Below, piece after piece: positions 1 to 64,000 of a stretch of DNA of 64,000 nt. Numbering within the stretch: the stretch's first letter is position 1; every line of letters starts with the position of its first letter. The notes under the pieces are model-generated. The model was not told where the DNA came from. It searched no databases and saw only the letters and a program-made list of their open reading frames with translations. The DNA is taken from the NCBI RefSeq assembly GCF_003583365.1, contig NZ_QXED01000002.1, forward strand, positions 682,001-746,000, written 5' to 3'. The position numbers were made by a program, and so were the translations under genes. Source of the DNA: Fibrisoma montanum (GTDB taxonomy: Bacteria > Bacteroidota > Bacteroidia > Cytophagales > Spirosomataceae).

Positions 1-6
1 TCCACA

Positions 7-24
7 ATACCCGAATCCGGGTAT
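7..24 (-). terminator. possible hairpin after the response regulator gene
   Basis: A 7-bp stem (7-13 with 18-24, loop AATC) lies about 20 bases beyond the stop of the minus-strand response regulator. The window edge cuts off what follows, so no T-run can be judged. Weak terminator candidate. Confidence 0.25.
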
Positions 25-44
25 ATTTACGTATCAATAGGTTT

Positions 45-695
45 TTATAAACCTACCTCCAGCGCAAACCGAACCAGCTCGGCGACTGTACTGATGCCCA
101 GTTTAGCGTAGATATTTTTCCGATGCGTTTCAATGGTATACGGACTGAGGTGCACTTTGTCGGCGATCTGTGGCGTACTTAGGCCGGCTTTGATGTGCCG
201 GATAATTTCAACCTCTCTGGGTGAGAGCTTGTATTTTTTCAGAAACGTGTCGTCGGCGTGATTGCTGAACTGTTTCTGATCGGCCAGCTTTGGGTCAAAA
301 TACGTATGGCCCATAGCTACCTCCCGAATGGCCGTCAGCAGTTCGTCCTTGGTGGAGGTTTTGAGCATATAACCCAGTGCGCCCGCCTTCCGGAAATCGT
401 TGATATACCGACTTTCGCCGTACATGCTCAGAATCAGAATGTACAACTGCGGGTACTGCGCCAGCAGGAGCCGTGTGAGTTCAAGCCCATCCATCTCGGG
501 CATGTTGAAATCGATGATGAGCACATGAGGGCGGAGCAGCCGAACCTGATGCAGCGCTTCCCGGCTGTGGTAAATCTGGCCGATAATGGTTATATCCGGG
601 GCATCGGCCAGCATGGCCCTGAGCCCTTCACTGAACAGGCGATGATCATCAATGATGAGGATGTTGATGACTGGTGTGGTTTCCGATTGCATCAT
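45..695 (-). CDS. LuxR/NarL-type response regulator
   Basis: Two-component response regulator with an N-terminal receiver domain and a C-terminal LuxR-type helix-turn-helix. The acidic pocket is IIDDH, the predicted phospho-acceptor is the Asp of LIIDFNMPEMDG, and the switch Lys is in YMLKTST. The DNA-binding part carries LSPREVEII and the IETHRKNIYAKLG recognition region typical of NarL/FixJ. The reading frame opens at 716, but the start at 695 puts a Met just before the receiver fold; either way the gene overlaps the 3' end of the sensor kinase, which points to translational coupling. It is very likely the partner of that kinase. The target genes cannot be told from the sequence. The family is certain; the exact start is not. 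Confidence 0.9.
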   Translation of the reverse strand: MMQSETTPVINILIIDDHRLFSEGLRAMLADAPDITIIGQIYHSREALHQVRLLRPHVLIIDFNMPEMDGLELTRLLLAQYPQLYILILSMYGESRYINDFRKAGALGYMLKTSTKDELLTAIREVAMGHTYFDPKLADQKQFSNHADDTFLKKYKLSPREVEIIRHIKAGLSTPQIADKVHLSPYTIETHRKNIYAKLGISTVAELVRFALEVGL

Positions 696-3600
696 AGGGC
701 ACGTCGAGCATGACAATGTAGCTTTGTTCGTTGCGATCTATGGCTAACGATGCATGCAGATATTCTGCCCTGTAAGATATATTATTTTGGCCTATACCCG
801 GTGACAAATTCGTAGAAAACGATTGACGTGTAGGCGTTTGTGGCAAAGGAGTTTCAACAAGGATGCTTAAGTGACGCGGATGATAACCTAGCTGAACAAT
901 GGCTAGCCCCTGTCCACTGTGTTTTAGCCCGTTCTGGATCAATTCGGTGATAATCCGGTACGTAACAAGTTCGCGCTCGGGTTCAAGCCGGCGGATTGTT
1001 CCGAACAGAATGAATTCGAACTGCATGCGGGCCGACCGGTTGACCCGATCAATCAGCTGCTGCACAACGTCGGGGAGGGCGTATCGTTCAAATTCAACCG
1101 GCATCAGGTCGTGCGTAATGACCCGCAGGTCGTCACTGGCTTTATCGATCAGCTCATACGCCTTGCTGATCTCCGGAATGGCCGTCGGAGCCGGTTCTCG
1201 CTCGCGTGCCCGTTCCAGCATGCCTTTGATGGTGGCCAGCGTATTACCAACGTCGTCGTGCAGGTCCTGGGCAATCCGCCGGCGTTCACTTTCCTGCGTG
1301 GCCAGGGTATTCTGCATCAGCCGCTGCTGGCGGTCAAACCGCTGCCGGTTAAACGCACTGACGCCCCAGGCTACCAGACCGACCAGCCCCGCCAGACTCA
1401 GCAGGATGAACCACCAGGTTTGCCAGAAAGGCGGCTGAATGCGAATCCGGACTTGCGTAATGGGCGTGAGCTGGCCCCGGGCGTCTAGGGCACGTACCTG
1501 AAACGTGTACGTACCCGACGACACATCCGCGTACCGGACGGTATTGGTTTTTGTGAGGGACACCCAGTTATTGTCAACACCGTTGAGCCGGTAAAAAAAC
1601 GAGTTGTTTCCGTCGCTGAAGTAATCGAGGGCTGCGAAGCTGATCGCAAAAGTACGCTGCTGCGACGTAAGCGTTACCTTGCCGGTTTCGCCAATGAAGC
1701 CCCCGGTTCGGTACGGTTTGTCGTTGACCTGAAAATCGGTGATACGTACCGGAACCGTAGCGTCGTAGTCGAGCTGGTTTGGCACAAAACGGTCGAGGCC
1801 GTGTACCCCGCCGAAATAGAACGTACCGTCGGAGCTGATCAGGGCGGTGAAGCTGTTGTATTCACGACCCCGGGTCATAGGAACGGGGGTTATCGTTTCC
1901 TTAGCTGGCAAAAATTTGGCCAGTCCATTATTGGTGCTCAGCCAGAACCGCCCTTTCTGATCGGGGAGCAGTGCATACACTACGTTGTTGGGGAGCCCCT
2001 GGCGGGTGGTATAAACGCGGGTAACCCGTCGCGAAGCCGGATCAAAGCGGACCAGCCCGCGGTCGGTGCAGATCCAGATGCATTGCCGGGCCGGATCCGG
2101 ATACAGGTCAAGGATGTTGAAGCCCGGCAGGGTGGTGTAGAGCCAGGTAAGCTTGCCCTGTTCGTACCGGTATACCATCAAGTCCTGATCCCGGCGGCCG
2201 GCATAGAGCAGCTGGGTGGCAGCGTCGAAGTACAGCGACCCGTAATAGTTGCTCCCGGCATCTACCTGGCCCAGCGGCCGAAGCTGAGCGTCGTGAATGA
2301 ACAGACCGGCGTAGGTAGCCACAATAAAATTGCCGTCGGGTAGTTCCAGCATACCCCGGATGTACTGGCAGTCCTGATCGTCGCGGCAGAGCGGATTAGG
2401 GATGGTCATAAACCGGTCGCCGGCCGGATCATACTGCTGAATGCCCCGCTGATTGGCAATGAGCAGCCGACCGTTCCGGGTTTCGACGATATGCCGGATA
2501 TTGCCCTTGGTCGTTACGCCCATCTCAACCGTATAGGCGCGCATGGTTCCCGTAGCCGGGTCCAGCCGGCGAATTCCACCATCGACGGTGCCGATCCAGA
2601 TCTGGTGCCGCCGGTCTTCGCAGAGGCCCCGGATTGCGTGATTATTCAGGTCGCTGGCGTCGGCGGGATTATCGGAAAATGTTTCGATACGGTACTTACT
2701 GGGATAAATAATATCAATGCCAAAGGGGTCGCTGTTTACCCAGACCAAGCCCAGATCGTCGACGTAGATTTCTGGTATCTGGTTAGTCAACAACGAATAG
2801 GATTTATTCAGGCCCGGCCCCACTTCCCGAACAATCCGCATCCGGACGGGGTCGTACAGCCACGCGCCGGCTCCCTCGACAGCCAGCCACCAACGTCCCT
2901 GCTGGTCTTCCATCATGCTCTGGAATCGGAACAGGCCAATGCCGGGCCGGAGGGGATGCTGGTGCCGGAGACTCGTTAAGGTGGCGTCAAATTCATAAAT
3001 ACCTACCGAACTACCTAAGCAATACTGTCCGGTTCGGGTTCTGTAGAGCGATTGAAATACCTGCCGGCCAGGAATACCGTCGGTCGGCTGTCCCGTATAA
3101 TACGTCGTTAACCGACGGGTCGGGATGTGGTAGCGGGCAAACCCCACGGGAAGCAGAAACACCAGCGACTGATCGGCCGGACGGTAATTAATCCATTCGG
3201 TGATGATGGTCGATTTAGGTCGTATCTGCGGGTTAATCAGGGTTTTGCGCTGAGTCTGAACATTGAGCCGGACCACCCCCTCGATGGCATTACTATACCA
3301 GACCGTCGAATCGTCGGCGTAGAAAGGTGTGTGCAGACTGAAGCGTTTCCGGCCCCGGTTGTCGGTTACGTAGTAGCGCCGGAACGAGTTGGTTTGGCGG
3401 ACGTACTGGCTGAGACAATCTTCGGTTCCCGCCCACAGATCTCCCGACGGCGCTTCGATCAACCCCTGAATTTCACCTTTGCCGATAGTCGTTGAGTCGA
3501 GTTCGTCAAACTGATACCGCGTAAACCGGGTGCCATCGAAGCGGTTAAGACCGTCCTGGCTGCCCGCCCAGATAAACCCCCGGGAGTCTTTGATAATATG

Positions 3601-3714
3601 GTAGCAGGTGCCCTGCGAAAGCCCGTCGGTGGTGGTCAGGTGACGTACCGGAAACGGATACTGGGCATGAACAAGCCTGACAGACCAGATCAGTATAAAT
3701 ACTAGGCAGCGCAT
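649..3714 (-). CDS. two-component regulator propeller sensor histidine kinase (HisKA_3 type)
   Basis: About 1,021 residues. A signal peptide (MRCLVFILIWSVRLVHAQ) is followed by beta-propeller repeats of the regulator-propeller type with WAG, WIGT and WLST motifs. After these come a Y_Y_Y domain (FFYRLNGVDNNW), one membrane helix near residues 765-785, and a cytoplasmic HisKA_3 dimerisation domain (RRIAQDLHDDVGN) with the phospho-accepting His. The ATPase N-box (ITELIQNGLKHS) and a late GIGQNNISYRAEYL segment are present. The usual DxGxG of the first G-box is not visible; the equivalent stretch reads VETPLPQ. Start 3714 was chosen over 3747 because it gives the clean signal peptide. In Bacteroidota such sensors often detect oligosaccharides in the periplasm, but the ligand here is unknown. 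It overlaps its response regulator. Confidence 0.88.
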   Translation of the reverse strand: MRCLVFILIWSVRLVHAQYPFPVRHLTTTDGLSQGTCYHIIKDSRGFIWAGSQDGLNRFDGTRFTRYQFDELDSTTIGKGEIQGLIEAPSGDLWAGTEDCLSQYVRQTNSFRRYYVTDNRGRKRFSLHTPFYADDSTVWYSNAIEGVVRLNVQTQRKTLINPQIRPKSTIITEWINYRPADQSLVFLLPVGFARYHIPTRRLTTYYTGQPTDGIPGRQVFQSLYRTRTGQYCLGSSVGIYEFDATLTSLRHQHPLRPGIGLFRFQSMMEDQQGRWWLAVEGAGAWLYDPVRMRIVREVGPGLNKSYSLLTNQIPEIYVDDLGLVWVNSDPFGIDIIYPSKYRIETFSDNPADASDLNNHAIRGLCEDRRHQIWIGTVDGGIRRLDPATGTMRAYTVEMGVTTKGNIRHIVETRNGRLLIANQRGIQQYDPAGDRFMTIPNPLCRDDQDCQYIRGMLELPDGNFIVATYAGLFIHDAQLRPLGQVDAGSNYYGSLYFDAATQLLYAGRRDQDLMVYRYEQGKLTWLYTTLPGFNILDLYPDPARQCIWICTDRGLVRFDPASRRVTRVYTTRQGLPNNVVYALLPDQKGRFWLSTNNGLAKFLPAKETITPVPMTRGREYNSFTALISSDGTFYFGGVHGLDRFVPNQLDYDATVPVRITDFQVNDKPYRTGGFIGETGKVTLTSQQRTFAISFAALDYFSDGNNSFFYRLNGVDNNWVSLTKTNTVRYADVSSGTYTFQVRALDARGQLTPITQVRIRIQPPFWQTWWFILLSLAGLVGLVAWGVSAFNRQRFDRQQRLMQNTLATQESERRRIAQDLHDDVGNTLATIKGMLERAREREPAPTAIPEISKAYELIDKASDDLRVITHDLMPVEFERYALPDVVQQLIDRVNRSARMQFEFILFGTIRRLEPERELVTYRIITELIQNGLKHSGQGLAIVQLGYHPRHLSILVETPLPQTPTRQSFSTNLSPGIGQNNISYRAEYLHASLAIDRNEQSYIVMLDVPYDAIGNHTSHQHPHH

Positions 3715-3761
3715 AGCAAAATGGTGTAGGAATAGCGCTATAAACATACGGGTTGGTTAAT

Positions 3762-3776
3762 CGGTATAAAATACCG
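3762..3776. promoter_or_regulatory. palindrome in the divergent promoter region
   Basis: A 6-bp perfect inverted repeat (CGGTAT, spacer AAA, ATACCG) lies between the divergent sensor kinase and aldolase genes. A half-like copy (TACTGGTATTT) follows directly. It could be an operator for either gene. This rests only on position and symmetry. Confidence 0.25.
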
Positions 3777-3848
3777 GGATACTGGTATTTGTTGGATCGA
3801 TGAACTTCTTTGCGTTCTTTGCGAAAACGGTAAACCTTTTCAGCGTAG

Positions 3849-4628
3849 ATGAAGGAGAATCTGGTTAAGCAAAAGCTGATCAATAAACAGCCCGTGCTGG
3901 GCGTACTGTCGAATAGTGCCGATCCGACCATTGCCGAACTATGCGGCTTTTCGGATCTTGATTTTTACATGATCGACGGCGAACACAGCCCCGTCACGAC
4001 CTCGCAGGTGCAGGAGATTGTCCGGGCCTGCGAAACCAGTGGCATCACAGCCCTGGCTCGGGTTCGCAGCGGTGATCCCAAGCTGATTCTGCAATTCCTG
4101 GATGCTGGCGTTATGGGGGTTATGATCCCGGGCGTCACGTCCGTCGCCGAAGTGGAAGCGCTGGTCCAGGCGGTAAAATACCCCCCAATGGGAAACCGGG
4201 GGCTGGGACCGGTACGGGCCGCCGATTACCTGCTGGGGACTATGGGGCAGGGCGAATACGTCCAGTTTGCCAACGAGCAGACGCTGCTGCTGCCCCAGAT
4301 CGAGACCGTTGAAGCCGTCAATAATCTCGAGGCTTTGTGCCAGGTACCGGGCATCGACGGGTTTGTTGTCGGGCCGCGTGATCTGGCCATGTCGATGGGC
4401 TACTACGATGGGCCGGCCAACAGCGAAGTTCGGAAAGCAATTGCGGGTATTGTTGAAACCGTACTGAAGGCCGGACTGGTGATCGGAACAACGGCCGCTA
4501 CGGGCGATCAGGCCCGGGCGTTGATCGACCGCGGAGTATTGTTCTGCCTGAATTCGGTAGCCGGTTTGCTGCGGTCGGCTGCCGGCGAGTATTTAAAAGG
4601 AAAAGAGCCGGCCGGACAACCCTCCTGA
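3849..4628 (+). CDS. HpcH/HpaI family aldolase (class II 2-keto-3-deoxy acid aldolase)
   Basis: 259 residues, full length for the HpcH/HpaI family, which cleaves 2-keto-3-deoxy acids to pyruvate and an aldehyde in the cytoplasm using a divalent metal. Visible family marks are the catalytic-His segment MIDGEHSP, the Arg in LARVRSGD, GVMGVMIPGV, the YPPMGNRGLGP loop, the metal-binding Glu in LLPQIETVEA, and the metal-binding Asp in GFVVGPRDLAMSMG. The gene stands alone and is divergent from the sensor kinase. The exact substrate (rhamnonate-, galactarate- or homoprotocatechuate-derived) cannot be assigned without a pathway neighbour. Confidence 0.87.
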   Translation: MKENLVKQKLINKQPVLGVLSNSADPTIAELCGFSDLDFYMIDGEHSPVTTSQVQEIVRACETSGITALARVRSGDPKLILQFLDAGVMGVMIPGVTSVAEVEALVQAVKYPPMGNRGLGPVRAADYLLGTMGQGEYVQFANEQTLLLPQIETVEAVNNLEALCQVPGIDGFVVGPRDLAMSMGYYDGPANSEVRKAIAGIVETVLKAGLVIGTTAATGDQARALIDRGVLFCLNSVAGLLRSAAGEYLKGKEPAGQPS

Positions 4629-5390
4629 TAAGATCCATTGTCCAGACTAAATCGAAAGCCTGCCGAAAAAACATTCTTGCCTTTCCAACGATTTAGTAGG
4701 GGAGTGAATCGGGAGAGGGAGAAGCGAAAAAAAAACTTAACGATTTTTGATGAGTTTAGCGCAGCCCGACCGAATCATAAGCGGTAAACTATAGGCCGTC
4801 CGTTCCCGGCGGGCCATGAACACAAAAGTGTGTTTATTGTTTATTCGATAATTTGCAGACACCAGGTTACGTAATGAGCTAACATACAGCAACGATAAAG
4901 GCATAATTCGCCGTCAGCGAAGAATACCATGTCAACGTTGCCAGTAGCTCAGGAGAATGGGAGCAGCCCATTCCTTGTGGTTAAAGTCAGGTTCAGACCA
5001 TAAAAAAAATAATAATCAGATGGTGCAAAGTTTACATCCTAGTGCTTACGTTTGCCGCATAAATAATCTATCAGCGGTTTTGAAAAAGCACTGTCTTCCA
5101 CGAAATCCCGGGTAAGAGGTTACAAAAATTGGCTATTGTCAGCTTTAGTGTGCACTTTTTTATGAAATAGTAAGCGGAGTATGTTCATCGTCTTGAAAAA
5201 AAATTACTTTCGCTCATCAGCGATGAACAGCTTTACAGAAAATTTCAGCATGCTAACACATAGGCAATTGGCTCGTTGGGCGATAAAATCCACTGTTCTG
5301 ATAGGATGACCGTTCCCTAATTTTCTTTAAGGGCTTTTGTGAAATTAACAGTTTAGTTAGAAACATTGCGTCAAAATTAAATCCGTCTCT
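4629..5390. other. long AT-rich intergenic region, no gene seen
   Basis: About 760 bases with no open frame over roughly 20 codons that looks coding. The DNA is richer in A and T than its neighbours, with several A-runs and short inverted repeats but no strong hairpin with a T-run. It probably holds the end of the aldolase transcript and the promoter of the downstream secreted protein. A small RNA cannot be excluded. Confidence 0.4.
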
Positions 5391-7391
5391 ATGCGAACAT
5401 TTATCCAACAACACCCCCTGCGGATGCTGGCTGGACTCGTGTGGCTGAGTTGTGCTATGCCTTCCATCAGCCTTGCTCAACAAGTTGATACTGTCCGGCG
5501 AGATGCGGTTCAGCAATCTACAGTTGCTACCCCATCCGCGGCAACTGATACGGTCCGGCCACGCGACCGTGAACTTTACCGGGATAATATTTACAGGCTG
5601 GGTAAGCGGCCCTTCGCCGACACGCTGAACCGCCAGGATTTCAAATCCGTGGCCAGCGACGTCGCCGAACTGGACGACTGCGATACCACCTTTCAGACGT
5701 TTATTCTCGTACGTCGACAGTCTCCCTGGCGGGTTGGGCTTTTTGCAGGGCCAAACTTCGCCTATTGCGGTACCTGGGAGAATACCTTTGGACCTAACCG
5801 GCGCGACAATTCGCTGTACAACGGAGCCGGTATTAACGTAACGGCCAACGTTGATTACTTCCTGACCCGCCCTGAGCGCCGGCTTCGTTTCGGTGTAGGT
5901 GGGGTGCTGGGGTATCAAAACTACGTAACGCGCCGGGTCTATCGGGACTTCCTGTTCTCACTGGCCAACGCTCGTGGCATTTCGAGCGATCAGGTGCTGT
6001 TCAAGCAGCGCGCATCCGACGACTTCTACATTGCTCTCGGGCCGGTCGTAACGTTTAACTTCTCACGGAACCGTACGGGTCTGCGGACGGGTACGTTCCT
6101 GGAACTGGGTCTGCGGGGTGGTTTGTTCCGGACGGAAGCCGCTACCATCACAGCGTCAGTACCGAGCCAGGCCGATCTGCTGATCCGGTCAGTTAACCCG
6201 AGCACGAAGATTCTGCGTCCGGGTGGTATCCTGTCGCTGGGGGTCTTTTTCCCGCTGCGTAACAACTGGCACATCGGTGTGCAGGCACAGGGCTTCTACA
6301 CGCGTCTGAACTACCTGATCGTAAACGGTATCGACGACCAGTTGCTGGAGTTCAGCCGGAAACACGGTGGTTTCAGTGCCGGTATCGGCGTACGCAAAGG
6401 CTTCATCGAGCGGAAGCTGATTCCGAAGGCTCCGATTGTTTGCCCGGTCTGCGACTCAATCCCGCAACTGTCTGTACGTTTTGCTAACAACAACCCGCTG
6501 GCTGGCCTGTCATACGCATCCGACAGCCTGCCGTCTAACTCTACGCCGGTGATCAGCTGGCGCAGCACCACGGTGAACCCGCGGAACGAAACGTTCACGG
6601 CTCGTCTGCACTATAAAGCCGATACGCTGGGCGCTGCCCGCGATACGATCATCGCACAGGTTGAAAACACGACTGATACAACGCTGACGTTCCCGCAAAC
6701 GTACCTGGATTCGGCTGGCCGCCCGGCCCGTGGTTTCTACTACGTAACGGTACACAACCGTCAGGAAGCGAAGTGCGGTACGTGTATGAGTGAGGTTGCA
6801 ACCGCCAGCTTTACCATTCTCGGACCACGTGGTGCTGAAGAATGCGAGTTCCGCCACCGTCTGGAGCGCCTGGAGGTCTACTACCGCACGCCATACACAC
6901 GTGAAATTGCCAATGTCTGCTACTGTAATGGTCAGATCACGTCCGTGGGCGACACGGTTCTGCGTCTGAGATACCGCACGCTGAACCGCCGTCTGGCTGA
7001 AGGTGTCGTTGAGTTCGACACGAACACGGTGCTGCTGAACATTAACCAACTGCCGGGTACGCTGGCTCAGACGCTGCAAACCGAGAAGTCTCGGATCGAA
7101 AGCGGCAACGCCATCCGCTACAGAGGCCGTCGGGTACGTCCGCAGGTGCTGTACTTCCGCGCTGTGTTCACGGTTACGAAACTGCCGTGCAACGGTCAGC
7201 CTGAGCAGCCGGTGGGTAGCTTCAACACGACGATCAGCGATGATACGTTCTCGATCACTGATCTGAAGCCGCTGACCGATGACCAGAAGGCTCGTCTGCT
7301 GGCACCGCCGGCACCAGCCCGTAAGGCTCCGGCTCGTCGCCGGGCCGGCAACAGCGGTCGCCGTTCGGATGTAAGCTTTGATCTGAACTAA
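5391..7391 (+). CDS. large secreted protein with a barrel-like N-terminal half, function unknown
   Basis: 666 residues beginning with a signal peptide (MRTFIQQHPL ... SISLAQQ). Residues about 110-340 alternate aromatic and glycine residues (WRVGLFAGPNFAYCG, LRFGVGGVLGYQNYV, NWHIGVQAQGFYTRL), which resembles an outer-membrane beta-barrel of the PorT/OmpA-like kind. The second half has clustered cysteines (CPVCDS, CGTCMSE, CEFRHR, VCYCNGQ) and a strongly basic tail (RKAPARRRAG). It may combine a barrel with a periplasmic or surface domain stabilised by disulfides. I do not recognise a named family. The gene ends at a strong terminator just before cobS. Codon use looks host-like. Confidence 0.7.
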   Translation: MRTFIQQHPLRMLAGLVWLSCAMPSISLAQQVDTVRRDAVQQSTVATPSAATDTVRPRDRELYRDNIYRLGKRPFADTLNRQDFKSVASDVAELDDCDTTFQTFILVRRQSPWRVGLFAGPNFAYCGTWENTFGPNRRDNSLYNGAGINVTANVDYFLTRPERRLRFGVGGVLGYQNYVTRRVYRDFLFSLANARGISSDQVLFKQRASDDFYIALGPVVTFNFSRNRTGLRTGTFLELGLRGGLFRTEAATITASVPSQADLLIRSVNPSTKILRPGGILSLGVFFPLRNNWHIGVQAQGFYTRLNYLIVNGIDDQLLEFSRKHGGFSAGIGVRKGFIERKLIPKAPIVCPVCDSIPQLSVRFANNNPLAGLSYASDSLPSNSTPVISWRSTTVNPRNETFTARLHYKADTLGAARDTIIAQVENTTDTTLTFPQTYLDSAGRPARGFYYVTVHNRQEAKCGTCMSEVATASFTILGPRGAEECEFRHRLERLEVYYRTPYTREIANVCYCNGQITSVGDTVLRLRYRTLNRRLAEGVVEFDTNTVLLNINQLPGTLAQTLQTEKSRIESGNAIRYRGRRVRPQVLYFRAVFTVTKLPCNGQPEQPVGSFNTTISDDTFSITDLKPLTDDQKARLLAPPAPARKAPARRRAGNSGRRSDVSFDLN

Positions 7392-7410
7392 GCAATAAGC
7401 TATAGAGTGC

Positions 7411-7442
7411 AAAAACCGGGGGCTCAGGCTCCCGGTTTTTTT
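7411..7442 (+). terminator. rho-independent terminator ahead of cobS
   Basis: A 13-bp stem (AAAAACCGGG pairing with CCCGGTTTTT plus three inner pairs including one G-T), a TCAG loop and a T-run. It lies 20 bases after the secreted-protein stop and only 25 bases before the cobS ATG. Confidence 0.85.
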
Positions 7443-7467
7443 ATGTTTGTGCCAACTTGTACGATCT

Positions 7468-8256
7468 ATGATCAAGCTCTTTTTTACCGCCCTGATGTTT
7501 TACACGCGCCTGCCCGTTCCGAAAGGCATTGATCATTCGGCGGATGCGCTCAATCGGGCTACTATTTTCTTTCCCCTGATTGGCTGGATCGTGGGCATAA
7601 CCGGCGTTGGCGTCTACTGGCTCGGTACGGTGCTGTTTCCGCCGACCTACCTGCCTGTCCTGTTCAGTATGATCGCGACAATCTGGATTACGGGTGCCTT
7701 TCACGAGGATGGTTTCGCCGACGTGTGCGATGGATTCGGAGGAGGCTGGACCAAAGCGCAGATCCTGACCATCATGAAAGACAGCCGACTGGGAACCTAC
7801 GGTACCATTGGCCTGGGCTTGCTGCTGGCCGTCAAATTTTTTGCGCTGCAATCGCTCCTGTCGGCAGAAGCGTTTGGCTGGGCCGTAGCCCTGAAGTACG
7901 TATCGGCCCATAGTGTCAGCCGATTCATAGCCGCGACGATTATTCCGGCTTTACCTTATGCGCGGGAAGACGACGAAGCCGCTAAAGCCAAGCCCGTGGC
8001 GGAAGGGATCAGTACCAGGCAGGTAGCCATAGCGGGCGTGTTCGGCATCGGGCCGCTGGTAGCGCTCTGGGCGCTCACCGGACTCTGGATCTACCTGACG
8101 TTTCTGATTCCGCTGTTGCTGCTTCGCTGGCGGCTCATGTCATTTTTCCGGCGGTGGATTGGCGGTTATACCGGCGATTGCCTGGGGGCCACGCAGCAAC
8201 TCGCCGAAGTAATCATGTACCTGTCGTACGTTTCCTTGTTATGGATATCTATCTAG
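7468..8256 (+). CDS. cobS: adenosylcobinamide-GDP ribazoletransferase (cobalamin synthase)
   Basis: About 262 residues, an integral membrane enzyme that joins adenosylcobinamide-GDP and alpha-ribazole (or its phosphate) in the last assembly steps of cobalamin. The signature FHEDGFADVCDGFGG sits near residue 77, followed by KDSRLGTYGTIGL, both diagnostic for CobS. Five or six hydrophobic segments are evident. The ATG at 7468 gives MIKLFFTALMFYTRLP, the usual N-terminus; a longer TTG frame at 7447 is unlikely. The stop overlaps the next gene by 16 bases, so the two are translated together. No cobalamin riboswitch is visible upstream. Confidence 0.95.
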   Translation: MIKLFFTALMFYTRLPVPKGIDHSADALNRATIFFPLIGWIVGITGVGVYWLGTVLFPPTYLPVLFSMIATIWITGAFHEDGFADVCDGFGGGWTKAQILTIMKDSRLGTYGTIGLGLLLAVKFFALQSLLSAEAFGWAVALKYVSAHSVSRFIAATIIPALPYAREDDEAAKAKPVAEGISTRQVAIAGVFGIGPLVALWALTGLWIYLTFLIPLLLLRWRLMSFFRRWIGGYTGDCLGATQQLAEVIMYLSYVSLLWISI

Positions 8257-8825
8257 TTCGACATACTGAAGTTGCCGTGGGACGTAGCGTAGCCTATGGG
8301 CAGGCCGATGTGGACCTGGCCGACAATTACCTCGAACAACGGGATCGGTTGCGCTCATTTCTGCCCACAGAATCATCGGCCGTTACGTTTGCGAGCCCGC
8401 TGAGCCGGTGCCGGAAGCTGGCCCTGGATCTGACGGAAGCCGACGAGCCGGTTGTTTTTGACGACCGGCTGAAAGAAATTCATTTTGGCGATTGGGAGCT
8501 GATTCCCTGGACCGACATTGGCCGGGAAGTGCTGGATCCCTGGATGGCTGATTTTGTGAACGTACGAACCCCAAACGGCGAAAATTTTCAGGATGTATTC
8601 GACCGGGTTGGCGCGTTCTGGCGGGAGCAGATTGTGCCCCTCGCGGAAAGCGGTACCGGGCAGCCGGTTTTCGTTATTACCCACGGCGGAGTGATCCGCG
8701 CTTTGCTGTGTCTGTTTCTGGGGTTATCTTTGCAGAATGCCTACCGGCTACATCTTGACTATGGCTCGGTAACTAAAGTAACCATGAACGGGTTATACTA
8801 TACGATACAATACATTAATCGCTGA
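8241..8825 (+). CDS. histidine phosphatase, probable alpha-ribazole phosphatase (CobC-like)
   Basis: 194 residues of the histidine phosphatase (phosphoglycerate-mutase-like) superfamily. The catalytic phospho-His motif is at the N-terminus (YLVRHTEV), the second arginine in SPLSRCRKLA, the acid region in FGDWELIPW and the second His in ITHGGVIRAL. The start lies inside the cobS 3' end. Overlap with cobS makes dephosphorylation of alpha-ribazole 5'-phosphate the obvious job. The symbol cobC is widely used for this role, but the family is broad, so the specific reaction is inferred from context. Confidence 0.85.
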   Translation: MDIYLVRHTEVAVGRSVAYGQADVDLADNYLEQRDRLRSFLPTESSAVTFASPLSRCRKLALDLTEADEPVVFDDRLKEIHFGDWELIPWTDIGREVLDPWMADFVNVRTPNGENFQDVFDRVGAFWREQIVPLAESGTGQPVFVITHGGVIRALLCLFLGLSLQNAYRLHLDYGSVTKVTMNGLYYTIQYINR

Positions 8826-8834
8826 TTTGACCGC

Positions 8835-9377
8835 ATGAAACCATTGACAATTCGGTTAGCCACGCTGACGGCCATCGTACTGACAACTGCCTTGTTTCGC
8901 CTGCTGCCGCACTGGCCGAATATGACACCTGTGGCTGCCCTGGCCCTGTTTGGCGCGGCAACGTTCGAACGCAAGTGGCTGGGTCTGATCGCTCCGCTGA
9001 CGGCTATGGTGATAAGCGATGCCCTGATTGGTTTTCACAGCAGCATGGGAGCCGTTTATGTCAGCTTTGCTCTGACGTGGCTGCTGGGATTGTGGCTGCT
9101 CCGGAAACCAACGGCAGGGCGCATTGCAACGGCCTCCGTTACGTCGTCGGTGTTGTTCTTCCTGATTACCAACTTCGCGGTCTGGTACGGTAGCTCGTTC
9201 TATCCGCAGACAACTGCTGGGTTGATGAGCTGCTACGTTGCCGGTCTGGCGTTTTACGACGGAACGTCGTTTGCACTGAACGGCCTGATGGGTGACCTGC
9301 TGTTCAATGGGCTGCTGTTTGGTAGTTATTACCTGCTGCAGCAACGCTTTACCGTGCTGCGCCCGGCTCGTGCCTAA
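8835..9377 (+). CDS. DUF6580-type membrane protein, putative cobalamin-linked transport component
   Basis: 180 residues, almost all hydrophobic, with five or six membrane segments. It resembles the DUF6580 family, whose fold is like the substrate-binding S components of ECF vitamin transporters. Marks include LLPHWPNMTPVAALALFG near the N-terminus and NFAVWYGSSFYPQT. It starts 9 bases after the phosphatase stop and so belongs to the cobS group. Uptake of a cobalamin precursor or metal is inferred from that context only. No ECF ATPase genes are adjacent. Confidence 0.75.
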   Translation: MKPLTIRLATLTAIVLTTALFRLLPHWPNMTPVAALALFGAATFERKWLGLIAPLTAMVISDALIGFHSSMGAVYVSFALTWLLGLWLLRKPTAGRIATASVTSSVLFFLITNFAVWYGSSFYPQTTAGLMSCYVAGLAFYDGTSFALNGLMGDLLFNGLLFGSYYLLQQRFTVLRPARA

Positions 9378-9393
9378 AGAACGTGACTTCTGC

Positions 9394-9437
9394 AAAGCGA
9401 ACGAGTCCCGGCTACCTGGCCGGGACTCGTTCGCTTT
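9394..9437. terminator. bidirectional terminator between convergent genes
   Basis: A perfect 19-bp stem (9394-9412 with 9419-9437) with a 6-base loop, AAA at the left foot and TTT at the right foot. It sits between the DUF6580 gene and the convergent glucosidase gene, whose stop is at 9439. It can work for both strands. Confidence 0.9.
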
Positions 9438-9438
9438 A

Positions 9439-12060
9439 TTAGTTGCGGTATTTCCGGGCAATCAGATTCGCTACCAGACCTGTCCAGCCCGTCTGGTGGG
9501 ATGCGCCTATTCCCCGGCCATTGTCGCCGTGGAAGTATTCGTAGAACAAAATGTAGTCCCGGAAATGCGGATCGCGCCATTTCGGATGGGCCCCGAACGT
9601 CGGCCTCTGGCCGGCCTTGTCGGGGGTAAACAGGCTTATCAGCCGGTTGCTTAGTTCAAGCGCCACCTCGTTGAGAGTCAGCATCTGGCCCGAGCCCACG
9701 GGGTACTCGACCGTGAAACTGTCGCCAAAGTAGTGATAAAACCGCTGGAGGCTGATAATAAGCAGGTAATTGACCGGCATCCAGATAGGCCCACGCCAGT
9801 TTGAATTACCGCCGAACATACCGCTGTCGCTCTCGGCCGGGGTGTAGGCCAGCCGAAACGTAGTACCGTCAAGCCGGAATTCGTAGGGATGCTTCTCGTA
9901 GACTTTTGATACGGCCCGGATGCCGTGCGGACTCAGAAACTCTTGTTCATCGAGAATGCGGGTCAGCAGCGACTTGATGCGGAAGCCACGCAGCAGACTT
10001 AATAGTCGTTTTTCGCCGACACCCGGCTCAAAATACCGCGATACCTGCTGGTACAGCTCGGGGCGGTGTTGCTGAAACCAGCGCATTCGGTTGGTGAACG
10101 ATTGACACTCGTGCAGGAGATCGTCGCTGAGGACCTCGACGGCAAACAGGGGAATCAGCCCGACCATGGTTCGAACCCGCATCTTTTCGATACGGCCGTC
10201 GGAAAGCCGAAGCTGATCGTAGAAAAACCCATCGGCTTCATCCCACAGGCCGCTGCTGCCTTCGCCAATCTGAGTCATGGCACCGGCGATGTAGAGAAAG
10301 TGGTCGAAATACTTCGTTGCCAGATCCACGTACACCGCGTCATGGCGGGCCAGTTCCAGCGCAATACGCATCATGTTGAGGGCGTACATGGCCATCCAGC
10401 TTGTGCCGTCGGCCTGCTCCAGGTGACTGCCGTCGGGCAGGACGGTGTTTCGGTCAAATACGCCAATGTTATCCAGCCCCAGAAAACCACCTTCAAAAAT
10501 GTTGTTGCCCAGTTCATCCTTGCGGTTCACCCACCACGTAAAGTTCAGCATGAGCTTATGGAAGATGGAGCGCAGAAACGTCAGGTCGGGATCGCGCTCG
10601 GGATGTTGCTTTTTTTCGTCGTGGTAAATGCGCCACGCTGCCCAGGCCTGCACCGGCGGATTCACGTCGTCGAACGACCATTCGTAGGCCGGTAGCTGGC
10701 CATTCGGATGCATGTACCACTCGTTGGTGAGCAGCAGCAACTGCTGTTTGGCCAGCGAGGGGTCGACCATGGCTAGTGTAACGCAGTGAAATGCCCAGTC
10801 CCAGGCGGCATACCAGGGATATTCCCACTTATCGGGCATGGAAATGATATCCTCGTTGATCAGATGCGCCCAGGTATGGTTGCGCCCCTGTAGTCGCTGT
10901 CGGGGTGGGGGAGGCCCCGCCGGGTCGCCGTTGAGCCACTGCGTTACGTCGTAGTGGTAGTACTGTTTGTTCCAGAGCATCCCGCCCAGGGCCTGCCGCT
11001 GAACGAGTTTTTCGGCCTCGGTGGCTTGTTGCGGGTGAATTGCCCTGTAAAACAGGTCTGCCTCGGCTTTGCGCTGGGTAACGAGGGCGTCAAAGTCAGC
11101 AAAGGGTTGGTTTGAAACCGTCTGGCTGAGCCGCAGCCGAAGGGTAGCCGATCCGCCGGCCGCAATCGACAGGGCATAATGGGCGGCCGCTTTGGTTCCG
11201 GTTCGGGCGGGGTTGATGGTGTAAGCCCCGTGGAGCAGGTACTCGTTGATGCCGTCTTTGTAATACAGGCCGTCGCGGCTGGTTTGCCCCCAGAGCCGCT
11301 CCGTATTGGTTTCGTTATCGCAGAACAGCCAGTTGGGGGTGCCATCGGCATACACGACGTACTGCCCCAGATCGGGATGGGTGGCTATGACCGATCCGTC
11401 AGGGTGCCAGACCAGCGAGGGTTTATGAGCTGCCTGCTCCGGGTCCCAGGCCCAGGTATTTCTAAACCAGATGGTTGGCAGCAGGTGAAGATCGGCCGAT
11501 TCCGGTCCCCGGTTATGGACTGTTATTGTGAGCAGAATGTCGTGCGGGTTGGCTTTGGCATAGTCGACAAATACATCGAAGTAGCGGTCCTGATCAAAAA
11601 TACCCGTGTCGAGCACTTCGAACTCCGGGTCCAGTCGGGACCGACGGCCATTTTCGCTAACCAGCCAGTCGTATGGATACGCCTGCTGCGGGTATTTGTA
11701 CAGCATCCGCTGGTACGAATGCGCAGGCGTTGCGTCGAGGTAGAAGTACAGCTCCTTGACGTCTTCACCGTGGTTCCCCTCGCTATTGGCCAGTCCGAAG
11801 AATCGTTCTTTCAGAATGGGGTCACGCCCGTTCCAGAGCGCTACGGCCAGGCAAAGGCGCTGCCGATGATCGCAGAAACCCGCGATGCCTTCTTCGCCCC
11901 AGCGGTAGGCGTAGCTGCGGGCTTTATCGTGCGTGATGTATTGCCAGGCATCGCCGTTGGTGCTGTAGTCTTCGCGGACGGTGCCCCACTGGCGGTCGGA
12001 GACGTACGGCCCCCACTGTCGCCAGGCCGGATCGTGCAGGCGTTGATGTTCGATGGTCAT
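9439..12060 (-). CDS. GH63-like glucosidase (MGH1-type alpha/alpha-toroid glycoside hydrolase)
   Basis: 873 residues without a signal peptide, so probably cytoplasmic. The N-terminal beta-rich part (about 1-330) carries GDAWQYITHDKARS and RWGEEGIAGFCD. The C-terminal helical toroid (about 380-870) carries WAAWRIYHDE, DGTSWMAMYALNMM, LWDEADGFFYD and GPIWMPVNYL. These are marks of the bacterial GH63/MGH1-like group, which hydrolyses alpha-glucosidic bonds such as those in glucosylglycerate, mannosylglycerate or oligosaccharides. The substrate cannot be fixed. It follows the SDR gene on the same strand with an 88-base gap that holds a 23-nt inverted repeat, so joint transcription is possible. 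Confidence 0.88.
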   Translation of the reverse strand: MTIEHQRLHDPAWRQWGPYVSDRQWGTVREDYSTNGDAWQYITHDKARSYAYRWGEEGIAGFCDHRQRLCLAVALWNGRDPILKERFFGLANSEGNHGEDVKELYFYLDATPAHSYQRMLYKYPQQAYPYDWLVSENGRRSRLDPEFEVLDTGIFDQDRYFDVFVDYAKANPHDILLTITVHNRGPESADLHLLPTIWFRNTWAWDPEQAAHKPSLVWHPDGSVIATHPDLGQYVVYADGTPNWLFCDNETNTERLWGQTSRDGLYYKDGINEYLLHGAYTINPARTGTKAAAHYALSIAAGGSATLRLRLSQTVSNQPFADFDALVTQRKAEADLFYRAIHPQQATEAEKLVQRQALGGMLWNKQYYHYDVTQWLNGDPAGPPPPRQRLQGRNHTWAHLINEDIISMPDKWEYPWYAAWDWAFHCVTLAMVDPSLAKQQLLLLTNEWYMHPNGQLPAYEWSFDDVNPPVQAWAAWRIYHDEKKQHPERDPDLTFLRSIFHKLMLNFTWWVNRKDELGNNIFEGGFLGLDNIGVFDRNTVLPDGSHLEQADGTSWMAMYALNMMRIALELARHDAVYVDLATKYFDHFLYIAGAMTQIGEGSSGLWDEADGFFYDQLRLSDGRIEKMRVRTMVGLIPLFAVEVLSDDLLHECQSFTNRMRWFQQHRPELYQQVSRYFEPGVGEKRLLSLLRGFRIKSLLTRILDEQEFLSPHGIRAVSKVYEKHPYEFRLDGTTFRLAYTPAESDSGMFGGNSNWRGPIWMPVNYLLIISLQRFYHYFGDSFTVEYPVGSGQMLTLNEVALELSNRLISLFTPDKAGQRPTFGAHPKWRDPHFRDYILFYEYFHGDNGRGIGASHQTGWTGLVANLIARKYRN

Positions 12061-12066
12061 GTCGGT

Positions 12067-12144
12067 GGTTTATGGTTTGTCGTTCGTAGGTTGAAGTCAA
12101 GCCCGGACGAGCAACTACAAACTACGAACGACAAACTATAAACC
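12067..12144. repeat. inverted repeat with 23-nt arms
   Basis: Arms 12067-12089 and 12122-12144 are reverse complements with one mismatch, separated by 32 bases, and fill the gap between the SDR and glucosidase genes. There is no T-run. It may be a dispersed intergenic repeat, an mRNA-stabilising stem or a weak terminator. Confidence 0.65.
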
Positions 12145-12148
12145 AAAT

Positions 12149-12958
12149 CTATCCATTATCCGCGAAGTCTTCGTATAGTGTCATGCCGCCGTCGACAAAG
12201 AGGGTGGTGCCGATCACGTAATCGCTGGCATCGCTGGCCAACCAGACGGCCGCATTGCCGATGTCGTCGACCACCCCGACGCGGTCGTACGGAATCAGGG
12301 TAAGCAGTTTGGCTTCGGCTTCGGGGGTATCCCAGGCTTCTTTGTTGATGGGTGTTTTGATGGCGCCCGGGGCAATGCTGTTCACCCGGATTTTGTCTTT
12401 GGCGAATTCCTGGGCGATGCTCTGCATCAGGAGTTTGATACCGCCTTTGCTGGCTGCGTAGTTGGCATGACCCGCCCAGGGGATTAGTTCGTGGACGCTG
12501 CTCATGCAGATGATTTTGCCCAGGGCTTTCGACTTTTCGGGTTGTGGACCCCGGCGCAGAAATTCTTTGATAGCTTCGCGGGCGCACAGAAACTGACCCG
12601 TCAGGTTGATGCTGATGACCTCGTTCCACTGGGCGAGCGTCATTTCCGTAAAGGGAGCATCGCGCTGCAGACCGGCGTTGTTGACCAGAATATCGACCGT
12701 ACCGTAGCGCGCAATTACGTCCGCGAACATCTGGATGACCTGATCTTCCTGGCTAACGTCGCACTGGTAAATCATGCCGGTCCCGCCCTGCGCTTCAATG
12801 TCCGCGAGCACTTTCTCGGCCGACTCTTTTGACGATGGCCGGGAGTGATTAACGACGACCGTAGCGCCCGCGGCTCCTAACGCCCGCGAAACGCCGGTGC
12901 CAATGCCGCTGCTGCCACCTGTAACGATTGCAATCTGCCCTTGTAGTACCTTTTCCAT
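12149..12958 (-). CDS. SDR family oxidoreductase, glucose 1-dehydrogenase-like
   Basis: 269 residues, a classical short-chain dehydrogenase. The nucleotide motif is TGGSSGIGTG at the N-terminus, the structural motif NNAGLQRD, the catalytic Ser in ICMSSVHE and YAASK as the Tyr-Lys pair. The C-terminus (TTLFVDGGMTLY) is typical of the glucose-1-dehydrogenase/3-oxoacyl reductase-like subgroup. VNHSRPSS after the second strand suggests NADP or mixed cofactor use. The start at 12958 (MEKVLQGQIAIVTGG) was preferred to 13042 because the longer frame runs into the divergent bestrophin gene. The sugar or polyol substrate is not known. Confidence 0.9.
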   Translation of the reverse strand: MEKVLQGQIAIVTGGSSGIGTGVSRALGAAGATVVVNHSRPSSKESAEKVLADIEAQGGTGMIYQCDVSQEDQVIQMFADVIARYGTVDILVNNAGLQRDAPFTEMTLAQWNEVISINLTGQFLCAREAIKEFLRRGPQPEKSKALGKIICMSSVHELIPWAGHANYAASKGGIKLLMQSIAQEFAKDKIRVNSIAPGAIKTPINKEAWDTPEAEAKLLTLIPYDRVGVVDDIGNAAVWLASDASDYVIGTTLFVDGGMTLYEDFADNG

Positions 12959-13028
12959 AACTTCCTGTTTATTTTGAAAGTAAGCGGTTTTGTATAGATT
13001 TGGTTTAAATGTTAGTCCAATCAACCTT

Positions 13029-14042
13029 ATGTTCACTACCAAACGCGTTCCTTTTGCTATCGTTTTTCCATTTGCCTGGCGGTCTGTGCTCAGTTTTATC
13101 GTTTACTCTTCCGTTATCTGTACGCTGTATTCCTTCGCTGGCTTGAAAAATCTGGCCATTCCGTTTGTGCCGGTAGCTACTATCGGTACGGCCGTGGCGT
13201 TTTACGTCGGTTTTAAGAACAATTCATCTTATGACCGGCTTTGGGAGGCCCGGCGCATCTGGGGCAGCATCACCAACGCCAGTCGGTCGTGGGGCATTAT
13301 GGTGCTGGACTATATTACGAACCTCGATGCTGCCGATCCATTGCCCGCCGAGGGTTTGCAGCAAATTCACAAAAAATTAATTTACCAGCATCTGGCCTAC
13401 ATCACGGCGGTTCGGGTTCAGCTTCGGCAGAAACCCGTCTGGGAGCTGCATCATGATCCGGCGCACGAGGCCATTGAGCGCATCAAAGAATTCCGCCAGT
13501 GTAGTCTGGATAAAGAGTTGAGCCGATTCCTGTCGGTCGAAGAGGTGGAGGAGGCCATCAGGCATCCGAACCCGGCCACCATGTTGCTGCGTAAACAGTC
13601 GGCCAGTCTGCGTGAACTGCGCCAGAATGGCTACCTGTCGGACTTCTACCACGTGGATCTGGAGCGGATGCTGGTTGAGTTTTATAACCAGCAGGGGGCC
13701 TGCGAGCGCATCAAATCGTTCCCGTTTCCGCGACAGTACGCGTTCTTCAGTTACCTGTTTGTGTGGCTGTTCATCTTTGTGCTGCCCTACGGACTGCTGA
13801 GTGAGATGGCGAAGGTCAGCGGCTGGCACGTGTGGCTGACGGTCCCGTTTTATACCATCATTGCCTGGGTGTTTAACACCATGGAAATCGTGGGCGATAC
13901 CAGCGAGAACCCCTTCGAAAACAGCATCAACGACGTACCGATGACGGCCATCTGCCGGAACATTGAGATCGACCTGCGCGACATGCTGGGCGAGGCCGAA
14001 CTGCCCAAACGCGTGCAGGCCATCAACAACATTCTGATGTAG
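13029..14042 (+). CDS. bestrophin family anion channel
   Basis: About 337 residues of the bestrophin/YneE family, which forms pentameric ion channels in the inner membrane. Family marks are the first helix with PFAWRSVLSF, the highly conserved NNSSYDRLWEARRIWG and the C-terminal GDTSENPFENSINDVPM. Four hydrophobic segments are seen. The start at 13029 gives MFTTKRVPFAIV; the upstream ATG at 12990 lies in the promoter region shared with the divergent SDR gene. Bacterial members conduct cations or anions; selectivity is not deducible here. It is convergent with the RND gene, with two bases between the stops. Confidence 0.9.
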   Translation: MFTTKRVPFAIVFPFAWRSVLSFIVYSSVICTLYSFAGLKNLAIPFVPVATIGTAVAFYVGFKNNSSYDRLWEARRIWGSITNASRSWGIMVLDYITNLDAADPLPAEGLQQIHKKLIYQHLAYITAVRVQLRQKPVWELHHDPAHEAIERIKEFRQCSLDKELSRFLSVEEVEEAIRHPNPATMLLRKQSASLRELRQNGYLSDFYHVDLERMLVEFYNQQGACERIKSFPFPRQYAFFSYLFVWLFIFVLPYGLLSEMAKVSGWHVWLTVPFYTIIAWVFNTMEIVGDTSENPFENSINDVPMTAICRNIEIDLRDMLGEAELPKRVQAINNILM

Positions 14043-14044
14043 GC

Positions 14045-16408
14045 TTACAACGGCTCGGTCCGCACGGCCGACCGGCTGCTGCGCTTTTTATCCACCGACA
14101 GCAGGAAAGCAGGCAGTAAAATCAGGTTGGAGGCCATGCCCATCAGCAGCGTAATGGACACCAGAATACCCAGCGCGATTGTTCCCTGGAACGTAGACGC
14201 CGTGAAGATGGCGAAACCCGCAAACAGGATGATGGCTGTGTAGAACATGCTGACACCGGTGTACTGGATGGTTTGGGAAACGGCCTGGGCCAGACTCAGG
14301 CGGCTGTTCCGCAGCTCGTCGCGGTATTTGGTGATGAAGTAGATGGTGCCGTCAGACGACAGGCCGAACGCAATGCTGAAGATCAGGATGGTTGAGGGCT
14401 TAAGGTGGATATCCGCAAAGCCCATAATACCCGCCGTGACAACCAGCGGCAACGCACTCGGCAGAATGGCGATCAAACTCAGCCGGATGTCGCGCAGCAG
14501 AATCACCAGAATGACCGATACCAGCACGATGGCCAGCACCGTACTTTCGGCGAGGTTTTTCAGCAGGTAATCGTTGCCCCGGGTAAACACGACGCTGTTG
14601 CCCGTGATGCGCACGTCAAACTGCTCGTCTGATGCGACGCGCTGCCCGGTGGCCCGGTCAATGTTGAAAATTGAATCGGCTTTTGGCTGGAGTTCGCTTA
14701 GCAGCTGGTTGACACGTACCGTCCCGACATCGGCCATCTGGTAGCTGATGCGGGTGAACTGCCGGGTACTGTCGAGGTAGCCTTTGAATTTGTTTTCACT
14801 GCCTTTCAGCCTGGGCAGGTAGGCCGACAGTTTTTGCAGTTCGAGGGCGGGCGGCAGCAGGTAGTAGCGCGGGTCGCCCCCCCGATACGACTGGTAGAAG
14901 AATTTCACGGCTTCGACCAGTGAGATCGGGCGCGTAAACTCCGGATACTTCGAAAATTCCCGGTCCAGCAGCCGCATCTTCGTCAGCGTTTGGGGCGTCA
15001 GTACGCGGCCAGGGCGTTTCGTATCGATGCTCACTTCAAACGGCATTACGCCCCGGAACCGGCTTTCGAAGAACTTGAGGTCGGTGTAGATCGGGTCGTT
15101 TTTGGGCAGATCGTCTACCACGAAGCCGATGGCGTTGATGCGTAGCGCACCGACGACGGCCACCGCGGTTACCACAGCGATGAAGGTGTAGATAGCGGCC
15201 CGGCGCTGACTAACCAAATGGTTTACCCAGTTCAGGAACGATGCAACGTACTGGCGATCCATGTGGCTCCGTTTCTTCGGCGAGGGCACCGGCAGATAGC
15301 TGAAAACCGCCGGAATCAGGATAAGCGACATGACATAAGTCGTCATGATGCCCAGGGCCGCTACCAGTCCGAATTCCAGCAGCAGCGGGCTGTTGGTGAA
15401 GTAAAACACAAAGAAACCGATGCTGGTCGTGACGTTGGCAAAGAACGTCGTTTCGCCTACTTTCTCGGCGGCAATGGCCAGCGCCTGCTGCTGATCGCGG
15501 CCTTTGTTCAGTTCTTCGTGGTAGCGGTTGAGCAGGAAAATGCAGTTTGGTATCCCGATCACAATGATCAGCGGAGGAATCAGGCCGGTCAGGATGGTAA
15601 TTTCAAACCCCAGAAGCGAAATATAGGCCGACGACCACACGACGCCCACACCGACCACCAGCGCAGCAGCCACCATGACCGTAACGGACCGGAAAAAGAA
15701 CAGCAGAATCAGGGCCGTAACCACGAAGGCCAGCACCATGAACAGGGTCAGTTCGTTGCTGACCTTGGCCGTAAATTCGGTACGGATGTAGGGCATGCCC
15801 GACAGGTGCACCTCCAGCCCATGCTGAACCCCGAACGAATCGACTACGGCCTCGATCCGGCGCACTACGTCGATCCGGTTGCGGGTATTGACCTGGGTCG
15901 GGTCGAACGTAACGGCCATCAGGTGCGCCCGGCCCGAACTATCAGAAACGAAGCCCTCGTAGAACGGCAGCCGGGCGATCTGGCTGCGGATGCTGTCGAC
16001 CTCGGCCTGGCTTGTAACGGGGCGTGGCACCAGCGGCACAAAGCGGAACGTGCGGGAACTGTCGTCGCGGACGATGTTGTACAGGTTCGCGTTGGACACG
16101 ACATCCCGGATGCTGCTGATTTTACGTATTTTCTGGCTGAGGGCGTACCAGTCGTTGAAGAAGTTGAGCCGGTACATGCTGTCGGTTTCGACGCCGATGG
16201 CCAGTACGTTGCCATCCTGCCCGAACCGGGCCTTGAAGCTATCGTACAATTTGAAATCGGGATCGGATTTAGGCAGGATCTTGGCGATTTCGTAGGACAG
16301 CCGGACGCGGGAGGCCTGATAGCCCATGAACGCCGTTCCGGCCAGAATCAGGCCAATAAGAGCGACTCTATTCTTGAGGATAAAAGCAGAAACGCGGTGC
16401 CAGAACAT
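14045..16408 (-). CDS. RND/MMPL family transporter
   Basis: About 787 residues with an N-terminal helix (MFWHRVSAFILKNRVALIG), a large periplasmic loop, five helices (FMVLAFVVTALIL, GLIPPLIIVIGIPNCIFLLNR and others), a second loop and five more helices ending in LGILVSITLLMGMASNL. The duplicated arrangement and the GIPNCIFL and FGLSSDGTIYF segments in the fourth helices fit the MMPL/HpnN-like branch of the RND superfamily, driven by proton flow and often moving lipids or hydrophobic compounds. No adaptor or outer-membrane channel gene is adjacent, which also fits that branch. The start at 16408 was chosen over 16447. Confidence 0.87.
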   Translation of the reverse strand: MFWHRVSAFILKNRVALIGLILAGTAFMGYQASRVRLSYEIAKILPKSDPDFKLYDSFKARFGQDGNVLAIGVETDSMYRLNFFNDWYALSQKIRKISSIRDVVSNANLYNIVRDDSSRTFRFVPLVPRPVTSQAEVDSIRSQIARLPFYEGFVSDSSGRAHLMAVTFDPTQVNTRNRIDVVRRIEAVVDSFGVQHGLEVHLSGMPYIRTEFTAKVSNELTLFMVLAFVVTALILLFFFRSVTVMVAAALVVGVGVVWSSAYISLLGFEITILTGLIPPLIIVIGIPNCIFLLNRYHEELNKGRDQQQALAIAAEKVGETTFFANVTTSIGFFVFYFTNSPLLLEFGLVAALGIMTTYVMSLILIPAVFSYLPVPSPKKRSHMDRQYVASFLNWVNHLVSQRRAAIYTFIAVVTAVAVVGALRINAIGFVVDDLPKNDPIYTDLKFFESRFRGVMPFEVSIDTKRPGRVLTPQTLTKMRLLDREFSKYPEFTRPISLVEAVKFFYQSYRGGDPRYYLLPPALELQKLSAYLPRLKGSENKFKGYLDSTRQFTRISYQMADVGTVRVNQLLSELQPKADSIFNIDRATGQRVASDEQFDVRITGNSVVFTRGNDYLLKNLAESTVLAIVLVSVILVILLRDIRLSLIAILPSALPLVVTAGIMGFADIHLKPSTILIFSIAFGLSSDGTIYFITKYRDELRNSRLSLAQAVSQTIQYTGVSMFYTAIILFAGFAIFTASTFQGTIALGILVSITLLMGMASNLILLPAFLLSVDKKRSSRSAVRTEPL

Positions 16409-16601
16409 AAGCGAGTGGGATATGGGCCGCCGGAATGATGAACACATACCTAACGCTTGAACAACGGCCCTCAGCGCATTTGAGCCCGCAAGTTAGTCAA
16501 AAATTGGGGGGCGGGCTGGAAACTGGCGTATTTGTTGTTGAAGTCAGTTGGGTTTAGTAGGTTGCTTTCTGTTCATATCTCACCTTTTCACACACAATTT
16601 T

Positions 16602-18488
16602 ATGCAGATTTTCTACCGTTTCTTGTTCATCGCTGGCCTGGTGCTGGCGGGGGGTACTACGTCATCAGCGCAGGACAATTTGATTATTACAGGGCCTACT
16701 TCTGCAACGCCTGGTGTTAGAAATACCGTTTTTGGCTACCGGGCGGGGATAAGTATCACAGATGGGTTTAATAATGCCTTTTTTGGAAATAATGTCGGTT
16801 CGGTTAATACAACTGGTATTCAAAATGCTTTTTTTGGAAGTAATGCAGGTTCTGCAAACACTATCGGTTTTCGAAACGCCTTCTTTGGAAATAACGTAGG
16901 TTCTGCTAATGTAAGCGGGTACCAAAATGCCTATTTTGGAAGTGATGCGGGGATGTCAATTAGGGATGGTTACCAAAACACATTTATAGGTTCATCCGCA
17001 GGTGCACTTAGTATTACTGGATTTCAAAACGTATATGTCGGGTCAACCGCTGGTTATTTTAACAGAGGTTCTGAGAACGTGTATGTTGGGTCAAATACAG
17101 GCGCATTGGGTACACTGGCAACAGGGAACGTTTTAATGGGAACTGGTGCAGGCTCCTCTGTTAATGCCTCTCACAATGTGATGATAGGATATTCATCTGG
17201 CCGAGGCAATGTAATGGGCACAAATAATGTCTATATGGGAGCATTTGCTGCACAAAGCGCTAATGGTAATAGCTCTGTTATGATAGGAGACAGTACAGGT
17301 TTTAAAACCGGAGTTGGGATGTTCAACGGGGTCTCTGGGAACGTTTTTATCGGTAGCCGATCAGGGTTAAACAACGTTTCCGGAATACAAAATACATTCT
17401 TAGGAACACAATCCGGCTACAACACCAACGCTAATGCCAACACCTTCCTGGGCTATATGGCTGGGCGTACCAACACCACCGGCCAGTTTAATACGTTCAT
17501 CGGCGTACAAACCGGACTTAGCAACACGACCGGTTCCTCCAACTACATGATGGGTACCAACGCCGGGTTAAGCAACACCACCGGCTCAGGCAACTACTTC
17601 CTAGGGGATAACGCCGGGGGCGGCAACACGACCGGCGGCTTCAACGTGTACCTGGGTTCAAATGCCGGCAATGGCACGAACGTCAACGGCGACAACAACG
17701 TAGCGATTGGCTTTGAGAGCGGTCGAAGCAACACGAATGGTACTACGAATCTGTTTTTGGGCTTCCGGGCGGATGCCAACGCGGCCGGACTGACCAACGC
17801 GACGGCCATCGGCCCGAACGCCAAAGTGGGCGTCAGTAATGCGGTGGTGCTGGGCAATAGTGCCAACGTGGGTATCGGTACCAGTATGCCCACGGCTCGC
17901 TTACACATTGCCAGTGGAGTGCCCAATCAATCGGGACTGCGGCTGGAAGAGTTGAATGATGATGACCCGGCAGTCAAAAGCACCAACAAGTTCCTAACCG
18001 TCGACAGCAACGGAAACGTCATTCTGGCTACTTACGCCAGTAGTGGGCGCGAAGCCGCCGTAGAGAGTCTTTGGCAGCGCAACGGGACGTTTCTGCAAAG
18101 TACGAAGGGCGAAGCGGTTATCATCGGCTCCAATGTGAGCCGGACGCCGGCCGGTTACCGCCTGTACGTGCAGGAAGGCATTCTAACGGAGAAGGTCAAG
18201 GTGGCCGTCAGGAACACCGCGGAGTGGAGCGACCATGTGTTTGCGCCCACCTATAAGCTGGCCCCGTTAGTCGAGGTCGAACAGCATATCCAGCGGCATG
18301 GCCAGCTGCCGGGTGTGCCCTCGGCGAAGCAGATGGTCGAGCAGGGCAATGATCTGCACCGGACCGATGCCAAGCTGCTCGAAAAGATTGAAGAATTGAC
18401 TTTGTATATGATTGACCAGCAAAAGCAGTTAGACCAACTCAAGGCTGAGAATCAGCAGATTAAACAGCGGTTGGCCAGTCGGCGGTAA
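16602..18488 (+). CDS. secreted 17-residue-repeat beta-roll protein, array member 1
   Basis: About 628 residues. A signal peptide (MQIFYRFLFIAG ... TSSAQ) leads into more than 20 tandem repeats of 17 residues with the pattern N-x-(F/Y)-(F/I/M)-G-x-x-(A/S)-G and a G near position 15, for example NAFFGSNAGSANTIGFR. This resembles YadA-head or tail-fibre beta-rolls. Residues about 430-470 form a TARLHIASG linker. The C-terminal module reads LTEKVKVAV, EWSDHVFAPTYKL, LPGVPSA and LLEKIEELTLY and ends in a coiled coil rich in Gln and Lys. I infer a trimeric surface or secreted fibre. The first half is more AT-rich than the second, as if built from different sources. The start was moved from 16548 to the Met of the signal peptide. 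Confidence 0.8.
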   Translation: MQIFYRFLFIAGLVLAGGTTSSAQDNLIITGPTSATPGVRNTVFGYRAGISITDGFNNAFFGNNVGSVNTTGIQNAFFGSNAGSANTIGFRNAFFGNNVGSANVSGYQNAYFGSDAGMSIRDGYQNTFIGSSAGALSITGFQNVYVGSTAGYFNRGSENVYVGSNTGALGTLATGNVLMGTGAGSSVNASHNVMIGYSSGRGNVMGTNNVYMGAFAAQSANGNSSVMIGDSTGFKTGVGMFNGVSGNVFIGSRSGLNNVSGIQNTFLGTQSGYNTNANANTFLGYMAGRTNTTGQFNTFIGVQTGLSNTTGSSNYMMGTNAGLSNTTGSGNYFLGDNAGGGNTTGGFNVYLGSNAGNGTNVNGDNNVAIGFESGRSNTNGTTNLFLGFRADANAAGLTNATAIGPNAKVGVSNAVVLGNSANVGIGTSMPTARLHIASGVPNQSGLRLEELNDDDPAVKSTNKFLTVDSNGNVILATYASSGREAAVESLWQRNGTFLQSTKGEAVIIGSNVSRTPAGYRLYVQEGILTEKVKVAVRNTAEWSDHVFAPTYKLAPLVEVEQHIQRHGQLPGVPSAKQMVEQGNDLHRTDAKLLEKIEELTLYMIDQQKQLDQLKAENQQIKQRLASRR

Positions 18489-18516
18489 AAGGATAGGTAA
18501 AAAGATTGTGAATGTA

Positions 18517-18602
18517 GTGACAACCGTTTGGCCGTAGCCGGGCGGTTGTCTATTTTGCCGACAAAATCACATCTTTTCACATATTCACTTACACAAGTAC
18601 AT
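18517..18602 (+). repeat. intergenic direct repeat, copy A
   Basis: About 85 bases of terminator hairpin plus leader, almost identical to 20524-20609. Identity runs on into the signal-peptide codons of array members 2 and 3, which marks a duplication unit spanning the gene boundary. Confidence 0.8.
18519..18556 (+). terminator. terminator after array member 1 (repeat copy A)
   Basis: A stem of 8 GC/AT pairs (GACAACCG with CGGTTGTC) extended by three G-T pairs and GGC/GCC, with loop CGTA, then TATTTT. Near-identical to the hairpin at 20526. Confidence 0.75.
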
Positions 18603-20494
18603 GCATCTTTTTTACCGTAACTTATTAGCCGCTGGTCTGGTGCTGGCGGGCACAGGCGCGTCATGGGCGCAGAATAATTTAGTAATTACTGGCCCTGTAT
18701 CAGCCACTCCGAGTAAAAATAATACCTTAATTGGATTACAGGCTGGGGTTAATATTCTAACAGGGCCTGTCAATTCCGTAATTGGTAGCGAAAACACATT
18801 TATTGGCAATCAGGCAGGCCGAGATAACGGACAGGGTTACCATAATACATTTGTCGGCAGTTTGGCGGGAGAGAGTAACACAAGTGGTAATTACAATACG
18901 TTTGTAGGCAAGGATGCTGGCAGCAATACTACCACAGGTGGGGCAAATACATTCATGGGTACTACCTCTGGCTCGATAAACACTACCGGAAACGGCAATT
19001 CATTTTTTGGGTATCAATCAGGTGGTACCAACCTTACGGGTGTTTTTAACACATTTATGGGGAGTAGTGCCGGTCTATATAATTATTTAGGTAATTACAA
19101 CACATTTCAGGGAAGCTCTGCAGGGCAGTATACTCACTCGTACGGGATCTAAAAATACATTTATAGGTTATTATTCTGGATTTAATAACGATTTTGGCAA
19201 TAGCAACGTTGCCATAGGTGCTTTTGCAGGATATGGTGTGTTTGGGCCAACATCGAATGGATTCTGGGGACAATCATTAGGTAATAATAATGTAATGATT
19301 GGCGACTCAGCGGGTTTTAAACAGCTAAATATTAATGGTAATGTGTTAATTGGTAGCAAATCAGGTGCAGCTAATCAAACCGGTATTCAAAACACATTTT
19401 TAGGTTTCCAGACTGGTTTCAGCAACACAGCCAGTGCCAACACCTTCCTAGGCTATATGGCTGGGCGTACCAACACCACCGGCCAGTTCAATACGTTCAT
19501 CGGCGTACAAACCGGACTGAACAACACGACCGGTTCCTCTAACTATATGCTGGGCACCAACGCTGGTTTAAGCAATACGACGGGCACGGGCAACTACTTC
19601 CTGGGCGATAATGCGGGCGGTGGCAATACCGGCGGTAGCTTCAACATCTACATCGGGGCCAACGCCGGTAACGGCACGAACGTCAACGGTGATAACAACC
19701 TGGCCATCGGCTTTGAAGCAGGCCGGGCCAACGTAGCCGGCATCAATAACACATTCCTGGGTTTCCGGGCTGATGCCGGAGCCAATGGGCTGAGTAATGC
19801 CACGGCCATCGGCAACGACGCCAAAGTTAACGTATCCAACGCAGTGGTGCTGGGCAACGGTGCCAATGTGGGCATCGGCACCTCCTCGCCCACAGTACGT
19901 TTGCAGATCAACACGGGTGTAGCCAACCAGTCGGGCGTGCGCTTAGAAAACCTCACCAGCGCATCGCCGGCCAGTGCCTTGAACCAGACTAAGTTCTTAA
20001 CCGTCGATGGCTCAGGCAACGTCATCCTGGCCAGTACCACCAGTGGAGGGCGGGTAGCGGCTGAAGCCGAGAGTCTGTGGCAGCGCAATGGCCGCTACCT
20101 GACCAGCCAGGAAAACGATGCGGTCATCATTGGTAGCGGGGTGAGCAAGACACCTTCAGATTATAACCTCTTTGTGAGCAAAGGTATCCTGACCGAGAAG
20201 GTCAAGGTAGCCGTGAAGAACACCTCAGAGTGGAGCGACTACGTCTTCGAGAAAGGCTATGCGCTCAAGCCCTTAGCCGAGGTGGAACACTATGTTGAAC
20301 AGCACAAGCACCTGCCGGGTGTACCCTCGGCTGAGCAGGTGGTCAGCGAAGGCATGGACGTAGCGAAGATGAATGCCAAGCTGCTCGAAAAGATTGAAGA
20401 GCTGACCTTGTATATGATTGACCAGCAAAAGCAGTTAGATCAACTCAAGGCTGAGAATCAGCAGATCAAGCAGCGGCTGGCCGATCGGCGGTAA
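18601..20494 (+). pseudogene. secreted 17-residue-repeat beta-roll protein, array member 2, frameshifted
   Basis: Two open frames make one gene. The first (18601-19152) has a signal peptide (MHLFYRNLLAAGLVLAG ... ASWAQ) and about eight 17-residue repeats, then stops. The repeat pattern resumes at once in the +1 frame: skipping one G of the GGG at 19144-19146 gives AGQYTHSYGSKNTFIGYYSG without a break and continues to 20494. The C-terminal module is the alternative version of the array (SGVSKTPSDYNLFVSKG, DYVFEKGYAL, SAEQVVSEGMDVAKMN), with the same final coiled coil as member 1. It is either a recent one-base insertion, a sequencing error or, less likely, a programmed shift. If repaired it would encode about 630 residues. 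Confidence 0.75.
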
Positions 20495-20523
20495 GCGGAA
20501 TACGTAAAAATATGGTGAATCTA

Positions 20524-20609
20524 GTGACAACCGTTTGGCCGTAGCCGGGCGGTTGTCTATTTTACCGACAAAATCACATCTTTTCACCTATTCACTTCTA
20601 CAATTACAT
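20524..20609 (+). repeat. intergenic direct repeat, copy B
   Basis: Near-identical to 18517-18602, holding the same terminator hairpin and leader upstream of array member 3. Confidence 0.8.
20526..20563 (+). terminator. terminator after array member 2 (repeat copy B)
   Basis: Same hairpin as at 18519 (GACAACCG with CGGTTGTC, loop CGTA), followed by TATTTT. Confidence 0.75.
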
Positions 20610-22155
20610 GCACCTTTTTTACGGTAACTTATTAGCCGCTGGTCTGGTGCTGGCGGGCTCAGGCGCTTCGTGGGCGCAGACAAATCTGGTCATCACCAGC
20701 CCTGCTTCGGCTACGCCAGGTAATACAAACACGCTGATTGGCCTAAAGGCAGGAAATTCAGGTATGACTGCAGCGTCCAACACTTTTCTGGGTTGGGAGA
20801 CTGGTAGGGACAATGGCACTGGAAGTTACAACACCTTTTTAGGGGCTTCTAGTGGTCAGGAAAATACGACCGGCAGCGAGAACGTGTTTTTGGGGGCATC
20901 AAGTGGGCCGGACAACACCACTGGCAGCCGCAACACGTTTTTAGGCTATCAGGCTGGCTATTTGAATAAGTCAGGCAGCGATAATGTGTTCATTGGACCG
21001 CAGGCTGGCGGATTCATTGGCTCGGGTAACCAGAATACGATTATAGGTTCAGGAGCTGGCGCTGTATCATCAGGTAGTGCCAGTGCAAATACCCTGGTGG
21101 GGTATCGGGCAGGTTTAAATACCACCGGCCAGTTTAATACGTTCATCGGCGTACAAACCGGACTCAACAACACGACCGGTTCCTCCAACTACATGATGGG
21201 TACCAACGCCGGGCTGGCCAACAGCACCGGCTCGGGCAACTACTTCTTGGGTGATAACGCTGGCGGAGGAAACACGGGTGGTTCATTCAATATCTATATC
21301 GGCGCCAACGCCGGCAACGGCACCAACGTTAACGGCGATAACAACCTGGCCATTGGCTTCGAGGCCGGTCGGGCCAACGTAGCGGGCCTCAATAACACTT
21401 TCATCGGCTTCCGCGCCGACGCCGGAGCCAACGGCTTGAGCAATGCCACGGCCATTGGCAACAATGCCCGGGTGAACGTCAGCAACGCCGTAGTGCTGGG
21501 CAATGGAGCCAATGTAGGCATCGGCACCTCATCACCTACCGTGCGCTTGCAGATCAACACAGGCGTAGCCAACCAGTCGGGGGTGCGGCTGGAGAACCTC
21601 ACCAGCGCATCGCCGGCGACAGCTCTAAACCAGACCAAGTTCCTGACCGTCGATGGTTCTGGAAATGTAATCTTAGCCAGCACCACCAGTGGAGGGCGGA
21701 TAGCCGCTGAAGCCGAGAGTCTGTGGCAGCGCAAGGGCCGGTATCTGACTAGTCAGGCCGACAACGCCGTTATCATCGGCTCCAACGTGAGCCGGACGCC
21801 GGCCGGTTACCGCTTGTACGTGCAGGAGGGCATCCTGACCGAGAAGGTCAAGGTGGCTGTGAAGAACACCGGGGAGTGGAGCGACCATGTGTTTGCGCCT
21901 ACGTATAAGCTGGTTCCGTTAGCCGAGGTCGAGCAGCACATCCAGCGGCATGGCCACTTGCCAGGGGTGCCCTCGGCGAAGCAGATGGTCGAGCAGGGCA
22001 ATGATCTGCACCGGACCGATGCCAAGCTGCTCGAAAAGATTGAGGAGCTGACCTTGTATGTACTAAAGCAGCAGAAAGAACTGGAGTCGATTAAACAGCA
22101 GAATCAACAAATGAAGCAAGAGGTTTCGGATCTAAGAGCTCGTTTGGGTCATTAA
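20608..22155 (+). CDS. secreted 17-residue-repeat beta-roll protein, array member 3
   Basis: 515 residues: signal peptide (MHLFYGNLLAAGLVLAG ... ASWAQ) nearly identical to member 2, then about 16 repeats of the N..(F/I)G..AG type (residues about 45-290). A linker with VRLQINTGVANQSG is followed by the shared C-terminal module with the member-1 alleles (SNVSRTPAGYRLYVQEG, HVFAPTYKL, SAKQMVEQGNDLHRTD). The coiled-coil tail differs (LKQQKELESIKQQNQQ) and ends in DLRARLGH. A 167-base tract (21691-21857) is identical to 24980-25146 in the phosphatase fusion. Function unknown; a fibre-like surface protein is inferred. Confidence 0.8.
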   Translation: MHLFYGNLLAAGLVLAGSGASWAQTNLVITSPASATPGNTNTLIGLKAGNSGMTAASNTFLGWETGRDNGTGSYNTFLGASSGQENTTGSENVFLGASSGPDNTTGSRNTFLGYQAGYLNKSGSDNVFIGPQAGGFIGSGNQNTIIGSGAGAVSSGSASANTLVGYRAGLNTTGQFNTFIGVQTGLNNTTGSSNYMMGTNAGLANSTGSGNYFLGDNAGGGNTGGSFNIYIGANAGNGTNVNGDNNLAIGFEAGRANVAGLNNTFIGFRADAGANGLSNATAIGNNARVNVSNAVVLGNGANVGIGTSSPTVRLQINTGVANQSGVRLENLTSASPATALNQTKFLTVDGSGNVILASTTSGGRIAAEAESLWQRKGRYLTSQADNAVIIGSNVSRTPAGYRLYVQEGILTEKVKVAVKNTGEWSDHVFAPTYKLVPLAEVEQHIQRHGHLPGVPSAKQMVEQGNDLHRTDAKLLEKIEELTLYVLKQQKELESIKQQNQQMKQEVSDLRARLGH

Positions 22156-22179
22156 CAGAACAACTGCCATATCTGACTA

Positions 22180-22204
22180 CGAAGGCTACCACTGGTAGCC
22201 TTCG
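22180..22204 (+). terminator. hairpin after array member 3
   Basis: A perfect 11-bp stem (CGAAGGCTACC with GGTAGCCTTCG), loop ACT, followed by TGCGTTT. The T-run is weak, but the place is right for a terminator. Confidence 0.6.
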
Positions 22205-22357
22205 TGCGTTTAAGGAAGGCTCTAATCTCCTACCTACAAACCGTTTACTAAAAATACTAGGTATAAATACTTATAAAATAGTGAGATGATCGAATTAGAA
22301 AAAATAAAGTTTTAAATTAATTGTATAATTCAAATAATTAATATAAACATATCAATC

Positions 22358-25300
22358 ATGAAGAAGTTACTACTTTTTCCCTTACTGCTAGTGATTGGAT
22401 GGTCTAAGGGTATAGCACAGCCTACCAGTCAGACAGTGGTTGCCGTCGGGGCAAACTGGAAGTTCCTGAACGAAAACGGCGACCAGGGAACTGCCTGGCG
22501 AAACGAAACCTTCAACGACGCAAGCTGGTCGTCGGGTCCGTCGCCCCTGGGTTATTCGCCTAACAATGAGGATGCGGCCAGTACGACAATCTGCAATGGC
22601 TGTACCGGATGTAGCTGTTCAAATTGCGCGCCTGATTGCAATACCAAGCGGATTACGACGTATTTCAGGCATCAGTTTACGCTCAGCGATCCGTCTGGTA
22701 CGTTCTTGATGCGGTATCAGCGCGACGATGGTATTGTAATCTACGTGAACGGCGTTGAGGTGCACCGCGAAAATTTGCCTGCTCCTCCCGCTACGATTAC
22801 GTATTCAACTACAGCTACGGCCATCCCCAGCAATGCCGAGGAACTGGCCTGGGTATCCGTGCCTCAGGCGGCCCTGAATGGACGATTTAAAGCGGGTAAT
22901 AACCTCATTGCCGTCGAAATTCACCAGGCAGGCTCCGGAAGTTCGGATATTCGCTTCAGCATGGAGGTTGCACGGTCTGGCCCCCTGGTTCGAGGGCCTT
23001 ACCTGCAAATGGGAACCCCCACGGACATGACGCTGCGCTGGCGAACGTCAACGGCGTCTACAGGACGGATTCGCTACTGGACATCAGAACCCGGCAGCTT
23101 GACGAGCAATGCCGACGAATCGGCGGCTACCACTGAACATGAGAAACGTCTGACGGGGTTGTCGCCTTCAACCCGGTACAATTATTCAATCGGGACTACA
23201 GATGGGGGAGTCCTGCAGGCTTCCGCTGATAATTACTTCATAACCCCTCCTCAGCCGGGAACAGCCCGCAAAACCCGAATCTGGTCGTTGGGCGATTTTG
23301 GAACCGGAAACGCCCGGCAAGTTAACGTCAAAAACGGCTTTAAGACGTTTGCTGGTACTGATTACATCGACATGTGGCTTTGGTTGGGCGATAACGCTTA
23401 TAGTATCACTGGCACCAAAGACGGGCAGGATTCGGTGTATCAGCTCAACGTGTTCAATATATACGGTCCGGATCGCTTCATGAAACAAACCCCTTTTTAT
23501 GCAACGCCCGGCAACCATGACTACTACAGTACCGAAGCCCGGCGGGTAGATCATGATATTGACTACTTTGATATTGTCAGTAATTTCAGGGGTGGTTCGG
23601 CTAACGACAAGGAAGAGTATTATTCCTTCAATCACGGCAACATTCACATCGTTAGTCTGGATAGTTATGGGTATGAAAGTGGGCAGGGAACGGCTATATT
23701 TTCGCCAAATGGACCTCAGATGACCTGGCTGAAAACTGATCTGGCAGCCGCGAAGTCAAATCCCAGTATCGCGTGGGTGATTGTTTTTTTTCACCATCCG
23801 CCCTACACAAAAGGAACACACGACTCCGATACGGAAGCTGATCTGATCAATATTCGCCAGCAGGTGGTGCCCATACTCGACCAGTATAACGTCGACCTCG
23901 TTTTGGCAGGACACAGCCATGTGTATGAACGGACTAAGCTGATGAAAGGCCATACCGGATTATCAAATACGTTTAACCCCAGCGTTCATAACGCCCCGCC
24001 AGCCAATAACGAGCCAACCCCTAATATGTATTATAAAAGCCGAACGGCTTCGACTAACGAAGGGATTATGTATATCGTAAATGGTACAGGAGGGGCGGCC
24101 GGAAAAGGATCCATTCCACAACACCCGGCCATGGATATTTCACTTGATGAAGGCGGCTCTCTGTATCTGGAAATAGATGGAAACCAGCTTACCGGAAAAT
24201 TTATTGCAATTGACGGCACAACAAAAGACCAGTTTGCGATCGTCAAAACCGGAGCTGTGGCTAACTCTACCAACACACTGCTGGGTGAAGCAGCCGGGAG
24301 CGCTTTGGCAACTAGCAGTCAGCAGAATACGATGGTCGGCTTCCAGGCTGGTTTAAATACGACTTCATCCGCTAATCTGATGCTGGGCTACCGGGCTGGT
24401 TTAAGCAACACGTCCGGCCAATTCAACAGCTTCATCGGGGTACAGGCGGGGCTGAACAACACGACCGGCTCATCGAACTACTTCTTCGGTACCAACTCGG
24501 GGCTGGCTAATATCACCGGCACGGGCAACTACTTCCTGGGCGACAACGCTGGGGGGGGCAACACCGGCGGTTCATTCAATATCTATATCGGCGCTAATTC
24601 GGGCAATGGGGCCAACGTCAATGGCGACAACAACCTGGCCGTGGGCTTTGAGGCTGGCCGGGCCAACGTAGCCGGCATTAACAACACCTTCATCGGCTTC
24701 CGCGCCGACGCCGGAGCCAACGGCTTGAGCAATGCCACGGCCATTGGCAACAACGCCAAGGTCAACGTATCAAACGCCGTGGTGCTGGGCAATGGGGCCA
24801 ACGTGGGTATTGGCAACTCAGCCCCCACGGCCAGACTGCACGTAACAACGGGCGTAGCCAACCAATCGGGTGTGCGCTTAGAAAACCTGACTAGTGCATC
24901 GCCGGCCAGTGCGCTGAACCAGACCAAGTTCCTCACTGTAGATGGATCGGGCAACCTCATCCTGGCCAGCACCACCAGCGGAGGGCGGATAGCCGCTGAA
25001 GCCGAGAGTCTGTGGCAGCGCAAGGGCCGGTATCTGACTAGTCAGGCCGACAACGCCGTTATCATCGGCTCCAACGTGAGCCGGACGCCGGCCGGTTACC
25101 GCTTGTACGTGCAGGAGGGCATCCTGACCGAGAAGGTCAAGGTGGCCGTGAAGAACACTGCGGAGTGGAGCGACCATGTGTTTGCGCCTACGTATAAGCT
25201 GGTTCCGTTAGCCGAGGTCGAGCAGCACATCCAGCGGCATGGCCACTTGCCGGGCGTGCCCTCGGCGAAGCAGATGGTCGAGCAGGGCAATGATCTGCAC

Positions 25301-25432
25301 CGGACCGATGCCAAGCTGCTCGAAAAGATCGAGGAACTGACCCTGTACGTAATCGAACTCAGCCGAAAAAACCAGGAACTGGAACGTAAAGTGGAGCAAT
25401 TGCAGCAGGCTAAAGCGCCTACACAACACTAA
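22358..25432 (+). CDS. purple-acid-phosphatase-like metallophosphoesterase fused to 17-residue beta-roll repeats, array member 4
   Basis: 1,024 residues. The signal peptide is MKKLLLFPLLLVIGWSKGIAQ. Residues about 25-205 form a jelly-roll-like domain with a cysteine cluster (CNGCTGCSCSNC). Residues about 210-295 resemble the fibronectin-like N-domain of purple acid phosphatases (RGPYLQMGTPTDMTLRW). Residues about 305-630 hold all five metal motifs: GDFG, GDNAY, GNHD, FFHHPPY and GHSHVYER. About 640-830 is the same 17-residue repeat body as its neighbours, then the shared C-terminal module (SAKQMVEQGNDLHRTD) and a coiled coil. It should be an exported phosphomonoesterase or phosphodiesterase on a beta-roll stalk. 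The substrate is unknown. The C-terminal half nearly matches member 3, so the enzyme part was probably joined by recombination. Confidence 0.9.
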   Translation: MKKLLLFPLLLVIGWSKGIAQPTSQTVVAVGANWKFLNENGDQGTAWRNETFNDASWSSGPSPLGYSPNNEDAASTTICNGCTGCSCSNCAPDCNTKRITTYFRHQFTLSDPSGTFLMRYQRDDGIVIYVNGVEVHRENLPAPPATITYSTTATAIPSNAEELAWVSVPQAALNGRFKAGNNLIAVEIHQAGSGSSDIRFSMEVARSGPLVRGPYLQMGTPTDMTLRWRTSTASTGRIRYWTSEPGSLTSNADESAATTEHEKRLTGLSPSTRYNYSIGTTDGGVLQASADNYFITPPQPGTARKTRIWSLGDFGTGNARQVNVKNGFKTFAGTDYIDMWLWLGDNAYSITGTKDGQDSVYQLNVFNIYGPDRFMKQTPFYATPGNHDYYSTEARRVDHDIDYFDIVSNFRGGSANDKEEYYSFNHGNIHIVSLDSYGYESGQGTAIFSPNGPQMTWLKTDLAAAKSNPSIAWVIVFFHHPPYTKGTHDSDTEADLINIRQQVVPILDQYNVDLVLAGHSHVYERTKLMKGHTGLSNTFNPSVHNAPPANNEPTPNMYYKSRTASTNEGIMYIVNGTGGAAGKGSIPQHPAMDISLDEGGSLYLEIDGNQLTGKFIAIDGTTKDQFAIVKTGAVANSTNTLLGEAAGSALATSSQQNTMVGFQAGLNTTSSANLMLGYRAGLSNTSGQFNSFIGVQAGLNNTTGSSNYFFGTNSGLANITGTGNYFLGDNAGGGNTGGSFNIYIGANSGNGANVNGDNNLAVGFEAGRANVAGINNTFIGFRADAGANGLSNATAIGNNAKVNVSNAVVLGNGANVGIGNSAPTARLHVTTGVANQSGVRLENLTSASPASALNQTKFLTVDGSGNLILASTTSGGRIAAEAESLWQRKGRYLTSQADNAVIIGSNVSRTPAGYRLYVQEGILTEKVKVAVKNTAEWSDHVFAPTYKLVPLAEVEQHIQRHGHLPGVPSAKQMVEQGNDLHRTDAKLLEKIEELTLYVIELSRKNQELERKVEQLQQAKAPTQH

Positions 25433-25456
25433 CTTACCGAATAATTACTTTCGAAG

Positions 25457-25487
25457 AAAACCGCCTGGGACTGACAGGCGGTTTTTT
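25457..25487 (+). terminator. terminator after the phosphatase fusion
   Basis: A perfect 11-bp stem (AAAACCGCCTG with CAGGCGGTTTT), 7-base loop and continued T-run, 24 bases after the stop. Confidence 0.88.
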
Positions 25488-25529
25488 ACTTTTAGGTCAG
25501 TACTTAACCATTCATACTACCACTTATTT

Positions 25530-27272
25530 ATGCGTAAAACTTTCTACTCCTTCCCGACTGCATTAGTCGGACTAACCTTGCTGTTGGTAGGCTCAGATGC
25601 GCTGGCTCAGGACAACATCGTAATGACTTCGCCAACCTCGGCGACTCCCGGAAACAATAACGTAATTCTTGGCAACGACGCCGGCAACGGGTCCATGACG
25701 GCCGGATATACGGTTTTGATCGGGCGCTCGGCGGGCAAGAACATGACCGTTGGTAGTTATTCAACGTTTATTGGCGGACAAGCTGGACTGTCCAATACCA
25801 TCGGTACATACAATACGTTTCTGGGGTATTTTGCCGGGGTATCCAACTCGGCGGGTAATTACAATACCTTTTTGGGGACTCAGGCTGGTCGATTTACAAC
25901 CGTTGGGCGGGAAAACGTGTTCGATGGAGCCCTGGCCGGCTTCAACAACCGGACCGGTAACGATAATACGTTTGTAGGCTATCAGGCAGGCTACGGGGGC
26001 AACAACGCTAGCGGTTCCAGCAACGTGGCGGTTGGAATGCGGGCTGCATTCAGCCTCGTAACAGGTCGCAACAACGTGATCATTGGCGATAGCGCCGGCG
26101 CAAACACGCTGGCCAGCAACAACGTAATGATTGGTAGCAAGGCTGGCTACGTTGGAACGACGGGTGTGCAGAACACCCTGGTTGGCTATAATGCCGGCTA
26201 CAACAACAACGGCTCGGCCAACCTGTTCGTAGGCTACCGGGCGGGCTTTAACAACACGTCCGGTCAGTTCAACTCCTTCCTGGGTGTGCAGGCCGGTCTG
26301 AACAACACCACCGGCTCGTCGAACTACTTCTTCGGCACCAACTCGGGTCTGGCTAACACGTCCGGGTCGGGTAACTACTTCCTGGGCGATAACGCCGGGG
26401 GCGGCAACACCGGCGGTTCGTTCAACATCTATATCGGTGCCAATTCCGGCAATGGAACGGATGTCAACGGCGACAACAACCTGGCCATCGGTTTTGAGGC
26501 CGGTCGGGCCAACGTAGCCGGCATCAACAACACCTTTGTGGGTTTCCGGGCTGATGCCGGAGCTAATGGCCTTACCAACGCCACGGCCATTGGCAACAAC
26601 GCCAAAGTGAACGTATCCAATGCACTGGTACTGGGCAATGGGGCCAATGTGGGTATCGGCAGCTCAGCGCCCACAGCGCGGCTGCACGTAACGACAGGTG
26701 TCGCTAACGAGTCGGGATTGCGGCTGGAGAACCTGACCAGCGTATCACCGGCCGGAACGAGTACCAACAAATTTCTCACTGTCGATGCCTCCGGTAACGT
26801 CGTCCTGGCCAGCTACGCCAGCGGAGGGCGGGAAGCGGCTGTTGAAAGCCTGTGGCAGCGGAATGGCCGGTATCTGACTAGTCAGGCCGACAACGCCGTT
26901 ATCATTGGCAGCGGAGTCAGCCGCACCCCATCTGACTACAATCTGTTTGTCTCAAAGGGCATCCTGACCGAGAAGGTCAAGGTGGCCGTGAAAAACACTG
27001 CGGAGTGGAGTGATCACGTGTTTGCGCCTACGTATAAGCTGGCTCCGTTAGCCGAGGTCGAGCAGCACATCCAGCGGCATGGCCACCTGCCGGGCGTGCC
27101 TTCAGCGCAGGATGTGGTGAAAGAAGGCATAGATATGGCTAAGATGGATGCCAAGCTGCTCGAAAAGATTGAAGAAACAACACTGTATCTGCTGCAATTG
27201 AAAAAGGAGGTAGACCTGTTACGCGACGAAAATCGTCAGCTACGGCAGGAGATCAATCAGTTGAAGAAGTAA
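25530..27272 (+). CDS. secreted 17-residue-repeat beta-roll protein, array member 5
   Basis: 580 residues: signal peptide (MRKTFYSFPTALVGLTLLLVG ... ALAQ), about 19 repeats such as NTFLGYFAGVSNSAGNY, the LHVTTGVANESG linker and the C-terminal module. That module is a hybrid: SGVSRTPSDYNLFVSKG as in member 2, then HVFAPTYKLAPLAEVEQHIQRHG as in members 1, 3 and 4, then its own SAQDVVKEGIDMAKMD. The final coiled coil (LLQLKKEVDLLRDENRQL) also differs. This patchwork is direct evidence of segment exchange. The role is inferred to be the same as for the other members. Confidence 0.8.
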   Translation: MRKTFYSFPTALVGLTLLLVGSDALAQDNIVMTSPTSATPGNNNVILGNDAGNGSMTAGYTVLIGRSAGKNMTVGSYSTFIGGQAGLSNTIGTYNTFLGYFAGVSNSAGNYNTFLGTQAGRFTTVGRENVFDGALAGFNNRTGNDNTFVGYQAGYGGNNASGSSNVAVGMRAAFSLVTGRNNVIIGDSAGANTLASNNVMIGSKAGYVGTTGVQNTLVGYNAGYNNNGSANLFVGYRAGFNNTSGQFNSFLGVQAGLNNTTGSSNYFFGTNSGLANTSGSGNYFLGDNAGGGNTGGSFNIYIGANSGNGTDVNGDNNLAIGFEAGRANVAGINNTFVGFRADAGANGLTNATAIGNNAKVNVSNALVLGNGANVGIGSSAPTARLHVTTGVANESGLRLENLTSVSPAGTSTNKFLTVDASGNVVLASYASGGREAAVESLWQRNGRYLTSQADNAVIIGSGVSRTPSDYNLFVSKGILTEKVKVAVKNTAEWSDHVFAPTYKLAPLAEVEQHIQRHGHLPGVPSAQDVVKEGIDMAKMDAKLLEKIEETTLYLLQLKKEVDLLRDENRQLRQEINQLKK

Positions 27273-27299
27273 AGCAAGATAAGTCACTTTCTGCATGCG

Positions 27300-27336
27300 A
27301 ACGTCCGCTTTGGCTTTGATCAGAGCGGACGTTTTT
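27300..27336 (+). terminator. terminator closing the array
   Basis: A 10-bp perfect stem (AACGTCCGCT with AGCGGACGTT), 14-base loop, then a T-run, 27 bases after the stop of member 5. Confidence 0.8.
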
Positions 27337-27543
27337 ATGTCTATTCAATTAGCGGGTGCCTCAAACGTTTATATTGTAAAATACACATAAAATTGGATAA
27401 AATTTTGTATCTACAGATGATAGGGACCATATCCTAGAAATTCGTTCTGATTCTGCAAACAAAACGCTACTAATGTAGCTTATATCCATCAGGTAATTAG
27501 ATATATACGTAAATTTACCTGAGTGCACCAATACTTAACGGCT

Positions 27544-29856
27544 ATGATGAGTATGAAAGAGTTAATAACCAGGGCGCATAACCCTAAAAATGTCGCGTTC
27601 ATCGGGGATTATCTCCCCCGGCAATGCGGTATCGCTACATTCACTGCTGATTTATACCAATCCTACAATCAATTTATCCCGGATTCACGGGCCATGGTCG
27701 TGTCGGTTAATGATACTGTCGAAGGCTACGATTATCCCAGTGAGGTCCGCTACGAGTTATACCAGCATGACCAGGAGTCGTATCGGAAAGCGGCCGAATT
27801 CCTGAATTCAAAAAACGTGGAGGTTGTGTGCCTCCAGCACGAATACGGCATCTACGGCGGACCGGCAGGCAGCTACATCCTGACGCTGCTGCGGAACCTG
27901 ACCATGCCCATCGTTACCACGTTTCATACTATTCTCAAGAATCCCAGTGAAGAACAACTACTCGTTCTGAAAAGCATTGCCGACCTGTCGTCGCGGGTAA
28001 TCTGCATGTCGGAGAAGGGTCGGAATTTCCTCATCAACATCTACGACGTACCCGCCGAGAAAATCGATCTGGTACCCCACGGTATACCCGATATGCCGTT
28101 TGTAGACCCGCATTTTTACAAAGACCGGTTCGGCATGGAGGGCAAGCAGACGCTGCTGACCTTCGGGCTGCTGTCGCCTAACAAAGGCATTGAGAACGTA
28201 ATCCGGGCGCTGCCGCGCATTGTTGAGCAGTTCCCGAACGTGGTCTATATGGTCCTCGGTGCCACCCACCCGAACCTGATTCGGGAACAGGGCGAGGTGT
28301 ACCGCGAAAGCCTGAAACAACTCGCGGCCGATTGCGGGGTTCGCCAGCATGTGCAGTTCTATAACCAGTTCGTCGAACTCGACGACCTGCTCGAATACCT
28401 CGGCGCGGCCGACATCTACATTACGCCGTATCTCAATCCGGCGCAGATTACGTCCGGTACGTTGTCCTACGCCTTTGGCTGCGGTAAAGCAGTAGTATCG
28501 ACGCCCTACTGGCATGCTGAAGAACTTCTGGCCGATGGCCGGGGTGTTCTGGTGCCTTTTGGCGATTCGGAGGCTGTTGCTGATGAGATCATCAAGTTGC
28601 TGAGCGATGAGCCGACCCGCCACGCGATGCGAAAAAAAGGCTACATGATGGGCCGCGAGATGATCTGGAGCCACGTGATTCAGCAGTACGCCGATGCGTT
28701 TGCCAAGGCGCGCAACGAACGTATGAGTACCATAAGCTCACAGACGACCTTTACGATGGGGGGCAACGGGGCATTCAAACTGCCGGCCCTGCGGCTCGAT
28801 CATCTCTATCGCCTGACCGACTCGACCGGGATCGTGCAGCACGCCCGGTATCACCTGCCGTTCTACGACGAAGGTTATTGCACCGACGATAACGCCCGGG
28901 CGCTGATTCTGACCCAGATGCTGCAGGAAGCCGGATTCGCTGACCGGAAGCTGGCGCAGGCCGCGGATACGTACGAGGCTTTTCTGAATCACGCGTATTC
29001 GCAGGAACACCGACAGTTCCGTAATTTCATGAGCTATGACCGGCACTGGCTCGAAGAGGTCGGGTCCGACGACAGCACGGGCCGGACCGTCTGGGCGCTG
29101 GGCACCTGCATCGGCCGCTCGACCGAACGGAATACCGTCACCTGGGCGATGAGCCTGCTTGAGAACGTGCTGCCCCGCGTGGCGGAAATGACTTCGCCCC
29201 GCGCCTGGGCATTTGCCCTGCTGGGTATTCACGAATACCAGAAGAAATTTAACAACGACCGGCTGGCCAAGACCATTCAGCAGCAGTTGCTCGACAAGCT
29301 GATCGCTCTCTACGACCAGACGGCTACTGAAGACTGGCCGTGGTTTGAGAACGTACTGTCGTATGATAACGCCGTGCTGGCTCATGCGCTCCTTCGCTCC
29401 GACGACCAGCGGCTGATCAACATTGGTCTGAACACCCTGCAGTGGCTGATGCACCTGCAAACCGCTGAGCGGGGCCATTTCCAGCCCATCGGCTCCAACG
29501 GCTTCTACGTGAAAGGACAGCCGCGGGCGTACTTTGATCAGCAGCCCCTGGAAGCCCAGAGTTCAGTATCAGCCTGCCTGGCTGCCTACGAGGTGACCGG
29601 TGATGAGGACTGGTACCGCAGGGCCATCAACGTATTCAAATGGTTTACGGGGCTGAACGATCTGAATTTGCCACTCTACGATCAGCAGACAGGCGGTTGC
29701 CGCGATGGGCTGCACATCGACCGGGTAAACCAGAACCAGGGGGCCGAATCGACGCTGTCGTATCTGCTGGCGCTGGCCGAACTGTACACTAAGCAAAAGC
29801 AACGTACAGAAACCCAGTCCGTTCGGGCTGCCATTACGTCGCTGATCAATGAATAA
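27544..29856 (+). CDS. family 4-like glycosyltransferase with C-terminal helical domain
   Basis: About 770 residues in two parts. Residues 1-390 are a GT-B glycosyltransferase: GDYLPRQCGIATFTADL and HEYGIYGG in the acceptor half, then FGLLSPNKGIENVIRALP and TPYLNPAQITSGTLSYAFG in the nucleotide-sugar half. Residues about 410-765 are helical with WxW and aromatic motifs (GYCTDDNARALILTQM, WALGTCIGRS, ENVLSYDNAVLAHALL) that look like an alpha/alpha toroid. Start codons at 27523 (GTG), 27544, 27547 and 27553 are possible. The following gene is a GH130 enzyme acting on mannosides, which suggests this transferase also handles mannose-containing glycans. The donor and acceptor are unknown. Confidence 0.83.
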   Translation: MMSMKELITRAHNPKNVAFIGDYLPRQCGIATFTADLYQSYNQFIPDSRAMVVSVNDTVEGYDYPSEVRYELYQHDQESYRKAAEFLNSKNVEVVCLQHEYGIYGGPAGSYILTLLRNLTMPIVTTFHTILKNPSEEQLLVLKSIADLSSRVICMSEKGRNFLINIYDVPAEKIDLVPHGIPDMPFVDPHFYKDRFGMEGKQTLLTFGLLSPNKGIENVIRALPRIVEQFPNVVYMVLGATHPNLIREQGEVYRESLKQLAADCGVRQHVQFYNQFVELDDLLEYLGAADIYITPYLNPAQITSGTLSYAFGCGKAVVSTPYWHAEELLADGRGVLVPFGDSEAVADEIIKLLSDEPTRHAMRKKGYMMGREMIWSHVIQQYADAFAKARNERMSTISSQTTFTMGGNGAFKLPALRLDHLYRLTDSTGIVQHARYHLPFYDEGYCTDDNARALILTQMLQEAGFADRKLAQAADTYEAFLNHAYSQEHRQFRNFMSYDRHWLEEVGSDDSTGRTVWALGTCIGRSTERNTVTWAMSLLENVLPRVAEMTSPRAWAFALLGIHEYQKKFNNDRLAKTIQQQLLDKLIALYDQTATEDWPWFENVLSYDNAVLAHALLRSDDQRLINIGLNTLQWLMHLQTAERGHFQPIGSNGFYVKGQPRAYFDQQPLEAQSSVSACLAAYEVTGDEDWYRRAINVFKWFTGLNDLNLPLYDQQTGGCRDGLHIDRVNQNQGAESTLSYLLALAELYTKQKQRTETQSVRAAITSLINE

Positions 29857-29941
29857 GTTTTAGTTGAAAGTTCGATGTCCAGGGTCTGCCCAGTTTAACA
29901 GAGTTGATTAGCAGACGTATACGCACGAACTTACTAGTGAG

Positions 29942-29996
29942 ACAGACGCCGATAGCAAGATTGCCCGCGGGTAAACATCTTGTTGTCTGCGTCTGT
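29942..29996. repeat. imperfect inverted repeat between glycosyltransferase and GH130 genes
   Basis: Arms of 20 bases (29942-29961 and 29977-29996) match at 17 positions. There is no T-run. It may fold in the intercistronic RNA. Confidence 0.45.
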
Positions 29997-30035
29997 TTCG
30001 TTCTAAATGCAACAACGTAAGACTGTACGTAGCAA

Positions 30036-31529
30036 ATGAGTCTAAAAGCGACCCGGACCGGAATTGTGCTCCGGCCTGATCCAACCCGTGTACTGTTCCG
30101 CCCGTTCGAGCTGGGCAGCACGACCCGAATTTTGAAAATTATTGCGCGCGTAAACGCCCTCACGGAGCCCGAGGTAGAGCAGAAACTGGCGGAGGTTATC
30201 CGTGAGTTCGGCAGCCGGCACTACAAACTGGAGCGCTTTTTTCTGAAGCGTTTCGACCAGCTGAAACCCCATCTGCTGACCGACGAGCCGCAGAGCCTGG
30301 AGCGAAAACTGTTGTTGGGGGCTTACTTTACGATGGAGTATTCGCTCGAATCGGCCGCGCTGTTCAACCCGTCGATGGTGTGGCACCCCGATCAGACCAA
30401 CGTACCGCCCGGCTATAAGCGGTTCGTGCTGAGTCTGCGGGCCACTGGCGAAGGACATATTTCGTCGATTTCGTTCCGGATGGGTTACATCGACGAAGAA
30501 GGAAAAATCATCCTGCGCAAGCCGTCGCGCTACGTCACCTCGCCCGAGATCGTGCCGAACCACCAGTTTAACCGGGCGCAGTTTGAACGTAAACTCTACG
30601 AACTGCACCTGTCGAACAGCATCTCCGAAAAAATGCTGGCCGGGCTGGGGGACGAATTCTCCCTGCCTGAGCTGGAAACGCAGGTAAAGCGCATTACGTC
30701 GCAGTTCCGCTACAATGCCGAATACGAAACCATCGCGAGTGGACTGCTGGGGCTGGCCCGGGCTAATTACGAGGTGCATTTTGACGAAGACCAGAGCCTC
30801 GACGAAAAATGCATCTTCCCTACCTCGCCGAACGAAACCAATGGGATCGAAGATGCGCGCTTTGTTCAGTTCACCGACGATAACGGCGAAGTGACCTACT
30901 ACGCGACCTATACGGCCTACAACGGCCGCGTTACGTTTCCGCAACTGCTCGAAACCAAAGATTTTACGCACTTCAACATCAATACGCTGAACGGCGCTGA
31001 AGTGTCGAACAAGGGTATGGCGCTCTTTCCCCGGAAGGTCAACGGCAAGTACGCTATGATTTCGCGGCAGGACGGCGAAAACATCTACCTGATGTACTCC
31101 GACGATCTGTACTTCTGGCAGACCAAAGAACTGATCTTGAAACCCACCTACAACTGGGAATTCGTACAATTAGGCAACTGTGGTTCTCCGATCGAAACCG
31201 AAGCCGGCTGGCTGGTCCTCAGTCACGGCGTGGGACCGATGCGGAAATACGCCATCGGCGCGTTCCTGCTGGATCTGAACGACCCCAGTAAGGTGATCGG
31301 GCGAACGAAGGAACCAATTCTCAGCCCCGACGAAAACGAACGGGAAGGCTACGTACCGAACGTGGTGTACAGTTGTGGTGGGCTGATCAGCGGCCGGGAG
31401 CTGATTATCCCGTATGCTATGTCGGACTACGCCAGTAGTTTCGCTACCGTAAACGTGGATGAGCTGCTACATGAACTAACGGCCGATCAGCCCCGAGCGG
31501 TGTCGGCAACGTCGCAGGAAGTAGCCTGA
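30036..31529 (+). CDS. glycoside hydrolase family 130 protein (beta-mannoside phosphorylase/hydrolase type)
   Basis: 497 residues without a signal peptide. GH130 enzymes cleave beta-mannosides, usually by phosphorolysis to mannose 1-phosphate, from a five-bladed propeller. Seen here are NGIEDARFVQF with the family's catalytic Asp, YYATYTAYNG, SNKGMALFPRKVNGKY, LGNCGSPIET and SHGVGPMRKYAIGAFLLDL. An N-terminal extension of about 200 mostly helical residues precedes the propeller, found in a subset of the family. It follows the glycosyltransferase by 180 bases and ends at a strong terminator. Whether it is a phosphorylase or a hydrolase depends on phosphate-binding residues I cannot assign by eye. 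Confidence 0.88.
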   Translation: MSLKATRTGIVLRPDPTRVLFRPFELGSTTRILKIIARVNALTEPEVEQKLAEVIREFGSRHYKLERFFLKRFDQLKPHLLTDEPQSLERKLLLGAYFTMEYSLESAALFNPSMVWHPDQTNVPPGYKRFVLSLRATGEGHISSISFRMGYIDEEGKIILRKPSRYVTSPEIVPNHQFNRAQFERKLYELHLSNSISEKMLAGLGDEFSLPELETQVKRITSQFRYNAEYETIASGLLGLARANYEVHFDEDQSLDEKCIFPTSPNETNGIEDARFVQFTDDNGEVTYYATYTAYNGRVTFPQLLETKDFTHFNINTLNGAEVSNKGMALFPRKVNGKYAMISRQDGENIYLMYSDDLYFWQTKELILKPTYNWEFVQLGNCGSPIETEAGWLVLSHGVGPMRKYAIGAFLLDLNDPSKVIGRTKEPILSPDENEREGYVPNVVYSCGGLISGRELIIPYAMSDYASSFATVNVDELLHELTADQPRAVSATSQEVA

Positions 31530-31549
31530 CAGAAGCGTAAACTGGTGTG

Positions 31550-31581
31550 ACCAGGCGGCTATTCAGCCGCCTGGTTTTTTT
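31550..31581 (+). terminator. terminator after GH130 gene
   Basis: An 11-bp perfect stem (ACCAGGCGGCT with AGCCGCCTGGT), loop ATTC, then seven T. Confidence 0.93.
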
Positions 31582-31928
31582 GTGCCCATCATTGAAGGTA
31601 TATACGTAATAATACTTAGTAAATATAACTATACTTTGTCTTTTAAATTAGTAGACAAGACTGATAAAGGGTCTGTAAACCAAGCCGAGAGAGCGTTTGT
31701 TTGGCCATTTTCTAACATTTTGGCGAGTATAATTAAAATGAAATTAATGTTAAATTGTTGATTATCAGTCAATATTAGCAAGTTCAGAATAAAATTCTAC
31801 TAAGAAGGATCGATAAAGTTAAATATTTGGTAAAACAGGTAGAGAATGAAATTTTGTTGAAACCGTTTTTTTGCACATTTTTGATATAGTTTTCTTAATC
31901 TAACTCTAACTTAATGCTCTTCATCTGT
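31582..31928. promoter_or_regulatory. AT-rich leader upstream of the first SusC gene
   Basis: About 350 bases, strikingly AT-rich and without a gene. It must hold the promoter and 5' leader of the first SusC/SusD operon. Partial matches to the Bacteroidota -7 box (TAnnTTTG) occur, but none has a well-spaced -33 box, so no promoter is placed. Confidence 0.45.
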
Positions 31929-34900
31929 ATGAAAAGACTTTTAGTCGTACAGTTCTTACTGTGTCTACTAAGTGTTCCGCTCCTTGCCCAGGACATCTCC
32001 GTTTCGGGTAAAGTCACGTCGGTTTCGGATGGTTCTTCACTCCCCGGCGTAAACATTGCCGTAAAAGGAACGTCGCGTGGTACGACCACAAACAGCGACG
32101 GTACGTACCGGCTCAACGTCCCTGCTAACTCTACGTTAGTGTTTAGTTTCATTGGTTTTGCCACCCAGGAAGTAGCCGTTGGTAACCGCACGACCGTTGA
32201 TGTTCGCCTGACCGACGATGCCGCCCAGCTTCAGGAGGTTGTTGTGACGGCCTTAGGTATTTCCCGGGAAAAGAAGGCCCTGAACTATGCCGTGCAGGAC
32301 ATCAAGCAGGAAAAGCTGAACATCGCCCGCGAACAGAACGTAGCCAACGCCCTGGCCGGTAAGATTGCCGGGGTGCAGGTGCTGGGGCAGTCGGGGGCCA
32401 AATTTGGTTCGCCTTCGATCCGGATTCGGGGGGTCAACTCACTGACCGGCAGCGATCCGCTCTACGTTGTTGACGGTACGCCGACCGACATCAGCCAGGT
32501 GAACATGGACGACGTCGATAACCTGACGGTACTGAAAGGGCCATCAGCAACGGCGCTTTACGGTAACCGGGCCTCGGCAGGCGTTATCGTGATCACGACC
32601 AAGCGCGCCAAGGCCGGCGAAACCCGGCTGGATATCAACCACAGCACGACGCTCGACATGGTGGCGCTGCTGCCGAAGTACCAGAACGAATACGGTGGTG
32701 GCTATTCGCAGGCATTCGAAACGTTTGAGTTCAATCCGGCGATTCACCCGGCATCGTGGCAGGCTTTTAACGGCCAGAACCTGATCGACTACTCAGCCGA
32801 CGAAAGCTGGGGGCCGCGGCTGGATGGTACGTTGTATCGCTCGGCGGCTTCGTGGCTGCCGGGGCCGCAGTTTGGGCAGTTGACCCCATTCGTAGCGCAG
32901 CCGAACAACGTCCGCGATTTCTTCGAGAAGCCGTTCAGTCACAATACGAACATTGCCTTCTCACGGGGCACGGAAGCGTTCCAGAGCCGGATTTCGTACA
33001 CGCACATTGCCAACAACGGGATCATTCCGAACTCGTGGCAGAATCGCGACTACATCAGCGCCAAGAACTCGATCCTGTTCGGCAAGAACCTGACGGCCAA
33101 TCTGAACATCAACTACACGGCCACGCATACGTTCAACCAGCCGGCCGACCGTTACGGCTCGACGGGTGGGACGGGGACGAGCAACAACCTGTTCGGCGTG
33201 AGCAACGCGATTCTGAACGGCTATAACCAGACGATCGGTTCGTTCAACCAGTGGTTTCAGCGTCAGGTGAGCATCGAAGACCTGCGCAACTACAAAAACC
33301 CGGACGGTACGTTCCGGAGCTGGAACATCGGTGGTCCGCTCGATCCGCGCCCGAAATACTGGGACAGCCCCTACACGCAGGTGTATGAAAACACCAACGA
33401 GAGCCGCAACAACCGACTGTTCGGGGATTTCGGCCTGACGTATCAGATCCTGCCGAACCTGAAAGCATCGGGTACGGTACGGCGCGATCAAAGCAATTTC
33501 TTCCAGGAAGGTCGCATTGCCGCCGGTACGCTGAACGAAGCCGGCCGCGGTGGGTATTCAAACGTTGCCGCCAACACCCGCGAGAACAACTACGAATTGC
33601 TGGTGAGCTACAACCAGGATTTCGGGGATAACCTGTCGGTCGTTGCCAACGCCGGGGGTAACATCCGCTACAACCGTACGGAGGGTGTTTTCCAGACAAC
33701 GGTAGGCGGTCTGTCGGTGCCGGGCTTCTACAACATTGCCGCATCGCGCGACCGGCCCACGGCCCGCAACTATTTGTATGAGCGGCAGGTAAACAGCCTG
33801 TTTGCCAACGTGAGCCTGGGCTTCCGCGACTTCGTGTTCGTTGAAGGATCGGTGCGGAACGACTGGTCAAGTACGCTGCCGGCCGGTAATAATTCGTACC
33901 TGTATCCCTCAATCTCGGCTGGTTTGATTTTCACCGAACTGATTCCGAAGAACAGCATACTGAGCTACGGTAAAATCCGGGGTGGTTATGCGCAGGTAGG
34001 TACCGACGTTGACCCGTATCAGACGGCACTGGCCTACTCCGTGGGTAACCCGTACCTGAACAACCCGACGCAGTTTCTGCCCGTTGCCCTGCCGAATGCG
34101 AATCTGCTGCCCGGCCGCTCGGCGTCTGTAGAAGCCGGGGTTGACCTGCGCTTCCTGAACAACCGGTTTGGTCTGGAGTTCACGGCGTATCAGAACAAGA
34201 ACCGCGACCAGATTATCCCGCTGCCGGTGGCTCCCACGAGCGGCTACTCAAACGCTTACGTGAACGCCGGTCTGATCGAAACGTCGGGTCTGGAACTGCA
34301 TATCTACGCAAATCCGGTTCGGTCATCGTCGGGCTTCAACTGGGAGTTTGATATCAACGCCGACCGCAACCGCTCGAGGGTAGTCGAACTGCTGCCGGGC
34401 CTGACCAACTACCAGCTGGATGGTCCACAGTGGCGTACACTGACGCTGAATGCCCGCGAGGGTAAGGAGTGGGGAACGCTGGTTGGCCAGGGTATCCGGA
34501 AAGACCCTGCTACGGGTAAGCCGGTGGTGTATGGCAGCGGCCCGAACGCCGGTCTGTACATCAAAGAAGACAACGTCGAACTGGGTTCTGTACTGCCGAA
34601 GTTCAAAGGAGGGATGATCAACACGCTGTCTTACAAGGACCTCGTTCTGCGGATCAGCACCGACTTTGTGGCCGGAGGCAAGTTCTTCTCAACGACCAAA
34701 ATGTTCAACGCCTACTCGGGTCTGGGGGCCGAAACGGCCGGTTTGAACGAACTGGGTAATCCGAAGCGTGATCCGGTGGCCGACGGGGGTGGTATTCTGC
34801 TCGATGCCGTAACGGAAGAAGGCCAGCCGAATACAACCCGCGTTGATGCGCAGACCTTGTACGAAAACTGGCTGTTTGCCCTGAACGAACGCTGGATTTA

Positions 34901-35135
34901 CGACAAAACATACGTTAAGCTGCGTGAGGTCTCGCTTGGCTATAATCTGCCCAAGCGTTTGCTGGGTAACCGCGTCAAGTCGGCCAACGTGTCGTTCATT
35001 GCCCGGAACCCGCTGCTGATCTACAGCGCTATCGGTGGCGGTATCGACATCTCTGAATCAGAAACGCTGTGGTATGAAGGTGGTCAGCTGCCGCCGGTTC
35101 GCTCATTTGGTGTTAACGTTCGTCTTGGTTTCTAA
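31929..35135 (+). CDS. SusC/RagA family TonB-linked outer membrane transporter (pair 1)
   Basis: About 1,068 residues. Signal peptide MKRLLVVQFLLCLLSVPLLAQ, then a carboxypeptidase-regulatory-like domain (VSGKVTSVSDGSSLPGVNI, TNSDGTYRL) and a TonB-box region (LQEVVVTALG). The plug carries NALAGKIAGVQV and SIRIRGVNSLTG, and a 22-strand barrel ends in a C-terminal aromatic residue (VNVRLGF). It imports a bulky nutrient across the outer membrane with energy from TonB, working as a lidded pair with the SusD lipoprotein encoded next. There is no extra STN domain, so it is not expected to signal to an anti-sigma factor. The substrate is unknown and no degradative enzyme lies alongside. The start at 31929 was preferred to 31914 for the signal peptide. 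Confidence 0.93.
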   Translation: MKRLLVVQFLLCLLSVPLLAQDISVSGKVTSVSDGSSLPGVNIAVKGTSRGTTTNSDGTYRLNVPANSTLVFSFIGFATQEVAVGNRTTVDVRLTDDAAQLQEVVVTALGISREKKALNYAVQDIKQEKLNIAREQNVANALAGKIAGVQVLGQSGAKFGSPSIRIRGVNSLTGSDPLYVVDGTPTDISQVNMDDVDNLTVLKGPSATALYGNRASAGVIVITTKRAKAGETRLDINHSTTLDMVALLPKYQNEYGGGYSQAFETFEFNPAIHPASWQAFNGQNLIDYSADESWGPRLDGTLYRSAASWLPGPQFGQLTPFVAQPNNVRDFFEKPFSHNTNIAFSRGTEAFQSRISYTHIANNGIIPNSWQNRDYISAKNSILFGKNLTANLNINYTATHTFNQPADRYGSTGGTGTSNNLFGVSNAILNGYNQTIGSFNQWFQRQVSIEDLRNYKNPDGTFRSWNIGGPLDPRPKYWDSPYTQVYENTNESRNNRLFGDFGLTYQILPNLKASGTVRRDQSNFFQEGRIAAGTLNEAGRGGYSNVAANTRENNYELLVSYNQDFGDNLSVVANAGGNIRYNRTEGVFQTTVGGLSVPGFYNIAASRDRPTARNYLYERQVNSLFANVSLGFRDFVFVEGSVRNDWSSTLPAGNNSYLYPSISAGLIFTELIPKNSILSYGKIRGGYAQVGTDVDPYQTALAYSVGNPYLNNPTQFLPVALPNANLLPGRSASVEAGVDLRFLNNRFGLEFTAYQNKNRDQIIPLPVAPTSGYSNAYVNAGLIETSGLELHIYANPVRSSSGFNWEFDINADRNRSRVVELLPGLTNYQLDGPQWRTLTLNAREGKEWGTLVGQGIRKDPATGKPVVYGSGPNAGLYIKEDNVELGSVLPKFKGGMINTLSYKDLVLRISTDFVAGGKFFSTTKMFNAYSGLGAETAGLNELGNPKRDPVADGGGILLDAVTEEGQPNTTRVDAQTLYENWLFALNERWIYDKTYVKLREVSLGYNLPKRLLGNRVKSANVSFIARNPLLIYSAIGGGIDISESETLWYEGGQLPPVRSFGVNVRLGF

Positions 35136-35236
35136 TCATAACAAACAGCCGTATTGAGTTGGGGAAGATACGATCGGTACCTCCGATCTCGTTCACCGAT
35201 TCAATACCGGCTATTCAAAACGACAAGTTTACTTTT

Positions 35237-36688
35237 ATGAAAAAATATTGGTTCAAATCCACTGTTTTTGCGGCCGTACTGTCAACCCTGACGGCTTGTA
35301 GCGACTTTGGGGATATAAATGTCAACCCTAACAACCCGTCGACGCCCAGCACACCGGCGCTGCTGACCGGGGCGATCCGGAACGTAGGGGCTATCAATGG
35401 GCAGGTAGGACCGGGGTCATTCAACATGACGCCCGCGCTGTATGTTCAGCAATTCGGCGACGTGACCTACATCGAGGACTCTCGATATAAGACGATCAAC
35501 TTCAGCTACAATGGGCTCTACACGGGGCCATTGCTCAGCCTGCAGGAGGTTATCGACCTGAACACGAATGAAGCAACCAAAACGGCGGCAGCTGCGACCG
35601 GTTCAAACGCGAACCAGATCGCTATTGCCCGCATCCTGAAGGCGTACTTCTTCCAGTTCATCACCGATCGCTGGGGCGATGTGCCGTATTCACAGGCCTT
35701 GAAAGCCAACCAGAATTTCACGCCGGCTTTTGACAAGCAGCAGGACATCTACAACGATCTGTTTAAGGAGTGGAAAGAAGCAGCGGCTCAGTTTGATGGG
35801 GGCGCAACGGCCCAGGGCGACATTCTGCTCAATGGCAACGCAGCCCGTTGGAAGAAATTCGCCAACTCGCTGCGCCTGATCGCGGCCCTGCGGTTGTCGA
35901 AGGTTGATCCGGCGAAAGGAAAAGCTGAATTTGCTGCGGCTCTGGCCGATGGGGTCTTTACGTCAAACGCCGATAACGTACAGTATAACTACCTGTCGGA
36001 GGCCAACAACGAGAACCCGTTGTACAACAACTACATCACGACGAACCGAAAGGATTTTGCCCTGAGCAACACCTTCGTTGATTACCTCAAGAAGGTGAAC
36101 GATCCACGACTGCCGTTCCTGGCCGATAAGAACATCAACGGCGAATACCGCGGTGTGCCGTACGGTGCGTTCCCGGCTCAGGGAAAGGCGCAGGATTTCT
36201 CACTGGCTGCTACGGCCATCCGGCAGCAGAACTCCCCGGTGAACGTCCTGACCTACGGCCAGGTGCTGCTGGCCCAGGCCGAAGCGGCTAAACTGGGCTG
36301 GACCAGCGGCAATGCCAAATCGCTCTACGAATCAGCCGTTAAAGCATCGATGCAGCAATGGATGGGGGCGGGCTATACCGAAGCCGCCTATACGGCCTAC
36401 ATCGCTCAGCCGGACGTAGCGTATTCGGAGACCAATGCGATTGAGCGGATTGCGACCCAGCGTTGGATTCACCTGTTCTTTCAGGGCACCGAAGCCTGGA
36501 ACGAGTGGCGCCGGACGGGCTACCCACAATTGAAGCCGACTGCGTCAACGCTGAATGGCGGTACCGAGATCCCGCGCCGACTGGCCTACCCGGTAACGGA
36601 AGTAACGCTGAACAAGGCGAACTACGACGCGGTCATCTCCCGCCAGGGGAAAGACGATCAGTACACCCGCGTATGGTGGGATAAGTAA
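35237..36688 (+). CDS. SusD/RagB family nutrient-binding lipoprotein (pair 1)
   Basis: About 483 residues. The start at 35237 (MKKYWFKSTVFAAVL) gives a lipoprotein signal with lipobox LTAC. SDFGDINVNPNNPS right after the lipidated Cys is typical of the SusD-like group 2. The helical TPR-like body includes KAYFFQFITDRWGDVPYSQAL, WKKFANSLRLIAALRLS and QRWIHLFFQGTEAWNEWRRTGYP. It caps the SusC barrel from outside and binds the nutrient. It lies about 100 bases behind the partner gene and ends at a strong terminator. An earlier TTG start at 35159 is unlikely. Confidence 0.92.
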   Translation: MKKYWFKSTVFAAVLSTLTACSDFGDINVNPNNPSTPSTPALLTGAIRNVGAINGQVGPGSFNMTPALYVQQFGDVTYIEDSRYKTINFSYNGLYTGPLLSLQEVIDLNTNEATKTAAAATGSNANQIAIARILKAYFFQFITDRWGDVPYSQALKANQNFTPAFDKQQDIYNDLFKEWKEAAAQFDGGATAQGDILLNGNAARWKKFANSLRLIAALRLSKVDPAKGKAEFAAALADGVFTSNADNVQYNYLSEANNENPLYNNYITTNRKDFALSNTFVDYLKKVNDPRLPFLADKNINGEYRGVPYGAFPAQGKAQDFSLAATAIRQQNSPVNVLTYGQVLLAQAEAAKLGWTSGNAKSLYESAVKASMQQWMGAGYTEAAYTAYIAQPDVAYSETNAIERIATQRWIHLFFQGTEAWNEWRRTGYPQLKPTASTLNGGTEIPRRLAYPVTEVTLNKANYDAVISRQGKDDQYTRVWWDK

Positions 36689-36730
36689 GTCTTATCCTGA
36701 AGCAACAGGTTATAAATAAGATCTATAAAT

Positions 36731-36778
36731 AATACAAAAAGCGCGGATTGTCAACCGATAATCCGCGCTTTTTGTATT
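36731..36778 (+). terminator. terminator after SusCD pair 1
   Basis: A perfect 19-bp stem (36731-36749 with 36760-36778) with a 10-base loop and T5 within the right arm. Very strong hairpin. Confidence 0.93.
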
Positions 36779-36952
36779 AAGGATGCATTAGTAAATCAGT
36801 AGAACCGGATTTTCTACCTAGTAATAAATAATTACTTAAAATAAATTTAGTTGCTCCTGAATCTCAATACTTAAAGCGTAGATTCCTAACAATATTAGGT
36901 ATCGTAGGTACAAAACAATATCTTATTACACTAAAATATCGAAAAACCATAT

Positions 36953-36984
36953 ATTGTTAAAGACTTTATTTTGTCCTAGTTTTG
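36953..36984 (+). promoter_or_regulatory. Bacteroidota-type promoter for SusCD pair 2
   Basis: A perfect -7 box TAGTTTTG (36977-36984) follows ATTG (36953-36956) at 20 bases, close to the TTTG/TAnnTTTG consensus and spacing known for Bacteroidota sigma factors. It lies 46 bases before the SusC start in AT-rich DNA. Confidence 0.6.
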
Positions 36985-37029
36985 AAAATTCAGTGCCAAT
37001 TAGCAACATCTCTAACCTAAATTAACTTT

Positions 37030-40000
37030 ATGCGTAAATTTCTACTGACGCAGTTATTACTGTGTTTGTTTGCTATTCCCCGACTGGCATCAGCCCAGGA
37101 TCGGTCCATCACCGGAAAGGTCGTATCGGCCGAAGATAACACCCCGCTTCCGGGTGTAAGCGTCCTCATCAAAGGAACAACGCAGGGAACAACCACCGAT
37201 GCGGATGGTACCTACCGAATTACGGCTGCTCAGGGCAGCGAACTACAGGCCAGCTTCATCGGTTTCGCCACGCAGGGTATTAAAGTGAATGGGCAGTCGA
37301 CCATCAACTTTTCGCTCAAACCCGATGCCGCCAACCTCCAGGAGATCGTCGTAACGGCGCAGGGTATCCGGAAAAACCAGCGCGAACTGGGGTATGCCAC
37401 CTCAAAAGTGGAAACCGGCGACGTAACGGTGGGTCGTTCTCCGCAGTTGGCGCAGGCTCTCTCGGGCAAGGTAACCGGTCTGGCCGTTTATAACGTCAAC
37501 AACAGCGTTGACCCTTCGGTGAAGGTCGTCCTGCGGGGCTACCGTTCGCTGACCGGTAACAACGAAGCGCTGGTCGTGCTGGACGGTATGCAGACGACCT
37601 CAACGATTCTGGCCACGATCAACCCCAACGACATTGAGAGTGTAACGATCCTGAAAGGTGGTCAGGCCGCTACGTTGTACGGCTCAGCGGGTATTAACGG
37701 GGCCATTCTCATTACGACCAAACGAGGCACGAAAGGCAAACTGCGGGTTAGCTATTCAAACAGCACCAACATCGAGCAGATCAGCTTTCTGCCTCAGTTT
37801 CAGGAAAAATTTGGTTCCGGCTCTCACTATTACCCCGCCTTTGGAAGTGCCGGGTACAGTAATGACCCGCTGGTACGGATGCAGGGCAACTGGCGCTCGT
37901 ACGAAAACCAGCAATTCGGCGATCCCTTCGATGGCTCGCTGCGCATCCTGGGCCGCACGGCCGAAGATGGCAGCCAGTTGATTGTACCGTACTCGGCTAT
38001 TAAAAATGGTCGGCGGAAAGCGTTCGATACGGGTGTGTCGATGAACAACCAGGTGAGCTTCCAGGGGGGCGACGAAACCAGTTCGTTCTATCTGTCGCTG
38101 GAGAATCAGAAGATTGCGGGTACCGTTCCTAACGACAAAAGTGAACGGACGGGCGCGCGCTTGTCGGGTACCAAAGAATACGGTAAGCTGACTGCCGGCT
38201 TCAACGCGGCCTACGTGCAGGCTGCCTACGACCGGACCACGTCTGATTTTTACTTCAACGTCATCAACCAGCCTGCCAACCTGCCTCTCAGCGACCTGCG
38301 CGACTGGCAGACTAATCCGCTGGCTAATCCCAACGGCTTCTACAACGACTACTACAACAACCCGTACTTTGAAGCCGACAACAACCGCGCGAAGTACAAG
38401 GACGCGAACCTGAACGGAAACATCAACCTGAACCTGCGCGCAACGCCCTGGCTGACGTTCACCGAACGGCTGGGCGTGATGAACAACTCGCGGACGGGGA
38501 AGAACACGACCGGTAAGTTTACGTATTCGGACTGGGCCAAAACGAAATCCTTCATTCCCGAGCCCTTCTTCCGCGAGGGTGATGGTACGGGGATCTACCG
38601 GGCTATTTCTGACGTTCTCGGAGCCGTTTCTGACTACTCCTCTACCGAAAACGTGATCAACAACGAATTCCTGATTCAGGTCGACAAAACGATTGGTCCG
38701 TTCCAGAACAAGCTGATTCTCGGTAACAGCGTGTATCAGCGCACGACCAAAGCAATCAGCGTCGGTTCAAGCTCAATCGTGGTGCCCGATGTCTACAACG
38801 TAGCGAACCGCCAGGGCGAACTGACCGGTGGTGAGAGCAACACGCAGGAGCGCCGGGTGGGGTATTACGCTGACCTGACGGCCAACTACAGAAACTGGCT
38901 GATTCTGAACGGTACGTTCCGTTACGACCAGACGTCTCGTTTCTACAAGCCTACGCGCCCGACCAATACGTGGTCATACCCGTACTATGGCGCTGCCGTT
39001 TCGTTCATCGCCACCGACGCGTTCCCGGCCATCAAGTCGTCGTTCCTGAACTACGCCAAAATCCGGGCGAACTATAACAAGAACGCCAACGATAACATAC
39101 CGCTCTACGGACTGGACCTGGTCTATGGCAACGGGGGCGGCTTCCCCTACGGCAACACGGTTGGTCTGACGGTCGGCAACCGCCTGCCTGATGCGAATCT
39201 GCGTCCTGAAGTCGTCTATTCTACCGAAATCGGCGGTGAGTTCCAGTTGCTGAACGACCGGATCAACCTCGACGTATCGGCTTACTCACAGCGTTCGGAA
39301 GGCCAGGTCATCACGGTTCGGGTACCGAACACAACAGGTTTCAGCACCTTGCTTATCAACGTTGGTGAAACCAAAAACTGGGGTTACGAAGCCGAACTGA
39401 AATACCTCATCGCCCGGGGTGGTAAGTTTTCCTGGGATGCCAGTCTGCGGTACTCTTACAACGACAACAAGGTAGTTGACCTGTATCCGGGCATCAATGA
39501 GTTCCAGTACGGTGGGTATTCATACGCCAACACGAACGTTATCAAAGGCGAGCGGTTCCCCATCCTGAAAACGGATGGCTATCAATACGCTCCGGACGGT
39601 TCCGGCTACGTACTGGTTAGCCCAACAACGGGGTATCCGCTGCGTCAGACAACGCTATCTCCGCGCGGGGGTACGCTGCCCCGCCACATTGCCGGTCTTG
39701 GTTCGAAAGTTGAATACGGCAGCTTCGGGTTTACGTTCAACTTCGAATACCGGGGTGGTAACGTAATGTACAGCGATCTGGGCCGTCAGATGACGTTTAC
39801 CGGAGCGGGTAAGTGGACGGAAAACCGCTATCCGCACGTCTTCCCGAACTCGGCGATCCTGGGCAGCGACGGCAAAACGGTCACTCCCAATACCACGGTT
39901 CAGGTACGTGAGGCCGAATACGGTCTGTGGGTAGACAGCTACCGACTGATTGCCGAAAACTTCGTGACGCCGGCCTGGTTCATCAAACTCCGCGACATCA

Positions 40001-40224
40001 ACCTGTCGTATAGCTTCCCCCAGAGCCTGCTGTCTAAAACGCGGCTTTTCACCGGCGGGAGCATTGCCCTCTACGGTCGTAACGTATTCACGTTCGTTGA
40101 CAAGAAGAACTACTATACCGATCCGGAGTTCAGCTACACAACCGACAACGGGCAAGGGATCAACAATACCCTGCAGACACCCCCGGTACGTCAGTACGGT
40201 GTCAATCTTAACCTGACATTCTAA
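37030..40224 (+). CDS. SusC/RagA family TonB-linked outer membrane transporter (pair 2)
   Basis: 1,064 residues. Signal peptide MRKFLLTQLLLCLFAIPRLASAQ, regulatory-like domain (ITGKVVSAEDNTPLPGVSV), TonB-box region (LQEIVVTAQGI), plug (LAQALSGKVTGLAV, VVLRGYRSLTG) and a barrel ending in GVNLNLTF. It shares the architecture of the first SusC, but the barrel sequences have diverged strongly, so a different ligand is likely. A promoter-like element stands 46 bases upstream. The SusD gene follows 21 bases after the stop. Confidence 0.93.
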   Translation: MRKFLLTQLLLCLFAIPRLASAQDRSITGKVVSAEDNTPLPGVSVLIKGTTQGTTTDADGTYRITAAQGSELQASFIGFATQGIKVNGQSTINFSLKPDAANLQEIVVTAQGIRKNQRELGYATSKVETGDVTVGRSPQLAQALSGKVTGLAVYNVNNSVDPSVKVVLRGYRSLTGNNEALVVLDGMQTTSTILATINPNDIESVTILKGGQAATLYGSAGINGAILITTKRGTKGKLRVSYSNSTNIEQISFLPQFQEKFGSGSHYYPAFGSAGYSNDPLVRMQGNWRSYENQQFGDPFDGSLRILGRTAEDGSQLIVPYSAIKNGRRKAFDTGVSMNNQVSFQGGDETSSFYLSLENQKIAGTVPNDKSERTGARLSGTKEYGKLTAGFNAAYVQAAYDRTTSDFYFNVINQPANLPLSDLRDWQTNPLANPNGFYNDYYNNPYFEADNNRAKYKDANLNGNINLNLRATPWLTFTERLGVMNNSRTGKNTTGKFTYSDWAKTKSFIPEPFFREGDGTGIYRAISDVLGAVSDYSSTENVINNEFLIQVDKTIGPFQNKLILGNSVYQRTTKAISVGSSSIVVPDVYNVANRQGELTGGESNTQERRVGYYADLTANYRNWLILNGTFRYDQTSRFYKPTRPTNTWSYPYYGAAVSFIATDAFPAIKSSFLNYAKIRANYNKNANDNIPLYGLDLVYGNGGGFPYGNTVGLTVGNRLPDANLRPEVVYSTEIGGEFQLLNDRINLDVSAYSQRSEGQVITVRVPNTTGFSTLLINVGETKNWGYEAELKYLIARGGKFSWDASLRYSYNDNKVVDLYPGINEFQYGGYSYANTNVIKGERFPILKTDGYQYAPDGSGYVLVSPTTGYPLRQTTLSPRGGTLPRHIAGLGSKVEYGSFGFTFNFEYRGGNVMYSDLGRQMTFTGAGKWTENRYPHVFPNSAILGSDGKTVTPNTTVQVREAEYGLWVDSYRLIAENFVTPAWFIKLRDINLSYSFPQSLLSKTRLFTGGSIALYGRNVFTFVDKKNYYTDPEFSYTTDNGQGINNTLQTPPVRQYGVNLNLTF

Positions 40225-40245
40225 CCATCCGTCATTCTGACCGAC

Positions 40246-41772
40246 ATGAAACTAAAAGTTGCTTTTTTATTGACCGCTCTGACGCTGGCCGGTAGTGCCT
40301 GTAAGGAGGATTTTTTCGATATAAACACCAACCCGAACACGCTGCCGACGGCCACGCCGAACTACGTGTTCACCAACGCCCAGAACACCACGACGCAGAA
40401 CCTGATCGGCATCAACGAACTGGGTTCTTACTGGTCGGGGCAGTGGACGCAGTCGAACGGGTACATTATCAGCACGACCCAGTTTGCCTATAACTTCACC
40501 AATGGTGATTTTAACTACTGGGATGGATACTTTGATAACCTGTACGATTATCAGTTTGTGATTGATAACGCAGACGCGAATGGACAGAAGTTTCTGAAGG
40601 GACCAGCCAAGGTGATGAAAGCCCTGATTTATCAGCAGTTGGTGGATTTGTACGGCAACCTGCCCTACACCGACGCCCTGAAAGGAAACGCTATTCTGGC
40701 ACCTAAGTTTGATGATCAGAAAGCCGTCTACGAATCGCTGATCACCCTGCTGGACGAAGCGGTTGCGGATATCAAGGCCAATCCGTTTACGGGTACGTTC
40801 GGTTCGGCCGATATCATGTTTGGCGGAAATACGACCAAATGGGCGCAGTTTGCCAACTCTGTGAAGATGCGGATTCTGATGCGTCAGGCCCGCGTAGCCG
40901 GTCGTGAGGCTTACATCAGAACGGAAATTAACAAGATTGTGACCGGTGGTTCCGGCTTCATTACGGGCGAAGACGTTGCCGTTGGCGGACCGAATTTCTA
41001 CGTGGCCACTGCCGGTAAGATTAACCCGATTTATGACCGTTGGGGCTACAGCGAAACGGGGGCTCGTCGGGCGCTGAACAACTACCCGCGTATCACGCAG
41101 TATCTGGTCAACAGCCTGAAAGCGTCGGGCGATACACTCCGCCTGAAGCGCATTGCCTACGCCGTTGGCAATGAAAACCAGTCTACGCCGGGTGTCAGCA
41201 CGGCCCGGGAGGTCGCGGCAAACTATACCGGTACGCCGTTTGGTGCGTCGTCTGGATTTCTGCCCGGCAACACCAGCGCCGTTGGGCCAAGCCTGCTGAT
41301 TCGTGGTCAATTTAACCGTCCGTTTGTTATTATGACGGCGGCTGAGGTGCAACTGAACCTGGCCGAAGCCAAACAACGCTTCCCGGACGTTACCCTGCCT
41401 GGAACAGCCAAATCGTACTTTGAGGAAGGCATTAAGCAGTCGTTCCGGGCGCTCGGTGCCAACACCGCCGGTGCTGATGCCTACAAGGGCAGCAAGGTCA
41501 ACAACTACGACTGGGACGCGTCGACCGATAAGCTGGTGGCAATCGCCACGCAGAAATGGCTGGCCCACGCTAACCTGAATGGTTTTGAGGCCTGGGCAGA
41601 ATACCGGAAGACCGGTCAGCCCGCTACGCCCCAGAGCGTCCAGGTAACCGACGCGCGCCGGCCGGTGCGGTTGTTCTATCCAAACACCGAATCCGGTTCA
41701 AATACGGCCAACGTAACCAGCCAGGGCACAATCGACGTATTTACCAGCCGCCTGTTCTGGGATGTCGATTAA
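40246..41772 (+). CDS. SusD/RagB family nutrient-binding lipoprotein (pair 2)
   Basis: 508 residues, lipoprotein with lipobox AGSAC in MKLKVAFLLTALTLAGSAC, followed by KEDFFDINTNPNTLP. Conserved group-2 SusD segments include KALIYQQLVDLYGNLPYTDAL, WAQFANSVKMRILMRQ, LNLAEAKQRFP and QKWLAHANLNGFEAWAEYRKTG. It should lie on the outer leaflet and close over the SusC partner. Only about 20 bases separate the two genes, so they are co-transcribed. The ligand is unknown. Confidence 0.92.
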   Translation: MKLKVAFLLTALTLAGSACKEDFFDINTNPNTLPTATPNYVFTNAQNTTTQNLIGINELGSYWSGQWTQSNGYIISTTQFAYNFTNGDFNYWDGYFDNLYDYQFVIDNADANGQKFLKGPAKVMKALIYQQLVDLYGNLPYTDALKGNAILAPKFDDQKAVYESLITLLDEAVADIKANPFTGTFGSADIMFGGNTTKWAQFANSVKMRILMRQARVAGREAYIRTEINKIVTGGSGFITGEDVAVGGPNFYVATAGKINPIYDRWGYSETGARRALNNYPRITQYLVNSLKASGDTLRLKRIAYAVGNENQSTPGVSTAREVAANYTGTPFGASSGFLPGNTSAVGPSLLIRGQFNRPFVIMTAAEVQLNLAEAKQRFPDVTLPGTAKSYFEEGIKQSFRALGANTAGADAYKGSKVNNYDWDASTDKLVAIATQKWLAHANLNGFEAWAEYRKTGQPATPQSVQVTDARRPVRLFYPNTESGSNTANVTSQGTIDVFTSRLFWDVD

Positions 41773-41838
41773 GCACATTACGAGTAAGTAAACCTTCATA
41801 CTGGGCAGCCACCGAATCACGTGGCTACCGTAACAGCG

Positions 41839-41870
41839 AAACCCTTCTGGTTCTGAACCGGAAGGGTTTT
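41839..41870 (+). terminator. terminator after SusCD pair 2
   Basis: A 12-bp stem (AAACCCTTCTGG with CCGGAAGGGTTT, one G-T pair), 7-base loop and T4. Confidence 0.8.
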
Positions 41871-42162
41871 CTGTTGTCTACATGGCTGAAACGCTGGTTA
41901 TCGTTTTGGGATCATCGGCAGAAACGACCAGGTGCCGGGTGAGTAAAATTGATACGGCCTTGTTAGTAACGATACGCGTTCTACTTCAGAATAGCTTGTG
42001 CGAATCATCATTGCCAACCAGTCCAGCGCACCGGTTTGGGTTAAAGACGCAACACCTGACTAAAACGAACAGAACCACAGGCGGGCTGATCGTTGGCGGG
42101 GTGGGTTTGTAAGCGGCCAAACTGAGAGATTACGGCTGGTAGAATCGGTACAGTAGAAACAC

Positions 42163-42195
42163 AAAAAAGCGGGCCGACATTGTCAGCCCGCTTTT
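42163..42195 (-). terminator. terminator of the T9SS cargo gene
   Basis: Stem AAAAGCGGGC (42165-42174) with GCCCGCTTTT (42186-42195). On the minus strand it ends in a T-run, 28 bases beyond the stop. Confidence 0.88.
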
Positions 42196-42222
42196 CACAT
42201 TACGCTTTATCCAACTATTAAA

Positions 42223-43920
42223 TTAATTCTGAGCTTTAAGTACTTTGACTGTTTCAACGCCACCTTTCGTAATCACTTTCAGTAAGTACAGGCCTTGCGG
42301 CTGCTTCTGGATGTTAATTTGCTCACGGTGCATCACATCCGTTGTTGTTACTGAATTGGAATACACAGAGCGACCCTGCAGATCAGATAGCTGCACGGTA
42401 ACCGGCTGACGCAGACCCGCGTTAACTTCTACGCTGATGTAGTCGGTGGTCGGGTTCGGGTAAAGCCGAACCTTAGCGCTCGTGTTTTCGCTTACACCAA
42501 CCCGGGCGGATACTGGATCCTGAATGGTGAAGTTTACGGTTTTGCCACCAACTGCGTTACCGGCCGGAGCCCGGTCTTTTGGCAGGGCGCCAGATGACGT
42601 ACCATCCTGATCGCGGGGGGTAATTGTCAGCGTGTAATTGCCGGTCGGCCAGCCGTTGTTGAAAGCAGGTCCGATACCCCGATCCGGATCATTAATCGTG
42701 TAGAAAACATCGGCTCCCTGGTTGAAAAACAGCGCAAAAGGAGCGAAGTTCTCGACGGTAGCGAAGTTGATACCAGGGCCAGTCAGTTGCATTTGAACCG
42801 ACTCAACGTTGCTGGCGCCCGGGCAGGCATTAATCAGCGCCGTCCACATCCGGGGTGCCGGATACGTCAGTATGTCGCCGTTCGACAGATTCAGTTTGAT
42901 ATCGCCGGCCCGCGGACCAGCGGTCGGTGACTGGGGCGTAACGCCAACCGCAAACATGTCGATCGTGATCGCGCTAACGGTTACTGTCAGCGGATCCGAC
43001 GTCTGTGAACTGGCGCACTGGCCCGTCGTGGTGCACTTAGCGGTATAATTTGTAGTGCCGCTCGGCATTACCATAATGCTTGAACCACTACCAATGTCAG
43101 AGGTACCATTGTTCCACGTAACTGTACCCTCGCAGCTGTTGGTCAGCGACAGGGTCGTTTTACCACCTTCGCAGATGGTTGCATTAGCAGCCTGAATCTG
43201 CGGCTTGCTGGCCCCACCGCTTACGTTGATGGCGATGTTGGAACCGCTCACGCTGCAACCACGGGCGGCCGGGAATGAAGGCGTTACCGTAGCGGTGTAC
43301 ATACCCGCTGTCTGTGCAGTGGTCTGCACTCGTTCACCGTTCGGCGTTACGTTCACCAGCGGAGCAAAACCCGTTTCCAACCCTGTCCAGGTGTAGTTCA
43401 GACCGGACTCCGACGGCAGGGCAACCAGGCGGAACTCCTGACCGGGGCAGATATTCAGCGGACCGGTTCTGGGGTTAGCGTTGTAGGGAGGTAACTGATA
43501 CGTTGCCATAACGCTGTTGCCCGTCCGCACGCGGAGGTTAACGGTGTTACTTGTCGCACGCAGCGGGTCGTTTGAACAGCCCGACGGACGAGTACTGTAC
43601 ACTCTGACCTGATACAGGGATTCGTTTGGTGCGTCGTTGGGCATAGTTACCGAAACCACATTTGACGCCTGCGGGTTAGCGACCGTTTGCGTACTAATCA
43701 CGACTGGGCCGTTGCCGCCTGGTCTGGCCAACTCGACAGTAAACGTAGTGCCTGCGCACCTGAAATTTTTCAGATTGAATGAAAGATCAAAGGTACCCCC
43801 GGGACAAACGACGGCGATCTTGGTGGTAGCGCCGACAACTGTTGCGTTTTCGATAGTTTGTGCTGAAGCCGATAGAATCGAAACAAAGAAGAGTAAGAGG
43901 GGAAATAGAAGTTTTTTCAT
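42223..43920 (-). CDS. secreted protein with Ig-like domains and T9SS type A sorting domain
   Basis: 565 residues. Signal peptide MKKLLFPLLLFFVSILSASAQ. Several beta-sandwich regions with paired cysteines follow (FRCAGTTF, ICEGGKTTLSLTNSCEGTVTWNNG), like the SprB/PKD or Ig-like modules of gliding and adhesion proteins. The last about 75 residues form a T9SS type A C-terminal domain (VRLYPNPTTDYISVEV, LSDLQGRSVYS, PQGLYLLKVITKGG). That domain directs export through the Por/type IX system and attachment to the cell surface. No enzyme motif is seen, so an adhesive or structural role is likely. It is a single-gene unit with its own terminator. Confidence 0.87.
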   Translation of the reverse strand: MKKLLFPLLLFFVSILSASAQTIENATVVGATTKIAVVCPGGTFDLSFNLKNFRCAGTTFTVELARPGGNGPVVISTQTVANPQASNVVSVTMPNDAPNESLYQVRVYSTRPSGCSNDPLRATSNTVNLRVRTGNSVMATYQLPPYNANPRTGPLNICPGQEFRLVALPSESGLNYTWTGLETGFAPLVNVTPNGERVQTTAQTAGMYTATVTPSFPAARGCSVSGSNIAINVSGGASKPQIQAANATICEGGKTTLSLTNSCEGTVTWNNGTSDIGSGSSIMVMPSGTTNYTAKCTTTGQCASSQTSDPLTVTVSAITIDMFAVGVTPQSPTAGPRAGDIKLNLSNGDILTYPAPRMWTALINACPGASNVESVQMQLTGPGINFATVENFAPFALFFNQGADVFYTINDPDRGIGPAFNNGWPTGNYTLTITPRDQDGTSSGALPKDRAPAGNAVGGKTVNFTIQDPVSARVGVSENTSAKVRLYPNPTTDYISVEVNAGLRQPVTVQLSDLQGRSVYSNSVTTTDVMHREQINIQKQPQGLYLLKVITKGGVETVKVLKAQN

Positions 43921-44601
43921 TTGGCGAAAAGTGATAATTGTTTGAAAAAAGAAGCTGCCATGTAACGTGAGTGTTATCCCAACTGACCGGTTTCCCAGCG
44001 GTAAAAAGCGGCTCTACGGGTACAGGAGGCTTGTTGGAGGTCAAATGTAGAATGAAGACTCAGCCTAATGGGACTTTTTGGAGATATGATTTACTATAAG
44101 GAAGGGTATTTATTAAACGGTGTTGTCCGCTATTTGAATCCTTACCTCTAAAGGCTAAAAAGACCCGTTTATGGTGATTAAGTATGGTTACATTGACAAT
44201 TATTTATATAAAATATGCCCCCAAAACTGACCGGGCAATAAGGCAAAAAGGAAATCCAATCGATGAGTCAGTACGGCTGTTTTTACGAGCAACGCTGTAG
44301 TACGAACGTAAACGAATCGTGATTAGAAATGTAATTTTTCGAAGTTATTCATTAAGTAAAAGCGTATTGACGCGTTGTCGTCCCTTAGGTAACCTCCCTT
44401 CGAAGCGTACCTGCTGTATCATCCGGGAGGCTAATGATCTGCTTAAAAAGTATTCATAAATAGGAACGTAGTTGACTCTTTTCTGGAAAGTGTAAAAAAT
44501 GTAGAATATCGGCAAACTACATTGCATGTTAAACCGTATATGGCTTAATTGCATGTACGTACATGAATTAACCACCGCTTGTAACTTAACATTCTCTCTA
44601 A
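43921..44601. other. long AT-rich divergent intergenic region
   Basis: About 680 bases between the divergent T9SS cargo and ECF sigma genes. No believable gene is present; a 109-codon minus-strand frame (44345-44674) runs into the sigma gene and is rejected. It contains a 14-bp perfect palindrome at 44552-44565. The length leaves room for complex regulation or a small RNA. Confidence 0.45.
44546..44570. promoter_or_regulatory. palindromic putative operator upstream of ECF sigma gene
   Basis: CATGTACGTACATG (44552-44565) is a perfect 14-bp palindrome, extended to TAATT/AATTA on both sides with a single unpaired G. It ends 31 bases before the sigma factor ATG, where a repressor site or promoter would lie. 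No binding protein is identified. Confidence 0.45.
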
Positions 44602-45156
44602 ATGAAATCTTTACGTGACGAAGAGGTAATTGAGACCTATTACCCGAGCGATCCGAATGTTTGTTTCGAAACATTGTATACTCGGTACGTAAATAAGGTG
44701 TATCGTCGCTGTTTGTCCCTGACTCAGGATTCGGCTAAAGCCGAAGATTTTACCCACGACATCTTTCTGAAGGTTTTCGCAAAGCTCGACCGGTTTCAAC
44801 AACGGTCAAGTTTCTCAACCTGGCTGTATTCAGTCTCCCACAACTACTGCATGGATCAGATCCGGTTGTCGAAGCGGCTCGATACCGTAGCGATGGAGTC
44901 GGGTCAGAATGAGGAGTATGATCTGACCGATACGGAAGAAGCGCAGGAGTTCGACGACCGGCATCAGCAGCTTAAGCGCGTTATGGACGTAATGGCACCG
45001 GAAGAAAAAACGATGCTGCAGCTTAAATACGAGGAAGGGCTCAGTATTGATGCGATCGCTGAACGCTACCAGGCTACGCCCAGCGCCGTGAAGATGCGTC
45101 TGAAACGAAGCCGTGATAAAGCCCACCGACTGTACCAACAGCAGTATGCGGAATAG
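44602..45156 (+). CDS. ECF-type RNA polymerase sigma factor
   Basis: 184 residues with region 2 (YTRYVNKVYRRCLSLTQDSAKAEDFTHDIFLKV) and the FSTWLYSVSHNYCMDQIR segment, then region 4 (EKTMLQLKYEEGLSIDAIAERYQATPSAVKMRLKRSR). It directs RNA polymerase to a small regulon. No anti-sigma gene or FecR-like protein follows, so control is probably at its own promoter, where a palindrome is found. The two acidic proteins downstream may be regulon members, which is inference from position only. Confidence 0.9.
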   Translation: MKSLRDEEVIETYYPSDPNVCFETLYTRYVNKVYRRCLSLTQDSAKAEDFTHDIFLKVFAKLDRFQQRSSFSTWLYSVSHNYCMDQIRLSKRLDTVAMESGQNEEYDLTDTEEAQEFDDRHQQLKRVMDVMAPEEKTMLQLKYEEGLSIDAIAERYQATPSAVKMRLKRSRDKAHRLYQQQYAE

Positions 45157-45363
45157 CTCATAGCGGCTCTGGTGCTGCGTCTGCAAACTCTGAATCGTTC
45201 AACAAAGACCTGCCTGTATGGTGGGTCTTTGCGTTTTAGTCCGGTCTCAATTCGCCCGGGAACAGCGCCCTGACTGACGGATGGAGTAGCGGGAACTACC
45301 TGCTGACACCTAAACTTTTTAGGCATTTAACGGTTAATCATAGTAATAAACCGGCTTAACGTT

Positions 45364-45870
45364 ATGAAAGAAGACGAAGAAGGTGTCGACCGCGACGAAG
45401 CACAGATCAGCGGTCGGACACAGGGACCATATGGCACTGATGACTCCGACGCAGAACGGGCCATCATCGATAATAAACACCGGCCGGAGATGGAAAACAC
45501 CTCCAACGGCATGGATAGTGTTCAGGTCCGGGGTGGTCAGGATGGGCGCAACAACCGGGCCATGGGCGGTATGGATATGGACAGTCACAACGGTGTTATC
45601 CGCATGGGCGACATGGACAACAGCACCATGGAAGTAACCGAGGAAGGCAAAGAAAATGCCATTTCCAATCAGGATAAAACGAATACCAGTACGGTGGATG
45701 TGACGACGCACGGACCGGATGACTACGCATCGGCCGATGAGGTAGGTGTTCCGGAAGCCCAGCGGGAAGCGAAGGAAAGCGCTCAGGATGACGACGCGGA
45801 CGATGATAACAGCGACGCGGAACAGTTGGCGCAGACTGGTACTGATACCGAGCATAAGCCTACGTATTAA
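45364..45870 (+). CDS. acidic, low-complexity hydrophilic protein
   Basis: 168 residues, no signal peptide or membrane segment, very rich in Asp, Glu, Asn, Gly and Met. Stretches such as NNRAMGGMDMDSHNG and QDDDADDDNSDAEQL mark it as intrinsically disordered. I know no named family. The next gene encodes another disordered acidic protein and an ECF sigma gene lies upstream, which suggests a stress-protective or scaffold role. That is speculation. Coding status is supported by the ATG and host-like codon use. Confidence 0.55.
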   Translation: MKEDEEGVDRDEAQISGRTQGPYGTDDSDAERAIIDNKHRPEMENTSNGMDSVQVRGGQDGRNNRAMGGMDMDSHNGVIRMGDMDNSTMEVTEEGKENAISNQDKTNTSTVDVTTHGPDDYASADEVGVPEAQREAKESAQDDDADDDNSDAEQLAQTGTDTEHKPTY

Positions 45871-45919
45871 GAACCAGCGTTATTCGAGCATCATACATTC
45901 CAATTAAACCAACAACGTT

Positions 45920-46378
45920 ATGAGCTTAAGCAGCAAACTCCGCAAAGAGAGCGATGAATCGTATGCGGCTAAACAAATGCACAGCACTCAGGGACTGGGT
46001 CCGGAGCAGGGGCTGGCGCAATTAAACGACAGGCAGTTGGACAACGAGCTACCCTCGCGGGTGGCGTCTGGCAGCGATACTGATTTCACCGACGATTATG
46101 AGGACATCAAGCGTACGGTGGCCGAATCAGAAAATGACGATGCGCCTTCGGATGCTGAGGTAGAAGAAGCCAAACGCGCTTCGTGGGGACAACCACCCCT
46201 GCCGGCTAACGCAGAAGATGCCACAACGGATCAGAGTGAGCCGATGACGGCCTATCAGCAGCCTACGGATGAATCCGATAATACGGTAGCCGATGCCGAC
46301 TGGAACCGGACAACGAGCGAAGGGGGAATGGCCCCCGACAATGCCCGCGACCCGGACCGGACATACGGCAATTCATAA
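45920..46378 (+). CDS. acidic disordered protein, second of pair
   Basis: 152 residues, acidic and hydrophilic throughout, with SLSSKLRKESDESYAAKQ at the N-terminus and many Asp, Glu, Pro, Thr and Ser after it. No domain is recognised. It starts 49 bases after the preceding acidic protein and is followed by a long hairpin. Together they look like a two-gene unit of disordered proteins. Confidence 0.6.
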   Translation: MSLSSKLRKESDESYAAKQMHSTQGLGPEQGLAQLNDRQLDNELPSRVASGSDTDFTDDYEDIKRTVAESENDDAPSDAEVEEAKRASWGQPPLPANAEDATTDQSEPMTAYQQPTDESDNTVADADWNRTTSEGGMAPDNARDPDRTYGNS

Positions 46379-46397
46379 TCGAACCATCGACGTTCAG

Positions 46398-46430
46398 AAC
46401 AGAGGGCGGACAACTTGTTCGCCCTCTGTT
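46398..46430 (+). terminator. hairpin after the acidic protein pair
   Basis: A long stem (AACAGAGGGCG with CGCCCTCTGTT, continued by inner pairs) 20 bases after the stop. The following T-run is poor, so it may be a terminator or an RNA-stabilising hairpin. Confidence 0.55.
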
Positions 46431-46563
46431 GTGTCAGAACCAATCCACGACCGTAACCAGTCAGTAGGTTTCGGAGTATTTCTGAAAAATTTAATATTAA
46501 AGGTATATACATTTAAAGTAGATACATTTAATTTGCGGCTCAACCGATAATCTGTTTTGTATC

Positions 46564-47169
46564 ATGGCTAAAATTGCGATTATCTACTACAGTGCCACTG
46601 GAACTACTTACCAACTGGCGCGTGCCGTAGAAGAAGGAGCTAAGCAGGCTGGTGCCGAAGTACGGGTGCTTAAAGTACGGGAACTGGCCCCCGATGAAGC
46701 GATTGCATCCAATGCGGGCTGGTCGAGTCACCGGCTCGAAACGCAGGACGTACCCGAAGCAACGCTGGCTGATCTGGAATGGGCAGACGGCATCATTCTC
46801 GGTGCTCCGACCCGCTACGGAATGCCGGCCGCTCAGTTAAAGCAGTTCATCGACACGACGGGGCCGCTCTGGGGACAGGGCAAACTCGTGAACAAGATTG
46901 CATCGGCGTTCACGAGCTGCGCGACTACGCACGGTGGACACGAATCAACGATTCTGGCTCTGAGCAATACGTTCTACCACTGGGGGAGTATCATCGTATC
47001 GCCGGGTTATGCCGATCCGATTCAGTTTCAGTCGGGTACGCCCTACGGTACGTCATTTGTCAGCCAGAACGGTTCTTTGTCGCCGGACGAAACGGCCCTC
47101 AGTGCGGCTCGTTTTCAGGGTAAGCGCGTTGCCGAGGTAACAGATATGTTCCTGGGCGGGAAGAAATAG
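46564..47169 (+). CDS. wrbA: NAD(P)H:quinone oxidoreductase, WrbA type
   Basis: 201 residues of the flavodoxin-like WrbA family, which reduces quinones by two electrons with FMN and NAD(P)H and protects against redox stress. The phosphate-binding loop for FMN is YYSATGTTYQLA, the central GAPTRYGMPAAQLKQFID is diagnostic, and TSCATTHGGHESTIL and YADPIQFQSGTPYG follow as in known members. Full length for the family. Two direct repeats ATACATTTAA (46507-46516 and 46522-46531) lie in the promoter region. Single gene. Confidence 0.95.
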   Translation: MAKIAIIYYSATGTTYQLARAVEEGAKQAGAEVRVLKVRELAPDEAIASNAGWSSHRLETQDVPEATLADLEWADGIILGAPTRYGMPAAQLKQFIDTTGPLWGQGKLVNKIASAFTSCATTHGGHESTILALSNTFYHWGSIIVSPGYADPIQFQSGTPYGTSFVSQNGSLSPDETALSAARFQGKRVAEVTDMFLGGKK

Positions 47170-47189
47170 GACCACTTTCTGTGTTGGTC

Positions 47190-47233
47190 TGCGTATCACC
47201 CTGACCGCCTTCAGGGGGTTGGGGTGATACGCA
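47190..47233. other. strong hairpin between wrbA and the propeller gene
   Basis: A perfect 12-bp stem (TGCGTATCACCC with GGGTGATACGCA) with extra inner pairing, between two convergent genes. There is no T-run on either strand. It could stop transcription in both directions or protect 3' ends. Confidence 0.55.
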
Positions 47234-47285
47234 AACGCTCCTTTAAAGAAGAGTACGTTTATTGTTTACCGTTTCACAGTATGGC

Positions 47286-48800
47286 TTAGCGGCCATTTTT
47301 TTGTGTCGTTTCAAGCCGGCTCGCTTCTGTTGTTAACCGGTTGAGTGTGTAGCAGATCAGCCGGTTTGCCAGTTGCTTACGGCCACCTTCGGCCTGTACG
47401 TTGCCCAGGGTTAGTTCATGAATGTAGCCAGGTTTGAGTTCACGGAGCGTAATCGACACCGTTTTCCGATCGGCCGACAGACGAACACCCGTGACAGGAA
47501 CCTCGCTGATGTCGGTTTCCGGCGAGCCGTAGGTCTGGTGGTACTTGTAATAGTAGCGCCTGAACCGGTAGTTGGTGAGCTGCTGGGCACTTGCTTCGTC
47601 GAGCGGCAGCGAAAACGTCAGGTCAAAGCCGGTGGGTGTCAGGTGCATGGCCATAATATCGAGCGGTACACCACCCTTGTAGCGAATCCGCTGCAAGCCC
47701 CGCGTACCGAGCCAGCCGTGGTCGGTCTGGCCGAGCCACAGGCTGCCGTCGGGGGCAAACGCCAGCCGGTTGTTGCCGATACGCAGACGAGTTGTGCCCG
47801 AGCCGGCATTGGCAAAGAAGGGAATGCAGGCCCCCTGCATCTGCCCATCTACCTCTTCGAGCAGCACCCGAATCAAGTGCGCGTAGTCCATGTCGCCCAT
47901 GAACGTTTGCCCGGCAAACGGCCCGAACTTACCGTTGGAATTATCCACTACGATTTGTGTCGGCGAATGGGCAATCCGGCCGTGTGGCAGCGCCACGGCT
48001 TCAACCGTCCGCATGCTGTCGAGGGCTTTGACCGGGAGTGTCAGTGGATTAATGTCGGGAAAGCCGTCTTTCCAGACCAGGCTGGCCGGGTGACCATAGA
48101 ATTTGCCTTTTTCAACGTGGTAGATCTTGCTGGTACCGAGCCAGTCGCCCTGATTATCGGGCACCAGCAAACGGCCCTGCGCGTCGAATCCCAGCCCATT
48201 CGGCGACCGGAAACCGCTGGCGTAGGGATGAATTTTACCGTCGGGTGTAATCTGCATCACCCAGCCCCGATACGGCACGCACGAATACATACGGCCCGGC
48301 CGACCCAGCGAATCGTACTGACCGCGTAGTTCGGCGCGGATACCGGCACCGTTGGAGGCTGTGTTCAGGCCGATATACAGGTTGCCTTTGGTATCGCGAA
48401 CGGGGCCGAACGCAAACTCGTGGTAGTTGCCCGACATGCCGAACTGATCCGTAACGGTTTCGTATTGATCCGCTACGCCATCGCCATCCGTATCGCGCAG
48501 GCGGGTCAGTTCCGGGCGCTGCATAACCAGGATCTCGCGGTTGTTGATGACCAGAATGCCCAGCGGGTCGTGTAATCCCTCGGCAAAGAGCTTCCAGGTT
48601 TTGGTCTTGGGGTTATAAAGCATCACTTCGCCCCGGTGGAAACAAGCCGCCAGCCGGCCGTCGGGCAGGAAGGCGATACCACCCGTTTCGACCGTCAGGC
48701 CGGGTGGGGTCGGAATGGTTTCGACCTCGTAATAATCGGAAATGGTATCAGAAGGGGCCGCGCAGGCAAGTATGGCCGAAAGGAGCAGGGTTGTCAGCAT
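47286..48800 (-). CDS. secreted beta-propeller protein, glucose/sorbosone-dehydrogenase-like
   Basis: 504 residues with a short signal sequence (MLTTLLLSAILACA); a Cys at 13 could be lipidated. Propeller repeats carry GGIAFLPDGRLAACF, DPLGILVINNREILVMQ, LTRLRDTDGDGVAD, SGFRSPNGLGFDAQGRLLVPDNQGDW and RLAFAPDGSLWLGQ. These are marks of the PQQ-dependent sugar dehydrogenase-like or membrane-bound dehydrogenase-like propellers of Bacteroidota and Planctomycetota. DTDGDGVAD looks like a calcium site. The C-terminal about 100 residues form another beta domain. It sits 2 bases behind the azurin-like gene, so a copper protein may take its electrons. The actual substrate is unknown. Confidence 0.75.
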   Translation of the reverse strand: MLTTLLLSAILACAAPSDTISDYYEVETIPTPPGLTVETGGIAFLPDGRLAACFHRGEVMLYNPKTKTWKLFAEGLHDPLGILVINNREILVMQRPELTRLRDTDGDGVADQYETVTDQFGMSGNYHEFAFGPVRDTKGNLYIGLNTASNGAGIRAELRGQYDSLGRPGRMYSCVPYRGWVMQITPDGKIHPYASGFRSPNGLGFDAQGRLLVPDNQGDWLGTSKIYHVEKGKFYGHPASLVWKDGFPDINPLTLPVKALDSMRTVEAVALPHGRIAHSPTQIVVDNSNGKFGPFAGQTFMGDMDYAHLIRVLLEEVDGQMQGACIPFFANAGSGTTRLRIGNNRLAFAPDGSLWLGQTDHGWLGTRGLQRIRYKGGVPLDIMAMHLTPTGFDLTFSLPLDEASAQQLTNYRFRRYYYKYHQTYGSPETDISEVPVTGVRLSADRKTVSITLRELKPGYIHELTLGNVQAEGGRKQLANRLICYTLNRLTTEASRLETTQKNGR

Positions 48801-48802
48801 GA

Positions 48803-49897
48803 TTACAGGGTCGACATGGTTACGGTGAACTGGCGCGTACCGGCCGGAATCCGGACCGAACCTTTTGTGACCGGCCCCAGCGATGTCTGGTAGCGCATCC
48901 CGTCGTCGGGCGCAACGGCGAACATAAGCGGTTCCGTTAGTTTGTCAAAGGTAAACGTCCGGATCAGTCCGCGCCCTTTTGCTACGGGTTTGATCAGCTC
49001 CCGAACCGTTACGGCCCCGATTGCATAGTGGAATTCTGGATAGCGATTGACCAGGCGATACCCCTGGAAACGTACGGCCGGGGTTGGCTTCCCGGTCGCC
49101 GTCCGGAATGGAAACTCGGTTCGTTCCTGGTAGTAAATGTCGCCGACAATCTTGGTCAGGCGCTGGCCCTTGCCCTCCCATTGTTCGCCGTTATCGACGA
49201 AGCCACCCGCCCAGGCGTAGCGAAGCCGACACGTACCGGCATCCCAGCAGTACGACTGTTCCGGGCCGGTACCGACCGCCGGTAGGCCAACGGCAATGGC
49301 CGCCGGGCTGCAATCCGGCATAAACGTCCGATACACGGCGGGCAGCTTAACGGTGTAGGGATGGTCCGGTGCTTTCTGCGCGTGGTGGGCATGATCCCCG
49401 CTGCCCGACCGATTCGGTACGTTCGGGTCAGCATCCAGGGGCGGCAGGCGTCTAGCATTGTCGACTACGTACAGCACACCGTACATGATGGAGCCGTGGC
49501 CCGGATACGTACAGACGTACGGGTAAGCGCCTTCGGTCAGGATCACGGTCAGTGTGTCGGCATTACCCGGATCGACGGTTCGGGTGTGGGCCAGCACCTC
49601 AGGCATGGGTGGTACGTGATCCAGCTTCGGACCGCGTTCGCCGAGGGCCAGCGCAAATTCAACCACCCGGAGCCGGGAGTTGGGTTTGGTCAGCACGAGG
49701 TTATGGGCCATATCGTCGGTGTTTTGCAGCACCAGGCGCAGGCGGGTATTGGGTTTAAGCACCAGCCGGGGCTGGTCAAACTGAAGGCCAGTGATGGCTT
49801 TCAGCACAATGGTTGTGTCCCGGCGGGCCTGCGCCATCGCCGATGAACCGAGAAGACTAGTCAGTATGAAAAGCCAGCAAATAAAGTGTTTAGGCAT
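48803..49897 (-). CDS. azurin/plastocyanin-like copper protein with extra C-terminal domain
   Basis: About 364 residues. Signal peptide MPKHFICWLFILTSLLGSSAMAQ, then a cupredoxin domain: the first copper His in DDMAHNLVLT and the Cys-His-Met set in YPYVCTYPGHGSIMYG, as in azurins. The remaining about 200 residues hold CWDAGTCRLRYAWAGGF and further beta structure of unknown family. The start at 49897 was chosen over 49927 for the signal peptide. Its stop lies 2 bases before the propeller gene, a clear operon. It should carry electrons in the periplasm, perhaps for that propeller enzyme. Confidence 0.8.
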   Translation of the reverse strand: MPKHFICWLFILTSLLGSSAMAQARRDTTIVLKAITGLQFDQPRLVLKPNTRLRLVLQNTDDMAHNLVLTKPNSRLRVVEFALALGERGPKLDHVPPMPEVLAHTRTVDPGNADTLTVILTEGAYPYVCTYPGHGSIMYGVLYVVDNARRLPPLDADPNVPNRSGSGDHAHHAQKAPDHPYTVKLPAVYRTFMPDCSPAAIAVGLPAVGTGPEQSYCWDAGTCRLRYAWAGGFVDNGEQWEGKGQRLTKIVGDIYYQERTEFPFRTATGKPTPAVRFQGYRLVNRYPEFHYAIGAVTVRELIKPVAKGRGLIRTFTFDKLTEPLMFAVAPDDGMRYQTSLGPVTKGSVRIPAGTRQFTVTMSTL

Positions 49898-49964
49898 TGG
49901 ATGAGCGTAATGAATAAGTTCATGCATTTGACTGCATAACTAATCATCAAATTTACCACTATTT

Positions 49965-50942
49965 CTAAATGTTTCGTAGCAGGTTTTCTACTGCCTGCAC
50001 GGGCAGCAACGTACCGGCTTTGATCTGTGCTTCAACTGCTTTTAGCTGCTCAGCAACGCCAGTTTGTTGAAAAAAACGGCTTTCGAGCCGATTGCGGAGG
50101 TGGCTCCGAAACCAGGCCAGTTGCTGCTCCTGACGCCGACGATCGCGGTGCCCATGTCGGGTCATTAGTTCCTGATGGTTCTGGATCAGTTGCCAGATGT
50201 CGGTAATGCCCTCGCCGGTGGTGGCGGAGCAGGTCAGCACGGGCGGACTCCAGCCGGTACCCGTTGGCGGAAATAGATGCAGGGCGTTCTGGTATTCAAC
50301 GCGGGCGCGGTCGGTGGCGGGGCGGTTATCGCCATCGGCTTTGGTAATGGCCAGCGCATCGGCCAGTTCCATAATGCCCCGTTTCATGCCCTGAAGCTCG
50401 TCGCCGGCCCCCGCCAGCATCAGCAGCAGAAAGAAATCAACCATGCCGTGTACCAGCGTTTCGGACTGCCCGACGCCCACCGTTTCGATCAGGATCACAT
50501 CGAAGCCGGCCGCTTCGCACAGCAGCATGGTCTCGCGGGTGCGGTGCGCGACGCCCCCCAGCGAGTCGCCCGCGGGCGAAGGGCGGATGTAGGCGTTCGG
50601 ATCGACGGAAAGCTGCTCCATGCGGGTTTTGTCACCCAGCAGACTGCCGCCCGATCGTTGGCTGGTGGGGTCGACGGCCAGCACGGCCAGTTTATGACCC
50701 TGATCCGTCAGGTATTTGCCGAAGGTTTCAATGAATGTGCTTTTGCCTACGCCCGGTACGCCCGTTATTCCCACGCGTACGGAATGGCCGGTCCGGTTCA
50801 GAACGCCAGTCAACACCTCCTGCGCCAGCGCCTGATCGTCCGGCCGCCGACTTTCGATGAGCGTAATGGCCCGGCTTAGCACCAGCCGGTCGCCGGCCAG
50901 GATGCCGCTAATGTATTGATCGGGTGGGAGTCGGTTACGCAT
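49965..50942 (-). CDS. meaB: methylmalonyl-CoA mutase-associated GTPase MeaB
   Basis: About 325 residues of the MeaB/ArgK G3E-type GTPases that guard cobalamin loading and repair of methylmalonyl-CoA mutase. The P-loop is GVPGVGKST, switch regions show AVDPTSQRSGGSLLGDKTRM and ETVGVGQSE, and the base-recognition motif is ITKADGDN. The start at 50942 (MRNRLPPDQYISG) overlaps the LysR stop by 8 bases; the ORF opens at 50963. No mutase subunit gene lies in the window, so its client must be elsewhere. Together with cobS it shows that the cell uses B12. Confidence 0.93.
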   Translation of the reverse strand: MRNRLPPDQYISGILAGDRLVLSRAITLIESRRPDDQALAQEVLTGVLNRTGHSVRVGITGVPGVGKSTFIETFGKYLTDQGHKLAVLAVDPTSQRSGGSLLGDKTRMEQLSVDPNAYIRPSPAGDSLGGVAHRTRETMLLCEAAGFDVILIETVGVGQSETLVHGMVDFFLLLMLAGAGDELQGMKRGIMELADALAITKADGDNRPATDRARVEYQNALHLFPPTGTGWSPPVLTCSATTGEGITDIWQLIQNHQELMTRHGHRDRRRQEQQLAWFRSHLRNRLESRFFQQTGVAEQLKAVEAQIKAGTLLPVQAVENLLRNI

Positions 50943-51822
50943 GCGTATCAAGGAGTCGGTCAATCAGATTCAGAAACGGCTTCAGCTCATCGGTACGTTC
51001 CGTCAGCCAGAGCATCCGCATTTCGGCTTTCTGCGGCACGTCGGTCAGTTCGATGGTTTTAATGCGTAAATTCTGACCACGCAGGGTGGACGCCGGTTCG
51101 ATGGAAATGCCCATACCCGCTTCGACTAGCCGCAGCACCGTACTGGAATAGGCCGATTCGTAGGCAATATGGGGCAGAAATCCGTACGTCTGACACAGCG
51201 ACTGTAGGCTTTCAACGTAGCCCATGCCTTCCCGTAGCGGTGGCAGGATAAAATCGTCGGGGGCGAATACCGACAGGTCTGTGAAGGTTTCGGCAGTAAC
51301 CGGGTGGCTTTCAGGCAGGATTACGACGAAGTTTTCCGCGTAGACAATCCGGCTGCTGATGTCGGCGGGTGTAATGACGTTGGGCGAAAAACCGACATCA
51401 ATCTCTCGGTTTTGCAGAGCCGCCATCTGAAACCGGTTGGTTGTTTCCATCAGCAACGCCCGCAGATCCGGGGTTTGGTCGCGGATCGTGGCCAGCAGGC
51501 GGGGCAGAATGGACTGCATTGCCGAACTGGCGTGGCCAATGCGGATTTCGCCCGCTTCGCCCCGGTGAATCTGAGCCGTTTTTCGAAACGCCTGCTCCAG
51601 TTGCTCAATCAGCCGCCGGGCTTCCTGTTGCAGGTACGCTCCGGCCGGGGTGAGTGTTACGGTACGTTTGTCGCGCCGGAATAACTGCGCGCCAACGTCG
51701 CGTTCCAGTTGCTGAATCTGGCGGGTCAGGGCCGGTTGTGCAATGAACACGGCTTCGGCCGTTCGGCGGTAATTCAGCGTTTCGGCAAGCGCCAGAAAAT
51801 GTTTGAGCTGGTAGAGGTCCAC
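50935..51822 (-). CDS. LysR family transcriptional regulator
   Basis: 295 residues, standard LysR length. The N-terminal winged helix-turn-helix reads LKHFLALAETLNYRRTAEAVFIAQPALTRQIQQLE and a co-inducer domain follows (GEIRIGHASSAMQ, FVVILPESHPVT). The ligand is unknown. It is divergent from the PLP decarboxylase gene with 73 bases between starts, the usual arrangement for a LysR regulator and its target. It overlaps meaB downstream. Confidence 0.92.
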   Translation of the reverse strand: MDLYQLKHFLALAETLNYRRTAEAVFIAQPALTRQIQQLERDVGAQLFRRDKRTVTLTPAGAYLQQEARRLIEQLEQAFRKTAQIHRGEAGEIRIGHASSAMQSILPRLLATIRDQTPDLRALLMETTNRFQMAALQNREIDVGFSPNVITPADISSRIVYAENFVVILPESHPVTAETFTDLSVFAPDDFILPPLREGMGYVESLQSLCQTYGFLPHIAYESAYSSTVLRLVEAGMGISIEPASTLRGQNLRIKTIELTDVPQKAEMRMLWLTERTDELKPFLNLIDRLLDTHA

Positions 51823-51895
51823 TGATGCGTTTCTGGTATCAATTTATCAAAAATAAGCATTTCCGGTTATCACAACGATTCGTTTGCTTTGACCC

Positions 51896-53350
51896 ATGAA
51901 CGAACGACTGCACACCGCCTATTCGCCCGAGACGTTCCGCGCCCAGGCCCATGCGCTGGTCGATGTACTGGCCGATCACCTGGCGCAGGCCGAAACCGGT
52001 CAGCAACCCACTCTGAACTACGCCGATCCCGACGATCAACTGGCGTATTGGCAGGCCGATTTTGAAAAGCCGGTCAATGCGGACCCGCTGCCGTTGCTGC
52101 GCGATATGATCGGACGATCCATTCACCTGCACAACCCGAAGTTCATGGGCCATCAGGTGACACCCCCGCTGCCGCTGGCGGCCCTGACGGGTTTGCTGAC
52201 GGGACTGCTCAATCAGGGCATGGCCGTGTACGAAATGGGCATGACGGCCAACGCACTCGAACGGATTGTGACACAGTGGCTGGCCGGTCGGCTGAACCTC
52301 GGCCCAGAAGCGGGTGGCCTGCTGACGTCGGGCGGAACGCTGGCCAACCTGACGGCCTTGCTGACCGCCCGGGCCGTGGCGGCTCCGACCGATGTATGGG
52401 CGCATGGTACGTCGGACCGACTGGCCATCATGGTGTCCGACGAGGCCCACTACTGCGTAGACCGGGCGGCCCGGATCATGGGCCTGGGAACGGAGGGGAT
52501 CATCAAAATCCCCACAAACGACAGGTTCCAGATGCAGACGGAACTGCTTGAGCCGTATCTGGCGCAGGCAAAAGCACGGGGCCTGACCGTGTTTGCGGTG
52601 GTGGGCAGCGCCTGCTCTACGTCCACCGGCTCCTACGACAACCTGACAGCCATCGCTGATTTTTGCGAAACTCATGGACTGTGGTTTCACGCTGATGGCG
52701 CACACGGGGGCGTAGCGGCCTTGTCGGATACGTATCGGCTGCTGGTGCGCGGTATCGAGCGGGCAGATTCGGTGGTCGTTGATTTCCACAAAATGATGAT
52801 GATACCCGCCCTGGTTACGACGGTGCTTTACAAGCGGGATGCCGATTCGTACCGTACGTTCCAGCAGAAGGCGCAGTACCTCTGGGCTGATGCAAACACG
52901 AAGGACTGGTTCAACTCGGGCAAGCGGGCATTCGAGTGTACCAAGCTGATGATGAGCGCGAAGGTATACACCGTATTGCGGACGTACGGGGAGGAGCTAT
53001 TCACCGAAAACGTGGATACGCTCTACGGCCTGGCCCGGCGGTTCGCGGGGCAGATCCAACAACGAGCGGAGGTTGAACTGGCGGTTGAGCCGGAGTCCAA
53101 CATCGTGTGTTTCCGCTACGTCGGCGACCTGACCGATCCGGGCCGGCTCGATGACCTGAACAGCCAGATTCGCCGGCAATTGCTCAGGGACGGGCAGTTT
53201 TATATTGTGCAGACAACGCTGCGTGGCCGGGTGTACCTGCGCGTTTCGCTCATGAATCCGCTCACGACCGACGACCATCTGGCTACGTTGCTGAATGATG
53301 TAGAACGGCTGGGTCGTGCCTTTAGTAAGACAGACGCTATCGTGTTATAA
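51896..53350 (+). CDS. PLP-dependent group II amino acid decarboxylase
   Basis: 484 residues of the aromatic-L-amino-acid/glutamate/diaminobutyrate decarboxylase family. Marks are NPKFMGHQVTPPLP, LLTSGGTLANLTALLTAR, SDEAHYCVDRAARIMG, GSACSTSTGSYD, FHADGAHGGVAAL with the PLP-binding Asp, and the Schiff-base Lys in VDFHKMMMIP (about residue 299). It releases CO2 from an amino acid in the cytoplasm. The closest family flavour is 2,4-diaminobutyrate or cysteine-sulfinate-like, but the substrate is not certain. It is probably controlled by the divergent LysR regulator. Confidence 0.9.
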   Translation: MNERLHTAYSPETFRAQAHALVDVLADHLAQAETGQQPTLNYADPDDQLAYWQADFEKPVNADPLPLLRDMIGRSIHLHNPKFMGHQVTPPLPLAALTGLLTGLLNQGMAVYEMGMTANALERIVTQWLAGRLNLGPEAGGLLTSGGTLANLTALLTARAVAAPTDVWAHGTSDRLAIMVSDEAHYCVDRAARIMGLGTEGIIKIPTNDRFQMQTELLEPYLAQAKARGLTVFAVVGSACSTSTGSYDNLTAIADFCETHGLWFHADGAHGGVAALSDTYRLLVRGIERADSVVVDFHKMMMIPALVTTVLYKRDADSYRTFQQKAQYLWADANTKDWFNSGKRAFECTKLMMSAKVYTVLRTYGEELFTENVDTLYGLARRFAGQIQQRAEVELAVEPESNIVCFRYVGDLTDPGRLDDLNSQIRRQLLRDGQFYIVQTTLRGRVYLRVSLMNPLTTDDHLATLLNDVERLGRAFSKTDAIVL

Positions 53351-53370
53351 ATACAGGAAGCAAATCGGCA

Positions 53371-53538
53371 ATTGGTTTCATCGCCCTTTTAGGTGCCCTT
53401 CAACTAGTTCACGCCTATACGACGTACGTTCAGCCTGGACGCATTGACTGGCTCAAAATACTGGCTGCGCTGTTATGTTTCGTCTTGTCGGCTAGTGGGT
53501 ATTTCTGGATAAAACGCAACTCGCACCGGAGTGAATGA
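53371..53538 (+). pseudogene. small two-helix membrane protein frame without a standard start codon
   Basis: An open frame from 53329 to the stop at 53538 encodes two hydrophobic helices joined by a polar turn (IGFIALLGALQLVHAYTT, then LAALLCFVLSASGYFWIKR). It looks protein-like rather than random. No ATG, GTG or TTG occurs before the first helix; the best start would be ATT at 53371. It overlaps or closely follows the decarboxylase, so it is either a translationally coupled gene with a rare start or a remnant that lost its 5' end. Confidence 0.4.
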
Positions 53539-53592
53539 GCCCGATTGAGCAGGGGAGTATGAACGTAGTGTCGGACACTACGTTCAGTCAGT

Positions 53593-54189
53593 TTAAAATT
53601 TGTAGCCAATATTGAATCCAATGATTGGAATAACACTTATTCCTGTAAACTTGGTTAAGGCAACCTGCCCTGACGCAACCAAACGCCTTGTTACCGTATG
53701 TGAATAGGTTGCTTTTGCATGAAACCCAGCATCAAGTGTTTTTACGTTATTGACATCAGCTATGATATTTGTTACTTCGCCATTGGGAGTTAGCGTGTAG
53801 TCAATTCTTTGATATGTTTTGTCAGTTCTGTGCCACAGGGAGGGCCCCAGACCAATTGTTACGAGGTTATTATTTGTACGAATTGGTGTAAATGCCAGAG
53901 TTAAATCGCCAGTAATACGCCTTCTAAATTCACCGTTTATGTAGTAATCATTTAAAATATTGATATGACTGTTGCTCTCAAAATAACCGGACGTTACAGA
54001 CAGGGCCAGTCTATAATCTTTAATGAACCGAGTGTATGTAAGCTGATAATGGGGGCCAGTTGCATCAGGAGCATCTAATTTCAAATAATTCACTCCAAGC
54101 GATACCAAATTGTTAGGCGCATCGGTTAATGTTGACTGCGCTTTTGCACATACAGAAAGTGTCAATAACAAGAACAAAAATTTTTTCAT
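53593..54189 (-). CDS. small outer-membrane beta-barrel-like protein
   Basis: 198 residues: signal peptide MKKFLFLLLTLSVCAKAQ, then alternating strands (VSLGVNYLKL, YQLTYTRFIKDYRLALSV, LTLAFTPIRTNNNLVTIGLG) ending in VIPIIGFNIGYKF with a C-terminal Phe. This is typical of an 8-stranded outer-membrane barrel. The DNA is clearly more AT-rich than the surroundings, which suggests acquisition. Its leader is duplicated about 0.9 kb upstream next to a truncated start of a paralogue. Function unknown. Confidence 0.72.
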   Translation of the reverse strand: MKKFLFLLLTLSVCAKAQSTLTDAPNNLVSLGVNYLKLDAPDATGPHYQLTYTRFIKDYRLALSVTSGYFESNSHINILNDYYINGEFRRRITGDLTLAFTPIRTNNNLVTIGLGPSLWHRTDKTYQRIDYTLTPNGEVTNIIADVNNVKTLDAGFHAKATYSHTVTRRLVASGQVALTKFTGISVIPIIGFNIGYKF

Positions 54190-54455
54190 AAGTTGAGGAA
54201 ATAGAACAAGTTGCTGTTAATGAGTAACGATTGATTGATTATCTATGTGGTGTTAGACTTACTGACCTTATAAAAGAGCAATAAAATAACGAATAACTCG
54301 AAACGATAAGCTGGTCTCTATCAAGAACTGCTGCTCTGGACGTTGCCCGAGGCATTCACAAGGGCCAAAGAAAGGTGAAAAGTACAAAAAAAGCATTGTC
54401 TAAAATCTTGGCAAAAGTTGTGTTTTGTGACTATTTTTATGTTAAGAGAATAAAT
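54163..54455 (-). repeat. leader direct repeat, copy 1
   Basis: First codons plus about 265 upstream bases of the barrel gene. Matches 55087-55380 over nearly the whole length, with long identical blocks around AAACGATAAGCTGG and CTGCTCTGGACG and a small indel. Confidence 0.75.
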
Positions 54456-54503
54456 ATAGAATGCCTATAATTATCACGTCGGATAGGTCTTTAAAATTTA
54501 CTA

Positions 54504-55034
54504 TTATACTACTGGATGATTTCTCAAAGTTCTAGTCATTAGGGATATGTTTAAAGCACTGTAACCGATTAACATAACTGGCAACAGGTATTTGAAATAG
54601 AGGGCTAACGAATAGCTATCTATTATGTATTTGTGCCAATAGCTATTGAACGAATAGATAGGAAACTCGACTAGCAAGTATCGGATAGATTGGGTGAAAG
54701 GAATGAAAATTAAAAAGGCAGTTAGTAGTGCAGGCAAGAAACTAAGTTGATAAAGAAGCAATGACTTCCAAGTTAGGCTATCGAATGCAGGATCGACCCA
54801 ACGATGGATTCGGTTTATTAATAACGCTAGGACGAAGATTGTTACAAGTTCGGGCAGTATAGTGTTCCTAACTAATAGACCCAAGTAAGGTAGAACACCA
54901 CCACTGTCCTTGACAAAATTCCACTTAACCTCGCTAGCAACCCCCCAAGTTACAGCCTCGACTAACACTAGAAAGATCAGTAGAACAATAACACCATTGA
55001 CGAAAAGGATACGAATATCTCGAAAAGTAGTCAT
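54504..55034 (-). CDS. four-helix membrane protein, function unknown
   Basis: 176 residues with four hydrophobic segments (FVNGVIVLLIFLVLVEAV, ILPELVTIFVLALLI, LSFLPALLTAFLIFIPF, YLLPVMLIGYSALNISL). The N-terminal MTTFRDIRILFVNG is cytoplasmic-like. It resembles the membrane half of LytTR-type regulators of Cytophagales, but no DNA-binding domain follows; the frame ends at TRTLRNHPVV. It may be a truncated regulator or an independent membrane protein. The DNA is AT-rich. It lies between two copies of a duplicated leader. Confidence 0.55.
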   Translation of the reverse strand: MTTFRDIRILFVNGVIVLLIFLVLVEAVTWGVASEVKWNFVKDSGGVLPYLGLLVRNTILPELVTIFVLALLINRIHRWVDPAFDSLTWKSLLLYQLSFLPALLTAFLIFIPFTQSIRYLLVEFPIYSFNSYWHKYIIDSYSLALYFKYLLPVMLIGYSALNISLMTRTLRNHPVV

Positions 55035-55086
55035 GATATAGGTTGTTATATAAGTGGCGTGGCTGTTGCAAAAGTCTGGAAAGTCC

Positions 55087-55380
55087 CAATAGCAAGAACA
55101 AAAATTTTTTCATAAGTTGAGAAGACAGAACAAGTTGCTGTCAATGAGTAACGATTGGTTAATTGTCAATGTAGTGTTCTTTTTGTGGTGTTAGACTTAC
55201 TGACCTTACAAAAGAGTAATGAAATAACGAATAACTCAAAACGATAAGCTGGTCTCTATCAAGAACTGCTGCTCTGGACGTTGCGTAGCATTCACAAGGG
55301 CTAAGTAAAGGTATAAAGTATAAAAAACAGTGTTTAAAAAAGTAGTGTTTTGTAACTCAGATTATGTTATGAAATAAATG
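55087..55380 (-). repeat. leader direct repeat, copy 2, with truncated paralogue start
   Basis: Copy of 54163-54455. It includes the start and first nine codons (MKKFLFLLL) of a paralogue of the barrel gene, after which similarity ends and the frame runs into the leader of the membrane-protein gene. Confidence 0.75.
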
Positions 55381-55460
55381 TCGGAAACTGAAAAGTTACG
55401 TTTATCTAGTCAGCATAATAAAGTACAATTAAGACCTCTATATATAAGCTACATAGTTCG

Positions 55461-55814
55461 TTAACTTTTTCGTCCTTTGTATTTAGATAAATATCCTTCA
55501 TTGCCTTCATGCTCTAAATTTTCCCTATACTTTTTTTCAAAGACTTCAACCGGAATGTCCTTAATGTTCAAAACGTTAACTGCTAATTCGAGATAAGTTA
55601 GTCCAATTTTTGTTAACACTTGATAGGATACTAATACCATCATTCTGTGCCATTCGTTATACTGTTCCCTTCTTTCAACCTCTACTATGTATTCAATCTC
55701 TCTAAAATCATCACGCAATGAAATGATGAAAGATTTTTTACTGTTTCCATATTCTAAATAGTATTGTTCCTTCCAGAGAGTCTTAATTGGGTGAAAAATA
55801 TCTTCAAAATACAT
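55461..55814 (-). CDS. hypothetical protein
   Basis: 117 residues, charged and mostly helical in appearance, no signal peptide or membrane segment. The C-terminus is basic (YLSKYKGRKS). No family recognised. The DNA is the most AT-rich coding DNA in the window, which suggests transfer. It stands between the duplicated leader and the GNAT gene, all on the minus strand. Confidence 0.5.
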   Translation of the reverse strand: MYFEDIFHPIKTLWKEQYYLEYGNSKKSFIISLRDDFREIEYIVEVERREQYNEWHRMMVLVSYQVLTKIGLTYLELAVNVLNIKDIPVEVFEKKYRENLEHEGNEGYLSKYKGRKS

Positions 55815-55868
55815 ATCTAAGACCTTCAGTTCTATATTGATCCCTTTTGTTGTACAAGTGGCAATATG

Positions 55869-56396
55869 TTAATCAACCTCAGTTTGAAAACTTTCAGGAT
55901 CTACCTCGAATATATACTCAAGACCGTCAATATCATCCAGTTGTTCGCCTTTGTGTACAAATCCAAAAGGGCGAATTGTCGCTAATGAAGCCACATTATC
56001 AGGACGAATCGTTGCTCGAACAACCCTAATTTCGGGCTCTGAACTAGCTTGCTTGAGCAAATCGCGTAGCATTGACTTTGCATAGCCTTGGCCTCGGTGA
56101 GCGGGTACTACTGAGTAAGCAACCTCAACCATACCCACTTGGTCGGGCGGACCATGAAATCCAGCATGACCTACCACCTCACCGTTCGCCATAACGATCC
56201 GTGCTATCCAATCCAAGGTGCGAGAGTCCTGACGGAATTGGTTAAGTCTGTTGTTCCATCGTCGAACAGCGTCATCAGTAATAAAATAAGGGCCAAGTTT
56301 AGCACCTACTAATGTACTTGCCCTCTGTAGATCTCGATTGATCAGGGCCTGTAAAGCTTCTTCAGTGAACTTGATCCAAGATAGCTGGTGAGTCAT
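55869..56396 (-). CDS. GNAT family N-acetyltransferase
   Basis: 175 residues. The acetyl-CoA-binding motif is VVPAHRGQGYAKSMLRDLL, with the preceding strand VGMVEVAYSV and the following ATIRPDNVASLATIRPFGF, as in RimJ/RimL-like acetyltransferases. It transfers acetyl from acetyl-CoA to an amine. The acceptor is unknown. Composition is intermediate, at the right edge of the AT-rich patch. A 13-bp hairpin lies 40 bases upstream of its start. Confidence 0.85.
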   Translation of the reverse strand: MTHQLSWIKFTEEALQALINRDLQRASTLVGAKLGPYFITDDAVRRWNNRLNQFRQDSRTLDWIARIVMANGEVVGHAGFHGPPDQVGMVEVAYSVVPAHRGQGYAKSMLRDLLKQASSEPEIRVVRATIRPDNVASLATIRPFGFVHKGEQLDDIDGLEYIFEVDPESFQTEVD

Positions 56397-56435
56397 TAAA
56401 ACTGTTGTGTAATCTCATATGTCAACCATTACCCA

Positions 56436-56467
56436 ATACATAACAAAAAAAGGGTTTTGTTATGTAT
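56436..56467. other. perfect 13-bp hairpin upstream of the GNAT gene
   Basis: Arms ATACATAACAAAA and TTTTGTTATGTAT with a 6-base loop. It lies in the leader of the minus-strand acetyltransferase gene. It could be an operator or a transcript-end structure. Confidence 0.5.
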
Positions 56468-56485
56468 GTTCTGTAATCAATGGTA

Positions 56486-56528
56486 TCAGCGCAAAGACAC
56501 CCAATTTCTTGCAGCGACTTTGCGCTGA
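56486..56528 (-). terminator. inverted repeat just after the thioesterase gene
   Basis: Perfect 11-bp arms TCAGCGCAAAG and CTTTGCGCTGA separated by 21 bases, 7 bases beyond the minus-strand stop. The loop is long and there is no T-run. Confidence 0.4.
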
Positions 56529-56534
56529 ACCGCA

Positions 56535-57053
56535 TTATTCTACTCGCAAATATTCTCGTAGTTCCTTGGCGTCCTGGGCATTCATGCGGCCAGCCAGGAC
56601 CAGACGTAGCTGCCGCCGACGTAACGCGCTCTCGTAACGGGCTTTCTCCTCGTCGGTTTCCGGGATAACGGCGGGCACTTCAATGGGTCGGCCGGTCTGA
56701 TCAACGGCCACGAAGGTGTAAAACGCGCTGTTGGTACTCACCCGAACACCCGCCGGAATGTCTTCCGCCCAGACTTCGATGAATACTTCCATCGATGAAC
56801 TGAACGCCCGGGTAACCTGCGCTTTCATCGTGACGATGTTGCCGAGCTTGATCGGTTCGGCAAAGGATACGTTGTCGACCGAGGCCGTAACGACGATGCG
56901 GTTTGAGTGTTTCTGGGCGGCAATGGCAGCCGCGATGTCCATGAAGTGCAGCAGGCGCCCGCCCATCAGGTTATTGAGCGTGTTGGTATCGTTGGGCAGA
57001 ACCATTTCGGTCATGACCGTTATCGACTCGCGGGCGTGTTTTGGTTGAGGCAT
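56535..57053 (-). CDS. acyl-CoA thioesterase, hotdog fold (YciA/cytosolic type)
   Basis: 172 residues of the hotdog acyl-CoA thioesterases. MTEMVLPNDTNTLNNLMGGRLLHFMDIAAAIAA carries the conserved Asn and the catalytic Asp of the central helix, then VTASVDNVSFAEPIKLGN and AFYTFVAVD. It hydrolyses acyl-CoA to CoA and free acid in the cytoplasm. The C-terminal about 40 residues are helical and charged. Chain-length preference is unknown. Single gene. Confidence 0.92.
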   Translation of the reverse strand: MPQPKHARESITVMTEMVLPNDTNTLNNLMGGRLLHFMDIAAAIAAQKHSNRIVVTASVDNVSFAEPIKLGNIVTMKAQVTRAFSSSMEVFIEVWAEDIPAGVRVSTNSAFYTFVAVDQTGRPIEVPAVIPETDEEKARYESALRRRQLRLVLAGRMNAQDAKELREYLRVE

Positions 57054-57135
57054 GTAAAAACAGATTGTAAATTAACCGCAAAGGTACGACTCTGATCCGT
57101 AGGAAGTGTTTGAGAACTGATAGGAGCTGTTGTAA

Positions 57136-57238
57136 TAGTTACATATCACCCTCGGTCCCTCCCGCATCGGCGGACCACCCATTACAGGGAGAGGGGTTGG
57201 GGACAGTCGGCCGCTGCCGTGAGGGTGACATGTACAAC
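57136..57238. repeat. interspersed intergenic repeat with inverted ends
   Basis: About 100 GC-rich bases between the thioesterase gene and the end of the next one, bounded by inverted CACCCTC/GAGGGTG. It contains the 15-mer CCGCATCGGCGGACC, whose reverse complement recurs at 59947-59961, and the 14-mer CCGCTGCCGTGAGG that recurs at 62678-62691. This points to mosaic repeat modules spread between genes. Confidence 0.55.
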
Positions 57239-57243
57239 CCCAC

Positions 57244-57274
57244 AAAAAAGCCCCGCTGCGGACAACGGGGCTTT
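57244..57274 (-). terminator. terminator of the esterase-like phytase gene
   Basis: Stem AAAGCCCCG with CGGGGCTTT; on the minus strand it ends in a T-run. It lies 22 bases beyond the stop. Confidence 0.87.
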
Positions 57275-57295
57275 CATCCGGGAAATGTTTACGTA

Positions 57296-58435
57296 CTACG
57301 GCAGTACCTCAAACGCCAGGAACTGCGTGATCTGCGCGGCTCCAAAGTTGTCGTCGGATACCATAACCAGCGAGTAGTTGCCGTTCGGCAGCTTCGGTCC
57401 GAGGGTCATACCCTCCAGGTTGTCGATGCGTGACACCCCGCTCGTCGCTACGTCGTACAGCAGCGTTTTGGTAGCGGGCGTATAGTTGGCACCCTGCAAC
57501 CCGTTTACATTGGCAATGTTGGTCGCGTTGGTCAGGTCGATCCTGTAGATCTTCACCGAATAATCCGGCGTGGCACCCACCGCAAACGACCGTTCCATCA
57601 CCAGCAGCTGCGTTTCCGACAGCGCAATCATGTCAACCACACCGTTCAACTGGAACTGGTTCGATGGCTGCGGAGCGGCATGCACCGCGTCCAGCCGATA
57701 CGCATACTGCGCCACAGGCTGGCCCGTCTGGCGGTCGTATTTGATGATCCGGATGGGCGAACCCGCTACGTTGAACGCGGCCCGGGGACCATCTTCGTAC
57801 AGCGGTTCTTCGCTGGCCGCGAACAGATACCGGCCATCGACCGTCAGGGCTAGACCTTCAAATGAACCATTCGAGCGCGTACCGTTTTCGGTCGGCTGGA
57901 TGTTGAACAGGCTCGGAACCGGGTAATCGGCTACGTAGCTGCCGTCCAGATTAGCCTCTCGGATAAACGGCTGGATGAAGATCGGGGCCGGAGTGGCTGT
58001 TGGGTTCCGAAGCCCTTCGCTCGACCAGATAATGCGCCGGTTCACCGCGTCGAACTGCAACCCTTCCGGATCGACCCGCGCCGGGGTGAAGTTCGAACCG
58101 TCGGTGTTTTTCAACGTAGTTACGCCGGTAAAATTGACGCTGTTGAACGCATTGGCCGTGTAGTTCAGCGAGGCCGTGTAGTACCGAACCGGGTTAGTCG
58201 TGCCCTGATCGTCGGCCATGATGTAGAACTGGTTGGTTTCGGCCCGGTAATCGATGCTCGACAGGCCACCGATGGATGTGCCGCCGAACTGCGACTGAAA
58301 CGGAACGATGCGCTCGCCGATGAAGCGGAGGCCGCTCACAGTCTGGGGGGAACCGGGGTTAGTCCGGTGGTCTTCGCAGGCAACGATACCCGCCAGCAGA
58401 CCGAGAGCAATGGTTGATGATAGAATTAATTTCAT
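57296..58435 (-). CDS. esterase-like activity of phytase family lipoprotein
   Basis: 379 residues, lipoprotein signal with lipobox AGIVAC. The body is a phytase-like propeller: GGLSSIDYRAETNQFYIMADDQG, RVDPEGLQFDAVNRRIIWSSEG, GSFEGLALTVDGRYLFAASE and DNLEGMTLGPKLPNGNYSLVMVSDDNF. The DPEG and FEG/LEG pattern is the mark of the esterase-like-phytase domain (PF13449 type). It is anchored in a membrane and acts outside the cytoplasm. A phosphate- or ester-hydrolase role fits, but the true substrate is unproven in this family. Confidence 0.9.
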   Translation of the reverse strand: MKLILSSTIALGLLAGIVACEDHRTNPGSPQTVSGLRFIGERIVPFQSQFGGTSIGGLSSIDYRAETNQFYIMADDQGTTNPVRYYTASLNYTANAFNSVNFTGVTTLKNTDGSNFTPARVDPEGLQFDAVNRRIIWSSEGLRNPTATPAPIFIQPFIREANLDGSYVADYPVPSLFNIQPTENGTRSNGSFEGLALTVDGRYLFAASEEPLYEDGPRAAFNVAGSPIRIIKYDRQTGQPVAQYAYRLDAVHAAPQPSNQFQLNGVVDMIALSETQLLVMERSFAVGATPDYSVKIYRIDLTNATNIANVNGLQGANYTPATKTLLYDVATSGVSRIDNLEGMTLGPKLPNGNYSLVMVSDDNFGAAQITQFLAFEVLP

Positions 58436-58531
58436 ACCCGTGGTTGTGATGGAAGGCGCAAAGAAACAGCAGGGTTTCGTTGCATCGCATTATCTCAATA
58501 TTAAGTCTATTAAATGGAAGCCCAGCCCGGC

Positions 58532-59821
58532 TTACTGCTTGTACACCTTGCCGTCTTTCATGACGAACCGGACGGCCTGCAGCGTTTTGATGTTCTGCAC
58601 CGGATTTTCGTCCACGGCAATAATATCGGCCAGCTTGCCGGTTTCGATCGAACCGATCTGCGCATCCATGCCCAGCAGTTTGGCGTTGTTCAGCAGGGCC
58701 GATTTGATGGCTTCGACCGGCGGCATACCGGCCTCAACCATGTATTCAAACTCCTTGGCGTTGTAGCCGTGGATGTAGACGCCGGCATCGGTACCGAACG
58801 CGATCTTCACGCCGGCTTTGTAGGCTTTCCCGAACGTAGCCTGAATTTTCGGACCGATCGCCAGCGCTTTGGGCGTTACCAGGGCCGGGTAGTAACCGAA
58901 CATCCGGGCTGAGTCGGCTACGGTCTTGCCCGCAATGATGGTCGGTACGTAGTAGGTGCCGTATTTTTTGAACAGCTCGATGGCTTCATCGTCCATGTAC
59001 GTACCGTGCTCGATGGTCTGCACACCGGCGCGGATGGCCCGTTTCATGCCCTCGGCACCGTGGGCGTGGGCCGCTACGGCAAACCCGTAGTCTTTGGCGG
59101 CATCGACAACAGCTTTCACTTCCTCCGGCGTAAACTGTGGACCGGAGCCGTCTTTCGCATTACTCAGCACCCCGCCGGTGGCCGTAATTTTAATCAGGTC
59201 GGCTCCCTCCTTATAGCGTTGCCGAACGGCTTTGCGGGCATCGTCGGGGCTGTTGATAACGCCCTCGGCCGGACCGGGGTCGCCCATCAGGTCGCGCCGG
59301 TAGCCGTTGGTCGGGTCGGCGTGTCCGCCCGTTGTGGCAATGGACTTCCCGACGGTGAAAATGCGCGGCCCCTCGACCAGTCCGCGGTTGACGGCATTGC
59401 GCAGGGCGATGTTGATGCCTGAGCCGCCGAGGTCCCGAACGGTCGTAAAGCCGGCCAGCAGGGTTGTTTTGGCGTAGCTGGCGGCCTGAAACGCTACGTC
59501 CGGTACGTTCTGCGTAAAGGCGTCGATCTGACCACCCCGCCGGGTCTGCGATTCCAGGTGGACGTGCATATCGATCAGGCCGGGCAACACGGTCTTGCTT
59601 TTCAGGTCAACGACCCGATCCTGACCACTTGGCGACTGGTAGCCTTTCTGGACGGCTACAATCTTGTTGCCCTCCACCACGACCGTCATCTGCGGCTGGA
59701 GGTCGTTGCCGGTGCCGGTGAAGAGGTTACCGCAGTGAAGCAGGGTGCGCTGGGCAAGCAGGGGAGACGTAGTGAGCAGCAGGCCCGTCATGGCCAGCAG
59801 ATTCAGGTACTGTTTTTTCAT
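58532..59821 (-). CDS. secreted amidohydrolase family protein
   Basis: 429 residues with signal peptide MKKQYLNLLAMTGLLLTTSPLLAQ. The metal site is complete: LIDMHVHLES, the bridging Lys in EGADLIKITATGGVLS, AVAAHAHGAEG, IEHGTYMDD and GTDAGVYIHGYN. This pattern is that of the imidazolonepropionase/Xaa-Pro dipeptidase-like amidohydrolases, often acting as exported peptidases that release C-terminal residues. The last segment (LADIIAVDENPVQNI) closes the composite beta-sandwich. Probably periplasmic. The substrate is unknown. Confidence 0.92.
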   Translation of the reverse strand: MKKQYLNLLAMTGLLLTTSPLLAQRTLLHCGNLFTGTGNDLQPQMTVVVEGNKIVAVQKGYQSPSGQDRVVDLKSKTVLPGLIDMHVHLESQTRRGGQIDAFTQNVPDVAFQAASYAKTTLLAGFTTVRDLGGSGINIALRNAVNRGLVEGPRIFTVGKSIATTGGHADPTNGYRRDLMGDPGPAEGVINSPDDARKAVRQRYKEGADLIKITATGGVLSNAKDGSGPQFTPEEVKAVVDAAKDYGFAVAAHAHGAEGMKRAIRAGVQTIEHGTYMDDEAIELFKKYGTYYVPTIIAGKTVADSARMFGYYPALVTPKALAIGPKIQATFGKAYKAGVKIAFGTDAGVYIHGYNAKEFEYMVEAGMPPVEAIKSALLNNAKLLGMDAQIGSIETGKLADIIAVDENPVQNIKTLQAVRFVMKDGKVYKQ

Positions 59822-59845
59822 AGATGATTCAGTGGGTTGGGCACG

Positions 59846-59875
59846 AAAAAAGCCGCAACAGTTGGTCGCGGCCTT
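59846..59875 (-). terminator. possible terminator of the DUF4920 gene
   Basis: Stem AAGCCGC with GCGGCCTT (one bulge) and, on the minus strand, a T-run. It lies between the DUF4920 gene and the amidohydrolase start. Confidence 0.45.
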
Positions 59876-59900
59876 GAATATAGCTAATTGATGAGTGATG

Positions 59901-59971
59901 CCACAGATTCCGCAGATTAACCTGAATTTTATTTCTATAATCTGTTGGTCCGCCGATGCGGCAATCTGTGG
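59901..59971. repeat. interrupted inverted repeat (CACAGATT/AATCTGTG type)
   Basis: CCACAGATT (59901-59909) pairs with AATCTGTGG (59963-59971), and CAGATTA (59913-59919) with TAATCTG (59938-59944). The 15-mer GGTCCGCCGATGCGG (59947-59961) inserted in one arm is shared with the repeat at 57162-57176. Confidence 0.6.
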
Positions 59972-59986
59972 TTATCAAACCCTCAT

Positions 59987-60442
59987 TTATTTCTTCACAA
60001 TAACCCCATCGGCGACGAACGTCAGCGCTTTTTCGGGTTCCGTGATTTTCTCAATTTCTTCTTTGGGCTTGCCGGCGTCGTGGGCGTAGTGCCGCAGTTC
60101 GTCAACGGGTGTTACGGTGGTCTGGGCGGTTCCTTCTACCACAACCTTCTTACCGACAATGTCTTTCGGTACAAAGAAGCCGTAATCCTTGAACGTAACG
60201 CGCATGGACTGACCATCGCCGGTTTTCACTTTCATCCAGCAGCCTTTCATCTTGCAGACGTCTTCAACTACGCCTTCAACTTTAGCGGGCATTTCGGCTT
60301 TGGTACCCATCTTTTCCACGAGTTGCGCGGCCGGAATGGCTCCTTTTTCCGAGATCTTTTTGCCATGGTAGCTTACTTCGCTCTGCGCCGAAACCGTGAA
60401 CGATGCGCCGACGAGCAGCCCAATGATCAGTATGTTTTTCAT
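59987..60442 (-). CDS. DUF4920 domain-containing secreted protein
   Basis: 151 residues. Signal peptide MKNILIIGLLVGASFTVSAQ, then a DUF4920 domain: ISEKGAIPAAQLVEKM, VEGVVEDVCKMKGCWMKVKTGDG with the conserved Cys pair, RVTFKDYGFFVPKDIVGKKVVVEG, and a C-terminal EKALTFVADGVIVKK. The CKMKGCW motif may bind a metal or form a disulfide in the periplasm; the function is unknown. The ORF opens at 60535, but only the Met at 60442 gives a signal peptide. Confidence 0.9.
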   Translation of the reverse strand: MKNILIIGLLVGASFTVSAQSEVSYHGKKISEKGAIPAAQLVEKMGTKAEMPAKVEGVVEDVCKMKGCWMKVKTGDGQSMRVTFKDYGFFVPKDIVGKKVVVEGTAQTTVTPVDELRHYAHDAGKPKEEIEKITEPEKALTFVADGVIVKK

Positions 60443-60587
60443 AATGAGATAGTATATGACTGATTGACAGGTAAAGATACGAAGAATGCGGCTTGCCACT
60501 TGTACTTTGTTCGGAACGACTATCAAAAATCTCAAGAAAATTCGTCAAAAATTCATAAGCTTGCTTATTTAGCAGGTACCTCATTAC

Positions 60588-62648
60588 ATGAATCAGCTCC
60601 GTACTATGACGATGAGTAAACAACTTCTGGCGGCCGGGCTTTTTGCCCTGTCCGTAACGGCCTGCCAGCAGAAAGATCAGGACACCCCCCAGCGTACTAC
60701 GTTCTTCGACAAATCGGGGATGGATACCACCGTGCTGCCCGGCAACGATTTTTTCAGCTTTGCCAACGGCAACTGGGTGAAAACGACTAAAATTCCCGAT
60801 GACCAGACGGGCTGGGGGTCGTTTTATTCGCTCTACGACGAAAACCAGTTGAAAACCAAAGCGATTCTGGAAGAAGCCGCCAAAGCCGATGCGAAAAAAG
60901 GAAGCGTTGAGCAGAAAGTAGGCGATTTCTACGCCAGCGGTATGGATACAGCCACGATTGACAAACTGGGCTACGAGCCGCTCAAGTCGGAACTAGCCAA
61001 AATCGACGCGCTGACTGATTACAAGCAGGTGCTGGCGTATCTCGCGGCCGACGAATCGAATCGGGGCGGTGAACTGTTCGGTTTTTATATCGGGGCCGAC
61101 GACCGGCAGAGTTCGATCAACCGGATCAACTTCGGTCAGGCGGGGTTATCCCTGCCGGAAAAAGACTATTACACCAAGACCGACGAACCGACCCAAAAAA
61201 TCCGGTCTGCGTTCGTGGCTTACATCGCTAAGCTGTTTACGCTGATCGGGGTTGATTCGACCACGGCGAAAACCAAGGCGCAGGGCATCCTGGAGTTTGA
61301 AACGGCCCTGGCCAAATCGCACAAAGCTCCGGCCGATCTGCGCGACCCCGTGGCCAACTACAACAAACTGGCGGTAGCCGACCTGACCCGGCAGATGCCG
61401 AATCTGAACTGGCGGCAGTTTATGGATAACATGGGCCTGAAGCGAATCGATACGGTGCTGGTTGGGCAGCCGGGCTATTACCAGGCACTCGATAAGCAAC
61501 TGCCGGCCACGCCCGTCAGCGTACTGAAAGACCGACTCGTGTTCGATCTGCTCGACCGCAACGCAGGTCTGCTGAGCAAACCGTTCGAACAGGCCAGCTT
61601 TGAGTTCAACGGCAAAACGCTGTACGGCCAGCCCCAGCAACCCGAGCGCTGGAAGCGCATTGCCAATCAGGTAGACGGTTCGCTGGGCGAGGCCCTGGGT
61701 GAACTCTGGGTGAAAAAGTATTTCCCTCCTGACGCCAAAGAACGGATGCTGACGCTGGTGAACAACCTCCAGAAAGTGTATCGCGAGCGGATTGAAAAGC
61801 TCGACTGGATGTCGCCGGAAACGAAGAAAGTGGCGCTGATCAAACTGGATCGGTTTACCAAGAAGATCGGTTACCCCGACAAGTGGAAAGATTACTCGGA
61901 CGTGGAGGTGAACCGTACCGATTATTTCGGCAACGTACAGAGCGCCCGTAAGCACCACTACAAGGAAGAGTTTGACAAAATTAACCAGCCCGTCGACCGG
62001 TCGGAGTGGGGGATGACGCCCCCGACGGTGAACGCCTACGCCAACCCGACCAACAACGAAATCGTGTTTCCGGCCGGAATCCTGCAATTCCCCTTCTTCG
62101 ACAAAGACGCCGACGACGCCATCAACTACGGGGGCATCGGTATGGTGATTGGCCACGAGATGACCCACCTGTTCGACGATCAGGGTCGCCAGTACGATCC
62201 CAACGGCAACCTCCGCGACTGGTGGACGAAGCAGGACGCTGAGCGATTCAAGGCCAAAGTAAAACCGGTGGTGGATCAGTACGGTAACTACACGGTACTG
62301 AACAACCTGCGGCTGAACGGTCAGTTGACCCTCGGCGAAAACCTGGCCGACCTCGGTGGATTGACGCTGGCTTACCAGGCGTTTAAGCTAACCGAACAGG
62401 GTAAAAGCGACGAAACGATTGATGGGTTTACGCCCGATCAGCGGTTCTTCCTGGGCTTTGCGCAGGTCTGGCGCGTTAAGATTCGCGACGAGACCCAGCG
62501 CGTGCTGGTATCGGTCGATCCGCACTCACCGGCCAAGTTCCGCGTGAACGGTCCGCTGACCAATTTCGAGCCATTCTACAAGGCGTTTGATGTAAAACCC
62601 GGCCAGAAACTGTACAAACCGGAAGTCGCCCAGGCGAAGGTGTGGTAG
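60588..62648 (+). CDS. M13 family zinc metallopeptidase, lipoprotein
   Basis: 686 residues of the neprilysin/PepO family. A lipoprotein signal with lipobox SVTAC is followed by NDFFSFANGNWVKTTKIPDDQTGWGSF. The zinc site is GHEMTHLFDDQG (HExxH, about residue 522) and ENLADLGG supplies the third ligand. NAYANPTNNEIVFPAGILQ and VDPHSPAKFRVNGPLTN are also typical. It cuts small peptides outside the cytoplasm. Starts at 60606 and 60612 are equally possible. Full family length. It is convergent with the radical SAM gene across a perfect 18-bp hairpin. Confidence 0.94.
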   Translation: MNQLRTMTMSKQLLAAGLFALSVTACQQKDQDTPQRTTFFDKSGMDTTVLPGNDFFSFANGNWVKTTKIPDDQTGWGSFYSLYDENQLKTKAILEEAAKADAKKGSVEQKVGDFYASGMDTATIDKLGYEPLKSELAKIDALTDYKQVLAYLAADESNRGGELFGFYIGADDRQSSINRINFGQAGLSLPEKDYYTKTDEPTQKIRSAFVAYIAKLFTLIGVDSTTAKTKAQGILEFETALAKSHKAPADLRDPVANYNKLAVADLTRQMPNLNWRQFMDNMGLKRIDTVLVGQPGYYQALDKQLPATPVSVLKDRLVFDLLDRNAGLLSKPFEQASFEFNGKTLYGQPQQPERWKRIANQVDGSLGEALGELWVKKYFPPDAKERMLTLVNNLQKVYRERIEKLDWMSPETKKVALIKLDRFTKKIGYPDKWKDYSDVEVNRTDYFGNVQSARKHHYKEEFDKINQPVDRSEWGMTPPTVNAYANPTNNEIVFPAGILQFPFFDKDADDAINYGGIGMVIGHEMTHLFDDQGRQYDPNGNLRDWWTKQDAERFKAKVKPVVDQYGNYTVLNNLRLNGQLTLGENLADLGGLTLAYQAFKLTEQGKSDETIDGFTPDQRFFLGFAQVWRVKIRDETQRVLVSVDPHSPAKFRVNGPLTNFEPFYKAFDVKPGQKLYKPEVAQAKVW

Positions 62649-62652
62649 TTGC

Positions 62653-62691
62653 CCTCACGGCAGCGGTCCCGCCGGGACCGCTGCCGTGAGG
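62653..62691. terminator. perfect 18-bp hairpin between convergent genes
   Basis: CCTCACGGCAGCGGTCCC pairs exactly with its complement at 62674-62691 around a 3-base loop. There is no T-run on either side. It is placed to stop both convergent genes, and shares 14 bases with the repeat at 57211-57224. Confidence 0.6.
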
Positions 62692-62697
62692 TTACCG

Positions 62698-63858
62698 CTA
62701 CGTCCAGTACAGAATCGGCGCGTCGGGGAACCGCTTCTGCCACTCACTATAAAAAAATGCTTTCAGTTCCTTCATGTCGTCCGGCTTGTAGACGTACTTC
62801 GTGCCGCCAAACTTGTTGCGCTTCTCGGCACGGGTGGCTTCATCCATATCGAGCGTCGTGTTGGGGTACCACTGCGTAAGTACGTCCTTCGAACCGGGGG
62901 TAAAGCGGTGGCTGATCAACTCGACGTTCATGTCCAGCGGTCCGGCGGTTCGGCTAAAATCAACAACCTCGGCAATGCGGTCGAGCAGGGCGGTGTAATG
63001 CGCCCGCCAGTCCGGAATCGGCATGATCGGCGCAATAACCAGACCAATCGGGTAGCCGCCACCCCCTAGTTCCTTCGGTAACGCCAGCTTGCGGATGGCC
63101 TGGAGCCGGGCTTCGACCGAGGCTGTGCCGCCTTCCAGCCGCCGGGCAATTGCATCTGCATTGAGACTGACGCGAGCACGGGTCTGGCCATTGTGGGGCA
63201 GATCGAGCAGACTATCCACCTGATCGTATTTCGTCACAAAACGCAGTTGGCCATTCGCCCGCGTACCATAGTACCGGATGCACTCGGCCAGGCTGCCGGT
63301 CAGGTGCTCAATGCCCAGTACGTCGGTGTAGCAGCTCACCTCAAACGTAGTCGGGCGACCAGCGTCCGTGCCCTGCCAGCTGCGGTTCGGTGGATACGTA
63401 CCTTCGTACGCAGCGGTGCTCTCCAGCATTTTGGGCAGGTTGGCATAGACACGCACAACCGGCGGACCAGCCAGGCTGCCGGCCAGGTAACAATACTGAC
63501 AGTGGGCGGGACACCCTTCGGCCAGGTTCATCTGCCAGTCGGCCGAGGGGGGGATGGGTTGCAGCCGGAACGCGCTCTTCGGGGCATTGACCACCGCCAG
63601 CGTATTCTTGGCAATGCGGTACGTTTCGCGCTCATCGGCCCCGCGCAGGCCGGTGATGCGGTTGTTCTTCATCACCTCGATCGGCAGATTCAGGGCCGTA
63701 ACCCGCTCGTAAATCTGCTGACCAAACGGCTCATCGAGTGCATCGGGGGTAAACACGACCCGCTTCGGCATCCAGATACGGGCCTGACGGGTGTCCGCAG
63801 TACGTGTTTGTTGGGAAGAAACGGGCGTAGACGCCGGGGAGGTATGTTCCAGAATCAT
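62698..63858 (-). CDS. spore photoproduct lyase family radical SAM protein
   Basis: About 386 residues. Radical SAM proteins use a 4Fe-4S cluster held by CxxxCxxC, here GCPAHCQYCYLAG. The frame around it (MNLAEGCPAHCQYCY, FEVSCYTDVLGIEHL, RFVTKYDQVDSLLDL, ARVSLNADAIARRLE, YPIGLVIAPIMPIPDW) follows the spore photoproduct lyase (SplB) family, which reverses a UV-made thymine dimer type found in spores. Cytophagales do not make spores, so the job here must differ or concern other DNA lesions. The ORF opens at 63900; the start at 63858 (MILEHTSPAS) or the Met further in (MPKRVVFTP) is also possible. Confidence 0.87.
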   Translation of the reverse strand: MILEHTSPASTPVSSQQTRTADTRQARIWMPKRVVFTPDALDEPFGQQIYERVTALNLPIEVMKNNRITGLRGADERETYRIAKNTLAVVNAPKSAFRLQPIPPSADWQMNLAEGCPAHCQYCYLAGSLAGPPVVRVYANLPKMLESTAAYEGTYPPNRSWQGTDAGRPTTFEVSCYTDVLGIEHLTGSLAECIRYYGTRANGQLRFVTKYDQVDSLLDLPHNGQTRARVSLNADAIARRLEGGTASVEARLQAIRKLALPKELGGGGYPIGLVIAPIMPIPDWRAHYTALLDRIAEVVDFSRTAGPLDMNVELISHRFTPGSKDVLTQWYPNTTLDMDEATRAEKRNKFGGTKYVYKPDDMKELKAFFYSEWQKRFPDAPILYWT

Positions 63859-64000
63859 GTCGAACGTTGAGGGGCAGACCGCCAAACCATCACGAACCAT
63901 TCGCTGTAGGCTGCCAGATAAATAACATAGATCGCGGCCGTATAAATCCCGATACTTGGTTTAATTTTTGATACTATTATACTGATTAACAGATAGTTAA

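Follow-up and report, generated by a model that had tools for sequence, protein, structure and literature searches.

A purple acid phosphatase fused to a repeat-stalk fibre module in Fibrisoma montanum

The gene at 22358-25432 of the stretch analysed here (the window, 64,000 nucleotides of Fibrisoma montanum contig NZ_QXED01000002.1) reads, by its sequence, as a signal-peptide-like start, an N-terminal domain, a purple acid phosphatase (PAP), a repeat stalk and a C-terminal domain (CT) in one frame. With moderate confidence, we propose that its product is a secreted PAP displayed on a fibre, which would release phosphate near the surface. A preliminary description, made from the DNA letters, had reported one intact gene for a phosphatase plus repeats, and this was confirmed (a single 1024-aa frame, motifs in order, no internal stop). 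Its layout was right for the PAP and the repeats but overlooked the CT end of about 150 aa (aa ~870-1020), and it did not note that the module stands in place of a secretion tag or that it also carries a second enzyme family.

22358-25432, + strand: PAP-fibre fusion gene (single ATG frame, 1024 aa, without internal stop)
22358-22417, + strand: putative signal-peptide-like N terminus, aa 1-20 (sequence read by eye)
22430-22969, + strand: N-terminal beta-rich, jelly-roll-like domain, aa 25-204 (structure model, relatives)
22592-22639, + strand: six-cysteine loop, aa 79-94 (sequence; low confidence in the structure model)
23000-23227, + strand: Pur_ac_phosph_N domain, fibronectin-like, aa 215-290 (Pfam)
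23276-23926, + strand: Metallophos catalytic domain, aa 307-523 (Pfam)
23291-23302, + strand: PAP motif I GDFG, aa 312-315 (sequence)
23387-23401, + strand: PAP motif II GDNAY, aa 344-348 (sequence)
23510-23521, + strand: PAP motif III GNHD, aa 385-388 (sequence)
23786-23806, + strand: PAP motif IV FFHHPPY, aa 477-483 (sequence)
23909-23932, + strand: PAP motif V GHSHVYER, aa 518-525 (sequence)
24251-24283, + strand: fusion junction, similar in the genes of Spirosoma G255 and MAG LF-bin-320 (sequence comparison)
24272-24847, + strand: repeat stalk with a 17-residue period and 8 regular rungs, aa ~639-830 (simple pattern, structure model)
24965-25417, + strand: CT, aa ~870-1020 (found in 20 fibre genes of the same genome, including the PAP gene)
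25310-25411, + strand: long predicted helix, coiled-coil-like, aa 985-1018 (structure model)

Domains of the fusion protein

By each sequence and fold test that was run, the enzyme part is a purple acid phosphatase, whose activity is predicted. In Pfam, cut-offs were passed by Metallophos over aa 307-523 (E 1.2e-14) and by Pur_ac_phosph_N over aa 215-290 (E 6.7e-9), all 15 matches in a sequence search of the PDB were PAPs (best 5.6e-12), and plant PAPs ranked first when the full-length model (mean pLDDT 71.8) was searched with Foldseek (E 4.3e-19). Membership of the PAPs was judged by PF16656 and PF00149 past cut-off together with the PAP fold, both of which were found, and by five metal-ligand motifs, which are present at aa 312, 344, 385, 477-483 and 518. 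This list of motifs is that of the preliminary description, which had called all five intact (GDFG, GDNAY, GNHD, FFHHPPY, GHSHVYER), and each was located in the translated frame. The hallmarks of PAPs are a dinuclear Fe(III)-M(II) centre, a purple colour and acid activity. For a non-plant PAP from soil, Pho18, phytase activity is reported (PMC6355987).

The domain that precedes the PAP had been described as a Cys-rich jelly-roll, which agrees with six cysteines at aa 79-94 within a beta-rich, jelly-roll-like domain, the loop itself being modelled with low confidence. This domain (aa 25-204) gave no match in Pfam and no sequence match in the PDB, and related domains lie N- or C-terminal to the PAP in some relatives. 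In the stalk (aa ~639-830, about 190 aa), the fraction of matching residues reaches 0.30 at lag 17, versus 0.06-0.17 at the other lags from 8 to 24, and a simple pattern counts 8 regular rungs, versus 13, 15 and 19 in three unsplit neighbours. The earlier claim that about 190 residues of repeats resemble those of the neighbours holds at the DNA level, as nt 2024-2994 of the gene are 87% identical (974 columns) to the fibre gene at 20608-22155. CT is strongly conserved among fibre genes. The model of the stalk and CT module is poor (pLDDT 57, single chain) and found no PDB match below E 0.001 in Foldseek, so we make no claim about its fold; the other fibre genes of the genome (19 genes, 20 sequences, one being split) yielded a single YadA_head match in Pfam. 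In genome G024 (loci L206 and L207), a CT-like ending follows a segment that by eye resembles the chaperone domain Peptidase_S74; the ending may thus be a separable module.

Genomic setting and recurrence of the fusion

The PAP gene lies within a tandem array of fibre genes that spans 16548-27272, and the genome carries 20 CT-fibre genes including it, in 9 clusters by our grouping. Elements of the array around the PAP gene are as follows.

16548-18488, + strand: plain fibre paralogue
18601-20494, + strand: plain fibre paralogue in two frames, 18601-19152 and 19091-20494, which overlap at 19091-19152 (ORF list, sequence)
20608-22155, + strand: plain fibre paralogue that may have donated the module end through gene conversion (DNA comparison)
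22179-22205, no strand: inverted repeat between the gene at 20608-22155 and the PAP gene (by eye)
25455-25487, + strand: terminator-like hairpin 3' of the PAP gene (hairpins of the region are no more numerous than in shuffles)
25530-27272, + strand: plain fibre paralogue

The split paralogue at 18601-20494 may be a pseudogene, a sequencing error or a phase switch. Given the inverted repeat before it and the hairpin after it, the PAP gene may be transcribed alone; promoter- and terminator-like elements around it are not above the counts in shuffled sequence. Neighbours of the array include a glycosyltransferase, a GH130 and two SusC/SusD pairs, and the region beside it looks like one for polysaccharide use. 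The 13 non-fibre window genes scanned (2 of them without any match) included neither a phosphate-related gene nor a virion gene. GC content is 0.354 at 54001-56000 of the window, versus 0.472-0.591 in the remaining 2-kb steps.

Of 222 genomes of the family that were searched with the PAP, 170 gave matches at E <= 1e-60; 79 loci were named from a scan that found 190 relatives, and the fetched loci among the matches listed held 153 PAP frames, or 124 after removal of duplicates. The domain-architecture search that the preliminary description had suggested (PAP plus the C-terminal module) was run on these, and 6 of the 124 distinct frames are fused to CT: the window gene and those of Spirosoma G255, Spirosoma MAG LF-bin-320 (its 5' end lost at a contig end), S. 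terrae (G257), G230 and G231. Two of these assemblies consist of a single contig (G230 and G231) and that of G255 of two. At the DNA level, one unbroken alignment (73.7%) joins the window gene to its G255 counterpart over nt 58-2458 and crosses the junction, which lies near nt 1915. The peptides encoded at the junction resemble one another in the window gene and those of G255 and MAG LF-bin-320, three genomes from two genera with PAP identities of 78-79%.

A misassembly across recombining repeats had been named in advance as the finding that would overturn the fusion. The genome does offer an opening for an artefact that merges two genes, as the module end is repeated within it, with a longest exact repeat of 167 bp (window 24980-25146) shared by the PAP gene and the gene at 20608-22155. 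However, that repeat sits 3' of the junction, PAP plus CT module recurs in five further assemblies, of which two consist of a single contig, and the DNA match to the G255 gene runs through the junction. We therefore reject misassembly for the architecture and consider an artefact extremely improbable.

A chance fusion by recombination among the tandem fibre repeats, kept temporarily without benefit, would account for the small number of fused frames (6 of 124) and draws on an array that seems to recombine, because the CT end is nearly identical to that of the upstream paralogue. Compared with the G255 gene, identity falls from 78% (PAP) through 73% (stalk) to 52% (CT), whereas nt 2024-2994 share 87% with the upstream paralogue, including an exact stretch of 167 bp; gene conversion within the array is the simplest reading of the likeness of the module ends. 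Against a chance event stand the junction common to three genomes of two genera, a probable second origin (see below) and low dN/dS. Relative to the G255 gene, substitution rates indicate that the fused gene is under purifying selection, with dN/dS of 0.15/1.68 in the N-terminal domain, 0.22/1.49 in the stalk and 0.40/1.51 in CT, and a dN of 0.13 in the PAP domain, where dS was not computable. A fusion without benefit is thus largely refuted, and we regard it as very unlikely.

A tree was built from 70 PAP domains out of the 124, and in it the six fusions fall into two groups, which needs two changes, both forced by well-supported branches; one fused group is supported at 91/89, which is under the starred level, and two clade supports in all lie under it. 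The second fused group is without the N-terminal domain and has a different region between PAP and stalk. Most simply, judging from this tree, the fusion is common to one Fibrisoma/Spirosoma clade, and a second PAP lineage (the S. terrae group) would have gained the module separately. In Fibrisoma limi (G001), a search for PAP and CT found a PAP in a frame of 443 aa and a single CT frame of 611 aa, but no gene that fuses the two.

Sorting signals and other partners of the module

Among the tails of the 124 PAP frames, 17 are shorter than 40 aa (a contig end truncates one of them); the remaining 107, with the 6 fused ones included and some ending at a locus edge, were scanned at E <= 0.01, and 77 match the type A sorting domain of the type IX secretion system (T9SS; TIGR04183), 7 a 3-coathanger family and 3 a type C signal. 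Five of the six fused tails, scanned singly, gave no T9SS match up to E 1; the remaining one, L097, is a near-copy of L096 and was covered by the pooled scan only. The window protein and its tail likewise gave no match to type A, B or C sorting domains in Pfam and NCBIfam. By sequence, the fused protein is not predicted to be T9SS cargo. The system itself is present in the genome, since SprA, our marker of the translocon, is found at 2279 bits and the type A domain matches 63 times at E <= 0.001, with 61 of these past cut-off. Because 77 of 107 tails are tagged and the five fused tails scanned singly are without a match, the fibre stands where most relatives keep the tag. SprA occurs in all 39 CT-positive genomes (of 247) versus 190/247 overall (hypergeometric 1.3e-5), to which we give little weight because kinship confounds it: of the 57 SprA-negative genomes, 17 of the 20 listed are of one family.

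The module carries a second enzyme. A CT search in ten genomes found, in six Spirosoma genomes, CT frames of 1403-1503 aa with an Exo_endo_phos-type enzyme (L197-L202). Three were scanned with Pfam, and DUF5689 was found in all three; Exo_endo_phos itself matched past cut-off in two, and the third had no such match. The enzyme regions of the other five are 69-75% identical to that of G255, which, searched against 222 genomes, has matches at E <= 1e-60 in 54, the six fused ones being the best. No CT was found in ten fetched unfused relatives, one of which (L210) is cut by the locus end. In a pooled scan of 15 tails (9 unfused, 6 fused), 9 match TIGR04183, a count not split by tail, and 5 of the 6 fused tails, scanned singly, had no TIGR04183 match. 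The SDHNP motif is kept in 4 of the 6 fused enzymes; two are without it, one of these also without GIHA. In G255, this gene lies within an array of plain fibres, as the PAP gene does in the window, and 4 of the 6 genomes also have the PAP fusion. All the CT frames listed for 39 genomes that exceed ~950 aa were inspected, a survey that smaller enzymes would escape outside the F. montanum genome; it found PAP, the Exo_endo_phos type and three fibres that by eye are without an enzyme. Since the same module bears a second phosphoester-cleaving family, phosphorus scavenging is suggested.

The replacement of the tag in two enzyme families, together with the strong conservation of CT, would also be expected if the module were chiefly an alternative sorting device that replaces the T9SS tag, with a stalk geometry that serves no further purpose and a PAP that acts like its T9SS-secreted relatives. 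However, both the six PAP fusions and those of the Exo_endo_phos type have a repeat stalk, its dN/dS is low, and plain fibres without an enzyme are far commoner. We hold this alternative to be possible, though somewhat unlikely.

A protein of about 180 aa often adjoins the fibre genes. Four members in the F. montanum genome match T9SS type A and the others were assigned by likeness. Examples beside plain CT-fibre genes, in loci of our set, are listed here.

L189, 9507-10049: small T9SS-cargo-like protein
L190, 8335-8904: small T9SS-cargo-like protein
L191, 5770-6288: small T9SS-cargo-like protein
L192, 7788-8333: small T9SS-cargo-like protein
L203, 6058-6702: small T9SS-cargo-like protein

We counted 33 short-frame members in 25 genomes (24 genomes with some match), of which 25 have a CT-fibre gene of the same orientation 13-163 bp away (22 of these 25 being downstream of it) and 8 lie elsewhere; as five of the 33 were seeds, 20 of the 28 non-seed members agree. 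None of the 25 fibre-adjoining members (25 genomes) is beside an enzyme-headed fibre, all being next to plain fibres. The small protein is a possible partner for export or anchoring of the fibre. A broader and rather doubtful proposal is a display chassis coupled to the T9SS, in which tagless fibres would be exported and anchored in trans by the ~180-aa cargo and on which the Spirosoma group would have mounted at least two phosphoester-cleaving families for phosphorus scavenging.

Proposed function and comparison with known systems

For a secreted PAP displayed on a fibre, we envisage three chains that would wind around one another along the stalk and the C-terminal helix and present three phosphatase heads at the N-terminal end of the trimer. 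The CT end would trimerise and anchor the fibre outside the cell, the beta-rich N-terminal domain would perhaps bind a polymer that bears the substrate, and the heads would free phosphate from organic phosphate close to the surface. As to passage of the outer membrane, neither a sorting signal nor a barrel was found in the fused protein. If this is true, Bacteroidota own a modular natural enzyme-display fibre that can substitute for the usual T9SS tag and that, on the simplest account, was taken up twice for PAP and, in addition, for an Exo_endo_phos-type enzyme; export of proteins without the tag would become testable, and the fibre would offer a ready scaffold for multivalent enzyme display.

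Among the papers listed by the literature searches, judged by title and abstract opening, no phosphatase of this layout was seen, as the preliminary description had supposed. Two-domain plant-type PAPs (PF16656 plus PF00149; kidney bean 1KBP, wheat phytase 6GIT) have the catalytic fold, the fibronectin-like N domain and the five motifs in common with the Fibrisoma protein, which adds the Cys-looped N-terminal domain and the C-terminal fibre. Bacteroidota PAPs with a T9SS type A tag are homologous enzymes, mostly of the same bacterial family and ~41-60% identical in the unfused matches listed, whereas the Fibrisoma PAP has the fibre module in place of a detected type A domain. A Riemerella metallophosphoesterase is listed as a T9SS effector in a review (PMC10202324).

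Phage tail fibres and spikes have similar repeat segments, whereas the fused protein has a signal-peptide-like start and no virion gene among the neighbours scanned. The proposed analogy with tail spikes bearing enzymatic tips is less apt: the module is matched by no more than 2 phage records, at best over 38% of its length, and Peptidase_S74 is absent among its Pfam matches. A prophage tail spike is thus unsupported, the phage matches being partial and the 13 non-fibre window genes scanned holding no virion gene. In IMG/VR, 34 loci match the module, four of them (L219-L222, in three records) over nearly its whole length; these may be mis-called host regions. The fibre might instead be a phage-derived adhesin whose PAP modifies a phosphorylated surface polymer of a neighbouring cell, which would make the protein an adhesin with an enzymatic function and not an enzyme for nutrition. 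The module repeats resemble phage virion and tail-spike families, the IMG/VR loci point the same way, three viral fold matches fall below E 0.001 (from a poor model), and chimeric fibres of Bdellovibrio serve prey recognition according to PMC10769870. As no phage record covers 80% of the module and the scanned neighbours are free of virion genes, we judge an enzymatic adhesin unlikely and retain the surface-displayed, phosphate-releasing PAP.

Trimeric autotransporter adhesins such as YadA, whose repeat has 14 residues, have an N-terminal head, a repeat roll (a weak, sub-threshold YadA_head match) and a C-terminal helix in common with the fusion, which differs in its 17-residue repeat and its enzyme as head, and whose module gave no YadA_anchor match in a Pfam scan up to E 10. 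The order of head, repeat stalk and C-terminal end is presumably closer to such an autotransporter than to a tail spike. Mosaic adhesive trimers of Bdellovibrio have a conserved domain of ~130 aa at the N terminus, after the signal peptide. They are closest in spirit: as described in PMC10769870, they form a secreted family of chimeric fibres with exchangeable modules in one bacterium, 21 there compared with 20 CT genes here. By their description (PMC10769870), they are adhesins with variable binding domains at the C terminus, whereas the Fibrisoma protein has its enzyme at the N terminus and a different C-terminal domain.
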